The notes beneath the pieces are model-generated. The model was not told the DNA's origin. It saw nothing but the letters and a program-made list of their open reading frames with translations, and made no database searches. A stretch of 64,000 bases of DNA from NCBI GenBank assembly GCA_020201035.1, contig JAIVHO010000037.1, positions 58,810-122,809 on the forward strand, in the 5' to 3' direction. Origin of the DNA: Bacteroidales bacterium (GTDB taxonomy: Bacteria; Bacteroidota; Bacteroidia; Bacteroidales; VadinHA17). A program made the position numbers and the translations under genes. This document shows, one piece after another, positions 1 through 64,000 of the stretch (positions are counted from its first letter, which is position 1; the number at the start of each line of letters is the position of its first letter).

Positions 1-323
1 AAGTTGAAAAACCGAGCAGATGAGCAATATCACCGGTTTATATGGGGGGTGTCTCGGCACAGGCCAAGGCATACCTTGACAGGTGGTATTCATTCAAGGA
101 CAGCAACAAGATTACAAAATTCGACCGTGACCGCAGGGCAGTAGGAGTCTATGCCCAGGGCGCAAAAGAGGGCACATATTACAGGCTCTTTGAAACAAAC
201 GAACGTCTTTTCAACTCAAACAATTTCGCCTATCTTGGAACACTGGTAGCAACCGATTACAGAGTTCCTGTTGACGGAGATCCACTGCTCAAAAGAGCCT
301 GGACAATTGGCAACTCTCTATGA
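1..323 (+). CDS. Flavodoxin / NADPH-dependent FMN reductase-family protein, C-terminal part (5' truncated by window edge; reading frame interrupted near 18-26)
   Basis: Frame-3 peptide AISPVYMGGVSAQAKAYLDRW resembles the flavodoxin-fold PVYxGxxSAQxKAFLDR motif; in-frame TGA at 21-23, while frame 1 (KLKNRAD) looks like the upstream continuation. Confidence 0.5.
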
Positions 324-1129
324 TTTATAAAACAGATTATCATATACATACACGCTACAGTGACGGAAGTGACTGGCCGGAAGCATATCTGCCGGCTGCC
401 CTGAAATCGGGTATTTCGGAGATAGGCTTTGCAGACCACCTTACCCTGATGGATGGCCAGAAGGAGTGGAGCATTGATCCGTTACTGCTGGAAGAATATT
501 GTGAGAGGCTTTTAAGGTTACGTGAAACAACAGCTGATGTTGTTATCAGGATTGGCCTTGAGGTGGACTATTTTCCCGGAAAGGAGGAGTTAATCCTTAA
601 CACCATAAAGGATCTGCCACTTGACTATGTAATAGGTTCAGTGCATTTCCTGGCTGACAAAGCTATTGATCTTGGCCCTGAATATTATGAAAACAGGGAT
701 ATTGATGCAATTTTTGACTCCTACTTCAGCACCATTGAGGAGGCAGCAGCTACCTCCCTCTTTGATTTTATTGCCCATCCTGATCTGGTGAGGATGTTCA
801 GATATCATACCTCCCATGATCCGTCACATCTCTACCGGCGACTGGCAAAATCACTACACCAGCATAATGTGGGGTTCGAAATCAATACCAATGGTATGAA
901 TAAACCTCTCTCCGATTTTTATCCTGACCGCAGGTTTCTTCATATTTTCCGGGAAGAAAAAGTGAGTGTTTGCGTAAATTCAGATGCACATAAACCATCA
1001 CGAGTAGCCCAGTATTTTGATGAAGCATATTCTCTGGTTATCAATGCCGGATTTACTGAAATGGCCACCTTTGAGAACCGGGAAAAAACCATGGTTCCGG
1101 TTTCGGGGGCAGTCCGGACAGTAAGGTGA
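320..1129 (+). CDS. hisK: PHP-domain histidinol-phosphatase (HisJ/HisK type)
   Basis: ORF with DYHIHTRYSDG, ADHL, GSVHFL, NSDAHKP PHP metal-binding motifs. Confidence 0.8.
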   Translation: MIYKTDYHIHTRYSDGSDWPEAYLPAALKSGISEIGFADHLTLMDGQKEWSIDPLLLEEYCERLLRLRETTADVVIRIGLEVDYFPGKEELILNTIKDLPLDYVIGSVHFLADKAIDLGPEYYENRDIDAIFDSYFSTIEEAAATSLFDFIAHPDLVRMFRYHTSHDPSHLYRRLAKSLHQHNVGFEINTNGMNKPLSDFYPDRRFLHIFREEKVSVCVNSDAHKPSRVAQYFDEAYSLVINAGFTEMATFENREKTMVPVSGAVRTVR

Positions 1130-1211
1130 TCGAAGGGTTTCCACAAAGTGCCGTACTGCAATTAACAGCATCATATAAGGTCGGTGCCAACGATCAGCCC
1201 AATTAATTGAA

Positions 1212-1775
1212 TCAGACAAGGCAGAGATGTTCGTAGAGTATCTTTGTTCCTATGATTATCAATATTATACCTCCCGCCACTTCAACCTTTGTTCCAAGCC
1301 TGTTTCCTGCCGATTTTCCCAGTCGGATAGCTACCATGGAAGACATAAAGGTAACCGTTCCAATAATAGTTGCAGCGTAGAGTATCTGCGTATTAAGGAA
1401 GGCAAACGTAACCCCTACGGCGAAAGCATCAATGCTCGTCCCAATGGCAAGGGCAATCATAACACTAAATGAAGTGATATCACGCGACTCATTTCTTCCG
1501 CTGCCGGACAAACCCTCGGCTATCATCCTGACGCCCAGCACAAGAAGGACGGCAAAAGCGATCCAGTGATCCACCGCCTCAACATAACCGCTCACCGCTG
1601 TTCCGAGGAAATAGCCTGCTACAGGCAATCCTCCCTGAAACAGGGCCATCACAACTGCTATCCTCAGGGCCTGGGTGAAAAGTATTCTTTTCCGCTGAAT
1701 GCCGCAGGAGAGTGAGACTGCGAAAGTATCAAATGAAAGACTAAGTGCTATACCTGTTAAAGTAATCGTATCCAT
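1212..1775 (-). CDS. mntP: Manganese efflux pump MntP (YebN)
   Basis: Six-TM ORF with SLSFDTFAVSLSCG and GTSIDAFAVGVTFAF repeats typical of MntP. Confidence 0.9.
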   Translation of the reverse strand: MDTITLTGIALSLSFDTFAVSLSCGIQRKRILFTQALRIAVVMALFQGGLPVAGYFLGTAVSGYVEAVDHWIAFAVLLVLGVRMIAEGLSGSGRNESRDITSFSVMIALAIGTSIDAFAVGVTFAFLNTQILYAATIIGTVTFMSSMVAIRLGKSAGNRLGTKVEVAGGIILIIIGTKILYEHLCLV

Positions 1776-1836
1776 TATATCACTGTTCAGCCTGCAAAAA
1801 TAGTAAAATGATTCATTATGCTCCCCTCCTATTTCC

Positions 1837-1844
1837 TATCTTTG
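1837..1844 (+). promoter_or_regulatory. Bacteroidota-type -7 element TATCTTTG upstream of dtd
   Basis: Matches TAnnTTTG; 19 bp upstream of the likely dtd ATG (1863). Confidence 0.5.
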
Positions 1845-1862
1845 CAGACTGATCTGAACAAT

Positions 1863-2315
1863 ATGAGAACGGTAATTCAAAGAGTCAAAAAAGCTGTCGT
1901 AACGGTAGATGATAAAGTTACAGCTTCTATGGGCACCGGCTTACTCTTACTGGTGGGAATAGAGGAGGATGATACACTGGAGGATGCAGAATGGCTGGCA
2001 AGAAAGGTATCACAGATGCGGATTTTCAATGATGAGAAAGGGGTAATGAATCTATCTGTCTGCGATATATCAGGTGACATTATTGTTGTGAGCCAGTTTA
2101 CCCTTCATGCACGCACACGTAAAGGCAACCGTCCTTCATATATCAATGCTGCCTCCCCTGAAAAGGCAATACCCCTATATAATCAGTTTATTGAGATTCT
2201 TGAGTCACTTACCGGCAGGAGTGTAGGGCGGGGAATTTTTGGAGCGATGATGCAAGTTGAACTAATTAATGATGGTCCGGTTACTCTGATTATAGATACA
2301 AGGGCAAAGGAGTAG
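1863..2315 (+). CDS. dtd: D-aminoacyl-tRNA deacylase
   Basis: MRTVIQRVKKAVVTVDD..., VSQFTLHARTRKGNRPSY motif; ATG at 1863 preferred over track start 1818. Confidence 0.93.
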   Translation: MRTVIQRVKKAVVTVDDKVTASMGTGLLLLVGIEEDDTLEDAEWLARKVSQMRIFNDEKGVMNLSVCDISGDIIVVSQFTLHARTRKGNRPSYINAASPEKAIPLYNQFIEILESLTGRSVGRGIFGAMMQVELINDGPVTLIIDTRAKE

Positions 2316-2380
2316 ATTGCACGTTACTGAAGGAGCTGAATGATATATGAATTGCCATCAGTAATAATAGGATGATAATT

Positions 2381-2491
2381 AATCCTCCTTCGCGTTCCGC
2401 TTCGGCGGACGAGAGGGTGTGGTTAAATTCCCCGGGGCTTGCCCCGGAAAGAAGGGTCCAGGGCTTGCCCTGGGGTATAATACCATTTATT
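2381..2491 (+). repeat. Interspersed repeat copy 1 (111 bp, three-tetraloop-hairpin family)
   Basis: Near-identical to 9390-9500, 51929-52039 and reverse complement of 53160-53244. Confidence 0.95.
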
Positions 2492-2542
2492 TGGGAATGT
2501 AGTCAGAGTATCAGGAGAGAGTATCAACTCAAAACGTCATAA

Positions 2543-2645
2543 GGAAAAGTGAGCAGGTAGCGTTACCGGGAAAATGAGCAGGCGGCGTTACCGGGAAAAG
2601 TGAGCAGGTGGCGTTACCGGGAAAAGTGAGCAGGTGGCGTAATAA
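2543..2645 (+). repeat. Tandem repeat, ~26-bp unit x4 (GGAAAAGTGAGCAGGTGGCGTTACCG)
   Basis: Units at 2543-2568, 2569-2593 (25 bp), 2594-2619, 2620-2645 (3' end diverged). Confidence 0.9.
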
Positions 2646-2708
2646 GGAAACAGCCTGCCGGTATAAAATCCGTAATAAGATGAGTATGCTGGTATAACAA
2701 ATTATAAA

Positions 2709-4091
2709 ATGGAAGAGAGGGTATTAAAAAGATCTGTTTTATGGGTTGCTACATTTTCCGCATTTCTGACACCTTTTATGGGAGCTGCAGTCAATCTTGC
2801 CCTTCCTGCGATAGGGAAAGACCTGGATGCCAATGCCATACAACTGAACTGGGTTGTTACCATATACCTCCTCTCAACCGCAGTATTCATTTTACCTGCC
2901 GGAAGGATGGGCGACATTGTCGGAAGAAAGAGGGTCTTTATAACCGGGCTGACACTCTTTACTGCCACTACCTTTGCAATAATATTTTCACCGTCAATCA
3001 ATATTTTTCTGATGCTTCGTGCCCTGCAGGGGGTCTCTTCCGCAATGATTTTCGGAACCAGCATGGCGATTATTACCTCAGTCTTTCCTCCCGGGGAGAG
3101 AGGTCAGGCACTGGGCATTAATATAACAGCCGTTTATGTGGGTTTATCAAGCGGCCCTTTTCTGGGTGGGCTGTTAACTGAGTATTTCGGCTGGAGAAGC
3201 ATCTTTACAGTACTCGTCCCCGTGGGAATGGGAGCAATACTACTTACCCGCCTGAGAATCAAAGCTGAATGGGCTGAAGCGAGGAATGAGAAACTTGATA
3301 TACCAGGATCGCTCCTTGCAGGTGCCGGACTAATACTCCTTATTTCAGGATTTTCAAAGATCCCCGGTATTAACGGTGCCATAATGAGCCTGTCGGGTAT
3401 AGTTCTTCTGCTTGCATTCTTTCTCTGGGAAAAAAGGGCCACTAATCCGCTGCTTGATCTCCGTCTGCTTGCTTCCAACAGGGTATTCAGCTTTTCAAAC
3501 CTTGCAGCACTGATCCATTACGCAGCAACATCGGCAATTGCCTTTTTCCTGAGTCTCTATCTCCAGTACCTGAAGGGCCTTGATCCAAGGACGGCCGGAC
3601 TGATACTGATGACCCAGCCCGTTATGATGGCCATCTTCTCAATACCGGCAGGCAGGCTGTCGGATCGTACTGACCCCGGAAGAATTGCTTCAACAGGCAT
3701 TGCACTCACCTCGGCAGGAATACTTCTGCTGACCTTTATCCGGACCGATACATCCCTCGCCTATATAATAGCCGTACTTGCACTTATAGGGGTGGGGTAC
3801 GCCCTATTTTCAAGCCCCAACAGCAATGCCATTATGAGTTCCGTGGAAAAAAAGCATCTGGGTGTTGCCTCCGGGATGCTCGGCACGATGAGGATGATAG
3901 GACAGACTATGAGCCTGGGTGTGGCAATGATACTTATGGCGCTGTTTCTGGGTTCCGAAAAGATCACTCCGGCAAACTATCCCGAACTGCTTGAAACAAT
4001 CCGGACAGGACTGATTATATTTGCACTTCTCTGTATTTCTGCAATATTTGCATCTCTTGCCAGGAACGGGAAAAGAGTCAGAACAAAATAA
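2709..4091 (+). CDS. MFS transporter, DHA2/EmrB-QacA-like family
   Basis: Multi-TM ORF, GRMGDIVGRKRVF MFS motif A and SAMIFGTSMAIITSVFPPGERGQALG. Confidence 0.85.
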   Translation: MEERVLKRSVLWVATFSAFLTPFMGAAVNLALPAIGKDLDANAIQLNWVVTIYLLSTAVFILPAGRMGDIVGRKRVFITGLTLFTATTFAIIFSPSINIFLMLRALQGVSSAMIFGTSMAIITSVFPPGERGQALGINITAVYVGLSSGPFLGGLLTEYFGWRSIFTVLVPVGMGAILLTRLRIKAEWAEARNEKLDIPGSLLAGAGLILLISGFSKIPGINGAIMSLSGIVLLLAFFLWEKRATNPLLDLRLLASNRVFSFSNLAALIHYAATSAIAFFLSLYLQYLKGLDPRTAGLILMTQPVMMAIFSIPAGRLSDRTDPGRIASTGIALTSAGILLLTFIRTDTSLAYIIAVLALIGVGYALFSSPNSNAIMSSVEKKHLGVASGMLGTMRMIGQTMSLGVAMILMALFLGSEKITPANYPELLETIRTGLIIFALLCISAIFASLARNGKRVRTK

Positions 4092-4100
4092 AATCCATAA

Positions 4101-4946
4101 ATGATGAATCCGTTTGAAAATATCCAAAAACATGAAATTGCCCTGATGGCTGAAAAGCTGACCCTTCCGTCAGATGAATTTACTTTCCGCAGAATATTTA
4201 CATATCTCGATTTTACGAGCCTCGATATCTCCGATACTGAGGAGAGTATTGGGGCAATCTGTGATAAACTGAATAATTTCCCCTATGTGTTTCCCGATCT
4301 TCCGGGGGTTGCAGCCATATGTGTCTACCCCCGTTTTGTAAAACTTGTCAGGGAGAGGCTTACCGGTAAAAGGATAAGGATTGCCTCTGTGGGAGGATCA
4401 TTCCCTTCATCACAATCCTTTACCTCAGTAAAGGCGGAAGAGTGCCGTCTGGCGGTTGAGGCCGGAGCAGATGAGATTGACATGGTTCTGTCAGCAGGAG
4501 ACTTTATTGCCGGCAATCTCACTTATGTTGAAAATGAGATAAGGAGCATAAGGGAGGCCGTAGGTAAGGCCCACCTTAAGGTTATTCTTGAAACCGGAGT
4601 AATTGATTCTCCCTTTTTAATATATGAAGCATCAATGATTGCCATGAGGGCCGGTGCCGATTTCATCAAAACATCAACAGGGAAAACGGCAGTATCTGCA
4701 ACACCTGAGGCAGCATGGGTTATGTGCAGTGCAATAAAAGATTTTCATGCGGAAACCGGAAAGAGAGTAGGTTTCAAACCGGCAGGCGGAATCTCAACAT
4801 CACAAAAAGCTGCACTCTATTATACCATAGTGGAAAATATTCTGGGAAGGGAGTGGCTTGTACCCCATCACTTCAGGATAGGAGCCAGCAGGCTTGCCAA
4901 TGATCTGCTTAAATCAATAGAAGGAAGGACGGCAGACTATTTTTAA
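4101..4946 (+). CDS. deoC: Deoxyribose-phosphate aldolase
   Basis: EAGADEIDMVLSAG, KVILETGVI, GADFIKTSTG motifs. Confidence 0.93.
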   Translation: MMNPFENIQKHEIALMAEKLTLPSDEFTFRRIFTYLDFTSLDISDTEESIGAICDKLNNFPYVFPDLPGVAAICVYPRFVKLVRERLTGKRIRIASVGGSFPSSQSFTSVKAEECRLAVEAGADEIDMVLSAGDFIAGNLTYVENEIRSIREAVGKAHLKVILETGVIDSPFLIYEASMIAMRAGADFIKTSTGKTAVSATPEAAWVMCSAIKDFHAETGKRVGFKPAGGISTSQKAALYYTIVENILGREWLVPHHFRIGASRLANDLLKSIEGRTADYF

Positions 4947-4961
4947 AAACGCTGCACAGGC

Positions 4962-5675
4962 ATGATAATTCTGACAATAACAGAGAGGGCCATTGAGCTT
5001 GCAGGCAGGTCGCCGTACCGGTCCGACTGGTTATTTGGGCTGCTGCTGCTGCCCATCATTCTTACAGCAGTAATTTCAGCCACCTCAGGGAACCGGACCG
5101 AAACACTCACAAGAACCGTTTTACGCCAGAGCTACTCTTCCACTATCTACAGGAGTCTGGCAACACCCAGCTTCACGGTAACAATGACCGGATGGATTCT
5201 CACAACCATATCTTTTGCCAATATTCTATATTTCAGCCACATAGCGTTTTCGTTCTATCCGTTTTGCCTTACAGGACCCCTTCTCTGGCTGACAGACCTT
5301 GCCATTGTCTCCGTCTGCATAGCCGCAAGATATCTGATTACGGTGCTAACAGGTCAGACAAGCGGTCAGACAGATCTTTTCAGGGAGTATCTATTCAACG
5401 TATCATCATTCTACAGGTTCACCGCAATCATTATAGCACCGCTGAATTTTATGGTCTCCTATCTTGATGTAATACCTGAAAGGATAACTGTTATTTCAAC
5501 AGTTTCAATTGTTGGGATACTTCTTCTGATGAGGGAATTGAGACTGATACATCTATTTATAAGAGGTAGATTTTCAATATTCTATTTGATTTTGTATCTT
5601 TGCGCACTGGAAATTGGACCACTCCTGATATTTGTAAAATATCTATCGGGGACTGTTTGTAAAATAGCCTTGTAG
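4962..5675 (+). CDS. DUF4271-type integral membrane protein
   Basis: Multi-TM ORF just upstream of hemD-like gene, context typical of Bacteroidota DUF4271. Confidence 0.6.
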   Translation: MIILTITERAIELAGRSPYRSDWLFGLLLLPIILTAVISATSGNRTETLTRTVLRQSYSSTIYRSLATPSFTVTMTGWILTTISFANILYFSHIAFSFYPFCLTGPLLWLTDLAIVSVCIAARYLITVLTGQTSGQTDLFREYLFNVSSFYRFTAIIIAPLNFMVSYLDVIPERITVISTVSIVGILLLMRELRLIHLFIRGRFSIFYLILYLCALEIGPLLIFVKYLSGTVCKIAL

Positions 5676-5698
5676 TTGGTAACATAAATTGAGGAGCC

Positions 5699-6448
5699 TT
5701 GAAGATTAAGAGCATTTTGGTTTCCCAGCCGGAACCACAGAATCCTAAGTCACCCTATTACGAACTTGCCAGAAAGTACAATCTGAAGGTCGATTTCAGG
5801 CCTTTTATTGAGGTTGTAGGGGTACAGGCAAAGGATTTCAGGCAGCAGAAGATCAACATTCTGGATTATACTGCTGTAATATTCACAAGCAAAACGGGTA
5901 TTGACCACTTTTTCAGGATTGCAGAAGAGCTCAGGATTTGTATTCCGGACGATATGAAATATTTCTGCATTACAGAAAATGTTGCTTTCTATCTGCAGAA
6001 ATATATTGTTTACCGCAAACGGAAAATTTTCCACGGGAAGGCTCATTTTCAGGATCTGATGACCGTTATCAACAAGCACAAGGAGGACAAGTTTTTCGTT
6101 CCCCTGTCTACTCCTCATAAAGCGGAGATTCCACAGTTGCTTGACAAGCACAAAATTAAGTATAAGATAGGCAACCTTTACAAGACAATAAGTGCTAATC
6201 TGTCTGATCTGGCAGATGTCTATTATGATATACTGGTCTTTTACAGTCCGTCAGGTCCAAAATCCCTGCTTGAAAATTTTCCCGATTTTATACAGAACCA
6301 CACACTGATAGCAACGTTTGGACCAACCACTGCTGCGGCAGTTAAAAAGCTGGGACTCAGACTTGATATTGATGCACCCAACCCTGAATCACCATCAATG
6401 ACAATGGCTCTTGACAGTTTTATCAGGGAGTGCCGGAAAGGAAAATAA
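5699..6448 (+). CDS. hemD: Uroporphyrinogen-III synthase family protein
   Basis: HemD-like fold: IFTSKTGIDHFF, FYSPSGPKSLLENFP, ATFGPTTAAAVKKLGL; TTG start. Confidence 0.75.
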   Translation: MKIKSILVSQPEPQNPKSPYYELARKYNLKVDFRPFIEVVGVQAKDFRQQKINILDYTAVIFTSKTGIDHFFRIAEELRICIPDDMKYFCITENVAFYLQKYIVYRKRKIFHGKAHFQDLMTVINKHKEDKFFVPLSTPHKAEIPQLLDKHKIKYKIGNLYKTISANLSDLADVYYDILVFYSPSGPKSLLENFPDFIQNHTLIATFGPTTAAAVKKLGLRLDIDAPNPESPSMTMALDSFIRECRKGK

Positions 6449-6471
6449 GATCACAGCACTGATACCGGGAT

Positions 6472-6512
6472 CCCGAAGGTGAATCTTTGATTTTCCGCTT
6501 TCGGGTTTTTTT
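6472..6512 (+). terminator. Putative intrinsic terminator/attenuator abutting rnpA start
   Basis: CCCGAA (6472-6477) pairs TTCGGG (6500-6505) followed by T7 (6506-6512) immediately before ATG 6513. Confidence 0.45.
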
Positions 6513-6962
6513 ATGGAAAAGGAGAGATTCACATTCGGAAAGAATGACCGCCTCAAGGGTGTTAAAAGTGTTGCCCTGCTTTTCGGGGATGGAAAAACCT
6601 TCTTTTCATACCCATTCAGGATAGTTTGGAACTTTACACTGGCACATCCGGAAATCGCATCGCGTACAGGTATCAGCGTTCCCAAGAGGGAATTTAAGAG
6701 AGCTGTTGACAGAAACCGTATAAAGAGAATATTCCGGGAATCATGGCGCCACAGGAAAAAGAGACTTGACGTCCTGATATCGGAGCACAATAAAGAGATT
6801 GATATTATGTTTATCTATACCGGCCGGGAAATTCCCTCACTTAGCAGTATGGATGGCTATATTGATAAGGCGATGGCAAAGTTTTCACTAATTTTGAAGC
6901 CGGAACTAAAAGAGGATGGCAATCCGGAGAATATCTCTCCCCGGACAAAAGGAGATAAATAA
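6513..6962 (+). CDS. rnpA: Ribonuclease P protein component
   Basis: GISVPKREFKRAVDRNRIKRIFRESWR RnpA signature. Confidence 0.93.
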   Translation: MEKERFTFGKNDRLKGVKSVALLFGDGKTFFSYPFRIVWNFTLAHPEIASRTGISVPKREFKRAVDRNRIKRIFRESWRHRKKRLDVLISEHNKEIDIMFIYTGREIPSLSSMDGYIDKAMAKFSLILKPELKEDGNPENISPRTKGDK

Positions 6963-6964
6963 TT

Positions 6965-8713
6965 ATGATTAAGAGAACCATAAAAAGAGCTGCCCTTATT
7001 TCACTGCTGGTAATTACCGGTGTGATCTCTGCAGGCTATATTCTCAGAAATGAGAGTGACGATTTCAGGCTTATAAAGAATCTGGATATTTTCTACTCCC
7101 TGATCCGTGAGCTGAATACTTTCTATGTTGACGGCATTGATCCCGAAATACTTATACGTACCGGAATAGATGAGATGCTGGAGACGCTCGATCCTTACAC
7201 CGTCTATTATGCAGAGTCAGATATGGATGATCTCCGGTTTATGACAACCGGTAAGTACGGAGGGGTTGGGTCTCTTATCCGAAAAGAGGGTGATTATGCG
7301 GTACTGACTCAGATATACCGCGATTTTCCGGCCGACAGGGCGGGACTAAAAGCAGGAGACCTGCTGCTTGAAATTGACGGAACATCTCTTAAAGGGCTGC
7401 AGGTAGAGCAAATCAGCGACAGGTTGAAAGGGGATCCGGGTACAGATCTTATAATAAAGGTCCGCCGGGGAAATGAAGATATATCAGCGAAGCTGACGCG
7501 GAAGAGAATCTCCATACCACCTGTTCCCTGGTTCGGTATGGTTGATTCAGAAATTGGTTATATCCGCTTTACCAATTTTACCCAGGACTGCAGCAATGAT
7601 GTACGCAAGGCGCTGGAAACACTGAAGGAGAAGCATGGCGCCACAAGGGTCATCCTCGACCTGAGGGGTAATCCGGGAGGACTTCTGCCGGAAGCTGTAA
7701 AGATTGTGAATCTCTTTGTGGGACCCGGTCACGAAGTTGTAAGTACCAGAGGCAAGGTAAACCAGTATGACGGAACATACAAAACCACCTCAAAAGCTGT
7801 TGATGAGACAATTCCGCTGGTTGTAATGATCAATAACAATTCGGCCTCGGCTTCTGAGATCGTTGCAGGAGCAATCCAGGATCTTGACAGGGGTATTATT
7901 GTGGGACAGCGCTCCTACGGTAAAGGACTGGTGCAGATAAGCCGCCCGCTGAGCTATAATACATCACTTAAGGTAACAACTGCAAAATACTATATACCAA
8001 GCGGTAGGTGCATCCAGACCCTTGATTTTGCACACAGGAATGAGGATGGCTCGGTTGGTTTTATTCCCGATTCATTGACCAGTGAATTCAAAACCAGAAA
8101 TGGCAGGATTGTAAAGGATGGCGGCGGTATACTTCCAGATTATTCCGTTGAATCGATGCGCCTGAGTCAGGTAGCCACCGAACTTTACCTGAGATCCTAT
8201 ATCTTTGATTATGCCACTCTTTTTGCCCGCCGGCACGACTCAGTTCCACTGCCGGGTGAATTCAGCCTTGGTGAAAAGGAGTATTCAGAATTTGCGGATT
8301 ATATTAAAAGCAGGGACTTCACCTACCGCAGCGCCACTTCTATTGCCCTTGAACGGCTGGAGGGTGCAGCACGCCATGAGAAGTATTACGAAACCGAAAA
8401 GGAGCTTTTTGACTCTCTACGCATAAATCTTGGACAGAATATTGACAAGGACCTGGATCTTTTCAGGGAGGAGATACAGAAACTGCTCGAGGATGAAATT
8501 ATCGGAAGGTACTATTATGAAGAGGGAGTAATAATACACACCCTGAAAGATGATAACCAGATAAAGAGAGCTCTTGAAATTTTGAATGACAGATCCCTTT
8601 ACAGCTCCACTCTCAATGGCACTTCAGGCAGTCTCACTTCATCGGCCGGCAATGGATCACGATCTGTTAACCGTTTAAATATCAGCACCTATGGATTATC
8701 CGTCTCTTGTTAA
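6965..8713 (+). CDS. S41-family C-terminal processing peptidase
   Basis: PDZ domain (GLKAGDLLLEIDGTSLKG), catalytic NNSASASEIVAGAIQD...GKGLVQ. Confidence 0.92.
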   Translation: MIKRTIKRAALISLLVITGVISAGYILRNESDDFRLIKNLDIFYSLIRELNTFYVDGIDPEILIRTGIDEMLETLDPYTVYYAESDMDDLRFMTTGKYGGVGSLIRKEGDYAVLTQIYRDFPADRAGLKAGDLLLEIDGTSLKGLQVEQISDRLKGDPGTDLIIKVRRGNEDISAKLTRKRISIPPVPWFGMVDSEIGYIRFTNFTQDCSNDVRKALETLKEKHGATRVILDLRGNPGGLLPEAVKIVNLFVGPGHEVVSTRGKVNQYDGTYKTTSKAVDETIPLVVMINNNSASASEIVAGAIQDLDRGIIVGQRSYGKGLVQISRPLSYNTSLKVTTAKYYIPSGRCIQTLDFAHRNEDGSVGFIPDSLTSEFKTRNGRIVKDGGGILPDYSVESMRLSQVATELYLRSYIFDYATLFARRHDSVPLPGEFSLGEKEYSEFADYIKSRDFTYRSATSIALERLEGAARHEKYYETEKELFDSLRINLGQNIDKDLDLFREEIQKLLEDEIIGRYYYEEGVIIHTLKDDNQIKRALEILNDRSLYSSTLNGTSGSLTSSAGNGSRSVNRLNISTYGLSVSC

Positions 8714-9125
8714 CGGAGCTATTGATCCTGAAACCATTTCAGGCATATTAAGAACGTCGCAGGAAGATACAGGTGCCGGGGCTCACTCGCTCTTTCTGGG
8801 GCAGGTACGGGCCGATATGGCCGACAAAAGGGAGGTAAGGGCTATAGAGTATTCAGCCTATAAAGAGATGGTTGACAGCGAGGCTGACCGCATCAGAAAA
8901 GTAACAACAGATGCCTTTCCCGATATCAGGGATATTGTGATTGTACACTCCACAGGCATAGTAAAGGCCGGGGAGGTCTCTCTTCTTGTCATTGTCACTG
9001 CCGGTCACCGTGATCAGGCCACAAGGGGTTGCCGGCATGTTCTTGAGCTGATAAAAAGCAGTTATCCCGTATGGAAAAAGGAGCTCTTTGATGATGACTC
9101 CTCGAGGTGGGCCGAGAACCACTGA
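8691..9125 (+). CDS. moaE: Molybdopterin synthase catalytic subunit MoaE
   Basis: EYSAYKEMVDSE, VHSTGIVKAGEVSLLVIVTAGHR, WKKE motifs. Confidence 0.88.
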   Translation: MDYPSLVNGAIDPETISGILRTSQEDTGAGAHSLFLGQVRADMADKREVRAIEYSAYKEMVDSEADRIRKVTTDAFPDIRDIVIVHSTGIVKAGEVSLLVIVTAGHRDQATRGCRHVLELIKSSYPVWKKELFDDDSSRWAENH

Positions 9126-9128
9126 TCT

Positions 9129-9365
9129 TTATCCACCGGCAAAGGGAGGCATAAAAGCCACCTCATCACCATCCTTCAGCAACACCGTATTCCCGGGTTC
9201 AAGAACCCTGTTTACAGATAGCCTGTAGCTGTACCTGCTGATTGAAGGAAACCTCTCTTCCATTGTTCTCCTGAAACCCTCAAGAGAGCCCTCATACTTA
9301 ATTTCAATGGTGTCATTGCCGGTCTCGTCTGCCAGCACTCCGAAAAACAGAACCTTAATATTCAT
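9129..9365 (-). CDS. moaD: MoaD/ThiS-family sulfur carrier (molybdopterin synthase small subunit)
   Basis: Ubiquitin-like small ORF ending DGDEVAFMPPFAGG (C-terminal Gly-Gly). Confidence 0.88.
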   Translation of the reverse strand: MNIKVLFFGVLADETGNDTIEIKYEGSLEGFRRTMEERFPSISRYSYRLSVNRVLEPGNTVLLKDGDEVAFMPPFAGG

Positions 9366-9389
9366 CTGTTCGTTTTCTTATTTGTTTTT

Positions 9390-9500
9390 AATCCACCTTC
9401 GCGTTCCGCTTCGGCGGACGAGAGGGTGTGGTTAAATTCCCCGGGGCTTGCCCCGGAAAGATGGGTCCAGGGCTTGCCCTGGGGCATAATACCATTTATT
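9390..9500 (+). repeat. Interspersed repeat copy 2 (111 bp)
   Basis: Near-identical to 2381-2491. Confidence 0.95.
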
Positions 9501-9629
9501 AGGTCAGATGGAATCGCATAAGCATAACAACATTTCTATCATTTAGTCAACCACCGGGGCAGTAAAGATTATCAGCTATATACCGGACTGTCAATGATTG
9601 TCTGTGAGTTGCCGGGCAGTCAGCTAATA

Positions 9630-12449
9630 TCAGTGAGCCTCAAGCCAGTTACTCCCTGCTCCCCATTCAACAATAAGGGGCACTGCCAGTTCAGTGGCAG
9701 ATGACATCTTCTTAAGCACCATTCCCCTGAGAGAGTCCAAGTCGGCATCCGTTACTTCAAAAACCAGTTCATCATGCACCTGCATAATCATCCTGGCATT
9801 AAGACCTGACGCACTGAGTTCCCTGTCAATATCAATCATTGCTATCTTGATAATATCAGCAGCGGAACCTTGTATGGGAGCGTTAATTGCGTTCCGTTCG
9901 GCGTTACTCCTGAGCAATGCGTTTCTGGAATTTATATCCCTTAGCTCCCTCCTGCGTCCGTAAATAGTTGTAACATAACCCCTCTCCCTTGCTTCTCCTA
10001 TGCACCTGTCCATATACTCTTTTACTCCAGGATAACTCTCAAAATAGCCATCTATCAGCTCTTTTGCCTCTGAGCGACTGATATTTAGACGCTGTGAAAG
10101 ACCGTAGGCTGAGATACCGTATATAATACCAAAGTTGGCTGTCTTGGCCTTTGCCCTCATCTCTCTGGTTACCTCGCGGGGATCAACACCAAAAATCTTT
10201 GATGCAGTGGCAGAGTGAATATCCACCTCCCCCATAAAATCATCAATCATCGCCCTATCGCCGCTTAAATGAGCCATCAGTCTCAGTTCAATCTGGGAAT
10301 AGTCGGCAGCAAAAAACCTGTAGCCACCGGCAGGGATAAATGCTTTTCTGATCTCCCTGCCCCGTTCATCCCTTACCGGGATATTCTGAAGATTGGGATT
10401 GTTTGAGCTAAGTCGTCCCGTTGCCGCCACCGCCTGGTTATATGAGGTGTGAATTCTGCCGGTAGCCTGGTTTACCAGTGCCGGAAGTGCCTCCACGTAA
10501 GTTGAGAGCAGTTTTTTCAGACCCCGGTACTCCAGCACTTTACCAACCACCGGGTGTCTGTGTGTGAGTCGCTGCAGTACCTCCTCGTTGGTTACAAACT
10601 GTCGCGTTTTAGTCTTTCTGGCCTTATCATCCAGCTTTAGCTTAAGAAAAAGAACATCCCCAAGCTGTTTTGGTGATGAGATATTAAACTCTGTTCCTGT
10701 AAGAGCATAAATCTCCCTTTCAAGAGCAATAATATCGGTTCGTAAATCTTCCGCAACTGCCGTGATCTCTCCACTGTTTATCTCTACTCCATGCCGTTCC
10801 ATCCTTGCCAGCACAGGAATAAGAGGCATTTCAATCCTTTGTGCCAGGTCACTCAGGTTCATCTCTTCAAGCATCTTCCCAAACACTCCGGCAAGCTGCC
10901 AGGTAACATCAGCGTCTTCCACTGCATACTCACATACCAGTGTGGGATCAACAGATCTCATGCTCTTCTGGCCCTTTCCTTTCTCACCTATCAGGGACTC
11001 TATCGGAACGGGTTTATATGAGAGATAGTTTTCCGAAAGGAGGTCCATATTATGACGCATATCCGGTTCAATCAGGTAATGGGCGATCATCGTATCAAAC
11101 AGTGGTCCCCTGACCTCAATGCCGTAACCCGCCAGCACCTGGATATCATACTTCAGGTTCTGGCCTGTCTTAGTGATATTTTCATCTTGCAGAAGGGGTA
11201 TAAAGGGCTTCAGCATTTCCGCGGCCTCCTCCTTCTCTTCAGGTATCCACACAAGGTATCCCTTCCCCTTCTCCCATGAAAAGGCAATGGCTACCAGTGA
11301 GGCCTCAAGGGGGTTGATGGATGTTGTCTCAGTATCAAAGCAGAAATTGTTTAGTTGTGACATCCTCTCTGCCAGAGCTGCTGCCTCATTTTTTTCCATG
11401 ATAAGGGTATACTCATGAGGAGTGCTTTCGATATCAGCTGCCTGAGAAACCTTCATACCTCTCTCCTGGGAGCCAAAAAGAGAGCCCTGCTGCGGACCCG
11501 GCGATGATTCCATGGCTGTCCCGGCATCGCTGTCCCCTTCACCATGTTCATCCCCGGTAATTGTGTTGCTTAAGGGAAGCTTTGATGCCATTGACCTGAA
11601 CTCCAGCTCTTCATATATACTCCTTAACTTACCGGCATCAGGCTCACCCCTCAGCATATTCTCCTCACTGAACTCAACGGGCACCCCCGTTTCAATGGTA
11701 ACCAGCCGTTTTGAAAACAGCAGCTTTTCACTGTACTCCCTGATAACCTCCTGCTGCTTACCTTTCAATTCATCACTTCTCTCTATAAGGTTTTCAACCG
11801 ATCCAAACTGAGCTATCAGTTTTCGGGCGGTTTTTGGACCTATGCCCGGAGCTCCGGGCACGTTATCTGCCGTATCACCCATCAGGGCCAGAACATCAAT
11901 CACCTGCAGCGGCTCCTGAACCATAAACTCACTCTTTACCTCCCTTACACCCCATATATCGGCACCGCCACCGGCCCGTGCAGGTTTATATATCAGCACA
12001 TTATCCCGTACCAGCTGAGCAAAGTCCTTGTCGGGGGTCATCATATAGGTAACGAAACCCCTCTCCGAGGCCTGCCATGCTATTGTTCCTATTACATCAT
12101 CAGCCTCAAAGCCATCAACCTGCAGGATCGGTATCCCGAAACCTTCCAGAATAGATTTGATATACGGAACCGCCAGTTTAATATCCTCGGGGGTCGCATC
12201 CCTGTTAGCCTTGTATTCGCTGTATATAACGTGCCTGAAGGTAGGAGTAGGCGGATCAAAGGCAACTGCTATATGAGAGGGGTTCTGCTTCTGCAGCAGC
12301 TCCTCCAGGGTAAGCAGAAAACCGAAAATGGCGGAAGTATTCATTCCCCGGGAGTTGATCCTGGGGTTTTTTATAAAAGCATAATAGGATCTGTATATCA
12401 ACGCATAGGCGTCTAAAAGAAACAGTTTCTTTCCGGGTCTTTCCTGCAT
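9630..12449 (-). CDS. polA: DNA polymerase I
   Basis: 5'-3' exo (KLFLLDAYALIYRSYYAF), 3'-5' exo (FDTETTSINP), polymerase (DYSQIELRLMAHLSGD, QVHDELVFEV). Confidence 0.97.
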   Translation of the reverse strand: MQERPGKKLFLLDAYALIYRSYYAFIKNPRINSRGMNTSAIFGFLLTLEELLQKQNPSHIAVAFDPPTPTFRHVIYSEYKANRDATPEDIKLAVPYIKSILEGFGIPILQVDGFEADDVIGTIAWQASERGFVTYMMTPDKDFAQLVRDNVLIYKPARAGGGADIWGVREVKSEFMVQEPLQVIDVLALMGDTADNVPGAPGIGPKTARKLIAQFGSVENLIERSDELKGKQQEVIREYSEKLLFSKRLVTIETGVPVEFSEENMLRGEPDAGKLRSIYEELEFRSMASKLPLSNTITGDEHGEGDSDAGTAMESSPGPQQGSLFGSQERGMKVSQAADIESTPHEYTLIMEKNEAAALAERMSQLNNFCFDTETTSINPLEASLVAIAFSWEKGKGYLVWIPEEKEEAAEMLKPFIPLLQDENITKTGQNLKYDIQVLAGYGIEVRGPLFDTMIAHYLIEPDMRHNMDLLSENYLSYKPVPIESLIGEKGKGQKSMRSVDPTLVCEYAVEDADVTWQLAGVFGKMLEEMNLSDLAQRIEMPLIPVLARMERHGVEINSGEITAVAEDLRTDIIALEREIYALTGTEFNISSPKQLGDVLFLKLKLDDKARKTKTRQFVTNEEVLQRLTHRHPVVGKVLEYRGLKKLLSTYVEALPALVNQATGRIHTSYNQAVAATGRLSSNNPNLQNIPVRDERGREIRKAFIPAGGYRFFAADYSQIELRLMAHLSGDRAMIDDFMGEVDIHSATASKIFGVDPREVTREMRAKAKTANFGIIYGISAYGLSQRLNISRSEAKELIDGYFESYPGVKEYMDRCIGEARERGYVTTIYGRRRELRDINSRNALLRSNAERNAINAPIQGSAADIIKIAMIDIDRELSASGLNARMIMQVHDELVFEVTDADLDSLRGMVLKKMSSATELAVPLIVEWGAGSNWLEAH

Positions 12450-12477
12450 ATCATCTCTTATTATTCATCATCTCTTG

Positions 12478-12927
12478 TTATTCATTATCAGATGCATACC
12501 ACTCTGCATATGAAGTAGCCGTTTCATAAAGCTTTACACTGAAAAGGGTAATATCAGGGGGTAGAAGAGGTTTTAGCCTGGCAGCTATATCGGCTACAAG
12601 ATTTTCACATGTGGGCTGATAATCTGATACCAAAAGGTTGCCGAAAGCCCTTCTCAGTGCTTCAATACGCTCATTGCTATCGGTACCGCTGATCAGCACC
12701 GTATGATCAAAAATATCCACTATATTCTTTTTTACGATCCTCTTCAGGTCACCGAAGTCGATCACCATCCCTTTCTTCGGATCACCCTTTTTTTCTGAAG
12801 GTTTCCCTGAGATAGTAACGAACAACCTGTAGGAGTGACCGTGGACATTACGGCACGGTCCGTCATAATCAACAAGGGCATGAGCCATTTCAAACCCGAA
12901 CTCCTTTGTTACTCTGATAATGCTCAT
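12478..12927 (-). CDS. queD: 6-pyruvoyl-tetrahydropterin synthase / QueD family
   Basis: GPCRNVHGHSYRLFVTI, IDFGDLKRIV, CENLVADIAARL. Confidence 0.85.
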   Translation of the reverse strand: MSIIRVTKEFGFEMAHALVDYDGPCRNVHGHSYRLFVTISGKPSEKKGDPKKGMVIDFGDLKRIVKKNIVDIFDHTVLISGTDSNERIEALRRAFGNLLVSDYQPTCENLVADIAARLKPLLPPDITLFSVKLYETATSYAEWYASDNE

Positions 12928-13061
12928 GGTATCTTTATTTGGTTACATGCAAAAATAACCATTTAGGGCGAGTTTTACCGGTGCCGGTTCAATTATAAGA
13001 GTATTATCTGTTTAAATGTTATCAATGGTAACTTTTTAACTATTTTTGCACGATTATTTGA

Positions 13062-14321
13062 ATGAATATGAATTTTGAACAATTTGGACTGAACGGGGAG
13101 ATCCTCGATTCGATATCATGGATGGGATTCAAGGATCCAACACCCATACAGCTGCAGGCTATACCAGAGATTATGGCCGGCAGGGACATTATAGGCTGCG
13201 CACAGACCGGCACAGGCAAAACGGCAGCCTTTCTGCTTCCGGTGATGCACAAGCTCACGGCAGGTGTAAGAAAAAATATATCGGCACTGATAATTGTGCC
13301 CACCCGTGAACTCTCGATACAGATTGATCAGCAGATTCAGGGACTTGGATATACAATGGGCGTTACCTCCTGTCCTGTTTACGGGGGCGGGGATGGTGAC
13401 GACTGGGATGTTCAGAAAAAGGCTCTGACCAGCGGAACCGATATAATCGTTGCCACCCCGGGAAAACTTATCTCCCATCTCAATATGGGATATGTTGATT
13501 TCTCGGAACTACGCTACCTTATTCTTGATGAAGCCGACAGAATGCTTGATATAGGTTTTCTGGATGATATCCTCAAGATTATCTCCAACATTCCTGAAAA
13601 GCGTCAGACCCTGATGTTCAGTGCTACCATGGCTCCTAAGATCAGGTCTCTTGCAGGAAAAATACTTTCATCACCGGCCGAGATAAATATTGCCATGTCA
13701 AAGCCGGCCGAGGGAGTGCTGCAGGCAGCCTATCTGGTGTACGAACCACAAAAGGCAGCGCTGCTAACCCATCTGGTGGCAGACAAGCCTGAATACAGCA
13801 GTATACTTATATTCAGTTCCACCAAGAAAAAGGTTACAGAGATTGCCCGCACCCTCAAAAAGAGTTGCCGCGAAACGGAGTGGATCTCGTCGGACCTTGA
13901 TCAGGGAGAACGGGAAGAGGTGCTTCTGAGGTTCAGGGCGCGGAGAACCAGGATTCTGGTTGCAACAGATGTGCTGAGCAGGGGTATTGATATTAAGGAT
14001 ATCAACCTGATTATCAACTACGATGTGCCTCAGGATGCTGAGGATTACGTGCACAGGGTTGGCCGTACAGCAAGAGCCGAAACCACCGGTGTTGCACTTA
14101 CATTTATCAGTCCTGACGATATGTACAGTTTCAACCAGATTGAAAAACTGATTGACCAGACTGTTTATAAGATAGCCCCTCCTGCAGCGATTGGTGAAGG
14201 GCCTGAATGGAAAGTACCTGAAAAGAGAAACGGCTTCCGTAACAAGGCAGGCGGCAAAGGACGGCAGCAGGGACGCTCAGGTTCAGGCAGAACGGGCAAC
14301 AAGGGAACGCGAAACAGTTAA
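13062..14321 (+). CDS. DEAD-box RNA helicase (RhlE-like)
   Basis: AQTGTGKTAAFLLP, DEADRMLDIGF, SATMAP, HRVGRTARA; basic G/R-rich tail. Confidence 0.92.
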   Translation: MNMNFEQFGLNGEILDSISWMGFKDPTPIQLQAIPEIMAGRDIIGCAQTGTGKTAAFLLPVMHKLTAGVRKNISALIIVPTRELSIQIDQQIQGLGYTMGVTSCPVYGGGDGDDWDVQKKALTSGTDIIVATPGKLISHLNMGYVDFSELRYLILDEADRMLDIGFLDDILKIISNIPEKRQTLMFSATMAPKIRSLAGKILSSPAEINIAMSKPAEGVLQAAYLVYEPQKAALLTHLVADKPEYSSILIFSSTKKKVTEIARTLKKSCRETEWISSDLDQGEREEVLLRFRARRTRILVATDVLSRGIDIKDINLIINYDVPQDAEDYVHRVGRTARAETTGVALTFISPDDMYSFNQIEKLIDQTVYKIAPPAAIGEGPEWKVPEKRNGFRNKAGGKGRQQGRSGSGRTGNKGTRNS

Positions 14322-14473
14322 CGCAGCAAATGACGGTCACCGGAACCTGCCGCAACAGGCATACCGGGCAAGTACAAAGGGGGGGGCCGGGAACAATTAA
14401 TATGGTCAGAGTCTGTTGTTGCCGCTGTAAATGAACAAATATCATATTCTGATACTTATAGATATAGAATTAA

Positions 14474-16147
14474 TTGATTAAAATTGTGTCCACAAATAAT
14501 TTAAATGATATGAACGGTTCCATAATGACACTTCCGGGTCTTCTGGAAGAGACATCGGTAAAATATGGCCACAGGCCCGCTTTTGCCTTTGTGGGGGAGA
14601 AGGGATTTACATACAGTGAATTCAGAATCCGTGTATATGCCCTTATAGCCTGGCTTGAGAAGATGGGGATTAAGCGGGGCGACCGTGTGGCAATCCTGAG
14701 TACCAATATGCCTAACTGGCCTCTTGTATACTTTGCAGTTACCTCAATGGAATGTATTGTTGTTCCTATTCTGCACGACTTTAGTGAGGAGGAGATCGAA
14801 AATGTGCTTTTACACTCGGAGACTGAAACAATCTTTGTTTCCTCAACCCTTGAAAAGAAGCTGAAAGATAATAAAGCGGGACTGAAAAACCTTATCCGCA
14901 TAGAGGATTTTACTGTTATCAGGTCCCAAAATGAACCTGAAGCTTTCTCTGAAACCTCGACTCCCGAGGAGGTATACAACAGTAACCCGGATGATCTGGC
15001 AGCGATAATCTATACCTCGGGTACAACTGGTAAATCCAAAGGGGTGATGTTAACCCATATGAATGTCTGTTCCAATGCCGTCGCAGGTAAAAAGATACAG
15101 GAGATCAATGAGAATGACCGTTTTCTTTCGGTTCTTCCTCTTTCACATACCTTTGAGAATACCATTGGAATGTTGATTCCGGTAATGAGCGGTTCTGCCG
15201 TTTACTATCTTACCAAGCCACCTACGGCACCGGTACTTCTTCCTGCACTCAAAGAGATCAGACCTACACTGATGCTTGCCGTACCCCTTATTATTGAAAA
15301 AATATATTTTAGTTCTGTCAGACCCAAACTGACGGGAAGTGCTTTTCTTAAAACATTATATGGTATAGCCCCATTCCGCAAGGTGCTTCATAAAGCTGCA
15401 GGCAAAAAACTTATGGAGACCTTTGGCGGTGAGGTAAAATTCTTTGGGATTGGCGGAGCCAAACTTAACTTCACTGTTGAAAGATTCCTTAAAGAGGGCA
15501 AGTTTCCCTATGCCATCGGTTACGGTTTAACCGAAACCTCTCCTCTGCTGGCAGGCGCCGGACCAACAGAAACAGTGCTTGAGTCAACAGGTAGAGCAGT
15601 TGTAGGTACAGAGCTTAAAATCAATGACCCTGACCCAAAGACCGGCGAAGGCGAGATCTGGGCTAAAGGCCCCAATATCATGAAGGGATACTACAAAGAG
15701 CCTGGTCTTACAGAAGAGGTGCTGACACCTGACGGATGGTTCAGAACAGGCGATCTGGGTCTGTTCAATAAAGAGAACAAGCTATTTATCAAGGGACGGC
15801 TTAAGAATGTAATCATTGGAGCCAGCGGAGAGAACATCTACCCTGAAGAGATTGAATCAATGATAAATAATTTCAAGCATGTTGCTGAGTCACTTGTAAT
15901 TCAACAAAAGGGGAAACTTGTTGCACTGGTGCACATCAACCGCGAAGAACTGGAAGCCAAATACCAGGATATGCGGGATGAGATGAACCGTATTGTTGAA
16001 GAGAAGATCAATGAGATACTGGAGGAGTTACAGTCACAGATAAACATGAGGATAAGCAAATTCGCAAGAATACAGAAAGTTGTTCTGCAGCCTGACCCGT
16101 TTCAGAAGACAGCAACACAAAAGATCAAGCGGTATCTGTATTATTAG
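14474..16147 (+). CDS. Long-chain fatty-acid--CoA ligase / AMP-dependent synthetase
   Basis: IIYTSGTTGKSKGVMLTH, GYGLTETSPLLAG, GWFRTGDLG; start may be ATG 14510. Confidence 0.9.
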   Translation: MIKIVSTNNLNDMNGSIMTLPGLLEETSVKYGHRPAFAFVGEKGFTYSEFRIRVYALIAWLEKMGIKRGDRVAILSTNMPNWPLVYFAVTSMECIVVPILHDFSEEEIENVLLHSETETIFVSSTLEKKLKDNKAGLKNLIRIEDFTVIRSQNEPEAFSETSTPEEVYNSNPDDLAAIIYTSGTTGKSKGVMLTHMNVCSNAVAGKKIQEINENDRFLSVLPLSHTFENTIGMLIPVMSGSAVYYLTKPPTAPVLLPALKEIRPTLMLAVPLIIEKIYFSSVRPKLTGSAFLKTLYGIAPFRKVLHKAAGKKLMETFGGEVKFFGIGGAKLNFTVERFLKEGKFPYAIGYGLTETSPLLAGAGPTETVLESTGRAVVGTELKINDPDPKTGEGEIWAKGPNIMKGYYKEPGLTEEVLTPDGWFRTGDLGLFNKENKLFIKGRLKNVIIGASGENIYPEEIESMINNFKHVAESLVIQQKGKLVALVHINREELEAKYQDMRDEMNRIVEEKINEILEELQSQINMRISKFARIQKVVLQPDPFQKTATQKIKRYLYY

Positions 16148-16208
16148 AATCAACCATCGCAGAAAAGAGCAGGGGCACACGTCAATCAGCAGTTGACCCC
16201 GTAATATA

Positions 16209-16246
16209 CAACAGAGGCTCCTTTTTAATAAGAGGAGCCTCTGTTG
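16209..16246. terminator. Bidirectional intrinsic terminator between convergent genes
   Basis: Perfect 14-bp stem CAACAGAGGCTCCT / AGGAGCCTCTGTTG, 10-nt loop. Confidence 0.85.
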
Positions 16247-16267
16247 TTATAATGAATAATCTCTGTT

Positions 16268-17203
16268 TCAAAACTGCTCAAGGATGGAGATCCTTTTTGA
16301 TATGGGCGGATGAGTAGCAAAAAGTCCGGCCAGGGATACTTTCTTTTTTTCCCCGGGATTCTCAATAAACATCTGGGCCACATCCTTTCTCTTTACAGCC
16401 TCAATAACAGGGTCACCCGATACTTTCCTGAGCGCTGAAGCCAGCGAGTGAGGTTTCCTCGTCAGTTCAGCCGCACCTGCATCAGCCAGATACTCCCGTT
16501 TGCGGGAGAGGGCAAACCTGAAAAGGGTCGTCAGAAGCCATCCAATCCCAGCCAGGGCTATAATAATGATAATGGCCGGGCCGCTGTTCTTATTCCTGCT
16601 ACGGCCTCCTATGGCCCCAAAACGAAGAGATCTGAGAAGGCCTTCAGTAATAAATGCAAATATCCCCACAAAAATTATGGAAATAATCAGCAGTCTGACA
16701 TCCCGGTTGCGTATATGTGTCATCTCATGCGCTATCACAGCCTCAAGCTCATCATCATCAAGTCTTTCAATTATACCTCTTGAGAGAGAGATTGTATAGG
16801 TTTTGCTGCTTATCCCGCTTGCAAATGCATTGAGGCTGTCATCCTCAATTATATTGACTGCCGGCATCTTCATACCTGCGGTCATGGCAACATTCTCAAC
16901 CAGGTTATATACTCTCTTGTTCGCTTTCCTTTCGAGCGGACGGGATCCGGTAGCCTTCTGGATCATTGCAGTATGTGAGAGCCATGCGATTATAAACCAG
17001 ATGATAACACCTGCTGTTATCCATGGGAATACCGAAAGGAAGCCCGTTACAGGATCAGGATTCGTACCATCCCCTGAACTGGTGTTCCAGATAATAAAAA
17101 AGACAAACACTAGACCGAAGAGTACCAGCGGAAAGAGTATCAGCAGCAATACCGAGTTTACATTATTTCTCCAGACCTGCGTCTGGAGGCCTACATATTT
17201 CAT
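16268..17203 (-). CDS. M48-family zinc metalloprotease (HtpX-like)
   Basis: AVIAHEMTHIRNRD (HExxH), TM segments. Confidence 0.9.
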   Translation of the reverse strand: MKYVGLQTQVWRNNVNSVLLLILFPLVLFGLVFVFFIIWNTSSGDGTNPDPVTGFLSVFPWITAGVIIWFIIAWLSHTAMIQKATGSRPLERKANKRVYNLVENVAMTAGMKMPAVNIIEDDSLNAFASGISSKTYTISLSRGIIERLDDDELEAVIAHEMTHIRNRDVRLLIISIIFVGIFAFITEGLLRSLRFGAIGGRSRNKNSGPAIIIIIALAGIGWLLTTLFRFALSRKREYLADAGAAELTRKPHSLASALRKVSGDPVIEAVKRKDVAQMFIENPGEKKKVSLAGLFATHPPISKRISILEQF

Positions 17204-17215
17204 CTTGTTCCTTTT

Positions 17216-17779
17216 CTAACTGAAACTGGCAGATGGCGGCTCTTCCATCTCTACCCGGCGTTCACCGAGATCAAACATGGGCTCCTTACTGAAACCAAAC
17301 ATACCCGCCACAATATTGGAAGGGAAGGATTCAACGGCCACATTAAGCTCTTTGGTTGCAGAGTTAAAAAATCTCCGTACGGCGGCAAGCTTATTCTCCA
17401 CATCACTTATCTCCTCCTGCAGATTCAGGAAGTTCTGATTAGCCTTAAGGTCAGGATAAGCCTCCACTGCAACCTTAATTCCACCAAGGGCCCCTGAAAG
17501 CTGTGATTCAGCAGCAATCTTTTCATTGATTGTACCGGCATTCATAGCCCTGGCTCTGGCCTCTGTTACCTCGGTAAGCAACTCCTTTTCATGCTTCATA
17601 TAGCCTTTAACTGCATCCACAAGCTGTGGAATCAGGTCATGACGCTGCCGAAGCTGCACATCGATATCAGCAAAAGCATTCTCCCTGTTATTCCGCAATC
17701 TGACAAGCCTGTTATAGGCGCCGATAAGGAAAAATGCAAGAACTGCGACAATAATAATAACAATTAGTAGTCCACTCAT
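17216..17779 (-). CDS. lemA: LemA family protein
   Basis: YNRLVRLRNNRENAFADIDVQLRQRHDLIPQLV, paired with M48 protease. Confidence 0.93.
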   Translation of the reverse strand: MSGLLIVIIIVAVLAFFLIGAYNRLVRLRNNRENAFADIDVQLRQRHDLIPQLVDAVKGYMKHEKELLTEVTEARARAMNAGTINEKIAAESQLSGALGGIKVAVEAYPDLKANQNFLNLQEEISDVENKLAAVRRFFNSATKELNVAVESFPSNIVAGMFGFSKEPMFDLGERRVEMEEPPSASFS

Positions 17780-17815
17780 TTTGAATAGTATTTATAACCT
17801 TAAAAATAGGAATAT

Positions 17816-18535
17816 TTAATTAACTTTTGCATTCTCTTCCCTTCCTAATTGCTGAAGTTCATCAGAAAGGTATATGCTCCTGTTCTCCTCTGTTCCTGTT
17901 AGCCAGATCATTGCCCTTGCAACGGTACGGGCATGTATAGCCCTGTAAATTGAGAGTTTCCCTTTCAGGATAAAGCCAAGGGGTATAGCAAGCACCTTAG
18001 CCACTTCCTCAAAAAAACGAAAATCCTCTCTTTTCCCCAGCAACAGGGATGGTCTTGCTATCACCGTACGGTTATATTTCAGCTTTTTGATATCATTCTC
18101 CATCTCTCCCTTAATTCTCCTGTAGAAGTTTTTTGAAGAGGCGTCTGCCCCAAGGGATGAAACAACAGCTATTCTGCCGGCCCCTCTCTTTTTTGCCTCC
18201 GATGCTATTCTCACAACCATGTGCCTGTCTGTCTCCTCCTCCTGTGACACGGATCCTGCTTTACGCAGGGTTGTGCCAATTGCAATATAGACATCATCAC
18301 CCCGCATCTGATCGCTGTAAGATGGAACATCTCTGATATCAGCCAGGTGTTCCACCACCTTGATATGTTCAATATTAAGAGGTCTCCTTGTAAATACCTT
18401 GACAGTGCTGTACCTCATACTGCGTATCAGTTCTTCAACCAGATGCCTTCCTACCAGTCCGGTAGCCCCAAATACCAGGGCTGTTCTGTTTTCCATAATC
18501 TTTCCTTTCGTAAATTTTTCATCAATAACCGTCAA
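17816..18535 (-). CDS. NAD(P)-binding oxidoreductase, short-chain/NmrA-like Rossmann protein
   Basis: ALVFGATGLVGRHLVEEL, VVSSLGADASSKNFYRRIKGEME. Confidence 0.8.
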   Translation of the reverse strand: MTVIDEKFTKGKIMENRTALVFGATGLVGRHLVEELIRSMRYSTVKVFTRRPLNIEHIKVVEHLADIRDVPSYSDQMRGDDVYIAIGTTLRKAGSVSQEEETDRHMVVRIASEAKKRGAGRIAVVSSLGADASSKNFYRRIKGEMENDIKKLKYNRTVIARPSLLLGKREDFRFFEEVAKVLAIPLGFILKGKLSIYRAIHARTVARAMIWLTGTEENRSIYLSDELQQLGREENAKVN

Positions 18536-18636
18536 ACATCCGGAACCATGCTCTGTTCATTACAGCCATTGTCAGGGCAAATATATCAGGTTTTAAATGA
18601 GCACCGGTTCCCGCGGTGAACTGGCAGCACATATTT

Positions 18637-19956
18637 CTATATACCACTGAAATCCACATCATTGAAGAGCATAGATGGAATCTGCCATGATGAATTCAGG
18701 TAAGGGTCATTACCTGTCTCGGCCAGCCTCTTCCATATCTCCTTCATGTTGCCTGAGATATTCATTTCAGATACCGGGTGTAATATTTCCCCGCGCTCAA
18801 TATAAAAACCTTCAATACCGAAGGAGAAGTCGCCGGTAGAGCCATTGCTGTTGCCGCCATTAAATCCGGTAACAAGAACCCCTTTTTGAACCTGCCCTGC
18901 AAGTCCGGAAAAATCATTTTCCCCGTGGCCGAAAATAAGGTTTGAGGTATCTCCTGAATTGGGATTCATCTCCAGCTTTCGGCCATAATAGGTATTTATA
19001 TAGTAATCCTTAAGCACACCTTTTTCTATCATTGTGCGCCTGCGCATTGCCAGTCCCTCGCTGTCAAAATAAGCTGACCCCTGCCCTGATATTACAAAGG
19101 GATCATCTGTTACCGTAAGTGCTTCGGATGCAATCTGTGTCTCCAGTGCATCAATCAGGAAGGAGTTTTTCTGCTGGATTGAGCTGCCATTCATGGCGGT
19201 TATCACCGCTCCCAGGAGTCGGCCCGCAATTCTGTTCTCAACTATCATGGACATACGTCCTGATGCTATTTTACGCTGACCAATCTTACGAATAGCCCGG
19301 TCAAGTGCTTTTTCACCAATACCTTTTCTCTGAAGCCTGTTATAAAAAAGAGAATTCTCACTCCAGTATCCTTCGGGTCGGGCCTCACCGCTCCTAACGG
19401 ATACAGAAGCACCCATCCCAAAAAAGGTATTTGCTTTTTCTCCCCTGAAGCCATTGCTTGTGACCATAAACCTGTTGCTATATCCGTCTGAATATCCTGC
19501 AGATACAGAAATTATTCTCTCGTCACTCCCCGCTATCTCTTTCTCTGCTGCAAATGCTGCATCTATCCGGGTGCGGGGATCTACCGATTCAATTGTCTCA
19601 TCCCACAGTTTAAGATCCGGACCGCCTCCCTGATAGTAGAGGCCCGGGTCAGGAAGAGCCCTCAGCGGATCCTCAGAAAGAAACCGGGTAGCAGACACTG
19701 CCTCCTGAATAAACCTTTTCACCTCCGAGGCATCATCAAGCCTGTTTGTTGAATGGGCAGAAAACTTATTATCGACAAGTAACCTGATTGAGAGTCCCAT
19801 CTGATCTGACTGTTCAAGTTTATCAATTTTGCCCTCCCTTACTTCAACAGCACTGCTTTTACTATCTGATATTATCACTGCCGACTCCTGTGCCCCGCTG
19901 TCAAGGGCTATATTTATGGCCCTTTCGGCCAGTCTCTGTTTTTCCTTTGCTGTCAT
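18637..19956 (-). CDS. TldD/PmbA-family metalloprotease, PmbA-like (cytosolic-type)
   Basis: GTGSFDxEG-like GSAYFDSEGLAMRRRTMIEKGVLKDYYINTYYGRKL, GNSNGSTGDFSFGIEGFYIERGE. Confidence 0.85.
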   Translation of the reverse strand: MTAKEKQRLAERAINIALDSGAQESAVIISDSKSSAVEVREGKIDKLEQSDQMGLSIRLLVDNKFSAHSTNRLDDASEVKRFIQEAVSATRFLSEDPLRALPDPGLYYQGGGPDLKLWDETIESVDPRTRIDAAFAAEKEIAGSDERIISVSAGYSDGYSNRFMVTSNGFRGEKANTFFGMGASVSVRSGEARPEGYWSENSLFYNRLQRKGIGEKALDRAIRKIGQRKIASGRMSMIVENRIAGRLLGAVITAMNGSSIQQKNSFLIDALETQIASEALTVTDDPFVISGQGSAYFDSEGLAMRRRTMIEKGVLKDYYINTYYGRKLEMNPNSGDTSNLIFGHGENDFSGLAGQVQKGVLVTGFNGGNSNGSTGDFSFGIEGFYIERGEILHPVSEMNISGNMKEIWKRLAETGNDPYLNSSWQIPSMLFNDVDFSGI

Positions 19957-19986
19957 TTTTCAATAGTTTTATTTAAAGCCACCTTA

Positions 19987-21513
19987 TCAGTTTGTACCTC
20001 CAACGGTGAGCTTCTTAACGAGTATTGAAGGAAGTCCGCATGTTACAGGCACCGTCTGGCCATCCTTCCCGCATGACCAGGTACTGTTATCTATAAGATA
20101 ATCATCAGCTGCCATTGTTATATCTGCAAGAGCCTGCGGGCCGTTTCCTATTATATTGATATCCTTTATGGGCTGAGTGAGTTTGCCCTTTTCAATCAGG
20201 TACCCTGACTTGGCAAAAAAGGTAAAATCTCCTGCGCCTATTTTCACCTCCCCGTTTGAAAACTGATCCACATATACTCCGTAATCAATATTATTAAATA
20301 TCTCTTCCCGGGTAAAGGGTCCGGCTTCCATATAGGTAGCTCTCATCCTGGGAAGGGGCATATTCCTGAAATCCTGTCTCCGGCCGTTACCGGTAGGATT
20401 AACACCGTAGTAAGCTGCGCTTATGCGATCATGTATATAGCTGTTGAGCACCCCGTCCTTGACCAGGTATGTTTTCTGCACCTCATTACCTTCGTCATCA
20501 ATGTTTAGGGACCCCCTGTTATTGAGAAGGGTTCCGTCATCAATTATATTGACAAAATCTGCTGCAACTTTTTTTCCCATCTTATCACTGAAAATGGAGG
20601 TTCCCTTTCTGTTGAAATCTGCCTCAAAAGTGTGCCCTATTGCTTCATGAAGGAGTATTCCCGATCCACCGGCGCCCATCACCACCGGCATCTCTCCGGC
20701 CCTGGGCTTTACCGCATCAAACAGCAGATTGGTATTATTCACAACCTCAGCCGATAGCTCATCTACGAGGCTTTCGCTAATCCATTCAAAACCGGTACGG
20801 AACGACCGTGACGAGTAGGAGTTTTCTATCTGACTTCCCTTCTGCATTATACAGACCACAGACATACTCACCAGAGGACGGTAGTCCCATGAAAGCATCC
20901 CTTCCGAATTATAAAACATTATTCGCGAAGTTTCATCATTAATGGAGGCACTCACCTTTACAACCTTGCTGTCAAGAGAGAATACCCTGTCATTGAGCAT
21001 TTGCAAAAAGGGCACCTTTTCACCCACAGACACATCTTCCCACCGCTTCTTCAGTTCATAAAAGGAGGCTGGCGCCTTCTCAGTTAATGGGCTGGCCGAA
21101 AAGGAGTTTCCGGACGAAGCTATATTGGCTGCCATCAGTGCGGCATCAGACATTGATTTCTCATTTACTGATTCCGAATAGGCGAAACCGGTCTGGTCAC
21201 CCTTCAGTACACGTATACCCACTCCGTAGTCAATATTGGAAAAAGCCCTGTTAACAGTACCATCCTGCAGGGCAAGTGCGTTTGATATTTTATGCTCAAA
21301 GAAAAGATCTGCATAATCTCCTCCCCGTGACATTGCTACCGAGACAATTTTTCTCAGTATTTCGGGTGTTACACCAAAGTGATCAAGATACTCTTTCACA
21401 TTTTCAGATATTACGGCACTGCTGCAGGAACCGGCGAGTGATGGCAGAAGCATTACACCGGCCACGGCAGAACTGCCTGTTTTAATAAACGTTCTCCTGT
21501 TAAGGTTCATCAT
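19987..21513 (-). CDS. TldD-family protein with twin-arginine/lipoprotein-like N-terminus
   Basis: N-terminus NLNRRTFIKTGSSAVAGVMLLPSLAGSC; HEAIGHTFEADF metal-binding motif. Confidence 0.88.
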   Translation of the reverse strand: MMNLNRRTFIKTGSSAVAGVMLLPSLAGSCSSAVISENVKEYLDHFGVTPEILRKIVSVAMSRGGDYADLFFEHKISNALALQDGTVNRAFSNIDYGVGIRVLKGDQTGFAYSESVNEKSMSDAALMAANIASSGNSFSASPLTEKAPASFYELKKRWEDVSVGEKVPFLQMLNDRVFSLDSKVVKVSASINDETSRIMFYNSEGMLSWDYRPLVSMSVVCIMQKGSQIENSYSSRSFRTGFEWISESLVDELSAEVVNNTNLLFDAVKPRAGEMPVVMGAGGSGILLHEAIGHTFEADFNRKGTSIFSDKMGKKVAADFVNIIDDGTLLNNRGSLNIDDEGNEVQKTYLVKDGVLNSYIHDRISAAYYGVNPTGNGRRQDFRNMPLPRMRATYMEAGPFTREEIFNNIDYGVYVDQFSNGEVKIGAGDFTFFAKSGYLIEKGKLTQPIKDINIIGNGPQALADITMAADDYLIDNSTWSCGKDGQTVPVTCGLPSILVKKLTVGGTN

Positions 21514-21721
21514 GGTTTCGGTTTGCAGGTTTAAACCGCAATATACAACTAAGTGATAACCTATAGATATTACTATTGCAACAGAATCTTTAAAATTAAC
21601 AATAAAAAGGAGGTTATTGTTTCCTGGCAGGATATGACTGGCTATATAACTCTGGCAGGCAGTTTCTGATTACTGCTTCTGAATGATTATCGCTGGCTCC
21701 GTACCAACTCTACTCTCTCTG

Positions 21722-21930
21722 CCAGGTCCCGCCCTTTAATGCCTGTGGGTGAACATTGATTCAGCCAGCGTGTGTCAGGTCAGCCCTTGAATGCCTGTGG
21801 GTGAATATTGATTCAGCCAGCGTGTGCCAGGTCAGCCCTTGAATGCCTGTGGGTGAATATTGATTCAGCCAGCGTGTGCCAGGTCAGCCCTTGAATGCCT
21901 GTGGGTGAATATTGATTCAGCCAGCGTGTG
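21722..21930 (-). repeat. Tandem repeat, 52-bp unit x4, overlapping 3' end of DUF134 gene
   Basis: Units 21722-21774 (53 bp), 21775-21826, 21827-21878, 21879-21930 near identical. Confidence 0.95.
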
Positions 21931-22195
21931 CCAGGATTGTTTTGCCTTCCACAAAAGCTCTTGCAATTGTCCTGAGGGCCCTGTTATAGATTCGTGTAAG
22001 TGTTGGCCGTGAGATATTCATAAAATCAGCTGCTTCCTCCTGAGAGAGGCCATCATATTCCACGAGCCTGAGGCTTTCATACTCCTCTATCTTAAGAAGA
22101 GCCTCTCCTGGTGTATATGTAGCTATTCCAAACGGCTTAAAACCCTCCATTCTGGGTGGTGATACCACCTTTCTCTCCTTACGCGGTCTTGCCAT
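21917..22195 (-). CDS. DUF134-family putative DNA-binding (HTH) protein
   Basis: MARPRKERKV...ESLRLVEYDGLSQEEAADFMNISRPTLTRIYNRALRTIA. Confidence 0.88.
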   Translation of the reverse strand: MARPRKERKVVSPPRMEGFKPFGIATYTPGEALLKIEEYESLRLVEYDGLSQEEAADFMNISRPTLTRIYNRALRTIARAFVEGKTILAHAG

Positions 22196-22424
22196 TTTCC
22201 TCTTTTTTCAGCAGGGCTCTAATATCGGGAAAAATATAGAAAAAAAATAAACCCGCTGAGAGTAGAAGCAATATTTTCCCTGCTAAACAGAAGGGCCCGC
22301 AGTAAAAATCATCACCCAGGCCAAAAAGACATGTAGTACAGCCGACAAACGCCATGATAAGATAATCTGCCATTATTATCAATGGCAGAACCACCAGCAG
22401 CTTAAACCAGAGCAATTTTTTCAT
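22179..22424 (-). CDS. Small Cys-rich membrane protein, operonic with DUF134
   Basis: 81-aa ORF, two TMs, VGCTTCLFGLGDDFYCGPFCLAGK; overlaps DUF134 start. Confidence 0.7.
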   Translation of the reverse strand: MKKLLWFKLLVVLPLIIMADYLIMAFVGCTTCLFGLGDDFYCGPFCLAGKILLLLSAGLFFFYIFPDIRALLKKEENGKTA

Positions 22425-22463
22425 AACCTCCCATTATCAGTTATATTTTGGTGATCAAAAGAT

Positions 22464-22481
22464 AATGAACCTGCGTTCATT
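22464..22481. promoter_or_regulatory. Candidate operator, inverted repeat AATGAAC-CTGC-GTTCATT
   Basis: Perfect 7-bp inverted repeat, 4-nt spacer, 40 bp upstream of the DUF134 operon start. Confidence 0.4.
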
Positions 22482-22523
22482 TACCAATTAAAACTGCAAC
22501 TAAACACGAGATTATGATTACAA

Positions 22524-22775
22524 TCAGCGAGAAAGATGATCCCGGTCACTATTATTTTCTTTCCCGATCAATGCAGGTATTCCGCCCCTGTCAAGTTCCA
22601 CCCTCACGTTATTATTGACACCCGAGAGGACTATTATTGTCCCGTTTTGCTTCAGCATTTTTACCGCGGACTTAAAATTTCGCATTTCGGTTGATTTCAT
22701 TACCTCTGAAAATTCCCTTGCGGAGCCAAAAAAGAAGGGACACCTGAGGGTATACCCCGGGCTATAAGGGTAAAG
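22524..22775 (-). pseudogene. Remnant of SulP-type anion transporter C-terminus (STAS domain)
   Basis: Minus-strand frame reads ...CPFFFGSAREFSEVMKSTEMRNFKSAVKMLKQNGTIIVLSGVNNNVRVELDRGGIPALIGKENNSDRDHLSR*, STAS-like (PFFFGAA..., ILSGVN..V...L...G....IG.EN); no transporter domain upstream. Confidence 0.55.
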
Positions 22776-22847
22776 AATTTGGGGGCGAATACTCTTTCCA
22801 TGTTACCTGATATCGGGATTTTTTATAATTGTTCTTCTTCTGGTTTG

Positions 22848-23582
22848 CTATCCAGCCTGGCGGGCCACCACACGATGATCCAGTGCAATGCTCAGGGACA
22901 TCATCCTTCGTATTGCAATTTGATTATCAACAACTACAGGCTTTTTTATCACCCCTCCCATAATAATCACAAATGCAACATCAGAAATAGGGAAAAGAGC
23001 CGGATAACCGGTTTCCAGCCCCAGAGTTCCTATATTGGATATCAAAAAGGAGCCGAAACTGTTGCGGGGAAGTCCTAGTCCCGGGACAGGGATACTCAGG
23101 TTAATGGTAATTATCCTTACCAGTCTGAATACCCACCCCCTGAATGGCCAGGGAATCAAAGTAATAATTCCCCCGGATTTCATTGTACTATTCTCCTTCC
23201 CTGTACGTTTCTCCCTGATCTTTTCCCTTAACAAATGTGCTGCCTCTGAAAGAGTAAGCCTGTCTGCCTGGTTCAGTCTTACGGAACTCATCCGTGATCC
23301 ATCCAGCAGTACACTCACCGTGGCATCAACCTGTTTACGCTGTATGACCCTTCCGCGCCGGATATAACAGTTCAGTTCCGGGACCTCTTCTCTAAGGGCT
23401 CTTGCAACAACGAGGGTAAAAAAATGGGTAAGAGTAACTTTCTCTCCCTCTCTTCTCTTTCCGGCAATATAATCCTCCAGACCGGTAACATCTATCTCCA
23501 CCGCTCCAAATATCTTCGAATCTGAAGGTTTGCGGTAGATTGAAGATGCAATCTTCCTCCATTCAGTGTTTAGGTTATCCAT
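22848..23582 (-). CDS. Standalone 2-oxoacid dehydrogenase E2 / CAT-like acyltransferase domain, probably C-terminally truncated
   Basis: FLISNIGTLGLETGYPALFPISDVAFVIIMGG...IRRMMSLSIALDHRVVARQAG*; DHRxxDG motif ends prematurely. Confidence 0.7.
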   Translation of the reverse strand: MDNLNTEWRKIASSIYRKPSDSKIFGAVEIDVTGLEDYIAGKRREGEKVTLTHFFTLVVARALREEVPELNCYIRRGRVIQRKQVDATVSVLLDGSRMSSVRLNQADRLTLSEAAHLLREKIREKRTGKENSTMKSGGIITLIPWPFRGWVFRLVRIITINLSIPVPGLGLPRNSFGSFLISNIGTLGLETGYPALFPISDVAFVIIMGGVIKKPVVVDNQIAIRRMMSLSIALDHRVVARQAG

Positions 23583-23776
23583 CCTATAAAAGTAACAATT
23601 GCTTATATTTTTAATGACGGCGTTATCAGAAATATTATCTGCTGACCTGCCCCGCTATTGGTTACATCACACCAGGGCCTTAACTGCACGTTATTCCTTG
23701 CTGATAAATCCGAAGGATATTTATTTTATCACCTTCTCACCAAAATTTACTATTTTGCGCCTCCAAATTATTTATC

Positions 23777-24385
23777 ATGTCAGTAAAAAACAGATCTATT
23801 CTGCTTATCCTCTTTATCCTGTTTGCTGATCAGGCTCTGAAGATATGGATTAAGACATCCTTTACCATTGGAGAGGAAATACATCTCCTGGGAGACTGGT
23901 TTATCCTCCATTTTATTGAAAATAACGGAATGGCATTCGGCATGGAGTTTGGCGGGGAGACCGGTAAAGTTATACTGAGTCTCTTCAGAATTGTGGCATC
24001 TGTTGCCATAGGATGGTATATACTGCACCTTATAAAACAGAAAGCTCCGGCCGGACTAATACTTGCAGTAAGCGCAATATTTGCCGGAGCGGTTGGTAAC
24101 ATTATTGACAGCCTCTTCTACGGCATGATATTTACTGAAAGCTGGTTTGAACCTGCGGTAATGTTTCCCCCCGAAGGCGGCTATTCAGGGTTTCTTCACG
24201 GCAGGGTGGTGGATATGCTCTATTTCCCTGTTATTGACGGGGCATGGCCATCATGGGTGCCCTTTAAAGGAGGAGAGTCCTTCCTGTTTTTCAGACCGGT
24301 ATTTAATCTGGCCGATACGGCTGTTACCACCGGCGTTTTCACAATTATTCTCTTTCAGCGGAGATTTTTCAAGGACCTTGACTAA
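23777..24385 (+). CDS. lspA: Lipoprotein signal peptidase (signal peptidase II)
   Basis: FADQALKIWIKT, IENNGMAFGM, GAVGNIIDSLFYG, VFNLADTAVTTG. Confidence 0.92.
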   Translation: MSVKNRSILLILFILFADQALKIWIKTSFTIGEEIHLLGDWFILHFIENNGMAFGMEFGGETGKVILSLFRIVASVAIGWYILHLIKQKAPAGLILAVSAIFAGAVGNIIDSLFYGMIFTESWFEPAVMFPPEGGYSGFLHGRVVDMLYFPVIDGAWPSWVPFKGGESFLFFRPVFNLADTAVTTGVFTIILFQRRFFKDLD

Positions 24386-24388
24386 TTA

Positions 24389-24688
24389 CTATTTACACAT
24401 ACTGACACAGTTGATGATATTCTTAAGGTTCTCATGCTTAAGAGAGTAAAAGGTATTCTTTCCTTCGCGTCTTGAAATCAGCACACCCTTATCCTTCAAA
24501 ATACCAAGGTGATGAGATGTGGTTGATTGTTCTATTCCAAGATTTTCATGCAGCTCTGTCACGGTGAGTTCCTGTCCCTCTTCCAGCAGTCCAATAATAG
24601 CTATTCGCATCGGGTGAGCAATAGCTTTCAGCATATTGGCAGCTCTTTCAAACTGTCCCGGATCAATTGTATTAACTCCCATCTTCAA
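24389..24688 (-). CDS. ArsR/SmtB-family transcriptional regulator
   Basis: LKAIAHPMRIAIIGLLEEGQELTVTELHENLGIEQSTTSHHLGILKDKGVL winged HTH. Confidence 0.88.
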   Translation of the reverse strand: MKMGVNTIDPGQFERAANMLKAIAHPMRIAIIGLLEEGQELTVTELHENLGIEQSTTSHHLGILKDKGVLISRREGKNTFYSLKHENLKNIINCVSMCK

Positions 24689-24819
24689 AATTATTTAATT
24701 ATCTGATCAAATTGATGTTGCAAATATATATAAATATGTTAATATGTTAAATGCATTATTTGCTAAATTGAGCAGCCAGTAAATATTATTTATATATTTG
24801 AAGCTGTTAAGCTGAGAAT

Positions 24820-25794
24820 ATGTCAAAACTTCGTTCCATCCGCAGGCCTGTTGAAGAAGAGATGCAAAGGTTTGAAGGCTATTTCAACGATACCCTCAAA
24901 AGCGATGTTCCTCTTCTCAGGATAATTTTAAACTATATTCTTCGGCGCAAGGGAAAACAGATGCGGCCGTTACTGGTATTTATATCAGCAGGTATGAACG
25001 GAACCATTAATGAATCAACCTTCGTAGCCGCTACCCTGATTGAGCTTCTTCATACAGCAACACTTGTTCATGATGATGTTGTTGATGACAGCCATGAACG
25101 AAGAGGTGCGCTCTCCATCAATGCATTATGGAACTCCAAGATTGCAGTTCTTACCGGGGATTACATGCTATCCCAGGGTTTGCTGATCAGTGTGCGAAAA
25201 AACCGCTTTGACCTGCTGGAGCTGGTCAGCGAGGCCGTTCAGTCTATGAGTGAAGGAGAGTTGCTTCAGCTTCAGAAATCACGTAAGCTCAATATTACGG
25301 AAGAGGTATACTTCGAAATTATCAGGATGAAGACAGCTTCTCTGATTGCAGCCTGTACAGCATGTGGCACATCATCTGTAACCGATGATCCTGAACAGAT
25401 CAGAATTATGAAGGATCTGGGAGAAAATATTGGCATTGCTTTCCAGATACGGGATGATCTTCTTGACTATACCGGAAACGGACTGACAGGTAAGCCGGGA
25501 GGGAATGATATCAGGGAGAAAAAAATTACCTTACCTCTGATTCACGCGCTGCAACAGGTATCTTCAACCGAACGACGGCGTATAATGTCAATTTTAAAAC
25601 AGAAACGTAAGTCGGGGCGGGAGGTAAATTCCGTAATAAGTTTTGTTAAGGATAACAACGGACTCTCCTACGCTGAAACAATGATGGAAAAATATCATGA
25701 CAAAGCTCTTGCAATCCTGGATACCTTTCCGGATTCTGATTACAGGGATTCAATGGGTGAATTTATAAATTTTACAACATTGCGTAATAAATAG
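24820..25794 (+). CDS. Polyprenyl (octaprenyl-type) diphosphate synthase
   Basis: LLHTATLVHDDVVDDSHERRG and FQIRDDLLDYTG (DDxxD motifs). Confidence 0.93.
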   Translation: MSKLRSIRRPVEEEMQRFEGYFNDTLKSDVPLLRIILNYILRRKGKQMRPLLVFISAGMNGTINESTFVAATLIELLHTATLVHDDVVDDSHERRGALSINALWNSKIAVLTGDYMLSQGLLISVRKNRFDLLELVSEAVQSMSEGELLQLQKSRKLNITEEVYFEIIRMKTASLIAACTACGTSSVTDDPEQIRIMKDLGENIGIAFQIRDDLLDYTGNGLTGKPGGNDIREKKITLPLIHALQQVSSTERRRIMSILKQKRKSGREVNSVISFVKDNNGLSYAETMMEKYHDKALAILDTFPDSDYRDSMGEFINFTTLRNK

Positions 25795-25890
25795 CAATTA
25801 AACAAAACCGGTTTTATTTTATGCAGCCATCCAATCAATTAACAAGAGCTGCGTTATTGCCCGGAAAAGATGAATTAACCCAAATTAAAC

Positions 25891-27294
25891 TTGAAACAAT
25901 TATCTATGAGAAAACTGATTATTTTCGGAGTCATACTTGCTCTGGCAGCATGCAGTACTGATAATTCCAAAAAGGAATCTCTCCTGTCAGGGACAGTATT
26001 GAACAGTAATGAAGGTTTTGTACTGTTATCAATGGCAGGTAAAACAGACACTATTCCCCTTAACGAAGCCGGCAGTTTCAGCCATACATTTTTGATGGAA
26101 GATGCCTCAAAAGCCATCCTCAGCACAGAACGCAAATATGTAATCACATGGATGGAACCCGGCAGCACTCTTAACGTCTCCTTTGATGTAAGTGATCCTG
26201 AAGCAACACGGTCCTTAACAGGAGATACACAGGCGGAGTCGGAATACAGTAATAAAATTGATAAGGTCAGCAGGGAATTAAACCAATCGGTTCGAGAGAC
26301 ATACAAACTGGAACCCGAAGCATTCAGGGCAAGCATCCTTGCCGACAGGCAAAAAAAGGAGGATATGCTGAATAACCTGATATCCGGGAACCCTGATATC
26401 AGTCAGAGATTTATTGAAGATGAAAAAACGGCCTATGAATTCTCATACTACTCATTGCTTATAAGCTACGAGCAGGCCCATAAATACTATGCCGGTGTTG
26501 ATACGGTTGATTTACCAGCAGACTGGTATTCATTTATGAATGATGTTGATGTTAATAATGAAGCTTACCTTGACATCCCGGAAAGTGCAAACGTTATTTC
26601 GTCCATCATCAACAAAAAGATAAATGAATCGTCAGAGCTGGGTGACGACGCCTGGGGAACGGAAGCGCTTCTTGAGGAGCAGTTTAACTGGATAGAAGCC
26701 AATATTACCAATCCGGTAGTCGCAGATCATTTTATGAATTCCTTTATTTCAGGCATTCTTGATTTTAATGGTCCGGCCGGCATTGAAGAGTATATTGACA
26801 GGTACTATCAGATATCAGTAAACGAGGATAAAAAAACTGCTCTTGCATCTGCTGTAGCTGAATGGGAACCGATAATGCCGGGAATGGATGCTCCGGTATT
26901 TAACCTTCCCGACCTTGAAGGGAATATGGTGTCCCTTAAGGATTTTGCCGGCAAATATGTATATATTGATTTCTGGGCAACATGGTGTGGACCCTGCAAG
27001 ATTGAAATTCCTGTACTTGGTCAGCTTGCAACAGATTATGCAGATAAAAATATTGAAATCATCAGTATTTCTGTTGACCGCGACAAGCAGGCATGGATTG
27101 ATATGGTTACAGAGGATAAACCCAACTGGATGCAGCTACATGACGGAGTAAATCTGAATGATGAATACCTTGTTAAGTTTATACCCACATTTGTGCTGAT
27201 TGACCGTAATGGTAAAATTCTGGATCCGCGGGCACCAAGACCATCTTCCGGAGAAGAACTGACCAATCTGTTTAATTCACTTGAAGGAATCTAA
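25891..27294 (+). CDS. TlpA-like thioredoxin-fold lipoprotein
   Basis: Lipobox LALAAC; FWATWCGPCKIEIPVLGQL. Confidence 0.88.
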   Translation: MKQLSMRKLIIFGVILALAACSTDNSKKESLLSGTVLNSNEGFVLLSMAGKTDTIPLNEAGSFSHTFLMEDASKAILSTERKYVITWMEPGSTLNVSFDVSDPEATRSLTGDTQAESEYSNKIDKVSRELNQSVRETYKLEPEAFRASILADRQKKEDMLNNLISGNPDISQRFIEDEKTAYEFSYYSLLISYEQAHKYYAGVDTVDLPADWYSFMNDVDVNNEAYLDIPESANVISSIINKKINESSELGDDAWGTEALLEEQFNWIEANITNPVVADHFMNSFISGILDFNGPAGIEEYIDRYYQISVNEDKKTALASAVAEWEPIMPGMDAPVFNLPDLEGNMVSLKDFAGKYVYIDFWATWCGPCKIEIPVLGQLATDYADKNIEIISISVDRDKQAWIDMVTEDKPNWMQLHDGVNLNDEYLVKFIPTFVLIDRNGKILDPRAPRPSSGEELTNLFNSLEGI

Positions 27295-27312
27295 GAATAA
27301 TTTCAGAACACT

Positions 27313-27349
27313 AATAGAAAAGGGCAGGAAATTCCTGCCCTTTTCTATT
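27313..27349. terminator. Intrinsic terminator, 18-bp perfect stem
   Basis: AATAGAAAAGGGCAGGAA-a-TTCCTGCCCTTTTCTATT downstream of TlpA-like gene. Confidence 0.85.
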
Positions 27350-27525
27350 CTAACGTTTAGCCATGGTTTTCCGGCTTCCTGACACCTGTTCTGAACACAA
27401 TATCCTGTACATTACCAGGGATCAGATAAAAATATTAAACTCTGATTAAGTCTATAGTTAACCTGACACCAGATATGTGTCTGTCTATGTGCTTGTTAAT
27501 TTATTTTTAGAAGGTGTCGTTAAAA

Positions 27526-29331
27526 TTACGTTCCACCAAATTTCCGAAGCTGTTTAAGCAGTTTTTCCGATCTGGAGCGACCAATAAGGTCTGCAATCTT
27601 TTCAGGAGGTGCTGCGGCAATCTTTTCAAGGGATCCAAACTCTTTTAGCAACTTCTCCCTTGTAACCGGACCAATCCCCTTAATTTGATCAAGCATCGAT
27701 CTCTTCATTGACAAGGAACGCTGATTGCGGTGAAATGAAATTCCAAAACGATGAGCTTCATTACGGGCGTTCTGAATAATCTTCAGCGAAACCGAGTTCT
27801 TATCTATATAGAGTGGAACCGGATCATCCGGAAAATAGATCTGTTCAAGCCTCTTTGCTATTCCAACAAGAGAAACCCTGCCCCTTATCCCAAGCCTGTC
27901 AAAACTTTTCAAGGCGGAAGAGAGCTGTCCCTTTCCACCGTCAACAATAACGAGTTGTGGCAGTTTTTCGTCCTCATCCAGTAAACGCCGGTACCTCCTG
28001 AATACCACTTCCTCCATGCTTGCGTAGTCATCCGGCCCCGTTACCATTTTTATCTTATAGTGTCTGTATTCACCCCGGGATGGTTTTCCATTACGGAATA
28101 CCACACATGCTGCAACCGGGTTGTCTCCCTGAATGTTAGAATTATCAAAACATTCTATATGCACAGGAATTTCAGGAAGCCTTAAATCATTTTGCACTTT
28201 TTTAAGAATTTCAACTCCACGGTCCTCCTCCCGTCTGTTTAACCTCTGCTTTTGTCTTGACAAACGGTAATGGACAGCATTTCGTTCTGCAAGTTCCAGC
28301 AGTCTCAGTTTATCGCCGCGCACCGGGAGAGTATACTTGATCCTATCGTCCTGTATATCAGGTCTTAAAGGAACAATGATTTCACGGGCATCACTCCTGT
28401 ACCTTTCACGCATCACGCTGATTGCCAGCGCTATAACATCCTCCAGAGATTCCTCTATCCTTCTCCTGAATTCCACACTGTATGCCTGCACAACCGCTCC
28501 CCTCACAACTCTCATATAATGAATAAACACCTTCTCATCCTCTTCGCTGTAGGCCAATACATCTACATCCCTGACAGCAGGGCCAACAATAGCTGACTTA
28601 CTCTGGTAGTTCTCAAGTACAGCAATTTTTTCCTTTACGGCCTGGGCCGCCTCAAACAGCAAATTATCCGCCAGAGATTTCATTACCCCTTTAAGATGAT
28701 GAGCTACATTATGAATATTCCCTTTAAGTATCTCTTCAACCTGAGCAACAGCAAGATTATACTCTTCCTCCTTCTGTTTCCCTACACATGGCGCAAGACA
28801 ATTTCCCAAATGAAACTCCAGGCACACCCTGTATTTTGACTCCCTTATCTTTTCCGGAGCCAGATTATAACCACAGGTCCGCAGTTTATAGAGCTTTCTT
28901 ACCAGTTGCAGAAGTGTTCTGGCCATGAAAGCAGATGTATATGGACCATAGTAACGTGATCCATCAGCCACAATATTCCGGGTTATAAATACCCTTGGAA
29001 AATTTTCATTCTTTACGCAAATCCACGGAAAGGATTTGTCATCCTTCATCAGCACATTATATCTGGGCTGATACTCCTTGATAAAATTATTTTCGAGCAG
29101 AAGTGCATCCGATTCGCTCCCCACAACAATATGTCTGATCTCATTTATACGTGCAACCATTACCCGGGTCTTTCCTTCCACCATATTGCTGAAATAGCTT
29201 AAGACCCTCTTTTTCAGATTCTTTGCCTTGCCTACATAAATTATATTTTCACCTGAATCAACAAAAATATAGATTCCGGGGAGACCGGGAAGCAGAAGCG
29301 CCTGTTCTCTTAAAGATTCTCTTTCCTTCAT
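27526..29331 (-). CDS. uvrC: UvrABC system protein C
   Basis: GIY-YIG (PGIYIFVDSGENIIYVGKAKNLKKRV), ECFDNSNIQGDNPVAACVVF, HhH; ATG 29331 preferred over track TTG 29406. Confidence 0.95.
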   Translation of the reverse strand: MKERESLREQALLLPGLPGIYIFVDSGENIIYVGKAKNLKKRVLSYFSNMVEGKTRVMVARINEIRHIVVGSESDALLLENNFIKEYQPRYNVLMKDDKSFPWICVKNENFPRVFITRNIVADGSRYYGPYTSAFMARTLLQLVRKLYKLRTCGYNLAPEKIRESKYRVCLEFHLGNCLAPCVGKQKEEEYNLAVAQVEEILKGNIHNVAHHLKGVMKSLADNLLFEAAQAVKEKIAVLENYQSKSAIVGPAVRDVDVLAYSEEDEKVFIHYMRVVRGAVVQAYSVEFRRRIEESLEDVIALAISVMRERYRSDAREIIVPLRPDIQDDRIKYTLPVRGDKLRLLELAERNAVHYRLSRQKQRLNRREEDRGVEILKKVQNDLRLPEIPVHIECFDNSNIQGDNPVAACVVFRNGKPSRGEYRHYKIKMVTGPDDYASMEEVVFRRYRRLLDEDEKLPQLVIVDGGKGQLSSALKSFDRLGIRGRVSLVGIAKRLEQIYFPDDPVPLYIDKNSVSLKIIQNARNEAHRFGISFHRNQRSLSMKRSMLDQIKGIGPVTREKLLKEFGSLEKIAAAPPEKIADLIGRSRSEKLLKQLRKFGGT

Positions 29332-29392
29332 TAATACGACATTATACCCCTTTTGGAATAGAGGCACCATTATCCTGAAGAGTGACGGTGCA

Positions 29393-29474
29393 ATCCCAAA
29401 GGACAACTATCCCAAAGGACAACTATCCTAAAGGACAACCATCCCAAAGGGACAACCATCCCAAAGGGACAACT
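29393..29474 (+). repeat. Short tandem repeat, 16/17-bp unit x5 (ATCCCAAAGGGACAACY)
   Basis: Units of 16,16,16,17,17 bp between uvrC 5' end and ade 3' end. Confidence 0.9.
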
Positions 29475-29489
29475 GGTATATTAAAAATA

Positions 29490-31109
29490 TTACTCTTCAA
29501 ACTGATCCACAAACGAGAATGATGATAGTTCAAACAATCCCCTGTCTCCCAGTTTAATCTCAGGAATAACCAGCAAAGACATAAAAGAGAGTGTCATAAA
29601 CGGGGCCCGGAGTCCGGAGCCCATCTCCTTTACATAGTCTGACATCTGCTCATACTTCCGGGCAATTGTTCCACATGGAACATCTGACATAATACCTCCA
29701 ACTGGCAGTTCCAGCTTCAGCACAGGTCCGTTATCATACACAGAAAGGCCCCCTTTCATTTCGACTACCATATTAATGGCCTCGGCAATAGACCTGTCGT
29801 CGCATCCCACAGCAATTATATTATGGCTGTCGTGTGCCACGGAACCTGCAAAAGCTCCCCTTTTCAATCCAAATCCGGTGATAAATGCAGAAACAGCTGC
29901 CTTATCATTATATCTTTCCTTTACAACCAGCTTAAGAATATCCCTTCCGGTATCAGGTTTTACTTCCCAGCCTTTTTGGACATCAATGTATTCATTGACT
30001 GTTATCAGCTGTCCGTCATATGCTCTGATAACCCTCATCCTGTTTCCTTCAGCTATTACCCTTAGACGTCCAGAATTAACCTTGGAGGAATTAAAACTAT
30101 TTACAGGCTTCACTAATGGCATATCAAAAAGAACACTGTTGTCTCCAAACACTATTTTACCTTTAATATACACCTCCTTAACTGTCAGATTCGATAAGTC
30201 GGACACAACCTGAAAATCAGCACGGTGGCCCACCTGCAGAAGACCAACATCTATACCATAATGGTTAACAGGATTAACGGTCGCCGCACTGAATACATCA
30301 AAAATATCATGCCCAAGTGACAACAATTTCTTTACAATAAGATTTATATGACCCTTTATAAGAGTTTCAGGGTGAATATCATCACAACAGAGCATCACCT
30401 TATCAGGGTTGGTCGATACAAGAAAATGCAGGGCATCCAGGTTTCTGGCTGCACTCCCCTCCCGGATCAGTATCTTCATACCTCTGTTTATCTTTTCCGT
30501 TGCCTCCTCAAGAGTTACAGCTTCGTGGTCTGTTGAGATTCCGCAGGATATATAGTTTATCAGCTCCTTACCCTTTACACCGGGAGCATGCCCATCTATC
30601 ACCATTCCGAGCCTTCTGGCGCTCTCCAGTTTCATCATCACCTCCTTGTCCCCCGCAAGAACACCGGGAAAGTTCATCATTTCTGCGAGAAATCCTACTC
30701 TCCCCTCTGCAAGAAGCCTATCAGTATCAAAGCCATCGATTACAGCCCCCGATGATTCCAGATGAGTAGCCGGCACACATGAAGGCAGGCCAAAAAGAAA
30801 CTCCAAAGGAACATCCTCGCCATTATCAATCATAAAATTTATTCCCTCTTCACCACAAACATTTGCTATTTCATGTGGATCGGCAACTACACCAATCGTT
30901 CCATGCTTGACGGCAACCGCCGCAAATTCCGAAGGAATTAACATACTACTCTCAACATGCACGTGGGCATCAATATATCCCGGAATAATATAGTCAGAAT
31001 AATCTTCATCACTCTGTTCAATAGCCTTAATAATGCCATCCTGGACGGTAACAATGGCATCGAAAATCGTTCTTTTCAGAGGATCTAATATTTTTCCTTT
31101 AATAATCAT
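29490..31109 (-). CDS. ade: Adenine deaminase
   Basis: IIPGYIDAHVHVESSM, VADPHEIANVCG, DGHAPGVKGKEL, SVAHDSHNIIAVG. Confidence 0.93.
   Translation of the reverse strand: MIIKGKILDPLKRTIFDAIVTVQDGIIKAIEQSDEDYSDYIIPGYIDAHVHVESSMLIPSEFAAVAVKHGTIGVVADPHEIANVCGEEGINFMIDNGEDVPLEFLFGLPSCVPATHLESSGAVIDGFDTDRLLAEGRVGFLAEMMNFPGVLAGDKEVMMKLESARRLGMVIDGHAPGVKGKELINYISCGISTDHEAVTLEEATEKINRGMKILIREGSAARNLDALHFLVSTNPDKVMLCCDDIHPETLIKGHINLIVKKLLSLGHDIFDVFSAATVNPVNHYGIDVGLLQVGHRADFQVVSDLSNLTVKEVYIKGKIVFGDNSVLFDMPLVKPVNSFNSSKVNSGRLRVIAEGNRMRVIRAYDGQLITVNEYIDVQKGWEVKPDTGRDILKLVVKERYNDKAAVSAFITGFGLKRGAFAGSVAHDSHNIIAVGCDDRSIAEAINMVVEMKGGLSVYDNGPVLKLELPVGGIMSDVPCGTIARKYEQMSDYVKEMGSGLRAPFMTLSFMSLLVIPEIKLGDRGLFELSSFSFVDQFEE
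29667..29682. promoter_or_regulatory. parS-like site (TGTTCCACATGGAACA)
   Basis: 15/16 identity to the perfect parS core at 31130-31145; inside ade. Confidence 0.5.
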
Positions 31110-31122
31110 AGTATATTTATTT

Positions 31123-31152
31123 AAAATAGTGTTCCACGTGGAACACTATTTT
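31123..31152. promoter_or_regulatory. parS: parS (ParB-binding) site within a 30-bp perfect palindrome
   Basis: AAAATAGTGTTCCACGTGGAACACTATTTT; core TGTTCCACGTGGAACA (31130-31145) fits TGTTNCACGTGNAACA. Confidence 0.8.
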
Positions 31153-33023
31153 CCAAGATAGACCAATAAAACTGATATATCTGACGGACTAACTCCTGAT
31201 ATTCTGGTTGCCATACCGATAGTTTCTGGTCTGGCTTTAGCCAGTTTTTGCCTTCCCTCGGTTGAAATGGAAACCAATTGTTCATAATCTATATCGTCCG
31301 GGATCGGAAGATCATTAAGCTTACCTACTTTATCTGCAAGGTTTCTTTCCCTCTCTATATATCCCTTATACTTAATTCTTATCTCAGCAGACTCTACTAT
31401 AACCTCTGACATCTCTCCTAGTTGTGCCAGTAATTCCCGCCCTTCACCGGAATACTCAAGCAAATCCATCAACCGTAGCTGGGGCCGCGACACAAGGGCA
31501 CTCATTTTAACTCCCTGGGTCAGGGGGGTTGTTCCTCTCTTCAAAAGAAAATCATTTATCTTATCTGGCTTAAAGGTAATGCCATCTGTAAAAACAATCA
31601 TCTTTTCAACCAATGATAGTTTAAACTTTAATCTACCTGCCCGCTCGTCAGAGGCCATTCCAATAGTTTCCGCCACCGGTGTTAATCGTTCATCTGCATT
31701 ATCCTGTCTGAGAAGAATCCTGTACTCAGCACGAGATGTAAACATTCTATATGGCTCATCAACACCCTTGGTGACAAGATCATCTACCAATACTCCAATA
31801 TAAGCCTCGTCCCTCTTAAAAACAAGCGGATCCCTGCCATCCAATTTTAATACTGCATTAATTCCCGCCATTATACCCTGAGCACCGGCCTCCTCATAAC
31901 CAGTAGTCCCGTTTACCTGCCCGGCAAAATAAAGCCCTTTTACCAACTTCGTTTCAAGGGTCGGCTTTAATTGTGTAGGTTGAAAAAAATCATACTCTAT
32001 GGCGTACCCCGGCCTGTATATATTAACATTTTCAAGACCTGGTATTTTTCTTAAAGCAGACAACTGAGTCTCCAGGGGTAAACTGGAAGAATAACCATTA
32101 ATATAATATTCATTTGTGTTCCAACCTTCAGGTTCGATAAATAACTGATGTGACTCCCGATCTCCGAATGTGACAATCTTATCTTCTATACTCGGACAGT
32201 ATCGCGGTCCTATTCCCTTAATTCTTCCCTGAAACAGCGGACTATACTTTAAACCTTTCCGTAGTTCATCATGAACTTCCATAGTGGTACGGACGACAAA
32301 ACAGCTCCTGGAGGAGGACATATCTATTTTATCATGCATATAGGAGAATGTGCGCCCCTCGTTCTCTCCAGCCTGCTCCTCCATAACTCCAAAATCAATA
32401 GACCGTCCGTCGAGACGGGCGCTGGTTCCGGTTTTCATTCTGTCAACAGAAAAGCCCATATCCCTTAACTGCTCGCTGATACCTTCTGAAGCTGCATCGC
32501 CGGACCGCCCTCCTTTGCTTGTATTATATCCAACATGCATTATCCCGTTTAAAAAAGTGCCCCCGCATAAGATAACTGCTTTAGCATAAAAACTTGTACC
32601 AAATGCGGTCTCTACTCCTTTTACCTGTCCATTTTCAACTAATAAACGGACAGCCCTGTCCTGCCACAGGTAAAGATTATCCAGGTTTTCGAGTAATTCC
32701 CTCCAGACTGCACTGAACAACATTCTGTCACATTGTGCCCTCGGGCTCCACATTGCCGGACCTTTGCTCCGATTAAGCATCCGGTACTGAATCATACTTC
32801 TGTCGGTAACAATACCAGACAATCCTCCAAGCGCATCTATCTCTCTGATTATCTGCCCCTTAGCAATACCCCCCATAGCCGGATTGCATGACATCTGTGC
32901 CAGTTTCGTCAGATCCATTGTAACAAGCAGGCAACTCTTACCCATAGTAGCAACTGCATTGGCGGCCTCACAGCCGGCATGACCCCCTCCAATAACTATG
33001 ACATCATATTCAAGCTTCATCAA
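31146..33023 (-). CDS. mnmG: tRNA uridine-5-carboxymethylaminomethyl(34) synthesis enzyme MnmG (GidA)
   Basis: [58 protein letters not shown]. Confidence 0.97.
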
Positions 33024-33438
33024 AATATCTCTTAAGATAATACTCCTCTCTTTCCCTCATCATTCCGCTTGAAAGATCATCACTATCGTCATATCCGGTC
33101 AGGTGCAGTATTCCGTGCGCCATTACCCGTGCCATTTCACTACGAAAATCAGCTCCCAGATGCTTTGCATTTCTTTTTACGGTATCTACGGAGATATAAA
33201 TCTCTGCCTTCACCGTACCAGCTTCCTCTGACATATCAAACGTTATAACATCCGTCAGGTAATCATGTTCAAGAAATTCCCTGTTCAATTGCAGTATCAT
33301 CCTGTCATCTGTAAACACATAGGTAATCACATCATAGCCGTAACCCTCATTAACGACTATATTCAGGATCCAATTCTTAAGGGCTCTACTCTCCCTCAAT
33401 CTGAATCCCTCCTTCTGATAGTAAACTTTTACAGCCAA
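33010..33438 (-). CDS. ybeY: Endoribonuclease YbeY
   Basis: [16 protein letters not shown] (HGxLHLxGyDH-like). Confidence 0.92.
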
Positions 33439-33440
33439 CC

Positions 33441-33866
33441 TCAGTGAATCTTAAATTCCATGATTACCTCATTTCCCTTTTCAGAGAACCGGATACTATC
33501 GCAGAGCTGTTTCATAAGAAAAACACCTCTTCCATGCAGATTTTCAATATTTTCCGGCGAAGTAGGATCCGGCACCAGAGAGGGATCAAAACCGCTTCCC
33601 TGATCAGCCACCTTAACAACAAGATTATTATCAGCATGCTCAAACGCCACATCAACAGTTTTCATTCTGTCAGCCTTGTTCCCGTGGATAATTGCATTAT
33701 TTACAGCTTCGATTGTTGCAATAAGTATCTTACCATAGTCATCAGATCCTATGGCCAGCTCGCTAGATATTTCATCTATAAGGCTTTCCACCAGGCGAAG
33801 ATTAACCCTCTCGGATATTATGCTGATATTCCTGATCATTAAGCTATTCAATCTCCAATTATACAT
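33441..33866 (-). CDS. RsbW-like ATP-binding protein (anti-sigma/serine kinase HATPase fold)
   Basis: ATIEAVNNAIIHGNKADRMK, VKVADQGSGFDP, GRGVFLMKQLCD. Confidence 0.85.
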   Translation of the reverse strand: MYNWRLNSLMIRNISIISERVNLRLVESLIDEISSELAIGSDDYGKILIATIEAVNNAIIHGNKADRMKTVDVAFEHADNNLVVKVADQGSGFDPSLVPDPTSPENIENLHGRGVFLMKQLCDSIRFSEKGNEVIMEFKIH

Positions 33867-34033
33867 GATTTTTCAGTAAAAGGTTGCATCCCCGCAGATT
33901 TTTTAATCCACCCTTTCACCAACAAACATAATTTATATATTAACCAATACAAATAAGAAGCAGCTATTAGCCCTACCATCACTAAAAAATCGTCGGTGAT
34001 ATGCACTGATACTAATCTCTTCCCACAATCCAC
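33848..34033 (-). CDS. Small predicted membrane ORF
   Basis: 61-aa ORF with hydrophobic segment; overlaps both neighbouring genes. Confidence 0.35.
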   Translation of the reverse strand: MDCGKRLVSVHITDDFLVMVGLIAASYLYWLIYKLCLLVKGWIKKSAGMQPFTEKSCIIGD

Positions 34034-35193
34034 TCTTCAGGATTCAGCTTTACCTTTTCGTTATATATCATAAACTTTATAACAGATTTTCCATCCTCCT
34101 GCGGATCACTGAAGACTTCTCCGATTGATTGTCCGGTGACAACATCCTCTCCAGGTTTCACATTTACATTTACCAGATTCTGGTAGACGGAAAGGTACTT
34201 GCCATGTCTGATAATCACTGCCATATTGGCTCCTGAGATACCGAATACGCTCATCACCTTTCCCTTGAACACAGCCCTGGCTGTCACCATACCACGGGAG
34301 GTAATCTCGACCCCTATATTATCAACCCTTGTTCCCTTAAAGACAGGATGATCATGCACTCCGAAATGATTTGTTACCACACCTCTTTCTACAGGCCACG
34401 GTAATCTGCCTCTGTTCTTTTCAAAATCATCCCCTATAATTCTATCAGCAGGAGCCATATCGTTATTTGCCAATCTTTTCCTCTCCTCTTCAATAACTCT
34501 GGCTATTTCCTTTTCAATCTCAGCTGCTATCCTCTGCTTCTCCCTGAGATCCTGCTGCAGCTGCCTCTCCTTGCTTGTGAGTGTATTAACAAGTCGTCGT
34601 TTACCCTGTTGCTCACCCATCATCTGTTCCACCTGTCTCTCTTCCCTTCGCCTGAGCTCAAGAATATCGTCGAGATCCTTTTCCTGAAGATTCCTGTTAA
34701 GTTCAATATGCCCCTTCAGTTCTCTGATTATCTCCGCCTCACGTCTCCGGAATTTGGCAACCTGCTGAAGGTGCTTTATTCTCTTGTAGCCCTGGTTAAG
34801 GTCACTTGCTGAAAAAATATAAGCAAAAGCCGGCCTCCCCTTGCTTACCCTCTGCGCATGTACTATAGCTCTTTCATATTCCTTAATCAGTTTACCAAGA
34901 TCCTCTTCCATCAGTTGAATTGCAAGATCATTAAGAGCTATTCTTTCATTCAGAAGAGCTATTTCTTCCCTTACTCCATTTATTATATCCTCACGCAGCG
35001 TTATTTTCCTGTTCAGAATATTAAGCTCATTCAGGCTCTGGCTACGCTCCTTTGATGTTTCACGAAGCATATTATCGATATAGGAAATATCCTCCAGCGT
35101 TTTTGCCCTTCGCTGTTCAAGCTCCGCCCGTGTTTGACCGGTAAGGCCCAACGGCACAATTATTAAACCAATCAGTAAGAATACTGTTCTCAT
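34012..35193 (-). CDS. EnvC-like murein hydrolase activator (coiled coil + degenerate LytM/M23 domain)
   Basis: Coiled-coil N-terminus; M23-like C-terminus with catalytic His/Asp positions replaced (VDNIGVEI, HGKYLSVYQNL). Confidence 0.85.
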   Translation of the reverse strand: MRTVFLLIGLIIVPLGLTGQTRAELEQRRAKTLEDISYIDNMLRETSKERSQSLNELNILNRKITLREDIINGVREEIALLNERIALNDLAIQLMEEDLGKLIKEYERAIVHAQRVSKGRPAFAYIFSASDLNQGYKRIKHLQQVAKFRRREAEIIRELKGHIELNRNLQEKDLDDILELRRREERQVEQMMGEQQGKRRLVNTLTSKERQLQQDLREKQRIAAEIEKEIARVIEEERKRLANNDMAPADRIIGDDFEKNRGRLPWPVERGVVTNHFGVHDHPVFKGTRVDNIGVEITSRGMVTARAVFKGKVMSVFGISGANMAVIIRHGKYLSVYQNLVNVNVKPGEDVVTGQSIGEVFSDPQEDGKSVIKFMIYNEKVKLNPEEWIVGRD

Positions 35194-35948
35194 CTTAATC
35201 GTCCTGTATCATACCTGGAAGGCTTTTCGAGGGGCTCCACAATTCCGGTGTATTCAGAATATCCTGATAGCGACATATCGAGAGTCATTACCGCATTGTC
35301 CTCTCTGAACCTTATATTTTCGGGATACATAGCGTTACCGGAAGCAATGAAGTCTTCAAAATTCATGCTTATTGAGTTATTCTCAATTGTTCCTCTTAGA
35401 TCAGTCAATTTACCAAGCAAACAATCAAATCCTGCAACGTAAGAATCTTTTCCCAGATTTAAAATCAAACTTGCCTTGCCTCCGATACACCTTACCCGTT
35501 CTCCGGAGCCGGCACCTGATGGTAAATCCCCGAACAAAAAAGGCATAATATCCCAGCTCAGCCCGTACTTTCCAATAACTTCCCTTGTTTCACCTTCAGA
35601 ATATATCCTGTTTAATCTGTCAAGAATAATTATTTTATTCTTATCAATATAAATTCTTGCCACTTCTATTGATGCAATTATCCTGACAGATACAAGCATC
35701 TTCCCTTCACTGTCGGATCGAATATTCACGGTAAATCGTCTTGTTTCGCCCCCCTCATTCATGACAACCCTTATCCTGTCAAATCTAAATCCTTTATTTG
35801 TTACGTTCCTGCCGTTCACATCTTCCAAAAATTGCTCTGTGCGAACATTTATATTCTTTCTCTCGTCGGCTGCTGTTCGCCTAAAAACCGAACATGAACT
35901 TAAAATAAAAATCCCGGCCAGGACGGATATTAATTTTACTTTCCGCAT
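35190..35948 (-). CDS. DUF4292-like lipoprotein
   Basis: Lipobox LSSCSVF; located between TPR gene and envC-like gene as commonly in Bacteroidota. Confidence 0.65.
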   Translation of the reverse strand: MRKVKLISVLAGIFILSSCSVFRRTAADERKNINVRTEQFLEDVNGRNVTNKGFRFDRIRVVMNEGGETRRFTVNIRSDSEGKMLVSVRIIASIEVARIYIDKNKIIILDRLNRIYSEGETREVIGKYGLSWDIMPFLFGDLPSGAGSGERVRCIGGKASLILNLGKDSYVAGFDCLLGKLTDLRGTIENNSISMNFEDFIASGNAMYPENIRFREDNAVMTLDMSLSGYSEYTGIVEPLEKPSRYDTGRLR

Positions 35949-37657
35949 TTTTCAATCTCCTTCAATAGATATGTTTTACCGGGCTCCTGAACAAGCGCTT
36001 TTTCCCAATAATTGACAGCATCATCGCATTTACCAGCTTTAAAAAGGATAAAACCGTAATGTTCCAGTATTTCAGAATCGTCGGTACCCGTTTCGAGAAT
36101 CGTCTCCATTACTTTCATGGCCCTCCTGTTTTTACCCTGCTTATAGAGTACCCACGCCCATGTGTCGAGATAAGTAACACTTCTATCAATCCCTATTGCT
36201 TTTCGAACCATACTTGCGGCCCTGGGCAGTTCCTGGTTCTGTTCAGCCAGAAAATATGCATAATTGTTAAGAACCAGGGCATCCTCAGGATCAAGCACCA
36301 AAGCTTTCTCATAACTTTCCCATGAATCTTCATAATTCTCCATTTTGTAGTAAATATCAGCCTCCAGAACCAGAATCTGCATCATAAAATCAGGATTTTC
36401 ATTGATCAGTATCCTAATCTTTTTTAATTCATCAAGGGCTTCCCTGTACTTTCCCAGTTCATTTGCCGAATATGCAAGCAACAGCTTAGGCAACGGATAC
36501 ATATTAAACTCTGCTGAAACCCTGCCTGCGTACTGATATAGTTCTTCATTTCTTCCGGATTCGTTCAGCTTCAAAAGCAACTGCTCCCTGGTGGGATAAT
36601 CTCGTGGGAACAGTCGGGCCACCTCACTTAACTTGGATATCTCCTTTTCCGTATCCCCGGCAATTCCGTACAGGGAAGCCAGCGCCAGCATTACTTCCCT
36701 GTTTTCCGGGTGATTTGCTTCAAGCACCATGGCAGACATAATCAGGGACTGTTCCTTCGTTGCAATAAAAGATGAATCAGAAGCAAAACCAGCCAGCAAG
36801 GCTATTTTATCTTCCACCTCTATGGAATCATTTATAAGAAAAACATTCATTCTATCAGTCAGTTCATCGTATCTCTTCTCTTCAAACAGGTAGTCCATAT
36901 ATGAAAGCAGCAGAACAGGATTATCAGGATCACTGGCAAACAACGAGTTATATATCCCTACCGCTTCTTCGCTTCGTCCGGTTTCCCTGTAAAGCTCTGC
37001 CAGCATGCCCTTATAAGCAGTGTTATCTGGAAATTTCAGGCACATCTCTTCAAGCAGCTCTTCTGTCTCCTCTCTTTTTCCCTGTTCATTCAGCGCGTTA
37101 AGCAGATTGTATACAATCTTTTCATCATCACCGTATTTACTCCTGAACCTTTTTAAAATTACCTCTCCTTTGTCTGCATCGCCATTGGCAATATAAAATC
37201 CGGCAAGATTGAACATGGTCTCCTCCTCTTCCGGATATAGTTCTACGATACGTTCAAGAATTACAATTGCTGAGTCAGGTACTCCGGCTGAAAAATAGAT
37301 GTTTGCAAGATTGTTAAGGTACCAGATATTTTGCGGATCATTATTAACGGCTTTACGTCCAAACTGCAATGCGCCCTGAGCATCACCCCTGATAAAAAGC
37401 ATTGATGCTATTTCATAAGGAGCCACTCCACTTTCGGGGTTAATCTCAAGGGCTCTCTGATAGTAGTTAATTGCCTCGCCGGCATTACCGTTCATCTTAT
37501 TTCTTGAACCCTCAACCAGCGCAACGTTATAAAGAACCGTATCGTAACCTGCGGCTTCCCTTTCCGTGACGGAAACCGGTACAATCCTTTTCCCACATGA
37601 AAGCATTACCAGAGTAATAACCGATCCGGTAATAAACCATTTTAAATTCGATTTCAT
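35936..37657 (-). CDS. Tetratricopeptide-repeat lipoprotein
   Basis: Repeated TPR motifs (AINYYQRALEINPESGVAPYEIA...); lipobox VMLSC; ATG 37657 preferred over 37708. Confidence 0.88.
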   Translation of the reverse strand: MKSNLKWFITGSVITLVMLSCGKRIVPVSVTEREAAGYDTVLYNVALVEGSRNKMNGNAGEAINYYQRALEINPESGVAPYEIASMLFIRGDAQGALQFGRKAVNNDPQNIWYLNNLANIYFSAGVPDSAIVILERIVELYPEEEETMFNLAGFYIANGDADKGEVILKRFRSKYGDDEKIVYNLLNALNEQGKREETEELLEEMCLKFPDNTAYKGMLAELYRETGRSEEAVGIYNSLFASDPDNPVLLLSYMDYLFEEKRYDELTDRMNVFLINDSIEVEDKIALLAGFASDSSFIATKEQSLIMSAMVLEANHPENREVMLALASLYGIAGDTEKEISKLSEVARLFPRDYPTREQLLLKLNESGRNEELYQYAGRVSAEFNMYPLPKLLLAYSANELGKYREALDELKKIRILINENPDFMMQILVLEADIYYKMENYEDSWESYEKALVLDPEDALVLNNYAYFLAEQNQELPRAASMVRKAIGIDRSVTYLDTWAWVLYKQGKNRRAMKVMETILETGTDDSEILEHYGFILFKAGKCDDAVNYWEKALVQEPGKTYLLKEIEKCGK

Positions 37658-37661
37658 AATC

Positions 37662-38093
37662 CTATTTTCCGGTATGACCAAAGCCACCCGATCCTCTTTC
37701 TGTTTCATTTAATACCTCTACCTCCTCCCATGATACCTGTTCATGCCGTGCTATTACCATCTGGCAAACTCTCTCCCCATCATTAATCACAAAATCCTTC
37801 TCTGACAGGTTTACCATAATTATTCCTATTTCACCCCTGTAATCTGCATCAATTGTTCCCGGTGAATTAAGAACTGTCAATCCCGATTTAAGAGCCAATC
37901 CGCTTCTCGGGCGTATCTGCGCCTCATATCCTTCAGGCAGTTCAATAAACAATCCTGTCTTAACCAGCGTTCTCTGCAATGGCCTGAGTACTATTTCCCT
38001 GTCCAGGTTCGCCCTGATATCCATTCCTGCCGACAGGTTGGTTGAATATCGGGGAAGCATGTGCTTTGACCTGTTTACTATCTTAACTCTCAT
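37662..38093 (-). CDS. dut: dUTP diphosphatase
   Basis: [50 protein letters not shown]. Confidence 0.96.
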
Positions 38094-39571
38094 CTATTAA
38101 AAATATTTCGTCCGGTTATAGTTTCGAGTATCCGGTCACGCTTTTCTACCATTATAACAAATGCAATTATAAGAATAGTGTTTACTGATAGTTCCGTTAA
38201 CATATCAGGATAATTGACATTTGCAGCAAAAACAACAATAAGAATAGCTATTAACAGATAAAAAAGTATTCTAAGGGTCTGGTAGGGTACCGGGTAATAC
38301 CTTTTCCCCAGAAAAAATGATGCGATCACCATGGATCCGTAGCAGGCTACATGCGCCCATGCCGAAGCTTTGTAACCATACACAGGTACAAAAGCCAGAT
38401 TTATCACCACCGTGATCAAAGCACCACCCAGAGTTAGTATTGCACCATACCGCGTTAAATCGTTTATTTTATACCACACACTCAGGTTAACAAAAATTCC
38501 ATACAACAGGTAACCCATACTTACTATAGGAACAATAGATAGGGCATCCCTGAGTTTACTATCGATAATATTCTGAAATATTGATATATATAAATTTATC
38601 CCAAGATATATTATCAGTGTGATAATAACAAAATACTTCATCACCTGAGCATAGCTCTCCCTTGCGTCCTTATGACCCGATTTCTCAAAAAAGAAAGGCT
38701 CCACAGCGAATCTGAACATCTGGATAAACAACGACATAAGCACAGCAACCTTATAGCTTGCCCCATATTCACCTACTACGGCCAAACCATCTTCTTCCGG
38801 TGTAAGTCGTCTGAGTATCATCTTATCAAGTGCATCGTTGATTGTACCGGCCAGTCCCCCTATAAGAAGTGGAAGAGAATACGCAAGAAGTCTTTTCCAG
38901 AGTGTATAGCTGAAACCACGTTTTATTGATAATATTTCAGGCAGGAGTAGAATAACGACAAACCCGCTGGCAATCATATTGCAAAAAAAGACATAACCTA
39001 CTCCCAGATCAGGATTATAAAGCCACCCGGGTAATACAGATCCTTTTTTGACCATCTCCGGAGCTATCTTAAGAAAGAAAAGAACCAGGACTATAGTTAC
39101 CAGTACATTAATTATTTTGAGTATACTGAAGCGCAGAGGCCGGTTATCTGCCCTCAGCCTTGCAAATGGAATTGCGGCTATTGCATCAAATGCCAGAATA
39201 AAAATAAACATTCTTATATACACTCTGTTATTCTCATATCTGAGTGCCTGTGCAAAAGAACCGATAAACAGGTTTGCAACAACTACGAAAAAGAGTGAAG
39301 TGACCAACAGGGAAAGAAAAGCCGTTGCAAATACCCTTTCCCGATCCGGACTGGAGGAGGAGTAGCGGAAGAACCCCGTTTCCATTCCATATGTAAGAAT
39401 AACCAGGAAAAGAACCATAAAGGCGTACAGTTCAGTTACAATACCATATTCCGACTCACTGAACACACGGGTATAAAAGAATGTCAGCACCAGATAATGC
39501 AGGAATCTGGGTACAATTGTACCCAATCCGTAAACCAGAGTCTGTCCGGCTAATCTGTTAATATAACTCAC
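38090..39571 (-). CDS. Polysaccharide biosynthesis / flippase family protein (MATE-like)
   Basis: 12-14 TM ORF, N-terminal [19 protein letters not shown]. Confidence 0.82.
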
Positions 39572-39614
39572 CTGTCTGCTGCCGATTTAAATTGAAGCAA
39601 AGATACTAACCTAT

Positions 39615-41930
39615 TTATTCCACTCCCTTTCTGTTGAACAAAATATAACCGAAATTCAAAAAATAGAAAAGCTTCGTTGGTTCTCCGCTGAAATAGTTCA
39701 GGCCGGCACTTACCGGACCAAGCCGGGTCTGATAAATGACGGCGGCCTCAGCTGTGAGATTCAGGCCCGGAAAAAGTTCACTGTAAACCACTTCTCCTGA
39801 AAAATCCTCAACCAATCGGCGCACAGGTGCAAACAGATATACGCCTCCCCTGAAACTAAGTGATGACGTTGATTCCCATACAGGTATCACTCCCCCTCCA
39901 AGATATGAATTCGCCCTGTGGGCCCTGCTGAATAGTTGCCTGCTGAATGGCGTTGGTTCAAATTTATATGAATTGATCAGTGAGGAGGTCAGGTTATTGC
40001 CAGGAGCCCTGTTGCTGATCCTGATATCAACAAGTGATCCAAGATGAAACTTGCCGCTGACACGTGCATAGTTCTCATTGATAAGCCTGATTGAGAACCA
40101 GCCTGAGGGGTCAGTCCATTTTTCAGGCATTGAGAGAGTGTCCTTCACTCCCTCGCTATAATATTCCAATCCTGCATGATAGCTGGCATCGAGTTTCAGG
40201 TAATTACCCTGTGTTGAAAACTGTTTTCGGTTAAGTGTATTTCCCTCAAAACTTAAAGAGGCACTTGCATAAAAATGTTGTGAATTATCAGGATCCACCT
40301 GCTCTTCATACCTCAGTTTTTTATAATAAATATCATCTAACCAGATAAATGATAAACCGCCTCTTATTATTGAATTATTACCTGTTGGCGTTCCGGCTGT
40401 TGCCCTGAAAAAGCTTTCATTCCTCATCACATACGAGGGAGAGATATTTTTAAAAAGAGTTGGTGCTTCGTTCGAAAAGTAGTTCCACCGGTTACCGGTA
40501 ATATTGAAATCTATAAGTAGTCTGCCCTGTTGTGCAATCGATATTCTGTGGGCAATTTTAAATGAAGAATAGTATTGGCCCAGAAATATATTTGCACTGA
40601 ACATATTATAAATATCAGTAAGTGAATGGTAGTTAAAGCCTGCGAAAAACTGGCTGTAGGTTGACATTGAAATTAATCCTCCGATACTGAAGTTGGCTGA
40701 TTCCTTAAGGGAGACATCCAGAAAAAGATTATATTTTCCGCTCTCACTGTTAAAAATAGCTTCCGGAGAAACACTTTTTACATTTTCCTCAGAGGCAAGC
40801 CTGAAATACTCCTGTCGAAGGTGATCAATATCGAACTCTTCATCCTCTCCTGAGATAAGGGTAGAGATATACTCCTTCTGCCGGTCACTAACACCACTAA
40901 TAACAATATTATTGAAAACGGTATCCGGCATCATGTTCCTGAATGCTGATCTTCGTAAATCAATACTTTCGTTTGGTTCCAGCTCAACTTTCAGAATAAT
41001 TGAATCAATAAGAGCCCTTGTATTCCTGTAACCCTCAGCAATCAGCAAGTCTGCCTTATCGAATTCAAGCAGGGAGATATTGTCGAAAGTTGATTCGATT
41101 ACTATTCCCAGAGAATCCGGAATAATAAAATCTGTTTTCTGCATCACCATATTCTCCAGTTGCAGCATAACATCCGTCTTGTCCGGTTTCTTTGACCTGT
41201 TAACAACCTTACTGCCGATAATAAAGTCAGGATTAAACTCATCCATAAGAACCTGATATGGAAAATTGTTATATATACCTCCGTCGAACAACAGAACAGA
41301 ATCTATCATTACCGGTTCAAAATAGAGGGGATAGGCCATTGACGCCTTTACGGCCATTCCCAGGTTACCCCTTCTCAGCACAACAGCCTTTTTATCATAC
41401 ACATCAGCTGCCACGCACCGAAAGGGGATCATCAAATTATCAAAATTATTATCAGAAACAGCATTTGCCCCGCTGGTCATTTCGAGCAATGCAAAGTCGA
41501 TCACCTCGGATGGTACAATATGGGATGGCAGAGAAGGCGATGTCTGATCCTCTACCCGTTTAATTCCGACTGAGAACATTAAGGGTTCATCATCTGACCT
41601 CTTATAGGTAAATCTGTACTTTGAATCGATTCTTCCTGTAGACCATCTCCTGAACTCTTCCGAGGTAACGAGTTTTCTCATCTCTTCCGGGCTATATCCC
41701 ATGGAATAAAGAGATCCAATAATGGCTCCCATGCTGGTTCCCGCAATATAATCAATCCGTATATTACTCTCTTCCAGCGCTTCAATCACCCCGATATGGG
41801 CTATTCCCTTGGCCCCGCCACCACTTAGTACCAGTCCGGTTCCCTGGCCTTTCAAAACAGAAGAAATCATCATAATAACAGCTACAAACAAAATTATGCT
41901 TTTACAGCTGTTCTTATAAATATTGATCAT
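39615..41930 (-). CDS. Patatin-like phospholipase with C-terminal outer-membrane barrel
   Basis: VLSGGGAKGIAHIGVIEAL, GTSMGAIIG, DGGIYNNFP. Confidence 0.92.
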   Translation of the reverse strand: MINIYKNSCKSIILFVAVIMMISSVLKGQGTGLVLSGGGAKGIAHIGVIEALEESNIRIDYIAGTSMGAIIGSLYSMGYSPEEMRKLVTSEEFRRWSTGRIDSKYRFTYKRSDDEPLMFSVGIKRVEDQTSPSLPSHIVPSEVIDFALLEMTSGANAVSDNNFDNLMIPFRCVAADVYDKKAVVLRRGNLGMAVKASMAYPLYFEPVMIDSVLLFDGGIYNNFPYQVLMDEFNPDFIIGSKVVNRSKKPDKTDVMLQLENMVMQKTDFIIPDSLGIVIESTFDNISLLEFDKADLLIAEGYRNTRALIDSIILKVELEPNESIDLRRSAFRNMMPDTVFNNIVISGVSDRQKEYISTLISGEDEEFDIDHLRQEYFRLASEENVKSVSPEAIFNSESGKYNLFLDVSLKESANFSIGGLISMSTYSQFFAGFNYHSLTDIYNMFSANIFLGQYYSSFKIAHRISIAQQGRLLIDFNITGNRWNYFSNEAPTLFKNISPSYVMRNESFFRATAGTPTGNNSIIRGGLSFIWLDDIYYKKLRYEEQVDPDNSQHFYASASLSFEGNTLNRKQFSTQGNYLKLDASYHAGLEYYSEGVKDTLSMPEKWTDPSGWFSIRLINENYARVSGKFHLGSLVDIRISNRAPGNNLTSSLINSYKFEPTPFSRQLFSRAHRANSYLGGGVIPVWESTSSLSFRGGVYLFAPVRRLVEDFSGEVVYSELFPGLNLTAEAAVIYQTRLGPVSAGLNYFSGEPTKLFYFLNFGYILFNRKGVE

Positions 41931-41961
41931 TGCCTGAAAAGTGAAGGTTACTAAAGTTTTG

Positions 41962-41969
41962 TATATTTG
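41962..41969 (+). promoter_or_regulatory. Bacteroidota-type -7 element TATATTTG upstream of PPIase gene
   Basis: Matches TAnnTTTG, in intergenic region before likely ATG 42049. Confidence 0.4.
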
Positions 41970-42048
41970 TAAATCCTTTTTAGAAAACTCCTTAAAGGTA
42001 CAAAACTTTCATGCATCGAAAAATGGGTCAAAACCAAACCGTGATAAT

Positions 42049-42861
42049 ATGAAATCTTCAGTAGTGGCAACAATGTTTATGCTTCTGTTTTCAGGAGCCA
42101 TGATATCCTGCAATGACAACTCCGAAAAGGAGACACTGGTGCTTCTGCGCACTAATTTCGGAGATATAAAAGTCAGGCTGCTCAACAGTACACCGGGGCA
42201 CAGGGACAACTTCATATCTCTTGTTAAGACAGGTTTTTATGACAGTATTCTTTTTCACAGGGTTATCGACGATTTTATGATCCAGGCGGGTGATCCATCC
42301 ACAAAGATGGAGATGAATGACGAGACAAGTGCAAAGTACATTTATACTGTTCCTGCAGAGATCAATGATTCCCTATACCATCGGAAGGGTGTTATTGCCG
42401 CGGCGCGACAGGGAGATCAGGTTAATCCTGAACGTGCATCGTCCGGCACGCAGTTCTATATTGTTGAAGGAAGAACCTTTAACGATGCTGAACTGGATGA
42501 TATTGAAACCCGTATAAATGCCACTGTGCAGCAGGCTGTTTTTTACAAGTATCTGAAGGCCGAAAGGGAGAGAGTCAATGAGTCGGGTGATACAAAAACA
42601 GCGGCAGAGATACAGGAATTTGCTTCCATCCTAACCTATGATGAAATTGCAGAGATGGAGCCTTATGTAATCCCGGAGAGCAGGAGAGAGATTTACCGTA
42701 GTGAAGGGGGCACTCCTCATCTTGACTGGCAGTATACTGTATTTGGTGAGGTAATTGAGGGGATGGAAGTAGTAAAATCCATTGCCTCGGTTGAAACAGA
42801 TAACCGTGACAGGCCGGTTGAGAAAGTAATCATACTGGAGGCAAAGATTGTAAAGAAATAG
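42049..42861 (+). CDS. Cyclophilin-type peptidyl-prolyl isomerase lipoprotein
   Basis: LFHRVIDDFMIQAGDP, SGTQFYIVEG, VFGEVIEGMEVVKSIA; ATG 42049 gives a lipoprotein signal (FSGAMISC). Confidence 0.9.
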   Translation: MKSSVVATMFMLLFSGAMISCNDNSEKETLVLLRTNFGDIKVRLLNSTPGHRDNFISLVKTGFYDSILFHRVIDDFMIQAGDPSTKMEMNDETSAKYIYTVPAEINDSLYHRKGVIAAARQGDQVNPERASSGTQFYIVEGRTFNDAELDDIETRINATVQQAVFYKYLKAERERVNESGDTKTAAEIQEFASILTYDEIAEMEPYVIPESRREIYRSEGGTPHLDWQYTVFGEVIEGMEVVKSIASVETDNRDRPVEKVIILEAKIVKK

Positions 42862-42893
42862 TAAGGGAATATTCCCATGTTAAGAGAGTAAGT

Positions 42894-43934
42894 ATGCTTG
42901 AAAAGATAAGAGAGACGGAAGAGGAGATCAGCTTATTAACAGCTGACAGTGAAGAGGTTCTTGAAGAGCTAAGAATTAAGTATCTGGGTAAGAAAGGGGT
43001 TATTGCCTCACTCTTCACGCAGTTCCGGGAGCTTCCTCCCGATGCAAAGAGAGAGACGGGTCAGCTCCTGAATAATCTTAAGGAAAAAGCAAGCGCCAGA
43101 ATTGTGGAGTTAAAGAACAGCCTTTCCCGTCCAGGCGAAAGTACCATTATTGATGATCTTACACGCCCGGGGGATATTATTCCAACAGGAACAAGGCATC
43201 CTCTCTCGATCGTGAGAAATGAGATTATTTCCATCTTCTCAAGGATTGGCTTTACTGTTTCAGAGGGCCCGGAAATTGAGAGTGATAACAATGTCTTTAC
43301 AAGGCTCAATTTCCCTCCTGAACATCCGGCCAGGGATATGCAGGATACCTTTTATATCAAACGCCATTCGGAGGAGGATTCAAATATCAATGACATCCTT
43401 CTGCGCACCCATACCTCCTCCGTACAGGTAAGGGTAATGGAATCTGAAAAGCCCCCGATCCGTACAATATCACCCGGAAGAGTATTCCGAAATGAGGCCA
43501 TCTCGGCACGGGCACACTGTATTTTCCATCAGGTTGAAGGACTATACATTGACACAGAGGTCTCCTTTGCGGATCTCAGACAGACACTTCTCTTTTTTGC
43601 AAGAGAGATGTTTGGGGAAGATACAAGAATCCGCCTGAGGCCATCCTTTTTCCCCTTTACTGAACCATCGGCCGAGATGGATGTAAACTGCACAATCTGT
43701 GGAGGCAAGGGGTGTAATGTATGCAAGTATTCAGGCTGGCTTGAGGTGCTGGGATGCGGAATGGTAGATCCTGCGGTGCTTGAAAATTGCGGAATAGACA
43801 GTTCTCTCTATACAGGATATGCATTTGGTATGGGAATAGAACGAATTGCCATGCTGAAGTATCAGGTTAATGATCTGCGTCTCTATTTTGAAAACGATAT
43901 CCGGTTTTTGAACCAGTTCAGTTCAGCATTCTGA
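42894..43934 (+). CDS. pheS: Phenylalanine--tRNA ligase alpha subunit
   Basis: PEHPARDMQDTFYI, LLRTHTSSVQVRVM, GYAFGMGIERIAMLKY. Confidence 0.97.
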   Translation: MLEKIRETEEEISLLTADSEEVLEELRIKYLGKKGVIASLFTQFRELPPDAKRETGQLLNNLKEKASARIVELKNSLSRPGESTIIDDLTRPGDIIPTGTRHPLSIVRNEIISIFSRIGFTVSEGPEIESDNNVFTRLNFPPEHPARDMQDTFYIKRHSEEDSNINDILLRTHTSSVQVRVMESEKPPIRTISPGRVFRNEAISARAHCIFHQVEGLYIDTEVSFADLRQTLLFFAREMFGEDTRIRLRPSFFPFTEPSAEMDVNCTICGGKGCNVCKYSGWLEVLGCGMVDPAVLENCGIDSSLYTGYAFGMGIERIAMLKYQVNDLRLYFENDIRFLNQFSSAF

Positions 43935-44038
43935 GCGGAAAAGACCACCTTTTCCTTTGACGGATCTGTCTCTGGCTGTTCAGGTACAAGTCTGTCAGGG
44001 CCCCAAAACTAACGCTACCGGCTGGCAGATCCGGTTGT

Positions 44039-44455
44039 TTACTCCTCTATTATTATCTCGTGCGTAATTGATGCACTCTGCCGCAGACTGTATGTTACTC
44101 CGCAATACTTCTCCTGGGATAGATTTACAGCCGTCTCTACCTTATCCCGCGGAATATTAAGGCCTTTGATAATATATATGATATGAATAGTGTCAAAATG
44201 CCTGGGATGCTCCTCTGTAATATTACCAGACACCTCAATTCTCAGATCATCAAATGGCACCCTCATTTTTCTCAGCATAGATACAACATCCATTCCCGTG
44301 CATCCTCCAATTGAAGCGAGCATCAGATTTTTTGGTTTGGGACCCCTGTTTTCCCCTCCAAATTCAGGAGCTGAATCAATCATTAAATGATGTCCGTCAA
44401 TCTCAATGTCAAAGGCCATTTCTCCTTTTAACCGAATGTTTACCGACTCCGCCAT
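44039..44455 (-). CDS. OsmC-family protein
   Basis: PKNLMLASIGGCTGMDVVSMLRKMR, SQEKYCGV. Confidence 0.9.
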   Translation of the reverse strand: MAESVNIRLKGEMAFDIEIDGHHLMIDSAPEFGGENRGPKPKNLMLASIGGCTGMDVVSMLRKMRVPFDDLRIEVSGNITEEHPRHFDTIHIIYIIKGLNIPRDKVETAVNLSQEKYCGVTYSLRQSASITHEIIIEE

Positions 44456-44566
44456 AATTGGTTCAGAATTAATTAATTTTTTACTTTCTTTGTAAAAATA
44501 ACCATTATTTCAGAACCATGAATTATTTGGTTATTCTATTATAAAATATTTCATACCTTATTTTTA

Positions 44567-45274
44567 ATGAGGCCTAAAGAGATACATATTCCATTCTGTG
44601 ATACCTGCCCGGTACATCAGAATTCCGTATTCAGGCATCTCACAAAGGAAGAGACTGACCTTATCAATTTTGAAAAGGAGCACAGGCATTTAAAGCGTGG
44701 AGATGTCCTTTATACAGAGGGAAGCCGCATCAGTGGATTCTACTGCATCAATAATGGCATCATAAAGGTTTACAAAACCGGAATCGATGGCAAGGAACAG
44801 ATAATAAGGTTTGCAAAGAAAGGAGATTTAATTGCGTACCGGTCGGTACTCAGCAACGAAACAGCCTGTACTTCTGCCAAGGTAATAGAAGATTCCACGG
44901 TCTGTTTTATTCCCTCCAACCTGCTTATCACATTCGTCAGGGAGAATCCCTCCTTTGCCATGGAGATTATGAAGCTGACCTGCCAGGAGCTGGCTGAAGC
45001 AAATGCATATATTACCGACATCGCTCAAAAGACCGTGAGGGAAAGACTTGCGGAGATATTGCTGCATCTTATCGATGAGTTTGGGCTCGATGAGCAGAAC
45101 TACCTCAGGATTACGCTTACAAGAGAGGAGCTGGCAAATATTGTTGGAACAGCAACTGAATCAGTAATCAGGTTACTATCCGAATTTAAATCTGATAATC
45201 TGATTGCCCTTAATGGTCGCCGCATTAAGATAATAAACAGAAAGATTCTTGAGAAGATCAGTAATATCTTCTGA
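44567..45274 (+). CDS. Crp/Fnr-family transcriptional regulator
   Basis: cNMP-binding fold plus TREELANIVGTATESVIRLLSEFKSDNLI HTH. Confidence 0.92.
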   Translation: MRPKEIHIPFCDTCPVHQNSVFRHLTKEETDLINFEKEHRHLKRGDVLYTEGSRISGFYCINNGIIKVYKTGIDGKEQIIRFAKKGDLIAYRSVLSNETACTSAKVIEDSTVCFIPSNLLITFVRENPSFAMEIMKLTCQELAEANAYITDIAQKTVRERLAEILLHLIDEFGLDEQNYLRITLTREELANIVGTATESVIRLLSEFKSDNLIALNGRRIKIINRKILEKISNIF

Positions 45275-45311
45275 AATCCTGCCTGTTCGGGCAGAACACA
45301 CCCTGTTGTAA

Positions 45312-45482
45312 TCAGTCAAGAATATTATTCAGTATAATATAGAGAAGCAGTCCCCCGACAATAAATACGCCGCTCAGTATAAGAAGGGTGTTATTTTCGA
45401 GTCTGGAAAACTCGGAATATGCGAGAATAATAACTCCAGCAATCACAAAAAGGATACCGGATCTTTTAAATAACGTTTTCAT
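45312..45482 (-). CDS. Small membrane protein (56 aa), absent from supplied ORF track
   Basis: Minus strand MKTLFKRSGILFVIAGVIILAYSEFSRLENNTLLILSGVFIVGGLLLYIILNNILD*, two TM segments. Confidence 0.6.
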   Translation of the reverse strand: MKTLFKRSGILFVIAGVIILAYSEFSRLENNTLLILSGVFIVGGLLLYIILNNILD

Positions 45483-45711
45483 TCGTTCGAAATTTTTTTA
45501 TTACCTGACAATAAAATTATTGAATACTTTTATTTTAACGATCTTATATAATCTCTGTTTCAATAAATAATTCACTGCAACAAATATCTGAAAAGCGGCA
45601 TCTATTATTCTGTTTATTAAAACAAATACTTTTATTATCAACTGTTTATAACAATCAGATATATCAAAAAACCAATAACTAAATATACGTATTCGCTGAA
45701 ACTTTGCAAAT

Positions 45712-46734
45712 TTAAAACAATAATCCTGTATCTCCCGTTTTATGTTTTCCAAGATGTTTCCAGGCACTTTCCGTTGCTTCCCTTCCCCTGGGGGTTCTTT
45801 TTATATATCCCTCCTTTATCAGAAAAGGTTCATAAACCTCTTCTATTGTTCCGCTGTCTTCACCCACTGCAGTAGCGATTGTTGTTAGTCCGACCGGACC
45901 GCCGCCGAATTTTTCAATTATTACTGCAAGTATCTTATTATCCATCTCATCCAGGCCATGTCTGTCGATATTAAGTGCATCAAGTGAATACCTTGTAATC
46001 TCCAGATCAATTTTTCCGTTGCCCTTTACCTGTGCAAAATCACGAACCCTTCTCAGGAGAGAGTTTGCTATTCTGGGGGTGCCCCTGCTCCGTCCGGCAA
46101 TTTCAGCTGCCGCATTATCTTCTATTTCAACCCTCAGTATGGATGATGATCTTTTAACTATTCCTTTCAGCACCACTGCATCATAATATTCAAGGTGCAT
46201 CCTTATCCCGAACCGTGCTCTCAGGGGGCTTGTAAGCAGACCTGATCTGGTTGTTGCACCTATAAGCGTAAAAGGATTAAGTGTAAGCTGAACTGATCTG
46301 GCACTCGGTCCCTTATCAATCATAATATCAATCTGGTAATCCTCCATAGCCGAATAGAGATACTCTTCAACAACCGGAGACAACCTGTGAATTTCATCAA
46401 TAAAGAGCACATCCCTCTCTTCCAGCGTGGTCAGCAATCCGGCCAGATCGCCCGGTTTATCCAGAACAGGTCCGGATGTAACCTTAATATTTACATTCAG
46501 TTCATGTCCGATAATTGATGCCAGAGTTGTTTTACCCAGTCCGGGCGGACCATGAAGCAGAACATGATCCAGTGCTTCATCACGCTGATTTGCAGCAGTA
46601 ACAAACACTTTAAGGTTATCAACTATCCTGAGCTGTCCTTTAAAATCTTTAAAAGACAGAGGCCTGAGTCGTTTTTCATACTCTTGGTCTACTGCAGAAA
46701 GGTTATCACTGCGGGGTATTAAATCATTATTCAT
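45712..46734 (-). CDS. ruvB: Holliday junction branch migration ATPase RuvB
   Basis: [59 protein letters not shown]. Confidence 0.97.
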
Positions 46735-46747
46735 CTCTTCTTCCTGT

Positions 46748-48301
46748 CTATCTAATAAGCCTTACACCACTATCGGGAAGATTAATTCTTACCCCGTTTA
46801 TCCTCACCTCAATATCATTTTTATATGCAATTGTCATAAATACATTACCCTCGGTATCATACTTTTTCCAGGTTTTCTCCCTTATACCGGAGGAATAGTA
46901 CTGCTCTTCAGCCACCCTGCCGTTATCCCTGTAGTAAAAATGATAGCCGTCAGGATTTCCCTGTAAATATTTTCCCCTGTAAAGAAGATTTCCTTCGGTA
47001 TCAAAATATTTCCACTCCCCGTCACGAAGACCCATAATATAGCTTCCCTCTTCACGGTGATCTCCGACAGTATATACCCAGTGCCCATTCCTTTCACCAT
47101 CTGTATAGCTTCCGCTGCTGATCAATGATCCGTCCCTTGCATATTCGGCAAAGGATCCGTCTCTTTTTCCCTGAAAATACTCCTCCTCCCTTAAAACAGA
47201 CCCGTCATCATAATACCACACCCATCGACCATCCTCCCTGCCATTACGATATGACCCCAGCTGCACTGTTTCACCCTTTTCATTAAAAAAGCGCCACAGA
47301 CCGCTACGTCTGTTTGCACTATATGACCCTGTTTCCTTTACCCCGCCATCCGGGAATAAATTTTTCCACTCACCCTGTCGGTTTCCCTCTTCATCAACAA
47401 TACCTTCAGACACTTTAACACCCTTATCATTGAATATAAACGACGATATAACATTTCCTTTTCCATCATATTCCCTGTGTACACCTACCGGAATTCCCTC
47501 CCTGTAAGGTCCGCTGAAAATAAGATTTCCATTATTATCATACCTGTTAACCACTTCTATATCAGGATCATCATCCACGCTCTCCTCTACAATTACCCCA
47601 TTATCATATAACATTGTAAGTGTAAGAATGCCCCTGCTGTCATACTCCTTATAGTATCCGTGCATCATATCGTTCCGGTAGGTAACCTCGCTTTTAACAG
47701 TTCCCCCCGGATAAAACTCAACCCACTCCCCCTGTTTAAGGCCATCACCATCATACCTGTTAATTCTCCTTCTGGCAGTTAAAAAATCGTTCCTGTATTC
47801 GTAAAGGGTTATTATTCTGCCATTTCTGTCATACTCCCTTGACAAACCCTCTTTTTTACCATTGCTGTATGGTATTGTTAGCATTAATCCTCCGTCAGGA
47901 AAATATTGTCTGCCTATACCTTCCCTTCTGTCACCAGCATATAATTCCCTTGACCATATATACAATCCAAAAACGTTATCTCTCTTATATTTAATATAAT
48001 ATCCGCTTTTCCTACCAAGAACATAATCTATTTTTTCAAGCGTATCACCTGTCTGAGTATAAAAAACCCATACACTGTCGAGAAGAAAATTGCGCCTGTT
48101 TCCTTCTGATTTGAGAACACCGGTAACATAATAACTTTTCCAGTATCCATCAGGTTTGCCGTCTCTTATTGTACCTTCACTTGAGATTGCACCATTTGGA
48201 TAATTGAATACATGGTAGCCATCCTTCAGATCAATATTCTGTGCAAAAGCAGATAGACCCGAACAGAACAAAAGCATCAGTATAAGAACAGGTTTTGGCA
48301 T
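46748..48301 (-). CDS. MORN-repeat (YwqK-like) secreted protein
   Basis: Many G-x-W-x-Y-Y / Y-x-x-G-x-x-x-G repeats; N-terminal signal peptide. Confidence 0.85.
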
Positions 48302-48302
48302 A

Positions 48303-49298
48303 CTATAGACCCAGTTTATCAGAAATTTCGAGCATTCTCCTTATTGGCATCGCGGCCCTTTCCATTATTGATTCATCAATGAATACTTCAGGCTCTTCAA
48401 ATTTAAGAGTATTATATATCTTTTCAACTGTTATAAGCTTCATAAAATTACATTCACTGCAACCGCAACTTGAGTCTGTTGAAGGTGCAGGAATATAGGT
48501 TTTTTCCGGACATGATTTATTCATCTGGTGTATTATTCCAGGTTCAGTACCTACAATATACTTCATTGATTTATCCTTTTTAACAAATGATAGAAGAGCT
48601 CCGGTTGATCCAATAAAATCTGCCACCATTCTTACAGGCAATTTGCACTCCGGATGCACAATAACAGATGCATCGGGATTCTCCTTTTTCAATTTTATAA
48701 TTCCCTCCAGACTAAACTCTTCATGAACATGGCATGCTCCGTCCCATATTAGCATATCCCTGTTAACCATTCGTGCAATATAATTTCCAAGGTTTCTGTC
48801 GGGAGCAAATATCAGTTTTTCCTCCGCTGGTAATGACTCCACTATTTTAAAAGCGTTTGTACTGGTGCAGATGATATCACTCATCGCTTTTATTTCTGAT
48901 GATGAATTAACATATGTAATAACGGTTCTGCCTGGATTATCATCAAGAAATTTCCTGAATTCCACATGATCACAGGAGTCGGCAAGAGAGCAGCCGGCAT
49001 TGGTATCCGGAATCAGGACTTTTTTACCAGGTGCAAGGAGCTTTGCCGTTTCAGCCATAAAATTGACGCCGGCAAACAAAATAATTTCAGCATCTGCCTT
49101 TTCCGCAGCCCTAGAAAGTGCCAAACTATCTCCTACATAATCTGCTATATCCTGTATATCACCGGTTTGATAATAGTGTGCAAGAATAATTGCATTTTTC
49201 TCACTCCTCATTCTTTTTATCTCATCTTTTATATTTAATGACGGATCTACAGGTAAATCAATATATCCCTTTTTATAACTATCCTTATTTTTAAACAT
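48303..49298 (-). CDS. nadA: Quinolinate synthase
   Basis: ILAHYYQTGDIQDIADYVGDSLALSR, VIVHPECKLPV, CGCSECNFM. Confidence 0.96.
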   Translation of the reverse strand: MFKNKDSYKKGYIDLPVDPSLNIKDEIKRMRSEKNAIILAHYYQTGDIQDIADYVGDSLALSRAAEKADAEIILFAGVNFMAETAKLLAPGKKVLIPDTNAGCSLADSCDHVEFRKFLDDNPGRTVITYVNSSSEIKAMSDIICTSTNAFKIVESLPAEEKLIFAPDRNLGNYIARMVNRDMLIWDGACHVHEEFSLEGIIKLKKENPDASVIVHPECKLPVRMVADFIGSTGALLSFVKKDKSMKYIVGTEPGIIHQMNKSCPEKTYIPAPSTDSSCGCSECNFMKLITVEKIYNTLKFEEPEVFIDESIMERAAMPIRRMLEISDKLGL

Positions 49299-49894
49299 TA
49301 TAGTATTAATATATATTAATTTAAATTTATTATATAATGATATATATATGCTGTTGAAACTGTTTAAAGAATTGAGTAAAAACTGTTGTTTATTGACTGT
49401 TCAAAAATTAAAAAACACCTTATAAACAGATCAAAAATTATACCTTTTATGATTATCAATCGGTTATTGAGTTTATCAACAACGGTTAATCATAGTATCC
49501 GGTAATATCTTTAAATGCAAAAATAGATGTTTTGTTGTTTATAAGCAGTTAAAAGAACTGTTTTATAAATTGCTGGTTTCTACTTGCTATTATTGAAGTT
49601 TTTATTATATGAAAATGCGGATCTTTTTTAAAAGGAATTTTTTTCACCAGTTTTTAAGGTTTATCAACAACATTTTAATAGATGTCTGTTAATGATGTAT
49701 CCTGTTAAGAGAAGAGCAAGATTTAATTAAGAAATTAACGGATTTTTTTTTTTCTCCTTTTATTAAACAAAACAAGGGTTACAGTTGTTGCCTTGCTGTT
49801 ATCATATTGGTACCATAAAAGTATTCTTTATGAATTCAAATAAGCATTAAATTTGTTGGTATATTTAATAAATGGTAACTAATAAAGTAAGGTT
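49299..49894. other. oriC: Candidate chromosomal replication origin (AT-rich, DnaA-box-like 9-mers)
   Basis: TTATAAACA 49420-49428, TTATCAACA 49473-49481 and 49661-49669, TGTTTATAA 49536-49544; AT-only tract ~49290-49350; divergent flanking genes. Confidence 0.4.
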
Positions 49895-50347
49895 TTGAAT
49901 ATCAAAAGAGTAGCAATAGCAGCAGATCATGCAGGCTTTCCTGTGAAGGAGGCGGTAAAGTTCTATCTTATAAAGAGCGGATACGAGGTAAAGGATTATG
50001 GCACTTATTCGAAGGAGAGTGTTGATTATCCTGATTTTGCACATCCGCTTGCAAAAGCGGTTGAGAACCATAAGCATGATATAGGAATTACTGTTTGCGG
50101 AAGCGGAAATGGTATAAACATGACAGCAAACAAGTATCAGGGAATAAGATCTGCTCTTTGCTGGAATGAGGAGATAAGCAGACTGGCAAGAGCTCATAAT
50201 GATGCAAATATCTGTGCTATACCCGGAAGATTTGTTTCTGAATCAGAGGCTGAACTTATTGTAAAAACCTTCCTTAATACAGACTTTGATGGAGGCAGGC
50301 ACAGCGCCAGAATTGCAAAAATTGTTGGTAAACGACACGTTTTATGA
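49895..50347 (+). CDS. rpiB: Ribose-5-phosphate isomerase B
   Basis: IAADHAGFPVKEAV, DYGTYS, CGSGNGINMTANK. Confidence 0.95.
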   Translation: MNIKRVAIAADHAGFPVKEAVKFYLIKSGYEVKDYGTYSKESVDYPDFAHPLAKAVENHKHDIGITVCGSGNGINMTANKYQGIRSALCWNEEISRLARAHNDANICAIPGRFVSESEAELIVKTFLNTDFDGGRHSARIAKIVGKRHVL

Positions 50348-50784
50348 TTTCCAACAGCAGCAGATATGGGATAAGAGCCGTTGTATATATTGCCGGAAAA
50401 ACGAGGAAGAATGAAAATCTCGGAATAAAGCAGATAGCGGGTGATCTTGATCTGCCGATGCCATTTCTTGCAAAAATTCTGCAGACACTTGCACGCCGGA
50501 AAATATTGTTATCGTATAAGGGTCCTCATGGCGGGTTTGCTCTTGCGCGGCAGCCGTCAGATATTTTGCTGACAGATGTAGTAGAGGCAATTGATGGAAA
50601 GGATGTATTTTCAAGATGTATATTGCATAATGAAAATTGTAAAAGCGCTGACTTTAATAAGTCTCCGTGTACTCTTCATGGAGAATATGTTGTTTTACGC
50701 CAGAAGATAAAGACTCTCTTTATGGAAAGAAGTATTCTGGATCTTGTACAAAAGGCTGCACAGTCTGATGATATACTTTTATAA
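50344..50784 (+). CDS. Rrf2-family transcriptional regulator
   Basis: SRYGIRAVVYIAG, IKQIAGDLDLPMPFLAKILQTLARRKILLSYKGPHGGFAL. Confidence 0.92.
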   Translation: MISNSSRYGIRAVVYIAGKTRKNENLGIKQIAGDLDLPMPFLAKILQTLARRKILLSYKGPHGGFALARQPSDILLTDVVEAIDGKDVFSRCILHNENCKSADFNKSPCTLHGEYVVLRQKIKTLFMERSILDLVQKAAQSDDILL

Positions 50785-50795
50785 ATAGGTGTTCC

Positions 50796-51923
50796 ATGGC
50801 AGGTATCTACATTCATATTCCTTTCTGCAAAAAGCGGTGTCACTACTGTGATTTTTACAAGACCACAAATATGGAGTTAATGTCATTGTGCGTTTTTGCT
50901 CTTGCCAGAGAGATGGAGTTACGATCCGATTATCTGGAGGGAAAAGAGATAGAAACAATTTATGTTGGCGGAGGAACCCCTTCTCTCTTACACAGGAAAC
51001 AGGCACATCTTATACTGGAAAGTATAAAGACCCGATTTAAAACTGCAAATAATACCGAGATTACAATAGAAGTTAACCCGGAAGATATTACACCAACTGT
51101 TGCCGGGGATCTGATTAAAACAGGATTTAACAGGGTAAGTGTAGGGGTTCAGTCGTGGAATAACAAAGTTCTGAGATCAATGAACCGGCGACATACATGC
51201 AGGCAGGCCCACAGGGCTATAGATAACCTTCAGGATGCAGGTTTTACCAATATTTCCCTTGATCTTATTTACGGCATACCCGGATTAACCAGTCAGGAGT
51301 GGGAGGCAGATCTTGATATTACATTTAAAAAGAATATAAAACATCTCAGCTGCTATCATCTTACTATTGAGCCGAGCACTGTTTTTGGCTCCATGAAAGA
51401 GAAGGGCCTGCTCTCCGAGATAGATGAGGAGGAGAGTGAAAGACAATTCTCCATTCTTACCACCCGAACCAGGGAAATGGGGTTTGTCCACTACGAGATC
51501 TCAAATTTTTGTCTTGAAGGGTATTATTCAAAACATAACAGGGGATACTGGGAGCAGAGTCATTATCTTGGTATTGGTCCGTCAGCTCACAGTTTTAACG
51601 GCTATTCCCGGGAGTGGAATATAAGTGATATAAGGGGTTATTTAAAATCTATAGGAATGGATTTGGTGCCGTCAGAGAGAGAGATTCTGGATGAAGGAAT
51701 GAAGTATAATGAATATATTATGACCTCCCTGAGAACAATGTGGGGAATTGAACCGGCTTATATAGATGCTGAATTCGGGAAGGAAATGTATGATTATCTT
51801 ATAAATATGGCCAGCCGGTATTTCCGGTACGGCTTATTAGAAAAAGTAAGCAATGGCAGAATTGTTCTTACCACGCAGGGCAAAATGACCGCCGACAATA
51901 TTATAAAAGGCCTGATGAAATAG
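50796..51923 (+). CDS. hemW: Radical SAM heme chaperone / coproporphyrinogen oxidase-like HemW
   Basis: IYIHIPFCKKRCHYCDFYKT, YVGGGTPSLL, NRVSVGVQSWNNKVLRSMNRRH. Confidence 0.93.
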   Translation: MAGIYIHIPFCKKRCHYCDFYKTTNMELMSLCVFALAREMELRSDYLEGKEIETIYVGGGTPSLLHRKQAHLILESIKTRFKTANNTEITIEVNPEDITPTVAGDLIKTGFNRVSVGVQSWNNKVLRSMNRRHTCRQAHRAIDNLQDAGFTNISLDLIYGIPGLTSQEWEADLDITFKKNIKHLSCYHLTIEPSTVFGSMKEKGLLSEIDEEESERQFSILTTRTREMGFVHYEISNFCLEGYYSKHNRGYWEQSHYLGIGPSAHSFNGYSREWNISDIRGYLKSIGMDLVPSEREILDEGMKYNEYIMTSLRTMWGIEPAYIDAEFGKEMYDYLINMASRYFRYGLLEKVSNGRIVLTTQGKMTADNIIKGLMK

Positions 51924-51928
51924 GCTTC

Positions 51929-52039
51929 AATCCACCTTCGCGTTCCGCTTCGGCGGACGAGAGAGTGTGGTTAAATTCCCCGGGGCTTGCCCCGGAAAGA
52001 AGGGTCCAGGGCTTGCCCTGGGGTATAATACCATTTATT
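51929..52039 (+). repeat. Interspersed repeat copy 3 (111 bp)
   Basis: Near-identical to 2381-2491. Confidence 0.95.
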
Positions 52040-52054
52040 CAGAGTTTTTTGCCA

Positions 52055-52963
52055 CTATTTAAGCATAAAACTTCCGGTACCTATAAGTTCTCCCTCCAGG
52101 TAAAGTTCAACACTGTAGGTTCCCTCGATAAAGTCACCGTTGTTATCAACATATATACACACTTCCACATCCTGATTGAGATAGTCAACCGTTCGGCTTT
52201 CCGTGTATATAAGATTTTCACCTCCAGCCTGAAAAACATTATCCGGAGAAACAGTAACAAGCAGGGAGTCGGGTCGTAAAACTCTCATATATATTGTTTT
52301 GCTTCCGGCCTCGACAATAGCATTCTCCCTTAAAGTAAAACAAACCATCAGATTGACCATTCTGGATATACGGTCAGTCTCCTTTCTTCTCTGATTAAGA
52401 GGGGTAGGGCGAATGTCCTTTGCCTGAATAACGGAGGCAATCTCCACCTTGGTTGAAAGTTCCTCCCTTACCTTTGAAAGCTCCTGGTTGGATTGTTCAA
52501 AACGGCTTATCTGTTCCTTTATTTCAATATTTTCCGCCACCAGCAGTTTATTCCTTGTATTAAGGGAATCTATCTGTACAATATAGCTTTTCATAATATC
52601 TCTCATGGTACCTATTTCCTTCTTATAGGTACGTATCAGCTGTGCATTTGATGCATTTATTGAGAGGAGCCTCTCTATCTTCTCCTGTTCTTCAACCAGC
52701 TTGGCATTGAGGGTATCATTATTGGTTTTCAGGGTATCATACCCGTGCATAAGCAGAACAAGTTCATTTGCCAGGGAATCTTTCTCCTCTGTAAGGACAT
52801 TCTCCATTTCAACCATATTGTTCTTTTGCACAAAATAGAGTATGCCTACAGCAATAAGCGCGGTTGCAAGGATTGCGGTTGTAACAAACAGTATTACCGG
52901 GGTTTTGCTCCTGGCTGGTTTAATGTTTCCCCCTTTTTCACTATTAGCAGGTTGGTTTTCCAT
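52055..52963 (-). CDS. Membrane-anchored coiled-coil protein of unknown function
   Basis: One TM (VILFVTTAILATALIAVGILYFV) followed by long coiled coil and C-terminal beta region. Confidence 0.7.
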   Translation of the reverse strand: MENQPANSEKGGNIKPARSKTPVILFVTTAILATALIAVGILYFVQKNNMVEMENVLTEEKDSLANELVLLMHGYDTLKTNNDTLNAKLVEEQEKIERLLSINASNAQLIRTYKKEIGTMRDIMKSYIVQIDSLNTRNKLLVAENIEIKEQISRFEQSNQELSKVREELSTKVEIASVIQAKDIRPTPLNQRRKETDRISRMVNLMVCFTLRENAIVEAGSKTIYMRVLRPDSLLVTVSPDNVFQAGGENLIYTESRTVDYLNQDVEVCIYVDNNGDFIEGTYSVELYLEGELIGTGSFMLK

Positions 52964-53112
52964 ATCTTAATCTATTTAATTTGGAACAATACAAAGATAC
53001 AAAATTTTACTCCTATGGGTTTTATTATTAAACTAAAAGTACTATTGCCATAACGGACCCTTATCAGGGTTAACAACTTTTAATAAATATTGACATCCGC
53101 TGGTTCCGGGAA

Positions 53113-53144
53113 TTGAACGATTAAAATCATTTGGCCTACTTTTG
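53113..53144 (+). promoter_or_regulatory. Bacteroidota-type promoter (TTG ... TACTTTTG) for purF-like gene
   Basis: TTG 53113-53115, 21-bp spacer, TACTTTTG 53137-53144. Confidence 0.5.
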
Positions 53145-53159
53145 AACCATCCGTTATTA

Positions 53160-53244
53160 AATAAATGGTATTATACCCCAGGGCAAGCCCCGGGGAATTT
53201 AACCACACCCTCTCGTCCGCCGAAGCGGAACGCGAAGGTGGATT
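53160..53244 (-). repeat. Interspersed repeat copy 4 (85 bp, internal 26-bp deletion)
   Basis: Reverse complement of family; collapsed between the two GGGCAAGCCC segments. Confidence 0.95.
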
Positions 53245-53258
53245 AAAAAATAAATTAT

Positions 53259-54662
53259 ATGAGTGGATTTTTTGGGGCCATATCGAGCAACGACACGGTT
53301 AATGATGTTTTTTATGGAACGGATTATCATTCACATCTGGGGACAAGAAGGGCGGGGATGGTATTTTATAACACCGATTCCGGTTTCAGAAGGTCTATCC
53401 ATAACATTGAAAACGGCTGGTTCAGGACTAAATTTGAGGATGAGCTGGCCGGTTTCCGTGGAAATTCGGGTATGGGTGTAATAAGCGATACTGATCCCCA
53501 GCCAATTCTTTTTAATTCACATCTGGGACGGTTTGCCATATCTACGGTAAGCAGGATAATTAACCTACAGGAGCTGGAGGATGCATTCCTGAAGAAAAGA
53601 AATCATTTTACAGAGAATTTTGAGGGCAATGTTAATCCGACCGAGATGGTTGCAAGCCTGATATGTGAGGAGGATAACTGGGTTGACGGAATTGAGAATG
53701 TGTATGACAAGATAAGGGGGTCATGTTCAATGATTATCTTAACAGGTAACTCAATTATTGCAGCCAGGGATAAGCTGGGTCGCACACCTGTCGTCATTGG
53801 CAAGAGGGAGGATGGTTATGCGGTGGCTTCCGAATCGTCATCTTTTCCAAATCTGGGATATGAAACGGAATATTTTCCGGGGGCGGGAGAGATTATAGAA
53901 ATAACGGCCGAAGGTTATACAACACTTAAACCGGCAGGCACCAGAATGCAGGTTTGTGCTTTTCTCTGGGTTTATTATGGTTATCCTCCATCCTGTTATG
54001 AAGGAATAAATGTTGAACAGTGCAGATACAGGTGCGGTGCCGCACTTGCCCGTCGTGACAGTATTGATGCCGATTTTGTATGTGGCATCCCCGATTCCGG
54101 CGTGGGACATGCCGTTGGATATTCCAATGAGAGGGGGATACCATATATGAGGGCTTACTCCAAGTATACACCAACATGGCCAAGAAGCTTTATGCCACAG
54201 AATCAGTCTATGCGTTCACTGGTTGCTAAGATGAAGTTAATACCCAATCGTGGTATAATTGAGGGAAAAAGAATGATATTTTGCGATGACTCCATTGTCA
54301 GGGGCACACAGCTTAAGGATAACGCCGTTGATCTAAGGAATGCCGGGGCCGGGGAGGTACATATGAGAATAGCATGTCCACCGCTTCTATACCCGTGTGA
54401 TTTCCTCAATTTTTCTCAGTCGCGCAGCACCCTTGAACTTGCAACCCGCACGGCAATATCACAGCTTGAAGGTTCTGAGAAAAACCTTAACCTGTATGCC
54501 GATTCAAAAACTGAAAGATACCATGATATGGTTAATAAGATAGCTTCCAATCTGGGTATAGACTCTCTTATTTATCAGGAGCTTGATGATCTGGTTGAGG
54601 CAATAGGTATTCCGCGGGAGAATCTCTGTACCCATTGCTGGGATTCAGCAAGTTATTTCTGA
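53259..54662 (+). CDS. Amidophosphoribosyltransferase-like protein (Ntn glutaminase-like domain with MS at N-terminus + PRTase domain)
   Basis: MSGFFGAISSND..., PRPP-binding IFCDDSIVRGTQLKDN, CGIPDSGVGHAVGYS. Confidence 0.85.
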   Translation: MSGFFGAISSNDTVNDVFYGTDYHSHLGTRRAGMVFYNTDSGFRRSIHNIENGWFRTKFEDELAGFRGNSGMGVISDTDPQPILFNSHLGRFAISTVSRIINLQELEDAFLKKRNHFTENFEGNVNPTEMVASLICEEDNWVDGIENVYDKIRGSCSMIILTGNSIIAARDKLGRTPVVIGKREDGYAVASESSSFPNLGYETEYFPGAGEIIEITAEGYTTLKPAGTRMQVCAFLWVYYGYPPSCYEGINVEQCRYRCGAALARRDSIDADFVCGIPDSGVGHAVGYSNERGIPYMRAYSKYTPTWPRSFMPQNQSMRSLVAKMKLIPNRGIIEGKRMIFCDDSIVRGTQLKDNAVDLRNAGAGEVHMRIACPPLLYPCDFLNFSQSRSTLELATRTAISQLEGSEKNLNLYADSKTERYHDMVNKIASNLGIDSLIYQELDDLVEAIGIPRENLCTHCWDSASYF

Positions 54663-54702
54663 GAAAACCCTGCTGACAGGGTGTAAAGGAGTTAAAGCCG
54701 GA

Positions 54703-55122
54703 CTACTGTGCTTCCTTAAGCAGTGTCAGAACTTTCAGTATCTCCCCGGGCATGCAGGGCCTGCCATCTTTTAATGCTGCACCCGTTATTTTGGCGTCAA
54801 GAACTTTTTCCATCCCGGGAAGCCTGAAGAGATGCTGGTCAAAAAGGACCCTTATATTTCCCTTAACTGAAAGAGTGGTTTTAATGACAAATCTGTCTCC
54901 GCTCTTTAACGGCAGACGGTAATCAAGCTCGGCTCTTACAACAATCAGATCAGTTCCCCTTTTATGCAGCTCCTCAAAGTCAACGTCCAGGCTTAACAGG
55001 TATTTATGCCTTGCATGTTCCAGATAATGCATATAGTTGGCGTTATTAACAATTCCCTGAAGGTCAACTTCATAATCACGAACCTCCATCTCAAGGGTGT
55101 CAAAGGGAGTTATTTTATTCAT
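54703..55122 (-). CDS. Acyl-CoA thioesterase, 4HBT (YbgC-like) family
   Basis: VRDYEVDLQGIVNNANYMHYLEHARHKYL. Confidence 0.9.
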   Translation of the reverse strand: MNKITPFDTLEMEVRDYEVDLQGIVNNANYMHYLEHARHKYLLSLDVDFEELHKRGTDLIVVRAELDYRLPLKSGDRFVIKTTLSVKGNIRVLFDQHLFRLPGMEKVLDAKITGAALKDGRPCMPGEILKVLTLLKEAQ

Positions 55123-55398
55123 TATTACCTTCTTTGATTATTTGCATAAGGGGCAGTCAAAAATATAAAATCTCCCTTATATCATGAAAAGAAAAGCATA
55201 AATGGTTTTAAACGGTGCGAAGAGTACGCAACATTATTGAAAATCGCGGCTTCGTATACGGAATAGGTGAAATCCGGGTAAAATTGAACGGAATCAGAAA
55301 AAATGTTATACCCGAAAAGGGTTATGACCGTGATATTATCCTAACTTTGGTTTTACTTTTTACTGTTATGATACCAATTAACCAAAACCTGTACTACT

Positions 55399-58206
55399 AT
55401 GCTTAAAATTAGAAATTTTCTGTCCATTCTGTTCATGGCCTCATTAATCATTCCCGGTTGTAAAAACGGGGGAGAGGCTGAACTTAAAATTGATTATGAA
55501 AAGTATATTCTGGACAATGGCCTGGAGGTTATACTTCACAAAGACAAATCAGACCCAATCGTTGCTGTTGCCATACAGTATCATGTGGGATCAAACCGCG
55601 AAGTACCGGGAAGAACCGGCTTTGCCCACCTTTTTGAACATATGATGTTTCAACAGTCTGAGAATGTGGGCCAGGATCAGTTTTTCAAGTATATTCAGGG
55701 TGCGGGCGGCACTCTCAACGGAGGAACCAGCAAGGATGGCACTGTCTATTTCGAAGTAGTTCCCCGCAATGCTCTGGAGCTGGCCCTCTGGCTTGAATCG
55801 GACCGGATGGGATATCTTTCAAACACGGTGACGGAATCAGCTTTTGCGAATCAGCAGAATGTGGTTCAGAATGAGAAGCGTCAAAGTTATGACAATCAGC
55901 CTTACGGCCATAACGGTTATGTTATCGATAAAAATCTCTATCCTGCTGATCATCCCTACTCATGGCAGGTAATCGGGGAGATGGAAGATCTTTTTAATGC
56001 TACGGTGGATGATGTCAAGGAGTTTCATGCCAGATTTTATGTTCCCAATAACGCAACCCTTACCATAGCAGGTGATTTTGATGAGACCACTATTAAGGAT
56101 ATTGTTCAGAAATATTTTGGAGAGATCCCTGCCGGGGAGAAGGTGGAAGATCCCGAACCGATGCCGGTAAACCTCGCTGAGACAAAGAAGCTGTATCACG
56201 AGGATAATTTTGCACGCACTCCTCAGCTTACGATGGTATGGCCAACGGTTGAGCAGTATCATGCCGACGCCTACCCTCTGACATTTCTGGGGCAGTTGCT
56301 GGGAAGCGGCAAAAAGGCACCTTTTTACAGGGTACTGGTGAAAGATAAGAGACTCACCTCAAGGGTTTCAGTTTATAACAGTTCAATGGAGCTTGCCGGC
56401 ACGTTCAGGGTCTCTGTAAATGCCAATCCCGGCATTTCACTTTCGGATGTTGAGAGTGCTGTTAATATGGCATTTGCCCTGTTTGAGGAGGAAGGGATTA
56501 CAGATGCTGATGTTGAAAGGCTTAAGGCCGGACAGGAAACAGGTTTTTACAATGGAATTAGTTCTGTTCTTGGTAAGTCATTTCAGCTGGCCAGGGCAAA
56601 TGAGTATGCGGGAGACCCGTCCTTTCTTACTACAGAACTTGAAAGAATTAAGGCAGTAACAAAAGAGGATGTTATAAGGGTATATGAGAAATATATCAAA
56701 GACAGGCCGTTTGTTGCAACCAGCTTTGTGCCCCGGGGTATGATTGCCATGGTGGCAGAGGGTTCGGTAAATGCAGGTATTGTTGAAGAGAATGTACTGG
56801 ATGCTACAGAGGTTGATCAGTCACAGTTTGAATCTGATGAGGTTATTGAGAAAACCCCAACATCTTTTGACCGTTCTGTACCTCCGCCTGTTGGGCCGGA
56901 TCCGGAGATGAATATACCTGAAGTATGGACTGGAGATGCTGGTGGTGTAAAAGTTCACGGTATTTTCCACAATGAGGTACCGCTGATACAATATTCCATT
57001 ATGATTGACGGAGGGCACCTGCTTGATCCGGAAGGCAAGGGTGGTACAGCGAGCCTGATGGCCGGGATGCTTACTGAAGGTACAGCCCTTAAGACTCCTG
57101 AAGAGTTGGAGGAGGCTATTGATCTTCTGGGTGCCAGAATAAATGTTTCGGCATCAACTGATTATATAACAGTGGGAGTGAATACCCTTGAGCGTAACTT
57201 TGAAAAGACATTGGAACTTGTTAAGGAGATATTGCTGCAGCCCCGCTGGGATGAAGAGCAGTTTGAACTTGCCAAATCAAGTGCGCTCTTTTCACTGGTG
57301 CGTAACAAGGCCAATGCATCCTATCTGGCTTCAAGGACATTCAGTACACTGCTTTACGGCGAGGGTCACATACTGGCTGTGCCAACAGGAGGTACTGAGG
57401 AAAGCGTAGAATCAATAACGATTGATGACCTTAAGGAGTTTTACAACGCCAATATCTCACCAACGGTGGCAAGGATTACCATTTCAGGAGATATTGAGAC
57501 AGAGAGGGCTGAAGCTGCTTTTTCAGGCCTTGTTAATGAATGGGAACCGCGGGAGGTTGTTCTGCCGGAAATTGAGGTTCCGGAAAATCCGGATAAATCA
57601 CAGATCTATTTTGTTGATATGCCTGACGCAAAGCAGTCTGTAATACAGATCGGCAATATTGCCATTCCACGCAGTCACCCCGATTTCTACGGAGCTGAGG
57701 TAGTTAACTACAAGCTGGGAGGATCCTTTAACGGGGTACTTAATCTGATTCTGCGTGAGGAGAAGGGGTTTACCTATGGTGCAAGATCAGGATTCTCAGG
57801 CAACAGGATTGCCGGGACCTTCAGCGCCAGCTCCAGTGTAAGAACCACCGCAACCCTTGAGTCGGTTCAGATATTTAAGGATGAGATGGAAAAATATCGT
57901 AAGGGCATTTCATCAGAGGATCTTGAATTCACCAGGGAGTCACTTATTAAATCAAACGCCCTTAGGTTTGAAACACTGGGTGCCCTGCAGGGGATGCTTA
58001 ATGAAATAAGCACCTATAATCTGCCATTTGACTATCCGGCCCAGGAGGAGAGGTTTCTCAGGAATCTTACTTTAGAACAGCATCAGCAACTGGCAGAAAA
58101 ATATATTGACCCTTCAGGGATGTATTATGTTATTGTAGGGGACGCCGCTACGCAGCTTGATCTTTTAAAAGAGGTGGGTTTTGGCGCTCCGCTACTGGTA
58201 AAATAG
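55399..58206 (+). CDS. M16-family (insulinase/pitrilysin) zinc metallopeptidase, duplicated domains, lipoprotein
   Basis: GRTGFAHLFEHMMFQ (HxxEH), lipobox IIPGC, C-terminal second M16 domain. Confidence 0.93.
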   Translation: MLKIRNFLSILFMASLIIPGCKNGGEAELKIDYEKYILDNGLEVILHKDKSDPIVAVAIQYHVGSNREVPGRTGFAHLFEHMMFQQSENVGQDQFFKYIQGAGGTLNGGTSKDGTVYFEVVPRNALELALWLESDRMGYLSNTVTESAFANQQNVVQNEKRQSYDNQPYGHNGYVIDKNLYPADHPYSWQVIGEMEDLFNATVDDVKEFHARFYVPNNATLTIAGDFDETTIKDIVQKYFGEIPAGEKVEDPEPMPVNLAETKKLYHEDNFARTPQLTMVWPTVEQYHADAYPLTFLGQLLGSGKKAPFYRVLVKDKRLTSRVSVYNSSMELAGTFRVSVNANPGISLSDVESAVNMAFALFEEEGITDADVERLKAGQETGFYNGISSVLGKSFQLARANEYAGDPSFLTTELERIKAVTKEDVIRVYEKYIKDRPFVATSFVPRGMIAMVAEGSVNAGIVEENVLDATEVDQSQFESDEVIEKTPTSFDRSVPPPVGPDPEMNIPEVWTGDAGGVKVHGIFHNEVPLIQYSIMIDGGHLLDPEGKGGTASLMAGMLTEGTALKTPEELEEAIDLLGARINVSASTDYITVGVNTLERNFEKTLELVKEILLQPRWDEEQFELAKSSALFSLVRNKANASYLASRTFSTLLYGEGHILAVPTGGTEESVESITIDDLKEFYNANISPTVARITISGDIETERAEAAFSGLVNEWEPREVVLPEIEVPENPDKSQIYFVDMPDAKQSVIQIGNIAIPRSHPDFYGAEVVNYKLGGSFNGVLNLILREEKGFTYGARSGFSGNRIAGTFSASSSVRTTATLESVQIFKDEMEKYRKGISSEDLEFTRESLIKSNALRFETLGALQGMLNEISTYNLPFDYPAQEERFLRNLTLEQHQQLAEKYIDPSGMYYVIVGDAATQLDLLKEVGFGAPLLVK

Positions 58207-58248
58207 AATCCTGTTGTTAAATTTATCATTTACAGAGCTATCAGATTA

Positions 58249-58704
58249 ATGAACAATCTTTCCCGGCTTAAACCAGGGGTTAACAAAAGATACCTGATGC
58301 TCCTTGCCGGAGCAATGTGGATGGGAGTAGGGATAATGCTTTGTAATATGGCTTACAGATGGCTGTCAGACTCTTCGGAGTCTGCGGCCTTCTTTTATAT
58401 TCCGGGTATTGTTGCAGCCCTTGTAATTCATCATTTCGGATTTCTTAGAATCGTTGACCGCAATCTGGGTCGTATTAAGCCTATGAGCGGAAGGAGGTGT
58501 ATCTTTTCGTTTATGCCCTGGCGCAGCTACCTTCTGGTTGCTGTAATGATGACTATGGGAATAGTACTGCGAAACTCATCCCTGCCGCGCAACTACCTGT
58601 CTGTAATGTACATAGCGATAGGGCTCTCTCTTTTTCTTTCAAGTATAAGATATTTCAGGCATTTTATTCTATCCTTCAGGGAAAGGGAGGAGACTGAGCA
58701 GTAG
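58249..58704 (+). CDS. Hypothetical multi-TM membrane protein
   Basis: 151-aa ORF with several TM helices. Confidence 0.65.
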   Translation: MNNLSRLKPGVNKRYLMLLAGAMWMGVGIMLCNMAYRWLSDSSESAAFFYIPGIVAALVIHHFGFLRIVDRNLGRIKPMSGRRCIFSFMPWRSYLLVAVMMTMGIVLRNSSLPRNYLSVMYIAIGLSLFLSSIRYFRHFILSFREREETEQ

Positions 58705-58798
58705 CTATGTATCATCACAGATTATCAACAGTCCTTCCGGCAATCCTCTGTTAAGGGATTATCAACGGTTCTGCCGTCCTGTTTTAGGTTTTGTATTA

Positions 58799-59401
58799 TC
58801 AGGGAGCCAGCAACCTTTTTGACCATTCCCCGTTTGCGAGCCGGTATTCTACACGGTAGTGGAACCTGTCGATGCCCTCCTTCCAAAACTCAAGCATATC
58901 AGGGATCAACCTGTATCCGCCCCAGTTTGCCGGTCGCGGCGGATCTGTTCCGCGATATTGCAGTGTCCTGTTCTCCAGATCGGATAGAAGTTCCTGAATA
59001 TTCTCAATCTCCCTGCTTTGCGGTGATACCAGGGCATTGAATTTGTGACCCCTTGAGCGTGAGTTAAAATAGGCATCAGATTCTTCCGGAGTTGTCCTGG
59101 TCACACTGCCTTCAATTCTAATCTGTTTATGGAACCGTGGCCAGTAGAAGAGCATTGCTGCTCTGTTGTTTTCCCGTAACTGTTCACCTTTTCTGCTATT
59201 GTAGTTGGTAAAAAAGACAAAACCGTTATCTCCGTATCCTTTAAGTAACACAATTCTTGAAGAAACACGTCCAGAGGCAGTAGCTGTAGAGAGGGCTACA
59301 GCATTAAAATTCTCCAGAGCCTCTGTTTCAACAGGCAGGTACCATTCCCTGAACTCTTCAAAAGGGTTGTCCCTGTAATTTTTAATATTAAATTTTTCCA
59401 T
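58799..59401 (-). CDS. pdxH: Pyridoxamine 5'-phosphate oxidase
   Basis: SSRIVLLKGYGDNGFVFFTNYNSRKGEQL, WGGYRLIPDMLEFWKEGIDRFHYRVEY. Confidence 0.95.
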   Translation of the reverse strand: MEKFNIKNYRDNPFEEFREWYLPVETEALENFNAVALSTATASGRVSSRIVLLKGYGDNGFVFFTNYNSRKGEQLRENNRAAMLFYWPRFHKQIRIEGSVTRTTPEESDAYFNSRSRGHKFNALVSPQSREIENIQELLSDLENRTLQYRGTDPPRPANWGGYRLIPDMLEFWKEGIDRFHYRVEYRLANGEWSKRLLAP

Positions 59402-59455
59402 TTCTTCTCCTCCCGGTCTTATTTATATTAAACATTTACAGGGGGTGACTTGTTT

Positions 59456-59463
59456 TACTTTTG
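59456..59463 (+). promoter_or_regulatory. Bacteroidota-type -7 element TACTTTTG upstream of thioredoxin-like gene
   Basis: Matches TAnnTTTG; 20 bp before ATG 59483. Confidence 0.45.
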
Positions 59464-59482
59464 TAAAAAAAAGGAGGCAGAT

Positions 59483-60067
59483 ATGGCATTTACGCTTAAC
59501 ACAGGGTCTGATATCCCCGATTTCAGACTTAAGTCTACAACGGGGGAGTTTTTATCTCCCGGAGATTTCAGCAGCTTTCCATTTCTTGTGATCTTCTTCA
59601 CCTGCAATCACTGTCCGTATGTTATAGCTTCTGATGAGCATACACGTTCGGTGGCTGAGAAATACGCCTCCCACGGGGTACGTTTTGTAGCCATCAATTC
59701 AAACAGCCCGAATACATACAGGGAGGATGATTTTGAACATATGAAGGAGCGGATGGAGCAGTACAAATTTCCCTGGCCCTATCTCTACGATGAGACGCAG
59801 GAGACAGCCCTTGCTTACGGTGCACTCCGGACGCCCCATTTCTATCTTTTTGACAGCGACCGAAAACTGGTATATACAGGCAGGGCCTTAGATAACCCAA
59901 GGAATCCCTCAATGTCATCACACCATGATCTTGAGCGTGCTCTTGATGAGCTTATTGAAGGAAAACCGGTTTCTCAGCCTGTAACAAACCCGGTGGGTTG
60001 TAATATCAAATGGGAAGGCAAGGATAAGCACTGGATGCCACCGGAGGCATGTGACCTTGTTTACTGA
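59483..60067 (+). CDS. Thioredoxin-family / AhpC-TSA-like protein
   Basis: [38 protein letters not shown]. Confidence 0.88.
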
Positions 60068-60163
60068 TTTTCAATACACCCTGACATCAGGTCATCCCTT
60101 ATCCATTTGGCCCGGGGTCAAACCTCGACAGTTCTTATGATCAAAGCAACCATCAGATACCGG

Positions 60164-60691
60164 CTAATGATTTTTTAGTACCTGCGCGGCAACAATGTCA
60201 AAGACCCGGGGAAACCATGCCGACCATCGCTCCGGGTTACCGGATAACTCTTTTGCAATCATGGCAGGTGTCATCCAGCGCCACTCCATCACCTCGTCAG
60301 GGTCTGGCACCGGAATGCCATCCCATCGGGCAACATAAATATGATCAATCTCATTCTCAGTAAGTCCGGTATCGAATCGTGCGATATAATGGAATGTTTC
60401 AGAATAGACAGGTTCAGCATCAACACCCATCTCAAACCGTAACCTCTCCCTTGCAGCCACATCCATCTCCTTCCCCTGTATCAGATGACTGCAGCAGCTG
60501 TTGGTCCACACTCCTCCGGAGTGATACTTGCCGGCAGCCCTCCTCTGTATCAGCCATTCACCCTTACCGTTGATTACAACAACTGAAAAGGCACGATGAA
60601 GAAGCCCTTTCCGGTGAACCTCAATCTTATCGTGATAGCCGGTAATATTATCTCCGGCATCCACCACTGCTATTAAATTCTCATTGACCAT
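60164..60691 (-). CDS. idi: Isopentenyl-diphosphate delta-isomerase (NUDIX)
   Basis: HRAFSVVVINGKGEWLIQRRAAGKYHSGGVWTNSCCSH. Confidence 0.93.
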   Translation of the reverse strand: MVNENLIAVVDAGDNITGYHDKIEVHRKGLLHRAFSVVVINGKGEWLIQRRAAGKYHSGGVWTNSCCSHLIQGKEMDVAARERLRFEMGVDAEPVYSETFHYIARFDTGLTENEIDHIYVARWDGIPVPDPDEVMEWRWMTPAMIAKELSGNPERWSAWFPRVFDIVAAQVLKNH

Positions 60692-60837
60692 TTTTGTGAC
60701 AATATCCGATTAACTCATACCGGTAAAACAATATAGTTATAATTTATGTTTACCGAAATTGTTGCTACAGTTTGCCGGATTAAGTAAATTGTATTGATTA
60801 ATTATTTTACACGGACCATGTTTTCCTTATAAGTGTT

Positions 60838-62007
60838 ATGGAAATCAGAGAGGTAAAAAGCAAAAAGGACGCCCATGATTTCCTGAAAGTACCAAAGATA
60901 CTTTACAGGGGGGATCCTCAGTGGGTTTGTGTACCCGACAGGGACACTGAGGCGGTATTTGATCCCGAAAGGAATGTCTGTTTTTCACACGGCGAAGCGG
61001 CCCGCTGGGTCCTGTACGGAGAGGGAGGCGAGTTGCTGGGGCGGGTAGCTGCCTTTATCGACAGAAAGAGTTGCACTCAGTGGGATCAGCCCACCGGAGG
61101 AATGGGTTTTTTCGAATCCGTAAACAGCAGGGAAGCTGCCTTTATGCTTTTTGACAGATGCCGTGAGTGGCTGAAGGAGAGAGGAATGGAGGCTGTGGAT
61201 GGTCCGGTCAATTTCGGAGAAACAGACCGGTACTGGGGATTGCTTGTAAAAGGCTTTACGAGGCCTGCATATGAGGTGCCCTATAACCCGCCATGGTACA
61301 GGGAGCTATTTGAAGAATACGGATTCAGGGTGTTCTATGAGATGACAGGTTACCTGTTGTCCCTTGATCGCCAACTACCTGAACGGTTTCTTAAGATAGC
61401 GGAGTGGATATCACGTAAGCCTGATTACCATTTCAGACATTATGGTCCCGAATGGAAGGAGAAGTTTACAAACGATTTTGCAGAAGTGTACAACAGTGCA
61501 TGGAAGTGGTTTAAGGGGGAGACTTTTGAACCTATCGTGCCTGAATATATCAGGAGAACCCTTAAAAAGGCCAGATTTGTAATAGATAATGAACTTTTGT
61601 GGATAGCATATTACCGCGAGAGGCCGGTATCTGTCTTTACCATGTACCCTGATGTAAATGACATACTCAGGTATTTCAACGGATCACTTGGCCCGGTAAA
61701 TATGTTAAGATTCCTGTGGATGAAGAGGAGAAAAAGGATTACCCGTATCAAGGCACTTATGATGGGTGTTATTCCGGAGTTTCATGGCCTTGGCCTGGAG
61801 TCGGGTTACGTGCATCATGTCCTGAAGGTTCTTGAGCGAAAGCCCTGGTACAGGGAGGTTGAGTTTTCATGGATAGCCGATTTCAATCCGCCGATGCATA
61901 AAATATTCAAGGCGATGGGTGCAGACCCGGATAAGGGGTATGTAACGTATCGCTACCTTTTTGACCGTGAAGCACCCTTCAGCAGATATCCTCTGCCGGA
62001 AGAATAG
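60838..62007 (+). CDS. Conserved hypothetical protein, GNAT-like fold (YghO-like)
   Basis: MEIREVKSKKDAHDFLKVPKILYRGDPQWV; GLGLESGYVHHVLKVLE acyltransferase-like segment. Confidence 0.65.
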   Translation: MEIREVKSKKDAHDFLKVPKILYRGDPQWVCVPDRDTEAVFDPERNVCFSHGEAARWVLYGEGGELLGRVAAFIDRKSCTQWDQPTGGMGFFESVNSREAAFMLFDRCREWLKERGMEAVDGPVNFGETDRYWGLLVKGFTRPAYEVPYNPPWYRELFEEYGFRVFYEMTGYLLSLDRQLPERFLKIAEWISRKPDYHFRHYGPEWKEKFTNDFAEVYNSAWKWFKGETFEPIVPEYIRRTLKKARFVIDNELLWIAYYRERPVSVFTMYPDVNDILRYFNGSLGPVNMLRFLWMKRRKRITRIKALMMGVIPEFHGLGLESGYVHHVLKVLERKPWYREVEFSWIADFNPPMHKIFKAMGADPDKGYVTYRYLFDREAPFSRYPLPEE

Positions 62008-62032
62008 TATTAATCAGGACAGCACACCTCTT

Positions 62033-62386
62033 CTACTTCTGAGTGCTCTGCTGCTCTTCCAGTCTGTACATTGTCAGAAGCATCTTAAATTGAGTTACTG
62101 ACTCCACGGCATGAGGCACATCAGCCGGCATAATAATCATTTCACCCTGCTGCAGTGTATGTCTGTTATCCCCGATCTCAATAGTTGCACTGCCATCGAG
62201 GATCTGAATCATAGCCGTAAAAGGGGATGAGTGTTTTGTAAGATTCTGCCCCTTGTCAAAAGCAAAAAGGGTAAGGTTGATTGTCTGGTTACGGGCAATT
62301 ACCTTACTTACTATGGATCCTTCGGCATAGGTTACCGTATCCCTGAGTTTATAAATTTTTGAATCTGAAAATGCCTCTTTTGTCAT
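62033..62386 (-). CDS. Cupin-domain protein
   Basis: ILDGSATIEIGDNRHTLQQGEMIIMPADVPHAVES. Confidence 0.9.
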   Translation of the reverse strand: MTKEAFSDSKIYKLRDTVTYAEGSIVSKVIARNQTINLTLFAFDKGQNLTKHSSPFTAMIQILDGSATIEIGDNRHTLQQGEMIIMPADVPHAVESVTQFKMLLTMYRLEEQQSTQK

Positions 62387-62718
62387 TATCCTTGTTTTAA
62401 TCGGTTATTAATTCATTTTAACCCCGTGTTCTGTTTATATGGTGCAGACATAAAGTGTATGTGTCTGGTGTGGCTGTCGCGGGTAAATTATGCTTTGCAA
62501 TAAAATCACTACTCAATATTAGTACTATTATAACAATCCCGGTGTACCAATTGTTACACCGAAATCCCTGAAAATGGGATGATAGTTATTTGCAGGCAAT
62601 AATTGCATAATTGTATAAAAAGAGCTAATATTGCAGTCCGAAATAATTATCCTGCAGTAGTGCTGTTAATGAGACTACTGCGTCAATCCGGACCAGGGAT
62701 TTAAGGATATACGGAAAA

Positions 62719-62792
62719 GGGCCCATAGCTCAGCTGGTCAGAGCACCTGACTCATAATCAGGGGGTCGCTGGTTCGAGCCCAGCTGGGCCCA
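62719..62792 (+). tRNA. tRNA with CAT anticodon (tRNA-Ile2 or elongator tRNA-Met)
   Basis: GGGCCCATAGCTCAGCTGGTCAGAGCACCTGACTCATAATCAGGGGGTCGCTGGTTCGAGCCCAGCTGGGCCCA; complete cloverleaf arms. Confidence 0.95.
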
Positions 62793-62796
62793 CACG

Positions 62797-62824
62797 CAGG
62801 CAGCCATTAATGGCTGCCTTTTCC
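62797..62824 (+). terminator. Intrinsic terminator of tRNA gene
   Basis: AGGCAGCCATTAATGGCTGCCT palindrome followed by TTTCC. Confidence 0.75.
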
Positions 62825-62839
62825 TTTGCTGGCTGGCCT

Positions 62840-62868
62840 CGAAGCCCCCGCGACAGTCTGTCTCCTCG
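62840..62868 (+). repeat. 29-bp direct repeat, left copy (CGAAGCCCCCGCGACAGTCTGTCTCCTCG)
   Basis: Identical to 63231-63259. Confidence 0.95.
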
Positions 62869-62877
62869 CTAAAATGA

Positions 62878-63216
62878 TCCCCCGGATCATTTATTAACGC
62901 TCGGTCCGGTTCGAGCCCAGCTGGGCCCACCTTAGCCCGCCATAGCTTTAGCAACGGCGGGCAAAGCCCACCAATCCAACAATTCTGGTATGTCTATATT
63001 CTGGACTGTCAGGATGGAAACCATTATACCGGATGTACTAATGACCTTGAAGACAGACTTAAACGCCATAGTTTAGGACAGGTTAAGGCAACAAAGGACA
63101 GATTGCCTGTCAAGCTAAAGACATATGTAGCATTTAACGATAAGTATAGGGCATATTACTTTGAGAGGTACTTGAAAAAAGGATCAGGTCGTGCCTTTGC
63201 AAAAAGGCATCTTTAA
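62878..63216 (+). CDS. GIY-YIG nuclease-domain ORF without ATG/GTG/TTG start (recognisable domain 62986-63216)
   Basis: WYVYILDCQDGNHYTGCTNDLEDRLKRHSLGQVKATKDRLPVKLKTYVAFNDKYRAYYFERYLKKGSGRAFAKRHL*; stop-bounded frame from 62878. Confidence 0.7.
   Translation, partial: SPGSFINARSGSSPAGPTLARHSFSNGGQSPPIQQFWYVYILDCQDGNHYTGCTNDLEDRLKRHSLGQVKATKDRLPVKLKTYVAFNDKYRAYYFERYLKKGSGRAFAKRHL
62908..62931 (+). repeat. Duplicated tRNA 3' end fragment
   Basis: GGTTCGAGCCCAGCTGGGCCCAC identical to tRNA T-arm/acceptor at 62771-62793. Confidence 0.93.
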
Positions 63217-63230
63217 GTTATTTCCGGTCC

Positions 63231-63259
63231 CGAAGCCCCCGCGACAGTCTGTCTCCTCG
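63231..63259 (+). repeat. 29-bp direct repeat, right copy
   Basis: Identical to 62840-62868. Confidence 0.95.
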
Positions 63260-63651
63260 GGGAAAAGATTGTAGGTGGTTTTTTTGTGGATGCCAGTTTG
63301 GCGCCAGGATTTGTGGAAAGGTTGGTGTTAAAAGTAACCATTTAAGTAATCAAATTAGATTATTAACTCAGTCGACTAACCTCTTGACTACCAGGGACAA
63401 TACTGGATTTTCCACCGGACTCCATTATGCTCTATACCACTACATTAGGAAAATAATGTACAGTTGTTTTTCCTATATACTCCACCTGTCTTTCTTTTGG
63501 CTGGCAAGTTTTCTGGCAAATGTAGTGCCAAATGCATGAATGCATTTTGTTAGGGAAGCTTCGCATTTGGATAACATTCAGCAGATGACCTAACAGTCTT
63601 CATTAGATTTAAACTATATGCTGGTTTGAATGAATATGCTATCCAAAATTG

Positions 63652-64000
63652 TTATTTGAAATAAATATTATAGGTTAGGCCCAAACCAATGGTTTGTATA
63701 TCATCTACCATATCATTTCCTATTACACGATCATAATAGCCGAAAATATTCCAATAATCATTATGCCACCCAATACTCGGTCTAACAAACGCTCCACCTT
63801 CTAGTCCAGATAAATTATTCACGTATGCATATCCTAATTCCAACCCCACAAATAAACCACTCGTTTTGGGATAGTACCGAAACATAACGGCCAATGGAAT
63901 AATTCCAAAATCATCATTATTATCCTTCCCAAAATAATTTATATAACCTGTTTTCAATCCTATTCCAAAGACCGTTGTCCTAATAAACTGAGCACTGACA
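63652..64000 (-). CDS. Outer-membrane beta-barrel (porin-like) protein, C-terminal portion, runs off window
   Basis: Alternating aromatic/Gly strands ending GLGLTYNIYFK*; frame open to window edge (VSAQFIRTTVFGIGLKTGYINYFGKD...). Confidence 0.65.
   Translation of the reverse strand, partial: VSAQFIRTTVFGIGLKTGYINYFGKDNNDDFGIIPLAVMFRYYPKTSGLFVGLELGYAYVNNLSGLEGGAFVRPSIGWHNDYWNIFGYYDRVIGNDMVDDIQTIGLGLTYNIYFK

Follow-up and report, generated by a model that had tools for sequence, protein, structure and literature searches.

A dispersed three-hairpin repeat of a Bacteroidales genome is probably a palindrome-associated transposable element derived from an IS200/IS605-type insertion sequence

The window analysed here, the whole stretch of 64,000 nucleotides from contig JAIVHO010000037.1 of a Bacteroidales bacterium (VadinHA17), contains four copies of a short palindromic repeat. 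All four, first reported in an initial annotation made from the letters alone, were recovered by a sequence search of the window, and a search with CCGGGGCTTGCCCCGG gave 11 matches at ≤3 mismatches against 0.28 expected by chance. The copies lie where they had been placed, with the mobile unit itself bounded as listed below; the AA to its left is part of the target TTTAA (present as ATTAA at copy 1 and TTCAA at copy 3).

2383..2491, plus strand: copy 1, full-length element, left flank ATTAA; neighbours a D-Tyr-tRNA deacylase gene (1818-2315) and an MFS gene (2709-4091), co-directional
2384..2422, plus strand: copy 1 hairpin 1 (HP1), TTCG loop; an additional hairpin of the left-end linker that the autonomous IS does not have
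2423..2427, plus strand: copy 1 proposed left guide (GL) TTAAA, complementary to target TTTAA, as judged from 30 IS left ends
2432..2447, plus strand: copy 1 hairpin 2 (HP2), the IS left-end hairpin
2458..2473, plus strand: copy 1 hairpin 3 (HP3), the right-end hairpin, type A
2479..2491, plus strand: copy 1 right tip AATACCATTTATT, with right guide AATA and cleavage site TTTATT proposed from covariation
9392..9500, plus strand: copy 2, full-length, target TTTAA at 9387-9391; neighbours a MoaE gene (8691-9125, plus) and a DNA polymerase I gene (9630-12449, minus), convergent
51931..52039, plus strand: copy 3, full-length, left flank TTCAA; neighbours a radical-SAM gene (50796-51923, plus) and an unassigned gene at 52055-52963 (minus), convergent
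53242..53160, minus strand: copy 4, short form in which a 26-bp deletion joins HP2 to HP3, with target TTTAA at 53247-53243; divergent intergenic region

Copy 4, noted earlier as an inverted copy, is indeed present; it is not truncated and instead carries a precise 26-bp internal deletion. The sequence first quoted, AATCCACC, is the reading of the other copies; copy 1 has AATCCTCC. The three separate hairpins do not appear in the minimum-energy fold computed for a single own copy, in which hairpin 2 pairs with hairpin 3; the form with two distinct hairpins is supported by covariation in relatives (see below). The window also contains other repeats: a 26-bp tandem repeat directly downstream of copy 1 (2543-2640, 3.8 copies of GGAAAAGTGAGCAGGTGGCGTTACCG), a 52-bp tandem repeat at 21679-21935 (about 4 copies, 96% matches), a 16-bp tandem repeat at 29393-29474 (5 copies of ATCCCAAAGGACAACT), and a 44-bp repeat at 62835-62878 and 63226-63269 (86% identical) downstream of the tRNA gene at 62719-62792.

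The host assembly (2.83 Mb, 76 contigs, 94.5% complete) carries 50 copies rather than four, comprising 41 full-length copies, 7 short forms like window copy 4, all with the identical 26-bp deletion, and 2 truncated copies. The element is 107-109 bp long, non-coding, and has no transposase gene inside any of the 50 copies; the span from TCC to ATTTA is 107 nt in 38 full-length copies and 106 nt in 3, with TT next in most. The 38 full-length copies of modal length diverge from their consensus by 1.4% on average, and 10 are identical to it, so that the copy set is a recent, star-like expansion. Terminal inverted repeats are absent from the copies and the consensus, and the palindromes are near-terminal. 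As had been described for the window, the placement is essentially intergenic in every gene orientation across the genome (18 divergent, 8 convergent, 22 co-directional, 2 undetermined). The copies showed no preference for either orientation with respect to genes and no GC-skew bias, in an analysis of short flanks. At three loci (L016, L025, L089), the right tip of the element provides the stop codon (TAA) of the convergent neighbour gene.

TTTAA stands directly before the element in 40 of the 50 own copies and in 62 of 81 copies in relatives. Base composition is random more than about 7 bases to the left of the element and, on its right, immediately past ATTTA(T/A)(T/C); the left flank is variable and the right tip constant. 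Seven copies are inserted in a second repeat, a 90-bp leader located just upstream of start codons, of which 22 uninterrupted examples exist in the genome. The empty leader reads CAAATTTTTAATTAAC, in which CAAATTTTTAA runs directly into TTAAC, and the filled leader reads CAAATTTTTAA followed by TCCACC...ATACCATTTAW and then TTAAC. One unit is therefore inserted without target duplication beyond microhomology between end and target, with the boundary at these paralogous empty sites ambiguous by 1-3 nt (shared TTTA/TTTAAT). Copies in other species have TTTAA on the left and TTTGATT as right tip, so the TTTA at the right is part of the element itself. The leader (~90 bp, ..GCGAGAGCGAAGCGGTTCCATTCGTTCTCAAATTTTTAATTAACTTCTTGTCAGATAATTACAAAATTTTAAACGTATGAA) occurs in about 30 copies right before the start codons of many unrelated genes (in G000, e.g. 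L215-L234, L002, L009, L018, L019, L087, L088, L092) and itself has the appearance of a promoter/5′ leader that moves or has been copied.

By DNA search, 23 of the family's 98 genomes, spread over 11 of 15 genera, carry diverged homologues. Scanning GTDB genomes with the exact pattern of the own sequence gave no match, and a degenerate pattern picked up 37 loci, in MAGs that carry the labels Bacteroidales, Bacteroidota, Flavobacteriia/Flavobacteriaceae and, in one case, Chlorobiaceae; neither pattern matched viral contigs. The hairpins are modular across relatives. HP1 is nearly constant, and the alignment fold gave it only partial support. HP2 and HP3 vary in sequence and keep their pairing, so the compensatory stem changes that the initial annotation had proposed to look for are present in both. 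HP2 occurs as 39 distinct stems with 81% of stem cells paired versus 60% after shuffling, with all four Watson-Crick pair types at two positions and the loop CTTG or CTCTG retained. Two types of right end were distinguished, type A, to which the window element belongs (CCAGGGCTTGCCCTGGGGTATAATACCATTTATT), and type B (GATACCTCGCTGCTTGCGGCGAGGTAGTTCATT). The 82-bp type-A element L244 lacks HP1, indicating that HP1 was added to the left linker.

Several arrangements of these modules were seen in relatives. HP1 occurs alone after TTTAA, without HP2 and HP3, at L122 and L127 (MAG WY1.bin124), and it may be a mobile palindrome in its own right. Palindromic inserts of ~35-40 nt lie inside the HP1 or HP2 loop at L142 and L150-L154 (G002, G026) and at L067, L146, L147 and L173 (G037, G028); they recall the small mobile repeats that invade palindromes of PATEs (palindrome-associated transposable elements) in Haloquadratum. 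Tandem or mosaic HP1-HP2 arrays at L118, L120, L121 and L125 (MAG nzgw129) suggest module-wise amplification.

The left end of the element, TTTAA/TC...GGTTAAATTCCCCG-hairpin (the slash marking the element boundary), is that of an IS200-type insertion sequence (IS) of Bacteroidota. The left end TTTAATC...GG(T/A)TAAATTCCCCG followed by the hairpin is shared by about 30 tnpA-bearing ISs, whose layout is TTTAA/TCTCTTTGGGTTTAATTCCCCG-hairpin-tnpA-GATACC-hairpin-TTCATT/. Genome G304 carries five identical copies of such an IS, each preceded by TTTAA and ending in TTCATT, after which unrelated DNA follows. Their transposases belong to one group of Y1 proteins of ~150 residues (A1), the genes of which are flanked by the same left end as that of the element and by type-B right ends. 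The A1-group transposase matched the NCBIfam model transpos_IS200 at E=1e-35, with REP_Tyr_transpos below its cut-off, and in the PDB it matched 2xm3 (which we take to be ISDra2 TnpA) at 3e-21 and ISHp608 at 5e-15. The A1 profile matched 16 of the 394 genomes searched at order level and 15 of the 398 at phylum level. The right end of the autonomous IS is also that of type-B relatives (L099, L102, L108, L109, L128), and type-B miniature elements retain TTAAGATACC, the junction of the tnpA stop and the right end of the IS; because this tnpA end is retained, they look like core-deletion derivatives. The type-A right end has only the guide/cleavage rule and a CTTG-loop hairpin in common with the IS ends. 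A search next to the Y1 genes of 12 element-bearing genomes yielded no tnpA-bearing IS whose right end is of type A (HP3, then AATACCATTTATT), none of the best 20 Y1 genes had the full 5′ or 3′ ends of the element, and HP1 was in no IS seen.

In IS608, a guide located 5′ of each hairpin pairs with the cleavage sequences and thereby chooses the cut sites, with two Watson-Crick pairs at target positions -4/-3 (PMC5934647). Among 30 tnpA-bearing ISs, the last guide base before the left hairpin can pair with target -4 in all 30 (21 T:A, 9 C:G) and the preceding guide base with target -3 in 28 (25 T:A, 2 A:T, 1 G:C), counts that, like those for the right ends, share ancestry and are not independent trials. 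The left pairs change together across ISs, as in the IS608 guide rule: the target TCTAA occurs with the guide TTAG (one TTTG), TTTAA with ..AA (one ..TA), TTGAA with ..CA, and TTAAA or ATAAA with ..TA. At the right ends of ISs and type-B elements, N of NATACC pairs with N′ of TTN′ATT in 31 of 34 cases (20 G:C, 11 A:T). The guide/cleavage pair is found in 35 of 41 type-A right ends (26 A:T, 9 C:G), and four of the six exceptions are copies ending in TTTAATT, which are out of register in the pattern. The window element, with target TTTAA, guide TTAAA, right guide AATA and tip TTTATT, obeys both pairing rules; in type A, the guide-like NATA sits 3′ of the hairpin, not 5′ as in IS608. These sequence relationships are strong evidence that the window element would be a substrate of an IS200-class TnpA.

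Because the left end is shared with an IS200-type IS, and because of the guide/target and right-end covariation, the repeat is very probably a PATE, that is, a non-autonomous IS200/IS605 derivative of Bacteroidota moved in trans. The earlier description as REP/MITE-like thus holds in that the element is dispersed, non-coding, palindromic and transposable; it is neither a MITE with terminal inverted repeats nor a REP with its RAYT.

The alternative that fares best, a REP/BIME-type element mobilised by a RAYT (TnpA-REP, the domesticated Y1 class) rather than by an IS200-class TnpA, is unlikely. It would suit intergenic palindromes in a family where Y1 genes, RAYT-like and other, are common (71 of 98 genomes) and occur in 21 of 23 element-positive versus 50 of 75 other genomes (Fisher p=0.03, phylogeny ignored). 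Most Y1 genes examined in the family are, however, flanked by other palindromes, including those in the element-rich genomes G080, G078 and G020, and no RAYT was flanked by the element. The consensus shows no GTAG-type tag at the hairpin foot, and the left end, linker, guide rule and target all match IS200-type ISs. A Y1 helper, as the initial annotation had predicted, was found in relatives and is not detectable in the host genome, where the assembly (5.5% missing) contains nothing that matches Y1 at E≤0.001 or A1 at E≤10. REPs with a CGTC tag were considered separately and rejected, as their stem and tail rules differ.

That the copies represent a dispersed functional structured RNA or a transcription terminator, kept for regulation, is much less probable. 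The RNA fold is strong (z=-5.4), with ultra-stable tetraloops, compensatory changes and an intergenic position, and the initial annotation had raised a structured RNA as one reading. Insertion at the fixed target TTTAA without gene-orientation bias, the empty insertion sites, the star-like recent copies and the lack of a matching Rfam family contradict it, and the conservation of the stems is explained by recognition of single-stranded DNA hairpins. A classical MITE of a DDE transposon is slightly less probable again, since the terminal inverted repeats of such an element are absent, no target duplication beyond the ambiguous TTTA/TTTAAT is seen at empty sites, and a left flank that varies beside a constant right tip does not fit; being short, multi-copy and non-coding is what the two have in common. 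An assembly or segmental duplication artefact, suggested by high identity and nothing more, can practically be dismissed, given the many contigs, the unrelated flanks and the presence of the family in independently assembled genomes.

Under the PATE interpretation, the element is a miniature that lacks the transposase gene and retains the left-end hairpin HP2 with its 5′ guide, the right-end hairpin HP3 and the terminal cleavage site, with the extra hairpin HP1 carried in the left linker. When the region becomes single-stranded, a Y1 (HUH) TnpA supplied in trans would bind the hairpins, and the guides beside them would pair with TTTAA at the left flank and TTTATT at the right tip, positioning the cuts. 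The element would then exit as a single-stranded circle and re-insert 3′ of another TTTAA. The strand, the circle and the movement in trans by a group A1 TnpA are inferred from the family. The helper absent from the assembly may have been lost after the burst, may be unassembled, or may be of another kind. A more tentative proposal, which we consider possible and not favoured, is that type-A elements have a structurally distinct single-strand transposon end, in which the right guide lies beside the cleavage site, 3′ of the hairpin, and HP1 brings target and guide together; a TnpA able to cope with such an arrangement, or specialised for it, may move these elements.

On the PATE reading, a hairpin repeat that is widespread in uncultured Bacteroidota is explained as mobile DNA and not RNA. 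The natural variation in guide/target pairing (TTTAA, TCTAA, TTGAA and TTAAA with matching guides) makes the IS608 rule readable and testable.

The closest known system is the PATEs of Haloquadratum walsbyi, which are too short to code and have near-terminal IS605-like palindromes, no terminal inverted repeats, no target duplication, a conserved terminal target oligonucleotide, homogeneous copies and deletions between similar palindromes (PMC3119063), all of which the window element shares. It differs from them in its Bacteroidota host, its IS200-group ends with GGTTTAATTCCCCG left ends, the target TTTAA, HP1 in the left linker, and a right-end type not seen on an autonomous element. On every testable point of the published PATE description (PMC3119063) it agrees, except for a full right-end match to an autonomous element. 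It resembles IS608 of Helicobacter pylori in the subterminal hairpins, the 5′ guides pairing with the left target (-4/-3) and the right cleavage site (PMC5934647), and insertion 3′ of a short target, and the TnpA of the relatives' ISs is related; in contrast to IS608, it is geneless, its target is TTTAA versus TTAC, and its right guide lies between hairpin and cleavage site. With the REP/REPIN/RAYT systems (PMC3733652, PMC6006769) it has in common intergenic palindromes tied to Y1 HUH enzymes, whereas it lacks a build of GTAG- or CGTC-type tag plus tail and is about 109 bp long with three hairpins. A PATE-like sequence of Halanaerobium hydrogeniformans is likewise an ends-only derivative of IS605 (PMC7290912); that sequence is a single copy of 271 nt, compared with about 50 copies of 109 nt here. 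No description of this element family was found among openly licensed papers. The kind of element is thus already known, and what is new here is the Bacteroidota host, the three hairpins and the unusual right end.

Follow-up and report, generated by a model that had tools for sequence, protein, structure and literature searches.

tRNA genes are a classic target of mobile DNA, and the islands found in them are credited to tyrosine recombinases (PMC4383910). According to the Islander paper, no enzymes other than tyrosine recombinases are known to target tDNAs (PMC4383910). Its pipeline demands an integrase and a length of at least 2 kb (PMC4383910), so that integrase-free elements of less than 1 kb would be filtered out. 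In T4-like phages the free-standing GIY-YIG enzyme SegB has been linked to breaks inside tRNA sequences and to spread driven by recombination (PMC13096335). The part of the 2006 survey of GIY-YIG proteins considered here shows no association with tRNA genes (PMC1564403), and in the open-access PMC literature we found no description of GIY-YIG elements at tRNA ends of the kind reported below.

We analysed a 64,000-nucleotide stretch of a Bacteroidales genome (the window), in which a GIY-YIG frame lies behind a tRNA-Met gene. Comparison with related loci leads us to consider, with moderate confidence, that the frame is a degenerate copy of an integrase-free selfish element that would be specific to tRNA and tmRNA 3' ends and carry a homing-type nuclease.

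The tRNA-Met locus of the window

A first-pass annotation had described a tRNA-Met(CAT), two 29-mers, a duplicated tRNA 3' end and the GIY-YIG frame in an order that is exact to the base, along with two hairpins that are both present in the sequence. The locus reads as follows:

62719..62793, + strand: intact tRNA-Met (CAT), the target gene (ARAGORN; Rfam 72.9 bits)
62794..62834, + strand: tRNA trailer with terminator hairpin GGCAGCCATTAATGGCTGCC, different from the native trailer of the empty-site relative L130
62835..62907, + strand: complete copy, about 73 nt, of a dispersed repeat, RE (covariance model R1, 82.3 bits; a family of copies)
62908..62930, + strand: T-arm and 3' acceptor strand of the tRNA once more, displaced from the gene (23/23 identities)
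62931..62971, + strand: left end and leader of the GIY-YIG element (CTTAGCCCGCC..CGGCGGGCAAAGCCCAC; compared with L044 and L045)
62983..63216, + strand: GIY-YIG nuclease frame with 77 aa of homology and a stop codon; catalytic residues retained, start codon absent (Pfam; alignment; start-codon scan)
63226..63268, + strand: second, truncated copy of RE, hairpin and right end lost (weak R1 match, E 0.05)
63269..63520, no strand assigned: native downstream flank of the tRNA-Met gene (aligns with the unoccupied relative L130)

The complete RE copy contains the first 29-mer CGAAGCCCCCGCGACAGTCTGTCTCCTCG (62840-62868) and a variable hairpin (62872-62892), here AAATGATCC, and its right end, ..TTAACGCTCGGTCC, directly adjoins the T-arm copy. 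The latter repeats at 62908 the sequence GGTTCGAGCCCAGCTGGGCCCAC found at 62771 (23/23). The second 29-mer (63231-63259) lies within the truncated RE copy; the two are identical, as first reported, and belong to a 44-nt repeat that matches at 86%.

Comparison of occupied and empty tRNA-Met loci, proposed in the first-pass annotation as a check, located the far end of the inserted DNA. The tRNA-Met site is empty in L130 and the same tRNA-Met is unoccupied in further genomes. From 63269 onwards the window aligns again with L130 (200 identities in 257 columns), where the match begins 27 nt past its tRNA-Met, and the flanks upstream of tRNA-Met also match. Later insertions have probably moved the GIY-YIG insert off its tRNA. 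An Rfam scan of the window gave tRNA only and no group I intron core; a group I or self-splicing intron with a GIY-YIG ORF was rejected for want of an intron match in the window.

The reported GIY-YIG ORF (62986-63216) holds as a frame, with a match to Pfam GIY-YIG (PF01541) at E 2e-14 and 53.9 bits (cut-off 22.6), and 62986 is its first codon of homology rather than a start. In an alignment with 15 relatives residues Y5, Y15, G17, R25 and E61 are invariant. The fold motifs and the catalytic Tyr, Arg and Glu place the frame, by its sequence, within the GIY-YIG nuclease superfamily. The protein consists of the GIY-YIG domain only, about 77 aa, without a DNA-binding module (NUMOD-type modules are common in homing enzymes and not strictly required), and its nearest solved sequence relatives are the UPF0213-type structures 1zg2 and 1ywl (E 1e-15). 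The sole other GIY-YIG match in the genome is a 626-aa frame at about window position 29,056 that is most likely UvrC. Because dN/dS between element copies is 0.01-0.18, the protein is maintained, under strong purifying selection.

The window copy itself has decayed. In its sisters L044 and L045 an ATG lies 13 codons upstream, within the second hairpin of the leader. The leader of the window agrees with theirs on both sides, and the stretch between two similar hairpin arms is missing, leaving the hairpins fused; this deletion took away the start codon and the T-run of the terminator. A start-codon scan found no ATG, GTG or TTG anywhere upstream in the window frame. Because the start codon is lost, this degenerate copy is probably inactive.

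The dispersed repeat RE

The 29-mers had been taken as the two bounds of one cassette. This idea did not survive the comparison: they belong to one complete and one truncated copy of RE and are not private to the cassette, since this repeat of about 73 nt also adjoins other tRNAs of the same genome. It occurs after the genes for tRNA-Gln(CTG), tRNA-Gln(TTG), tRNA-Lys and tRNA-Arg, and two tRNA-Leu genes have it nearby. Behind the RE at tRNA-Gln(CTG), and likewise at tRNA-Lys, the T-arm and 3' end of the respective tRNA are repeated, with about 65 bp duplicated at tRNA-Lys, terminator included; at tRNA-Arg the tRNA copy is mixed, and at tRNA-Gln(TTG) no copy of the tRNA 3' end was seen. A role of the 29-mers as element ends was rejected because RE stands alone at these tRNA-Gln, -Lys, -Arg and -Leu genes. 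The covariance model found RE in 49 of 59 family genomes, with up to 31 copies per genome, many of them away from tRNAs.

The central hairpin of RE varies in sequence between copies while its pairing is kept, nine pairs having two-sided changes. Since the copies are dispersed and the hairpin pairs persist through sequence change, RE is a separate palindromic repeat family, one that favours tRNA genes. In some GIY-YIG elements of the family (L023, L026 and the window) RE is located past the ORF, and a partnership between the two is possible, judging from this arrangement. Elsewhere GIY-YIG elements typically come without the 29-mer repeats. A REP/RAYT system was rejected for RE: the Y1 (RAYT) transposase PF01797 had no match in the window's genome, which is 94% complete, and the control was positive in 5 of 14 genomes.

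RE was also seen in other surroundings. Inverted copies of a tRNA 5' end flank it beside tRNA-Leu in L170, L173, L179 and L180, and upstream in L040 a reversed RE lies between direct copies of about 105 bp of a promoter and tRNA 5' half.

GIY-YIG elements at tRNA and tmRNA 3' ends

A family scan gave 18 close loci, mostly directly behind tRNA-Met or tmRNA 3' ends. A scan of 85,488 species genomes brought the number of relatives to at least 571, from Bacteroidota and Patescibacteria along with a few other genomes; many of the loci are on MAG contigs. Association was counted in the best 80 of these relatives, picked by protein similarity alone. The first-pass annotation had suggested a tRNA-targeting element and named ORFs independent of tRNA ends as the observation that would speak against it. 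Same-strand tRNA or tmRNA 3' ends lie 65-377 nt upstream (median 131) in 65 of the 80. A further nine are joined to a 3' fragment of a tRNA or tmRNA, giving a nearly universal link (74/80), so that the ORFs did not turn out to be independent of tRNA ends. A tRNA or tmRNA on the opposite strand was found in none of the 80 and a downstream one in five. The targets are tRNA-Ser, tmRNA and the tRNAs for Trp, Ala, Met, Val and Asp, with one tRNA-Thr neighbour.

Viral contigs (IMG/VR) contain ten weak homologues, at no more than 54% identity over shorter stretches and none with an intact tRNA beside the gene. A phage or plasmid origin was rejected: the homologues there are distant (<44% identity), and those of IMG/VR number just ten weak ones. 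One viral contig (L223:2240-2500) holds a 50% identical homologue with the left end CTCCGCCAACCTTCGC and no intact tRNA. Another GIY-YIG subfamily stands in tandem behind tRNA-Leu(TAA) in L040 (1140-1916), each copy with a tRNA 3' end, and in L041 (1300-1816) a GIY-YIG ORF lies between tRNA-Pro 5' fragments and an intact tRNA-Pro.

The typical element measures about 0.3-0.7 kb (<1 kb), has a stand-alone GIY-YIG nuclease as its sole gene and spares the tRNA or tmRNA. At the junction of most loci the tRNA ends ..CCRCC and the element begins TTCGCC or TTCGCT; the left end CCTTCGCC/CCTTCGCT is present in 44 of the 65 relatives with an upstream tRNA/tmRNA. In Bacteroidota a strong hairpin starts at this left end, with T after it, and has the look of a terminator brought by the element. 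Ahead of the ORF stands a hairpin whose 3' arm duplicates the last 5-7 nt of the host's own tRNA: TCCGC at Ser, TCCAC at tmRNA and Ala, CCCGC at Trp, GCCCAC at Met and Val, and AGACCGC at Asp. The direct terminus copy averages 5.04 nt as against 4.20 ± 0.11 when tRNA ends are shuffled among loci, a value reached in 0 of 500 shuffles. The inverted copy (5.16 versus 4.72) falls inside the shuffled maximum and is weaker evidence than the direct one. Backed by this target tracking, the GCCCAC that ends the window leader is a copy of the tRNA-Met terminus. RNAalifold gave a consensus of compact leaders with mixed pairs; a possible three-way junction fits single-sequence folds and part of the A/U swaps. 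In L097 and L098 the leader unit is present in 2-4 tandem repeats between tRNA-Ser and ORF.

Past the ORF the original 3' fragment of the tRNA, displaced and beginning in the T-arm or T-loop, is found in L086, L074, L096, L059, L072 and L068. Fragments of at least 12 nt after the ORF occur in only 8 of 64 testable loci, some of these being real downstream tRNA genes.

Within the window's family the left end is fused to 57 tRNA 3' ends in 41 of 116 genomes, the reversed-pattern control giving 0. ORF-less copies appear to be common there, since a GIY-YIG frame is detectable in only 7 of the 30 family loci checked, some of whose contigs stop early; decayed and stop-containing copies are present too. 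Because the exact left-end pattern was found in 2 of 300 sampled Bacteroidota genomes, either the element is patchy or the pattern is too strict. Tandem copies are stacked in L027/L220 and L040.

Repeated switching of target tRNAs is shown by comparing protein relationships with insertion sites. The protein tree (81 proteins, 77 columns, poorly resolved) requires 21 target changes, and closely similar proteins sit at different targets: L085 (tmRNA) and L087 (tRNA-Ala) are 97% alike, and L103 (Ala) and L073 (tmRNA-type 3' fragment) 91%.

Other insertions were observed at tRNA-Met. In L125 and L133 the gene is followed by an insert of about 100 bp without GIY-YIG, which ends GAGTCGAAGGGA; next comes a displaced GCCCAGCTGGGCCCAC, with a single mismatch in L125 and with native flank after it in L133. 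This is a different short element using the T-loop. In L015, L019, L025, L026 and L030 broken copies of the tRNA-Met 5' half lie upstream of the intact gene, some holding palindromes such as TCCCGATAGCTATCGGGA; by their structure they are insertion scars, on the 5' side too.

Routes of insertion and comparison with known systems

We favour a selfish element in which the nuclease would cut unoccupied tRNA-gene 3' ends and repair would copy the element in, by intronless homing or a related break-and-insert route. Insertion would destroy the cut site and restore a working tRNA. The host would be unharmed because the tRNA bases are kept up to CC, the terminal A presumably being supplied by the CCA enzyme, which adds the terminal A to tRNA. 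In the window the GIY-YIG element would have entered tRNA-Met first, an order that we infer, and RE would then have inserted between tRNA and element, pushing the element with the 23-bp tRNA 3' end away. A second RE would have come to lie past the ORF, and a deletion between the leader hairpins would have removed the start codon. The alternative offered at first, a scar of repeated insertions, also describes the locus well, two RE copies being stacked with the GIY-YIG insert.

Homing accounts for spread from one tRNA site to others of identical sequence. How the leader comes by the terminus of a new tRNA is not accounted for by homing alone, so that another chemistry of insertion may be at work. 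Tentatively, the integrase-free elements of Bacteroidota and Patescibacteria could form a distinct class, specific to tRNA/tmRNA 3' ends, in which nuclease and structured leader insert and retarget by a route other than classical homing. An example would be templated fold-back synthesis at the cut end of the tRNA, and ORF-less leaders would be moved in trans. The leader would then acquire the terminus of its target tRNA in both inverted and direct copies.

The regenerated tRNA and the displaced 3' fragment are the signature of tyrosine-integrase islands (PMC4383910), and displaced fragments starting in T-arm or T-loop would suit insertion of the segment by a tyrosine recombinase supplied in trans (from a phage, from an island or as Xer), with the GIY-YIG gene as passenger. 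We find this unlikely, given elements of less than 1 kb, the lack of an evident integrase in the list of ORFs near the copy in the window, one nuclease family under purifying selection at all targets, the use of several unrelated tRNAs, and leader copies of the tRNA terminus that correspond to no known att feature. Patchy presence (left end in just 2/300 phylum-wide), the use of different tRNAs by related genomes, unoccupied sites, copies that lack the ORF or contain stops, and the stacked tandems (L027/L220, L040) all sit poorly with a non-mobile host gene, co-transcribed with tRNA or tmRNA, whose nuclease acts on the tRNA or its trailer. Such a gene would explain the fixed same-strand position just downstream, the strong protein conservation and the structured leader separating tRNA and ORF, yet we rate it quite improbable. 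There is very little to be said for the tRNA-Met locus as a mere pile of tRNA-attracted palindromic (REP-like) repeats that trapped the GIY-YIG ORF by chance. RE and other palindromes do insert at tRNA genes with tRNA duplications, and RE accounts for the 29-mers; however, the ORF-tRNA link of 74/80 relatives spans two major lineages, most of their elements show no RE, and in L016 and L045 the ORF stands at tRNA-Met without repeats and so arrives alone.

If the selfish-element reading is true, mobile DNA would have a second way into tDNAs, and the elements, present in Bacteroidota and also in the ultra-small Patescibacteria, would rank among the smallest autonomous ones known. Many database GIY-YIG entries start with translated tRNA-like sequence, and the elements would account for many annotations as 'GIY-YIG nuclease family'. 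The match between hairpin and target offers a direct way of testing whether an element can be retargeted to another tRNA.

With the UPF0213-type proteins (1zg2, 1ywl), filed as hypothetical proteins and likened here by sequence alone, the nuclease shares the minimal stand-alone domain. REP/RAYT systems are similar in their short palindromic repeats, some ORF-less and presumed mobilised by a small enzyme; here the enzyme is GIY-YIG instead of Y1 and the sites are tRNA ends. As in the tDNA islands of Islander with their tyrosine integrase, the target gene is intact and copies can stack in tandem, and a minority of our loci show a displaced 3' fragment at the far end, whereas our elements have a single short ORF, no recognised integrase and less than 1 kb. 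The likeness to SegB is that of free-standing GIY-YIG genes beside tRNA genes, here with the nuclease adjoining the insertion locus, outside an intron or intein, and, as for SegB/SegF-type enzymes, with unoccupied alleles at the same site, such as L130. SegB is a phage enzyme in phage tRNA clusters, whereas the elements described here are chromosomal, sit exactly at tRNA/tmRNA 3' ends and bring a structured leader, often with a terminator-like hairpin, to at least seven target types with a bare 77-aa domain.
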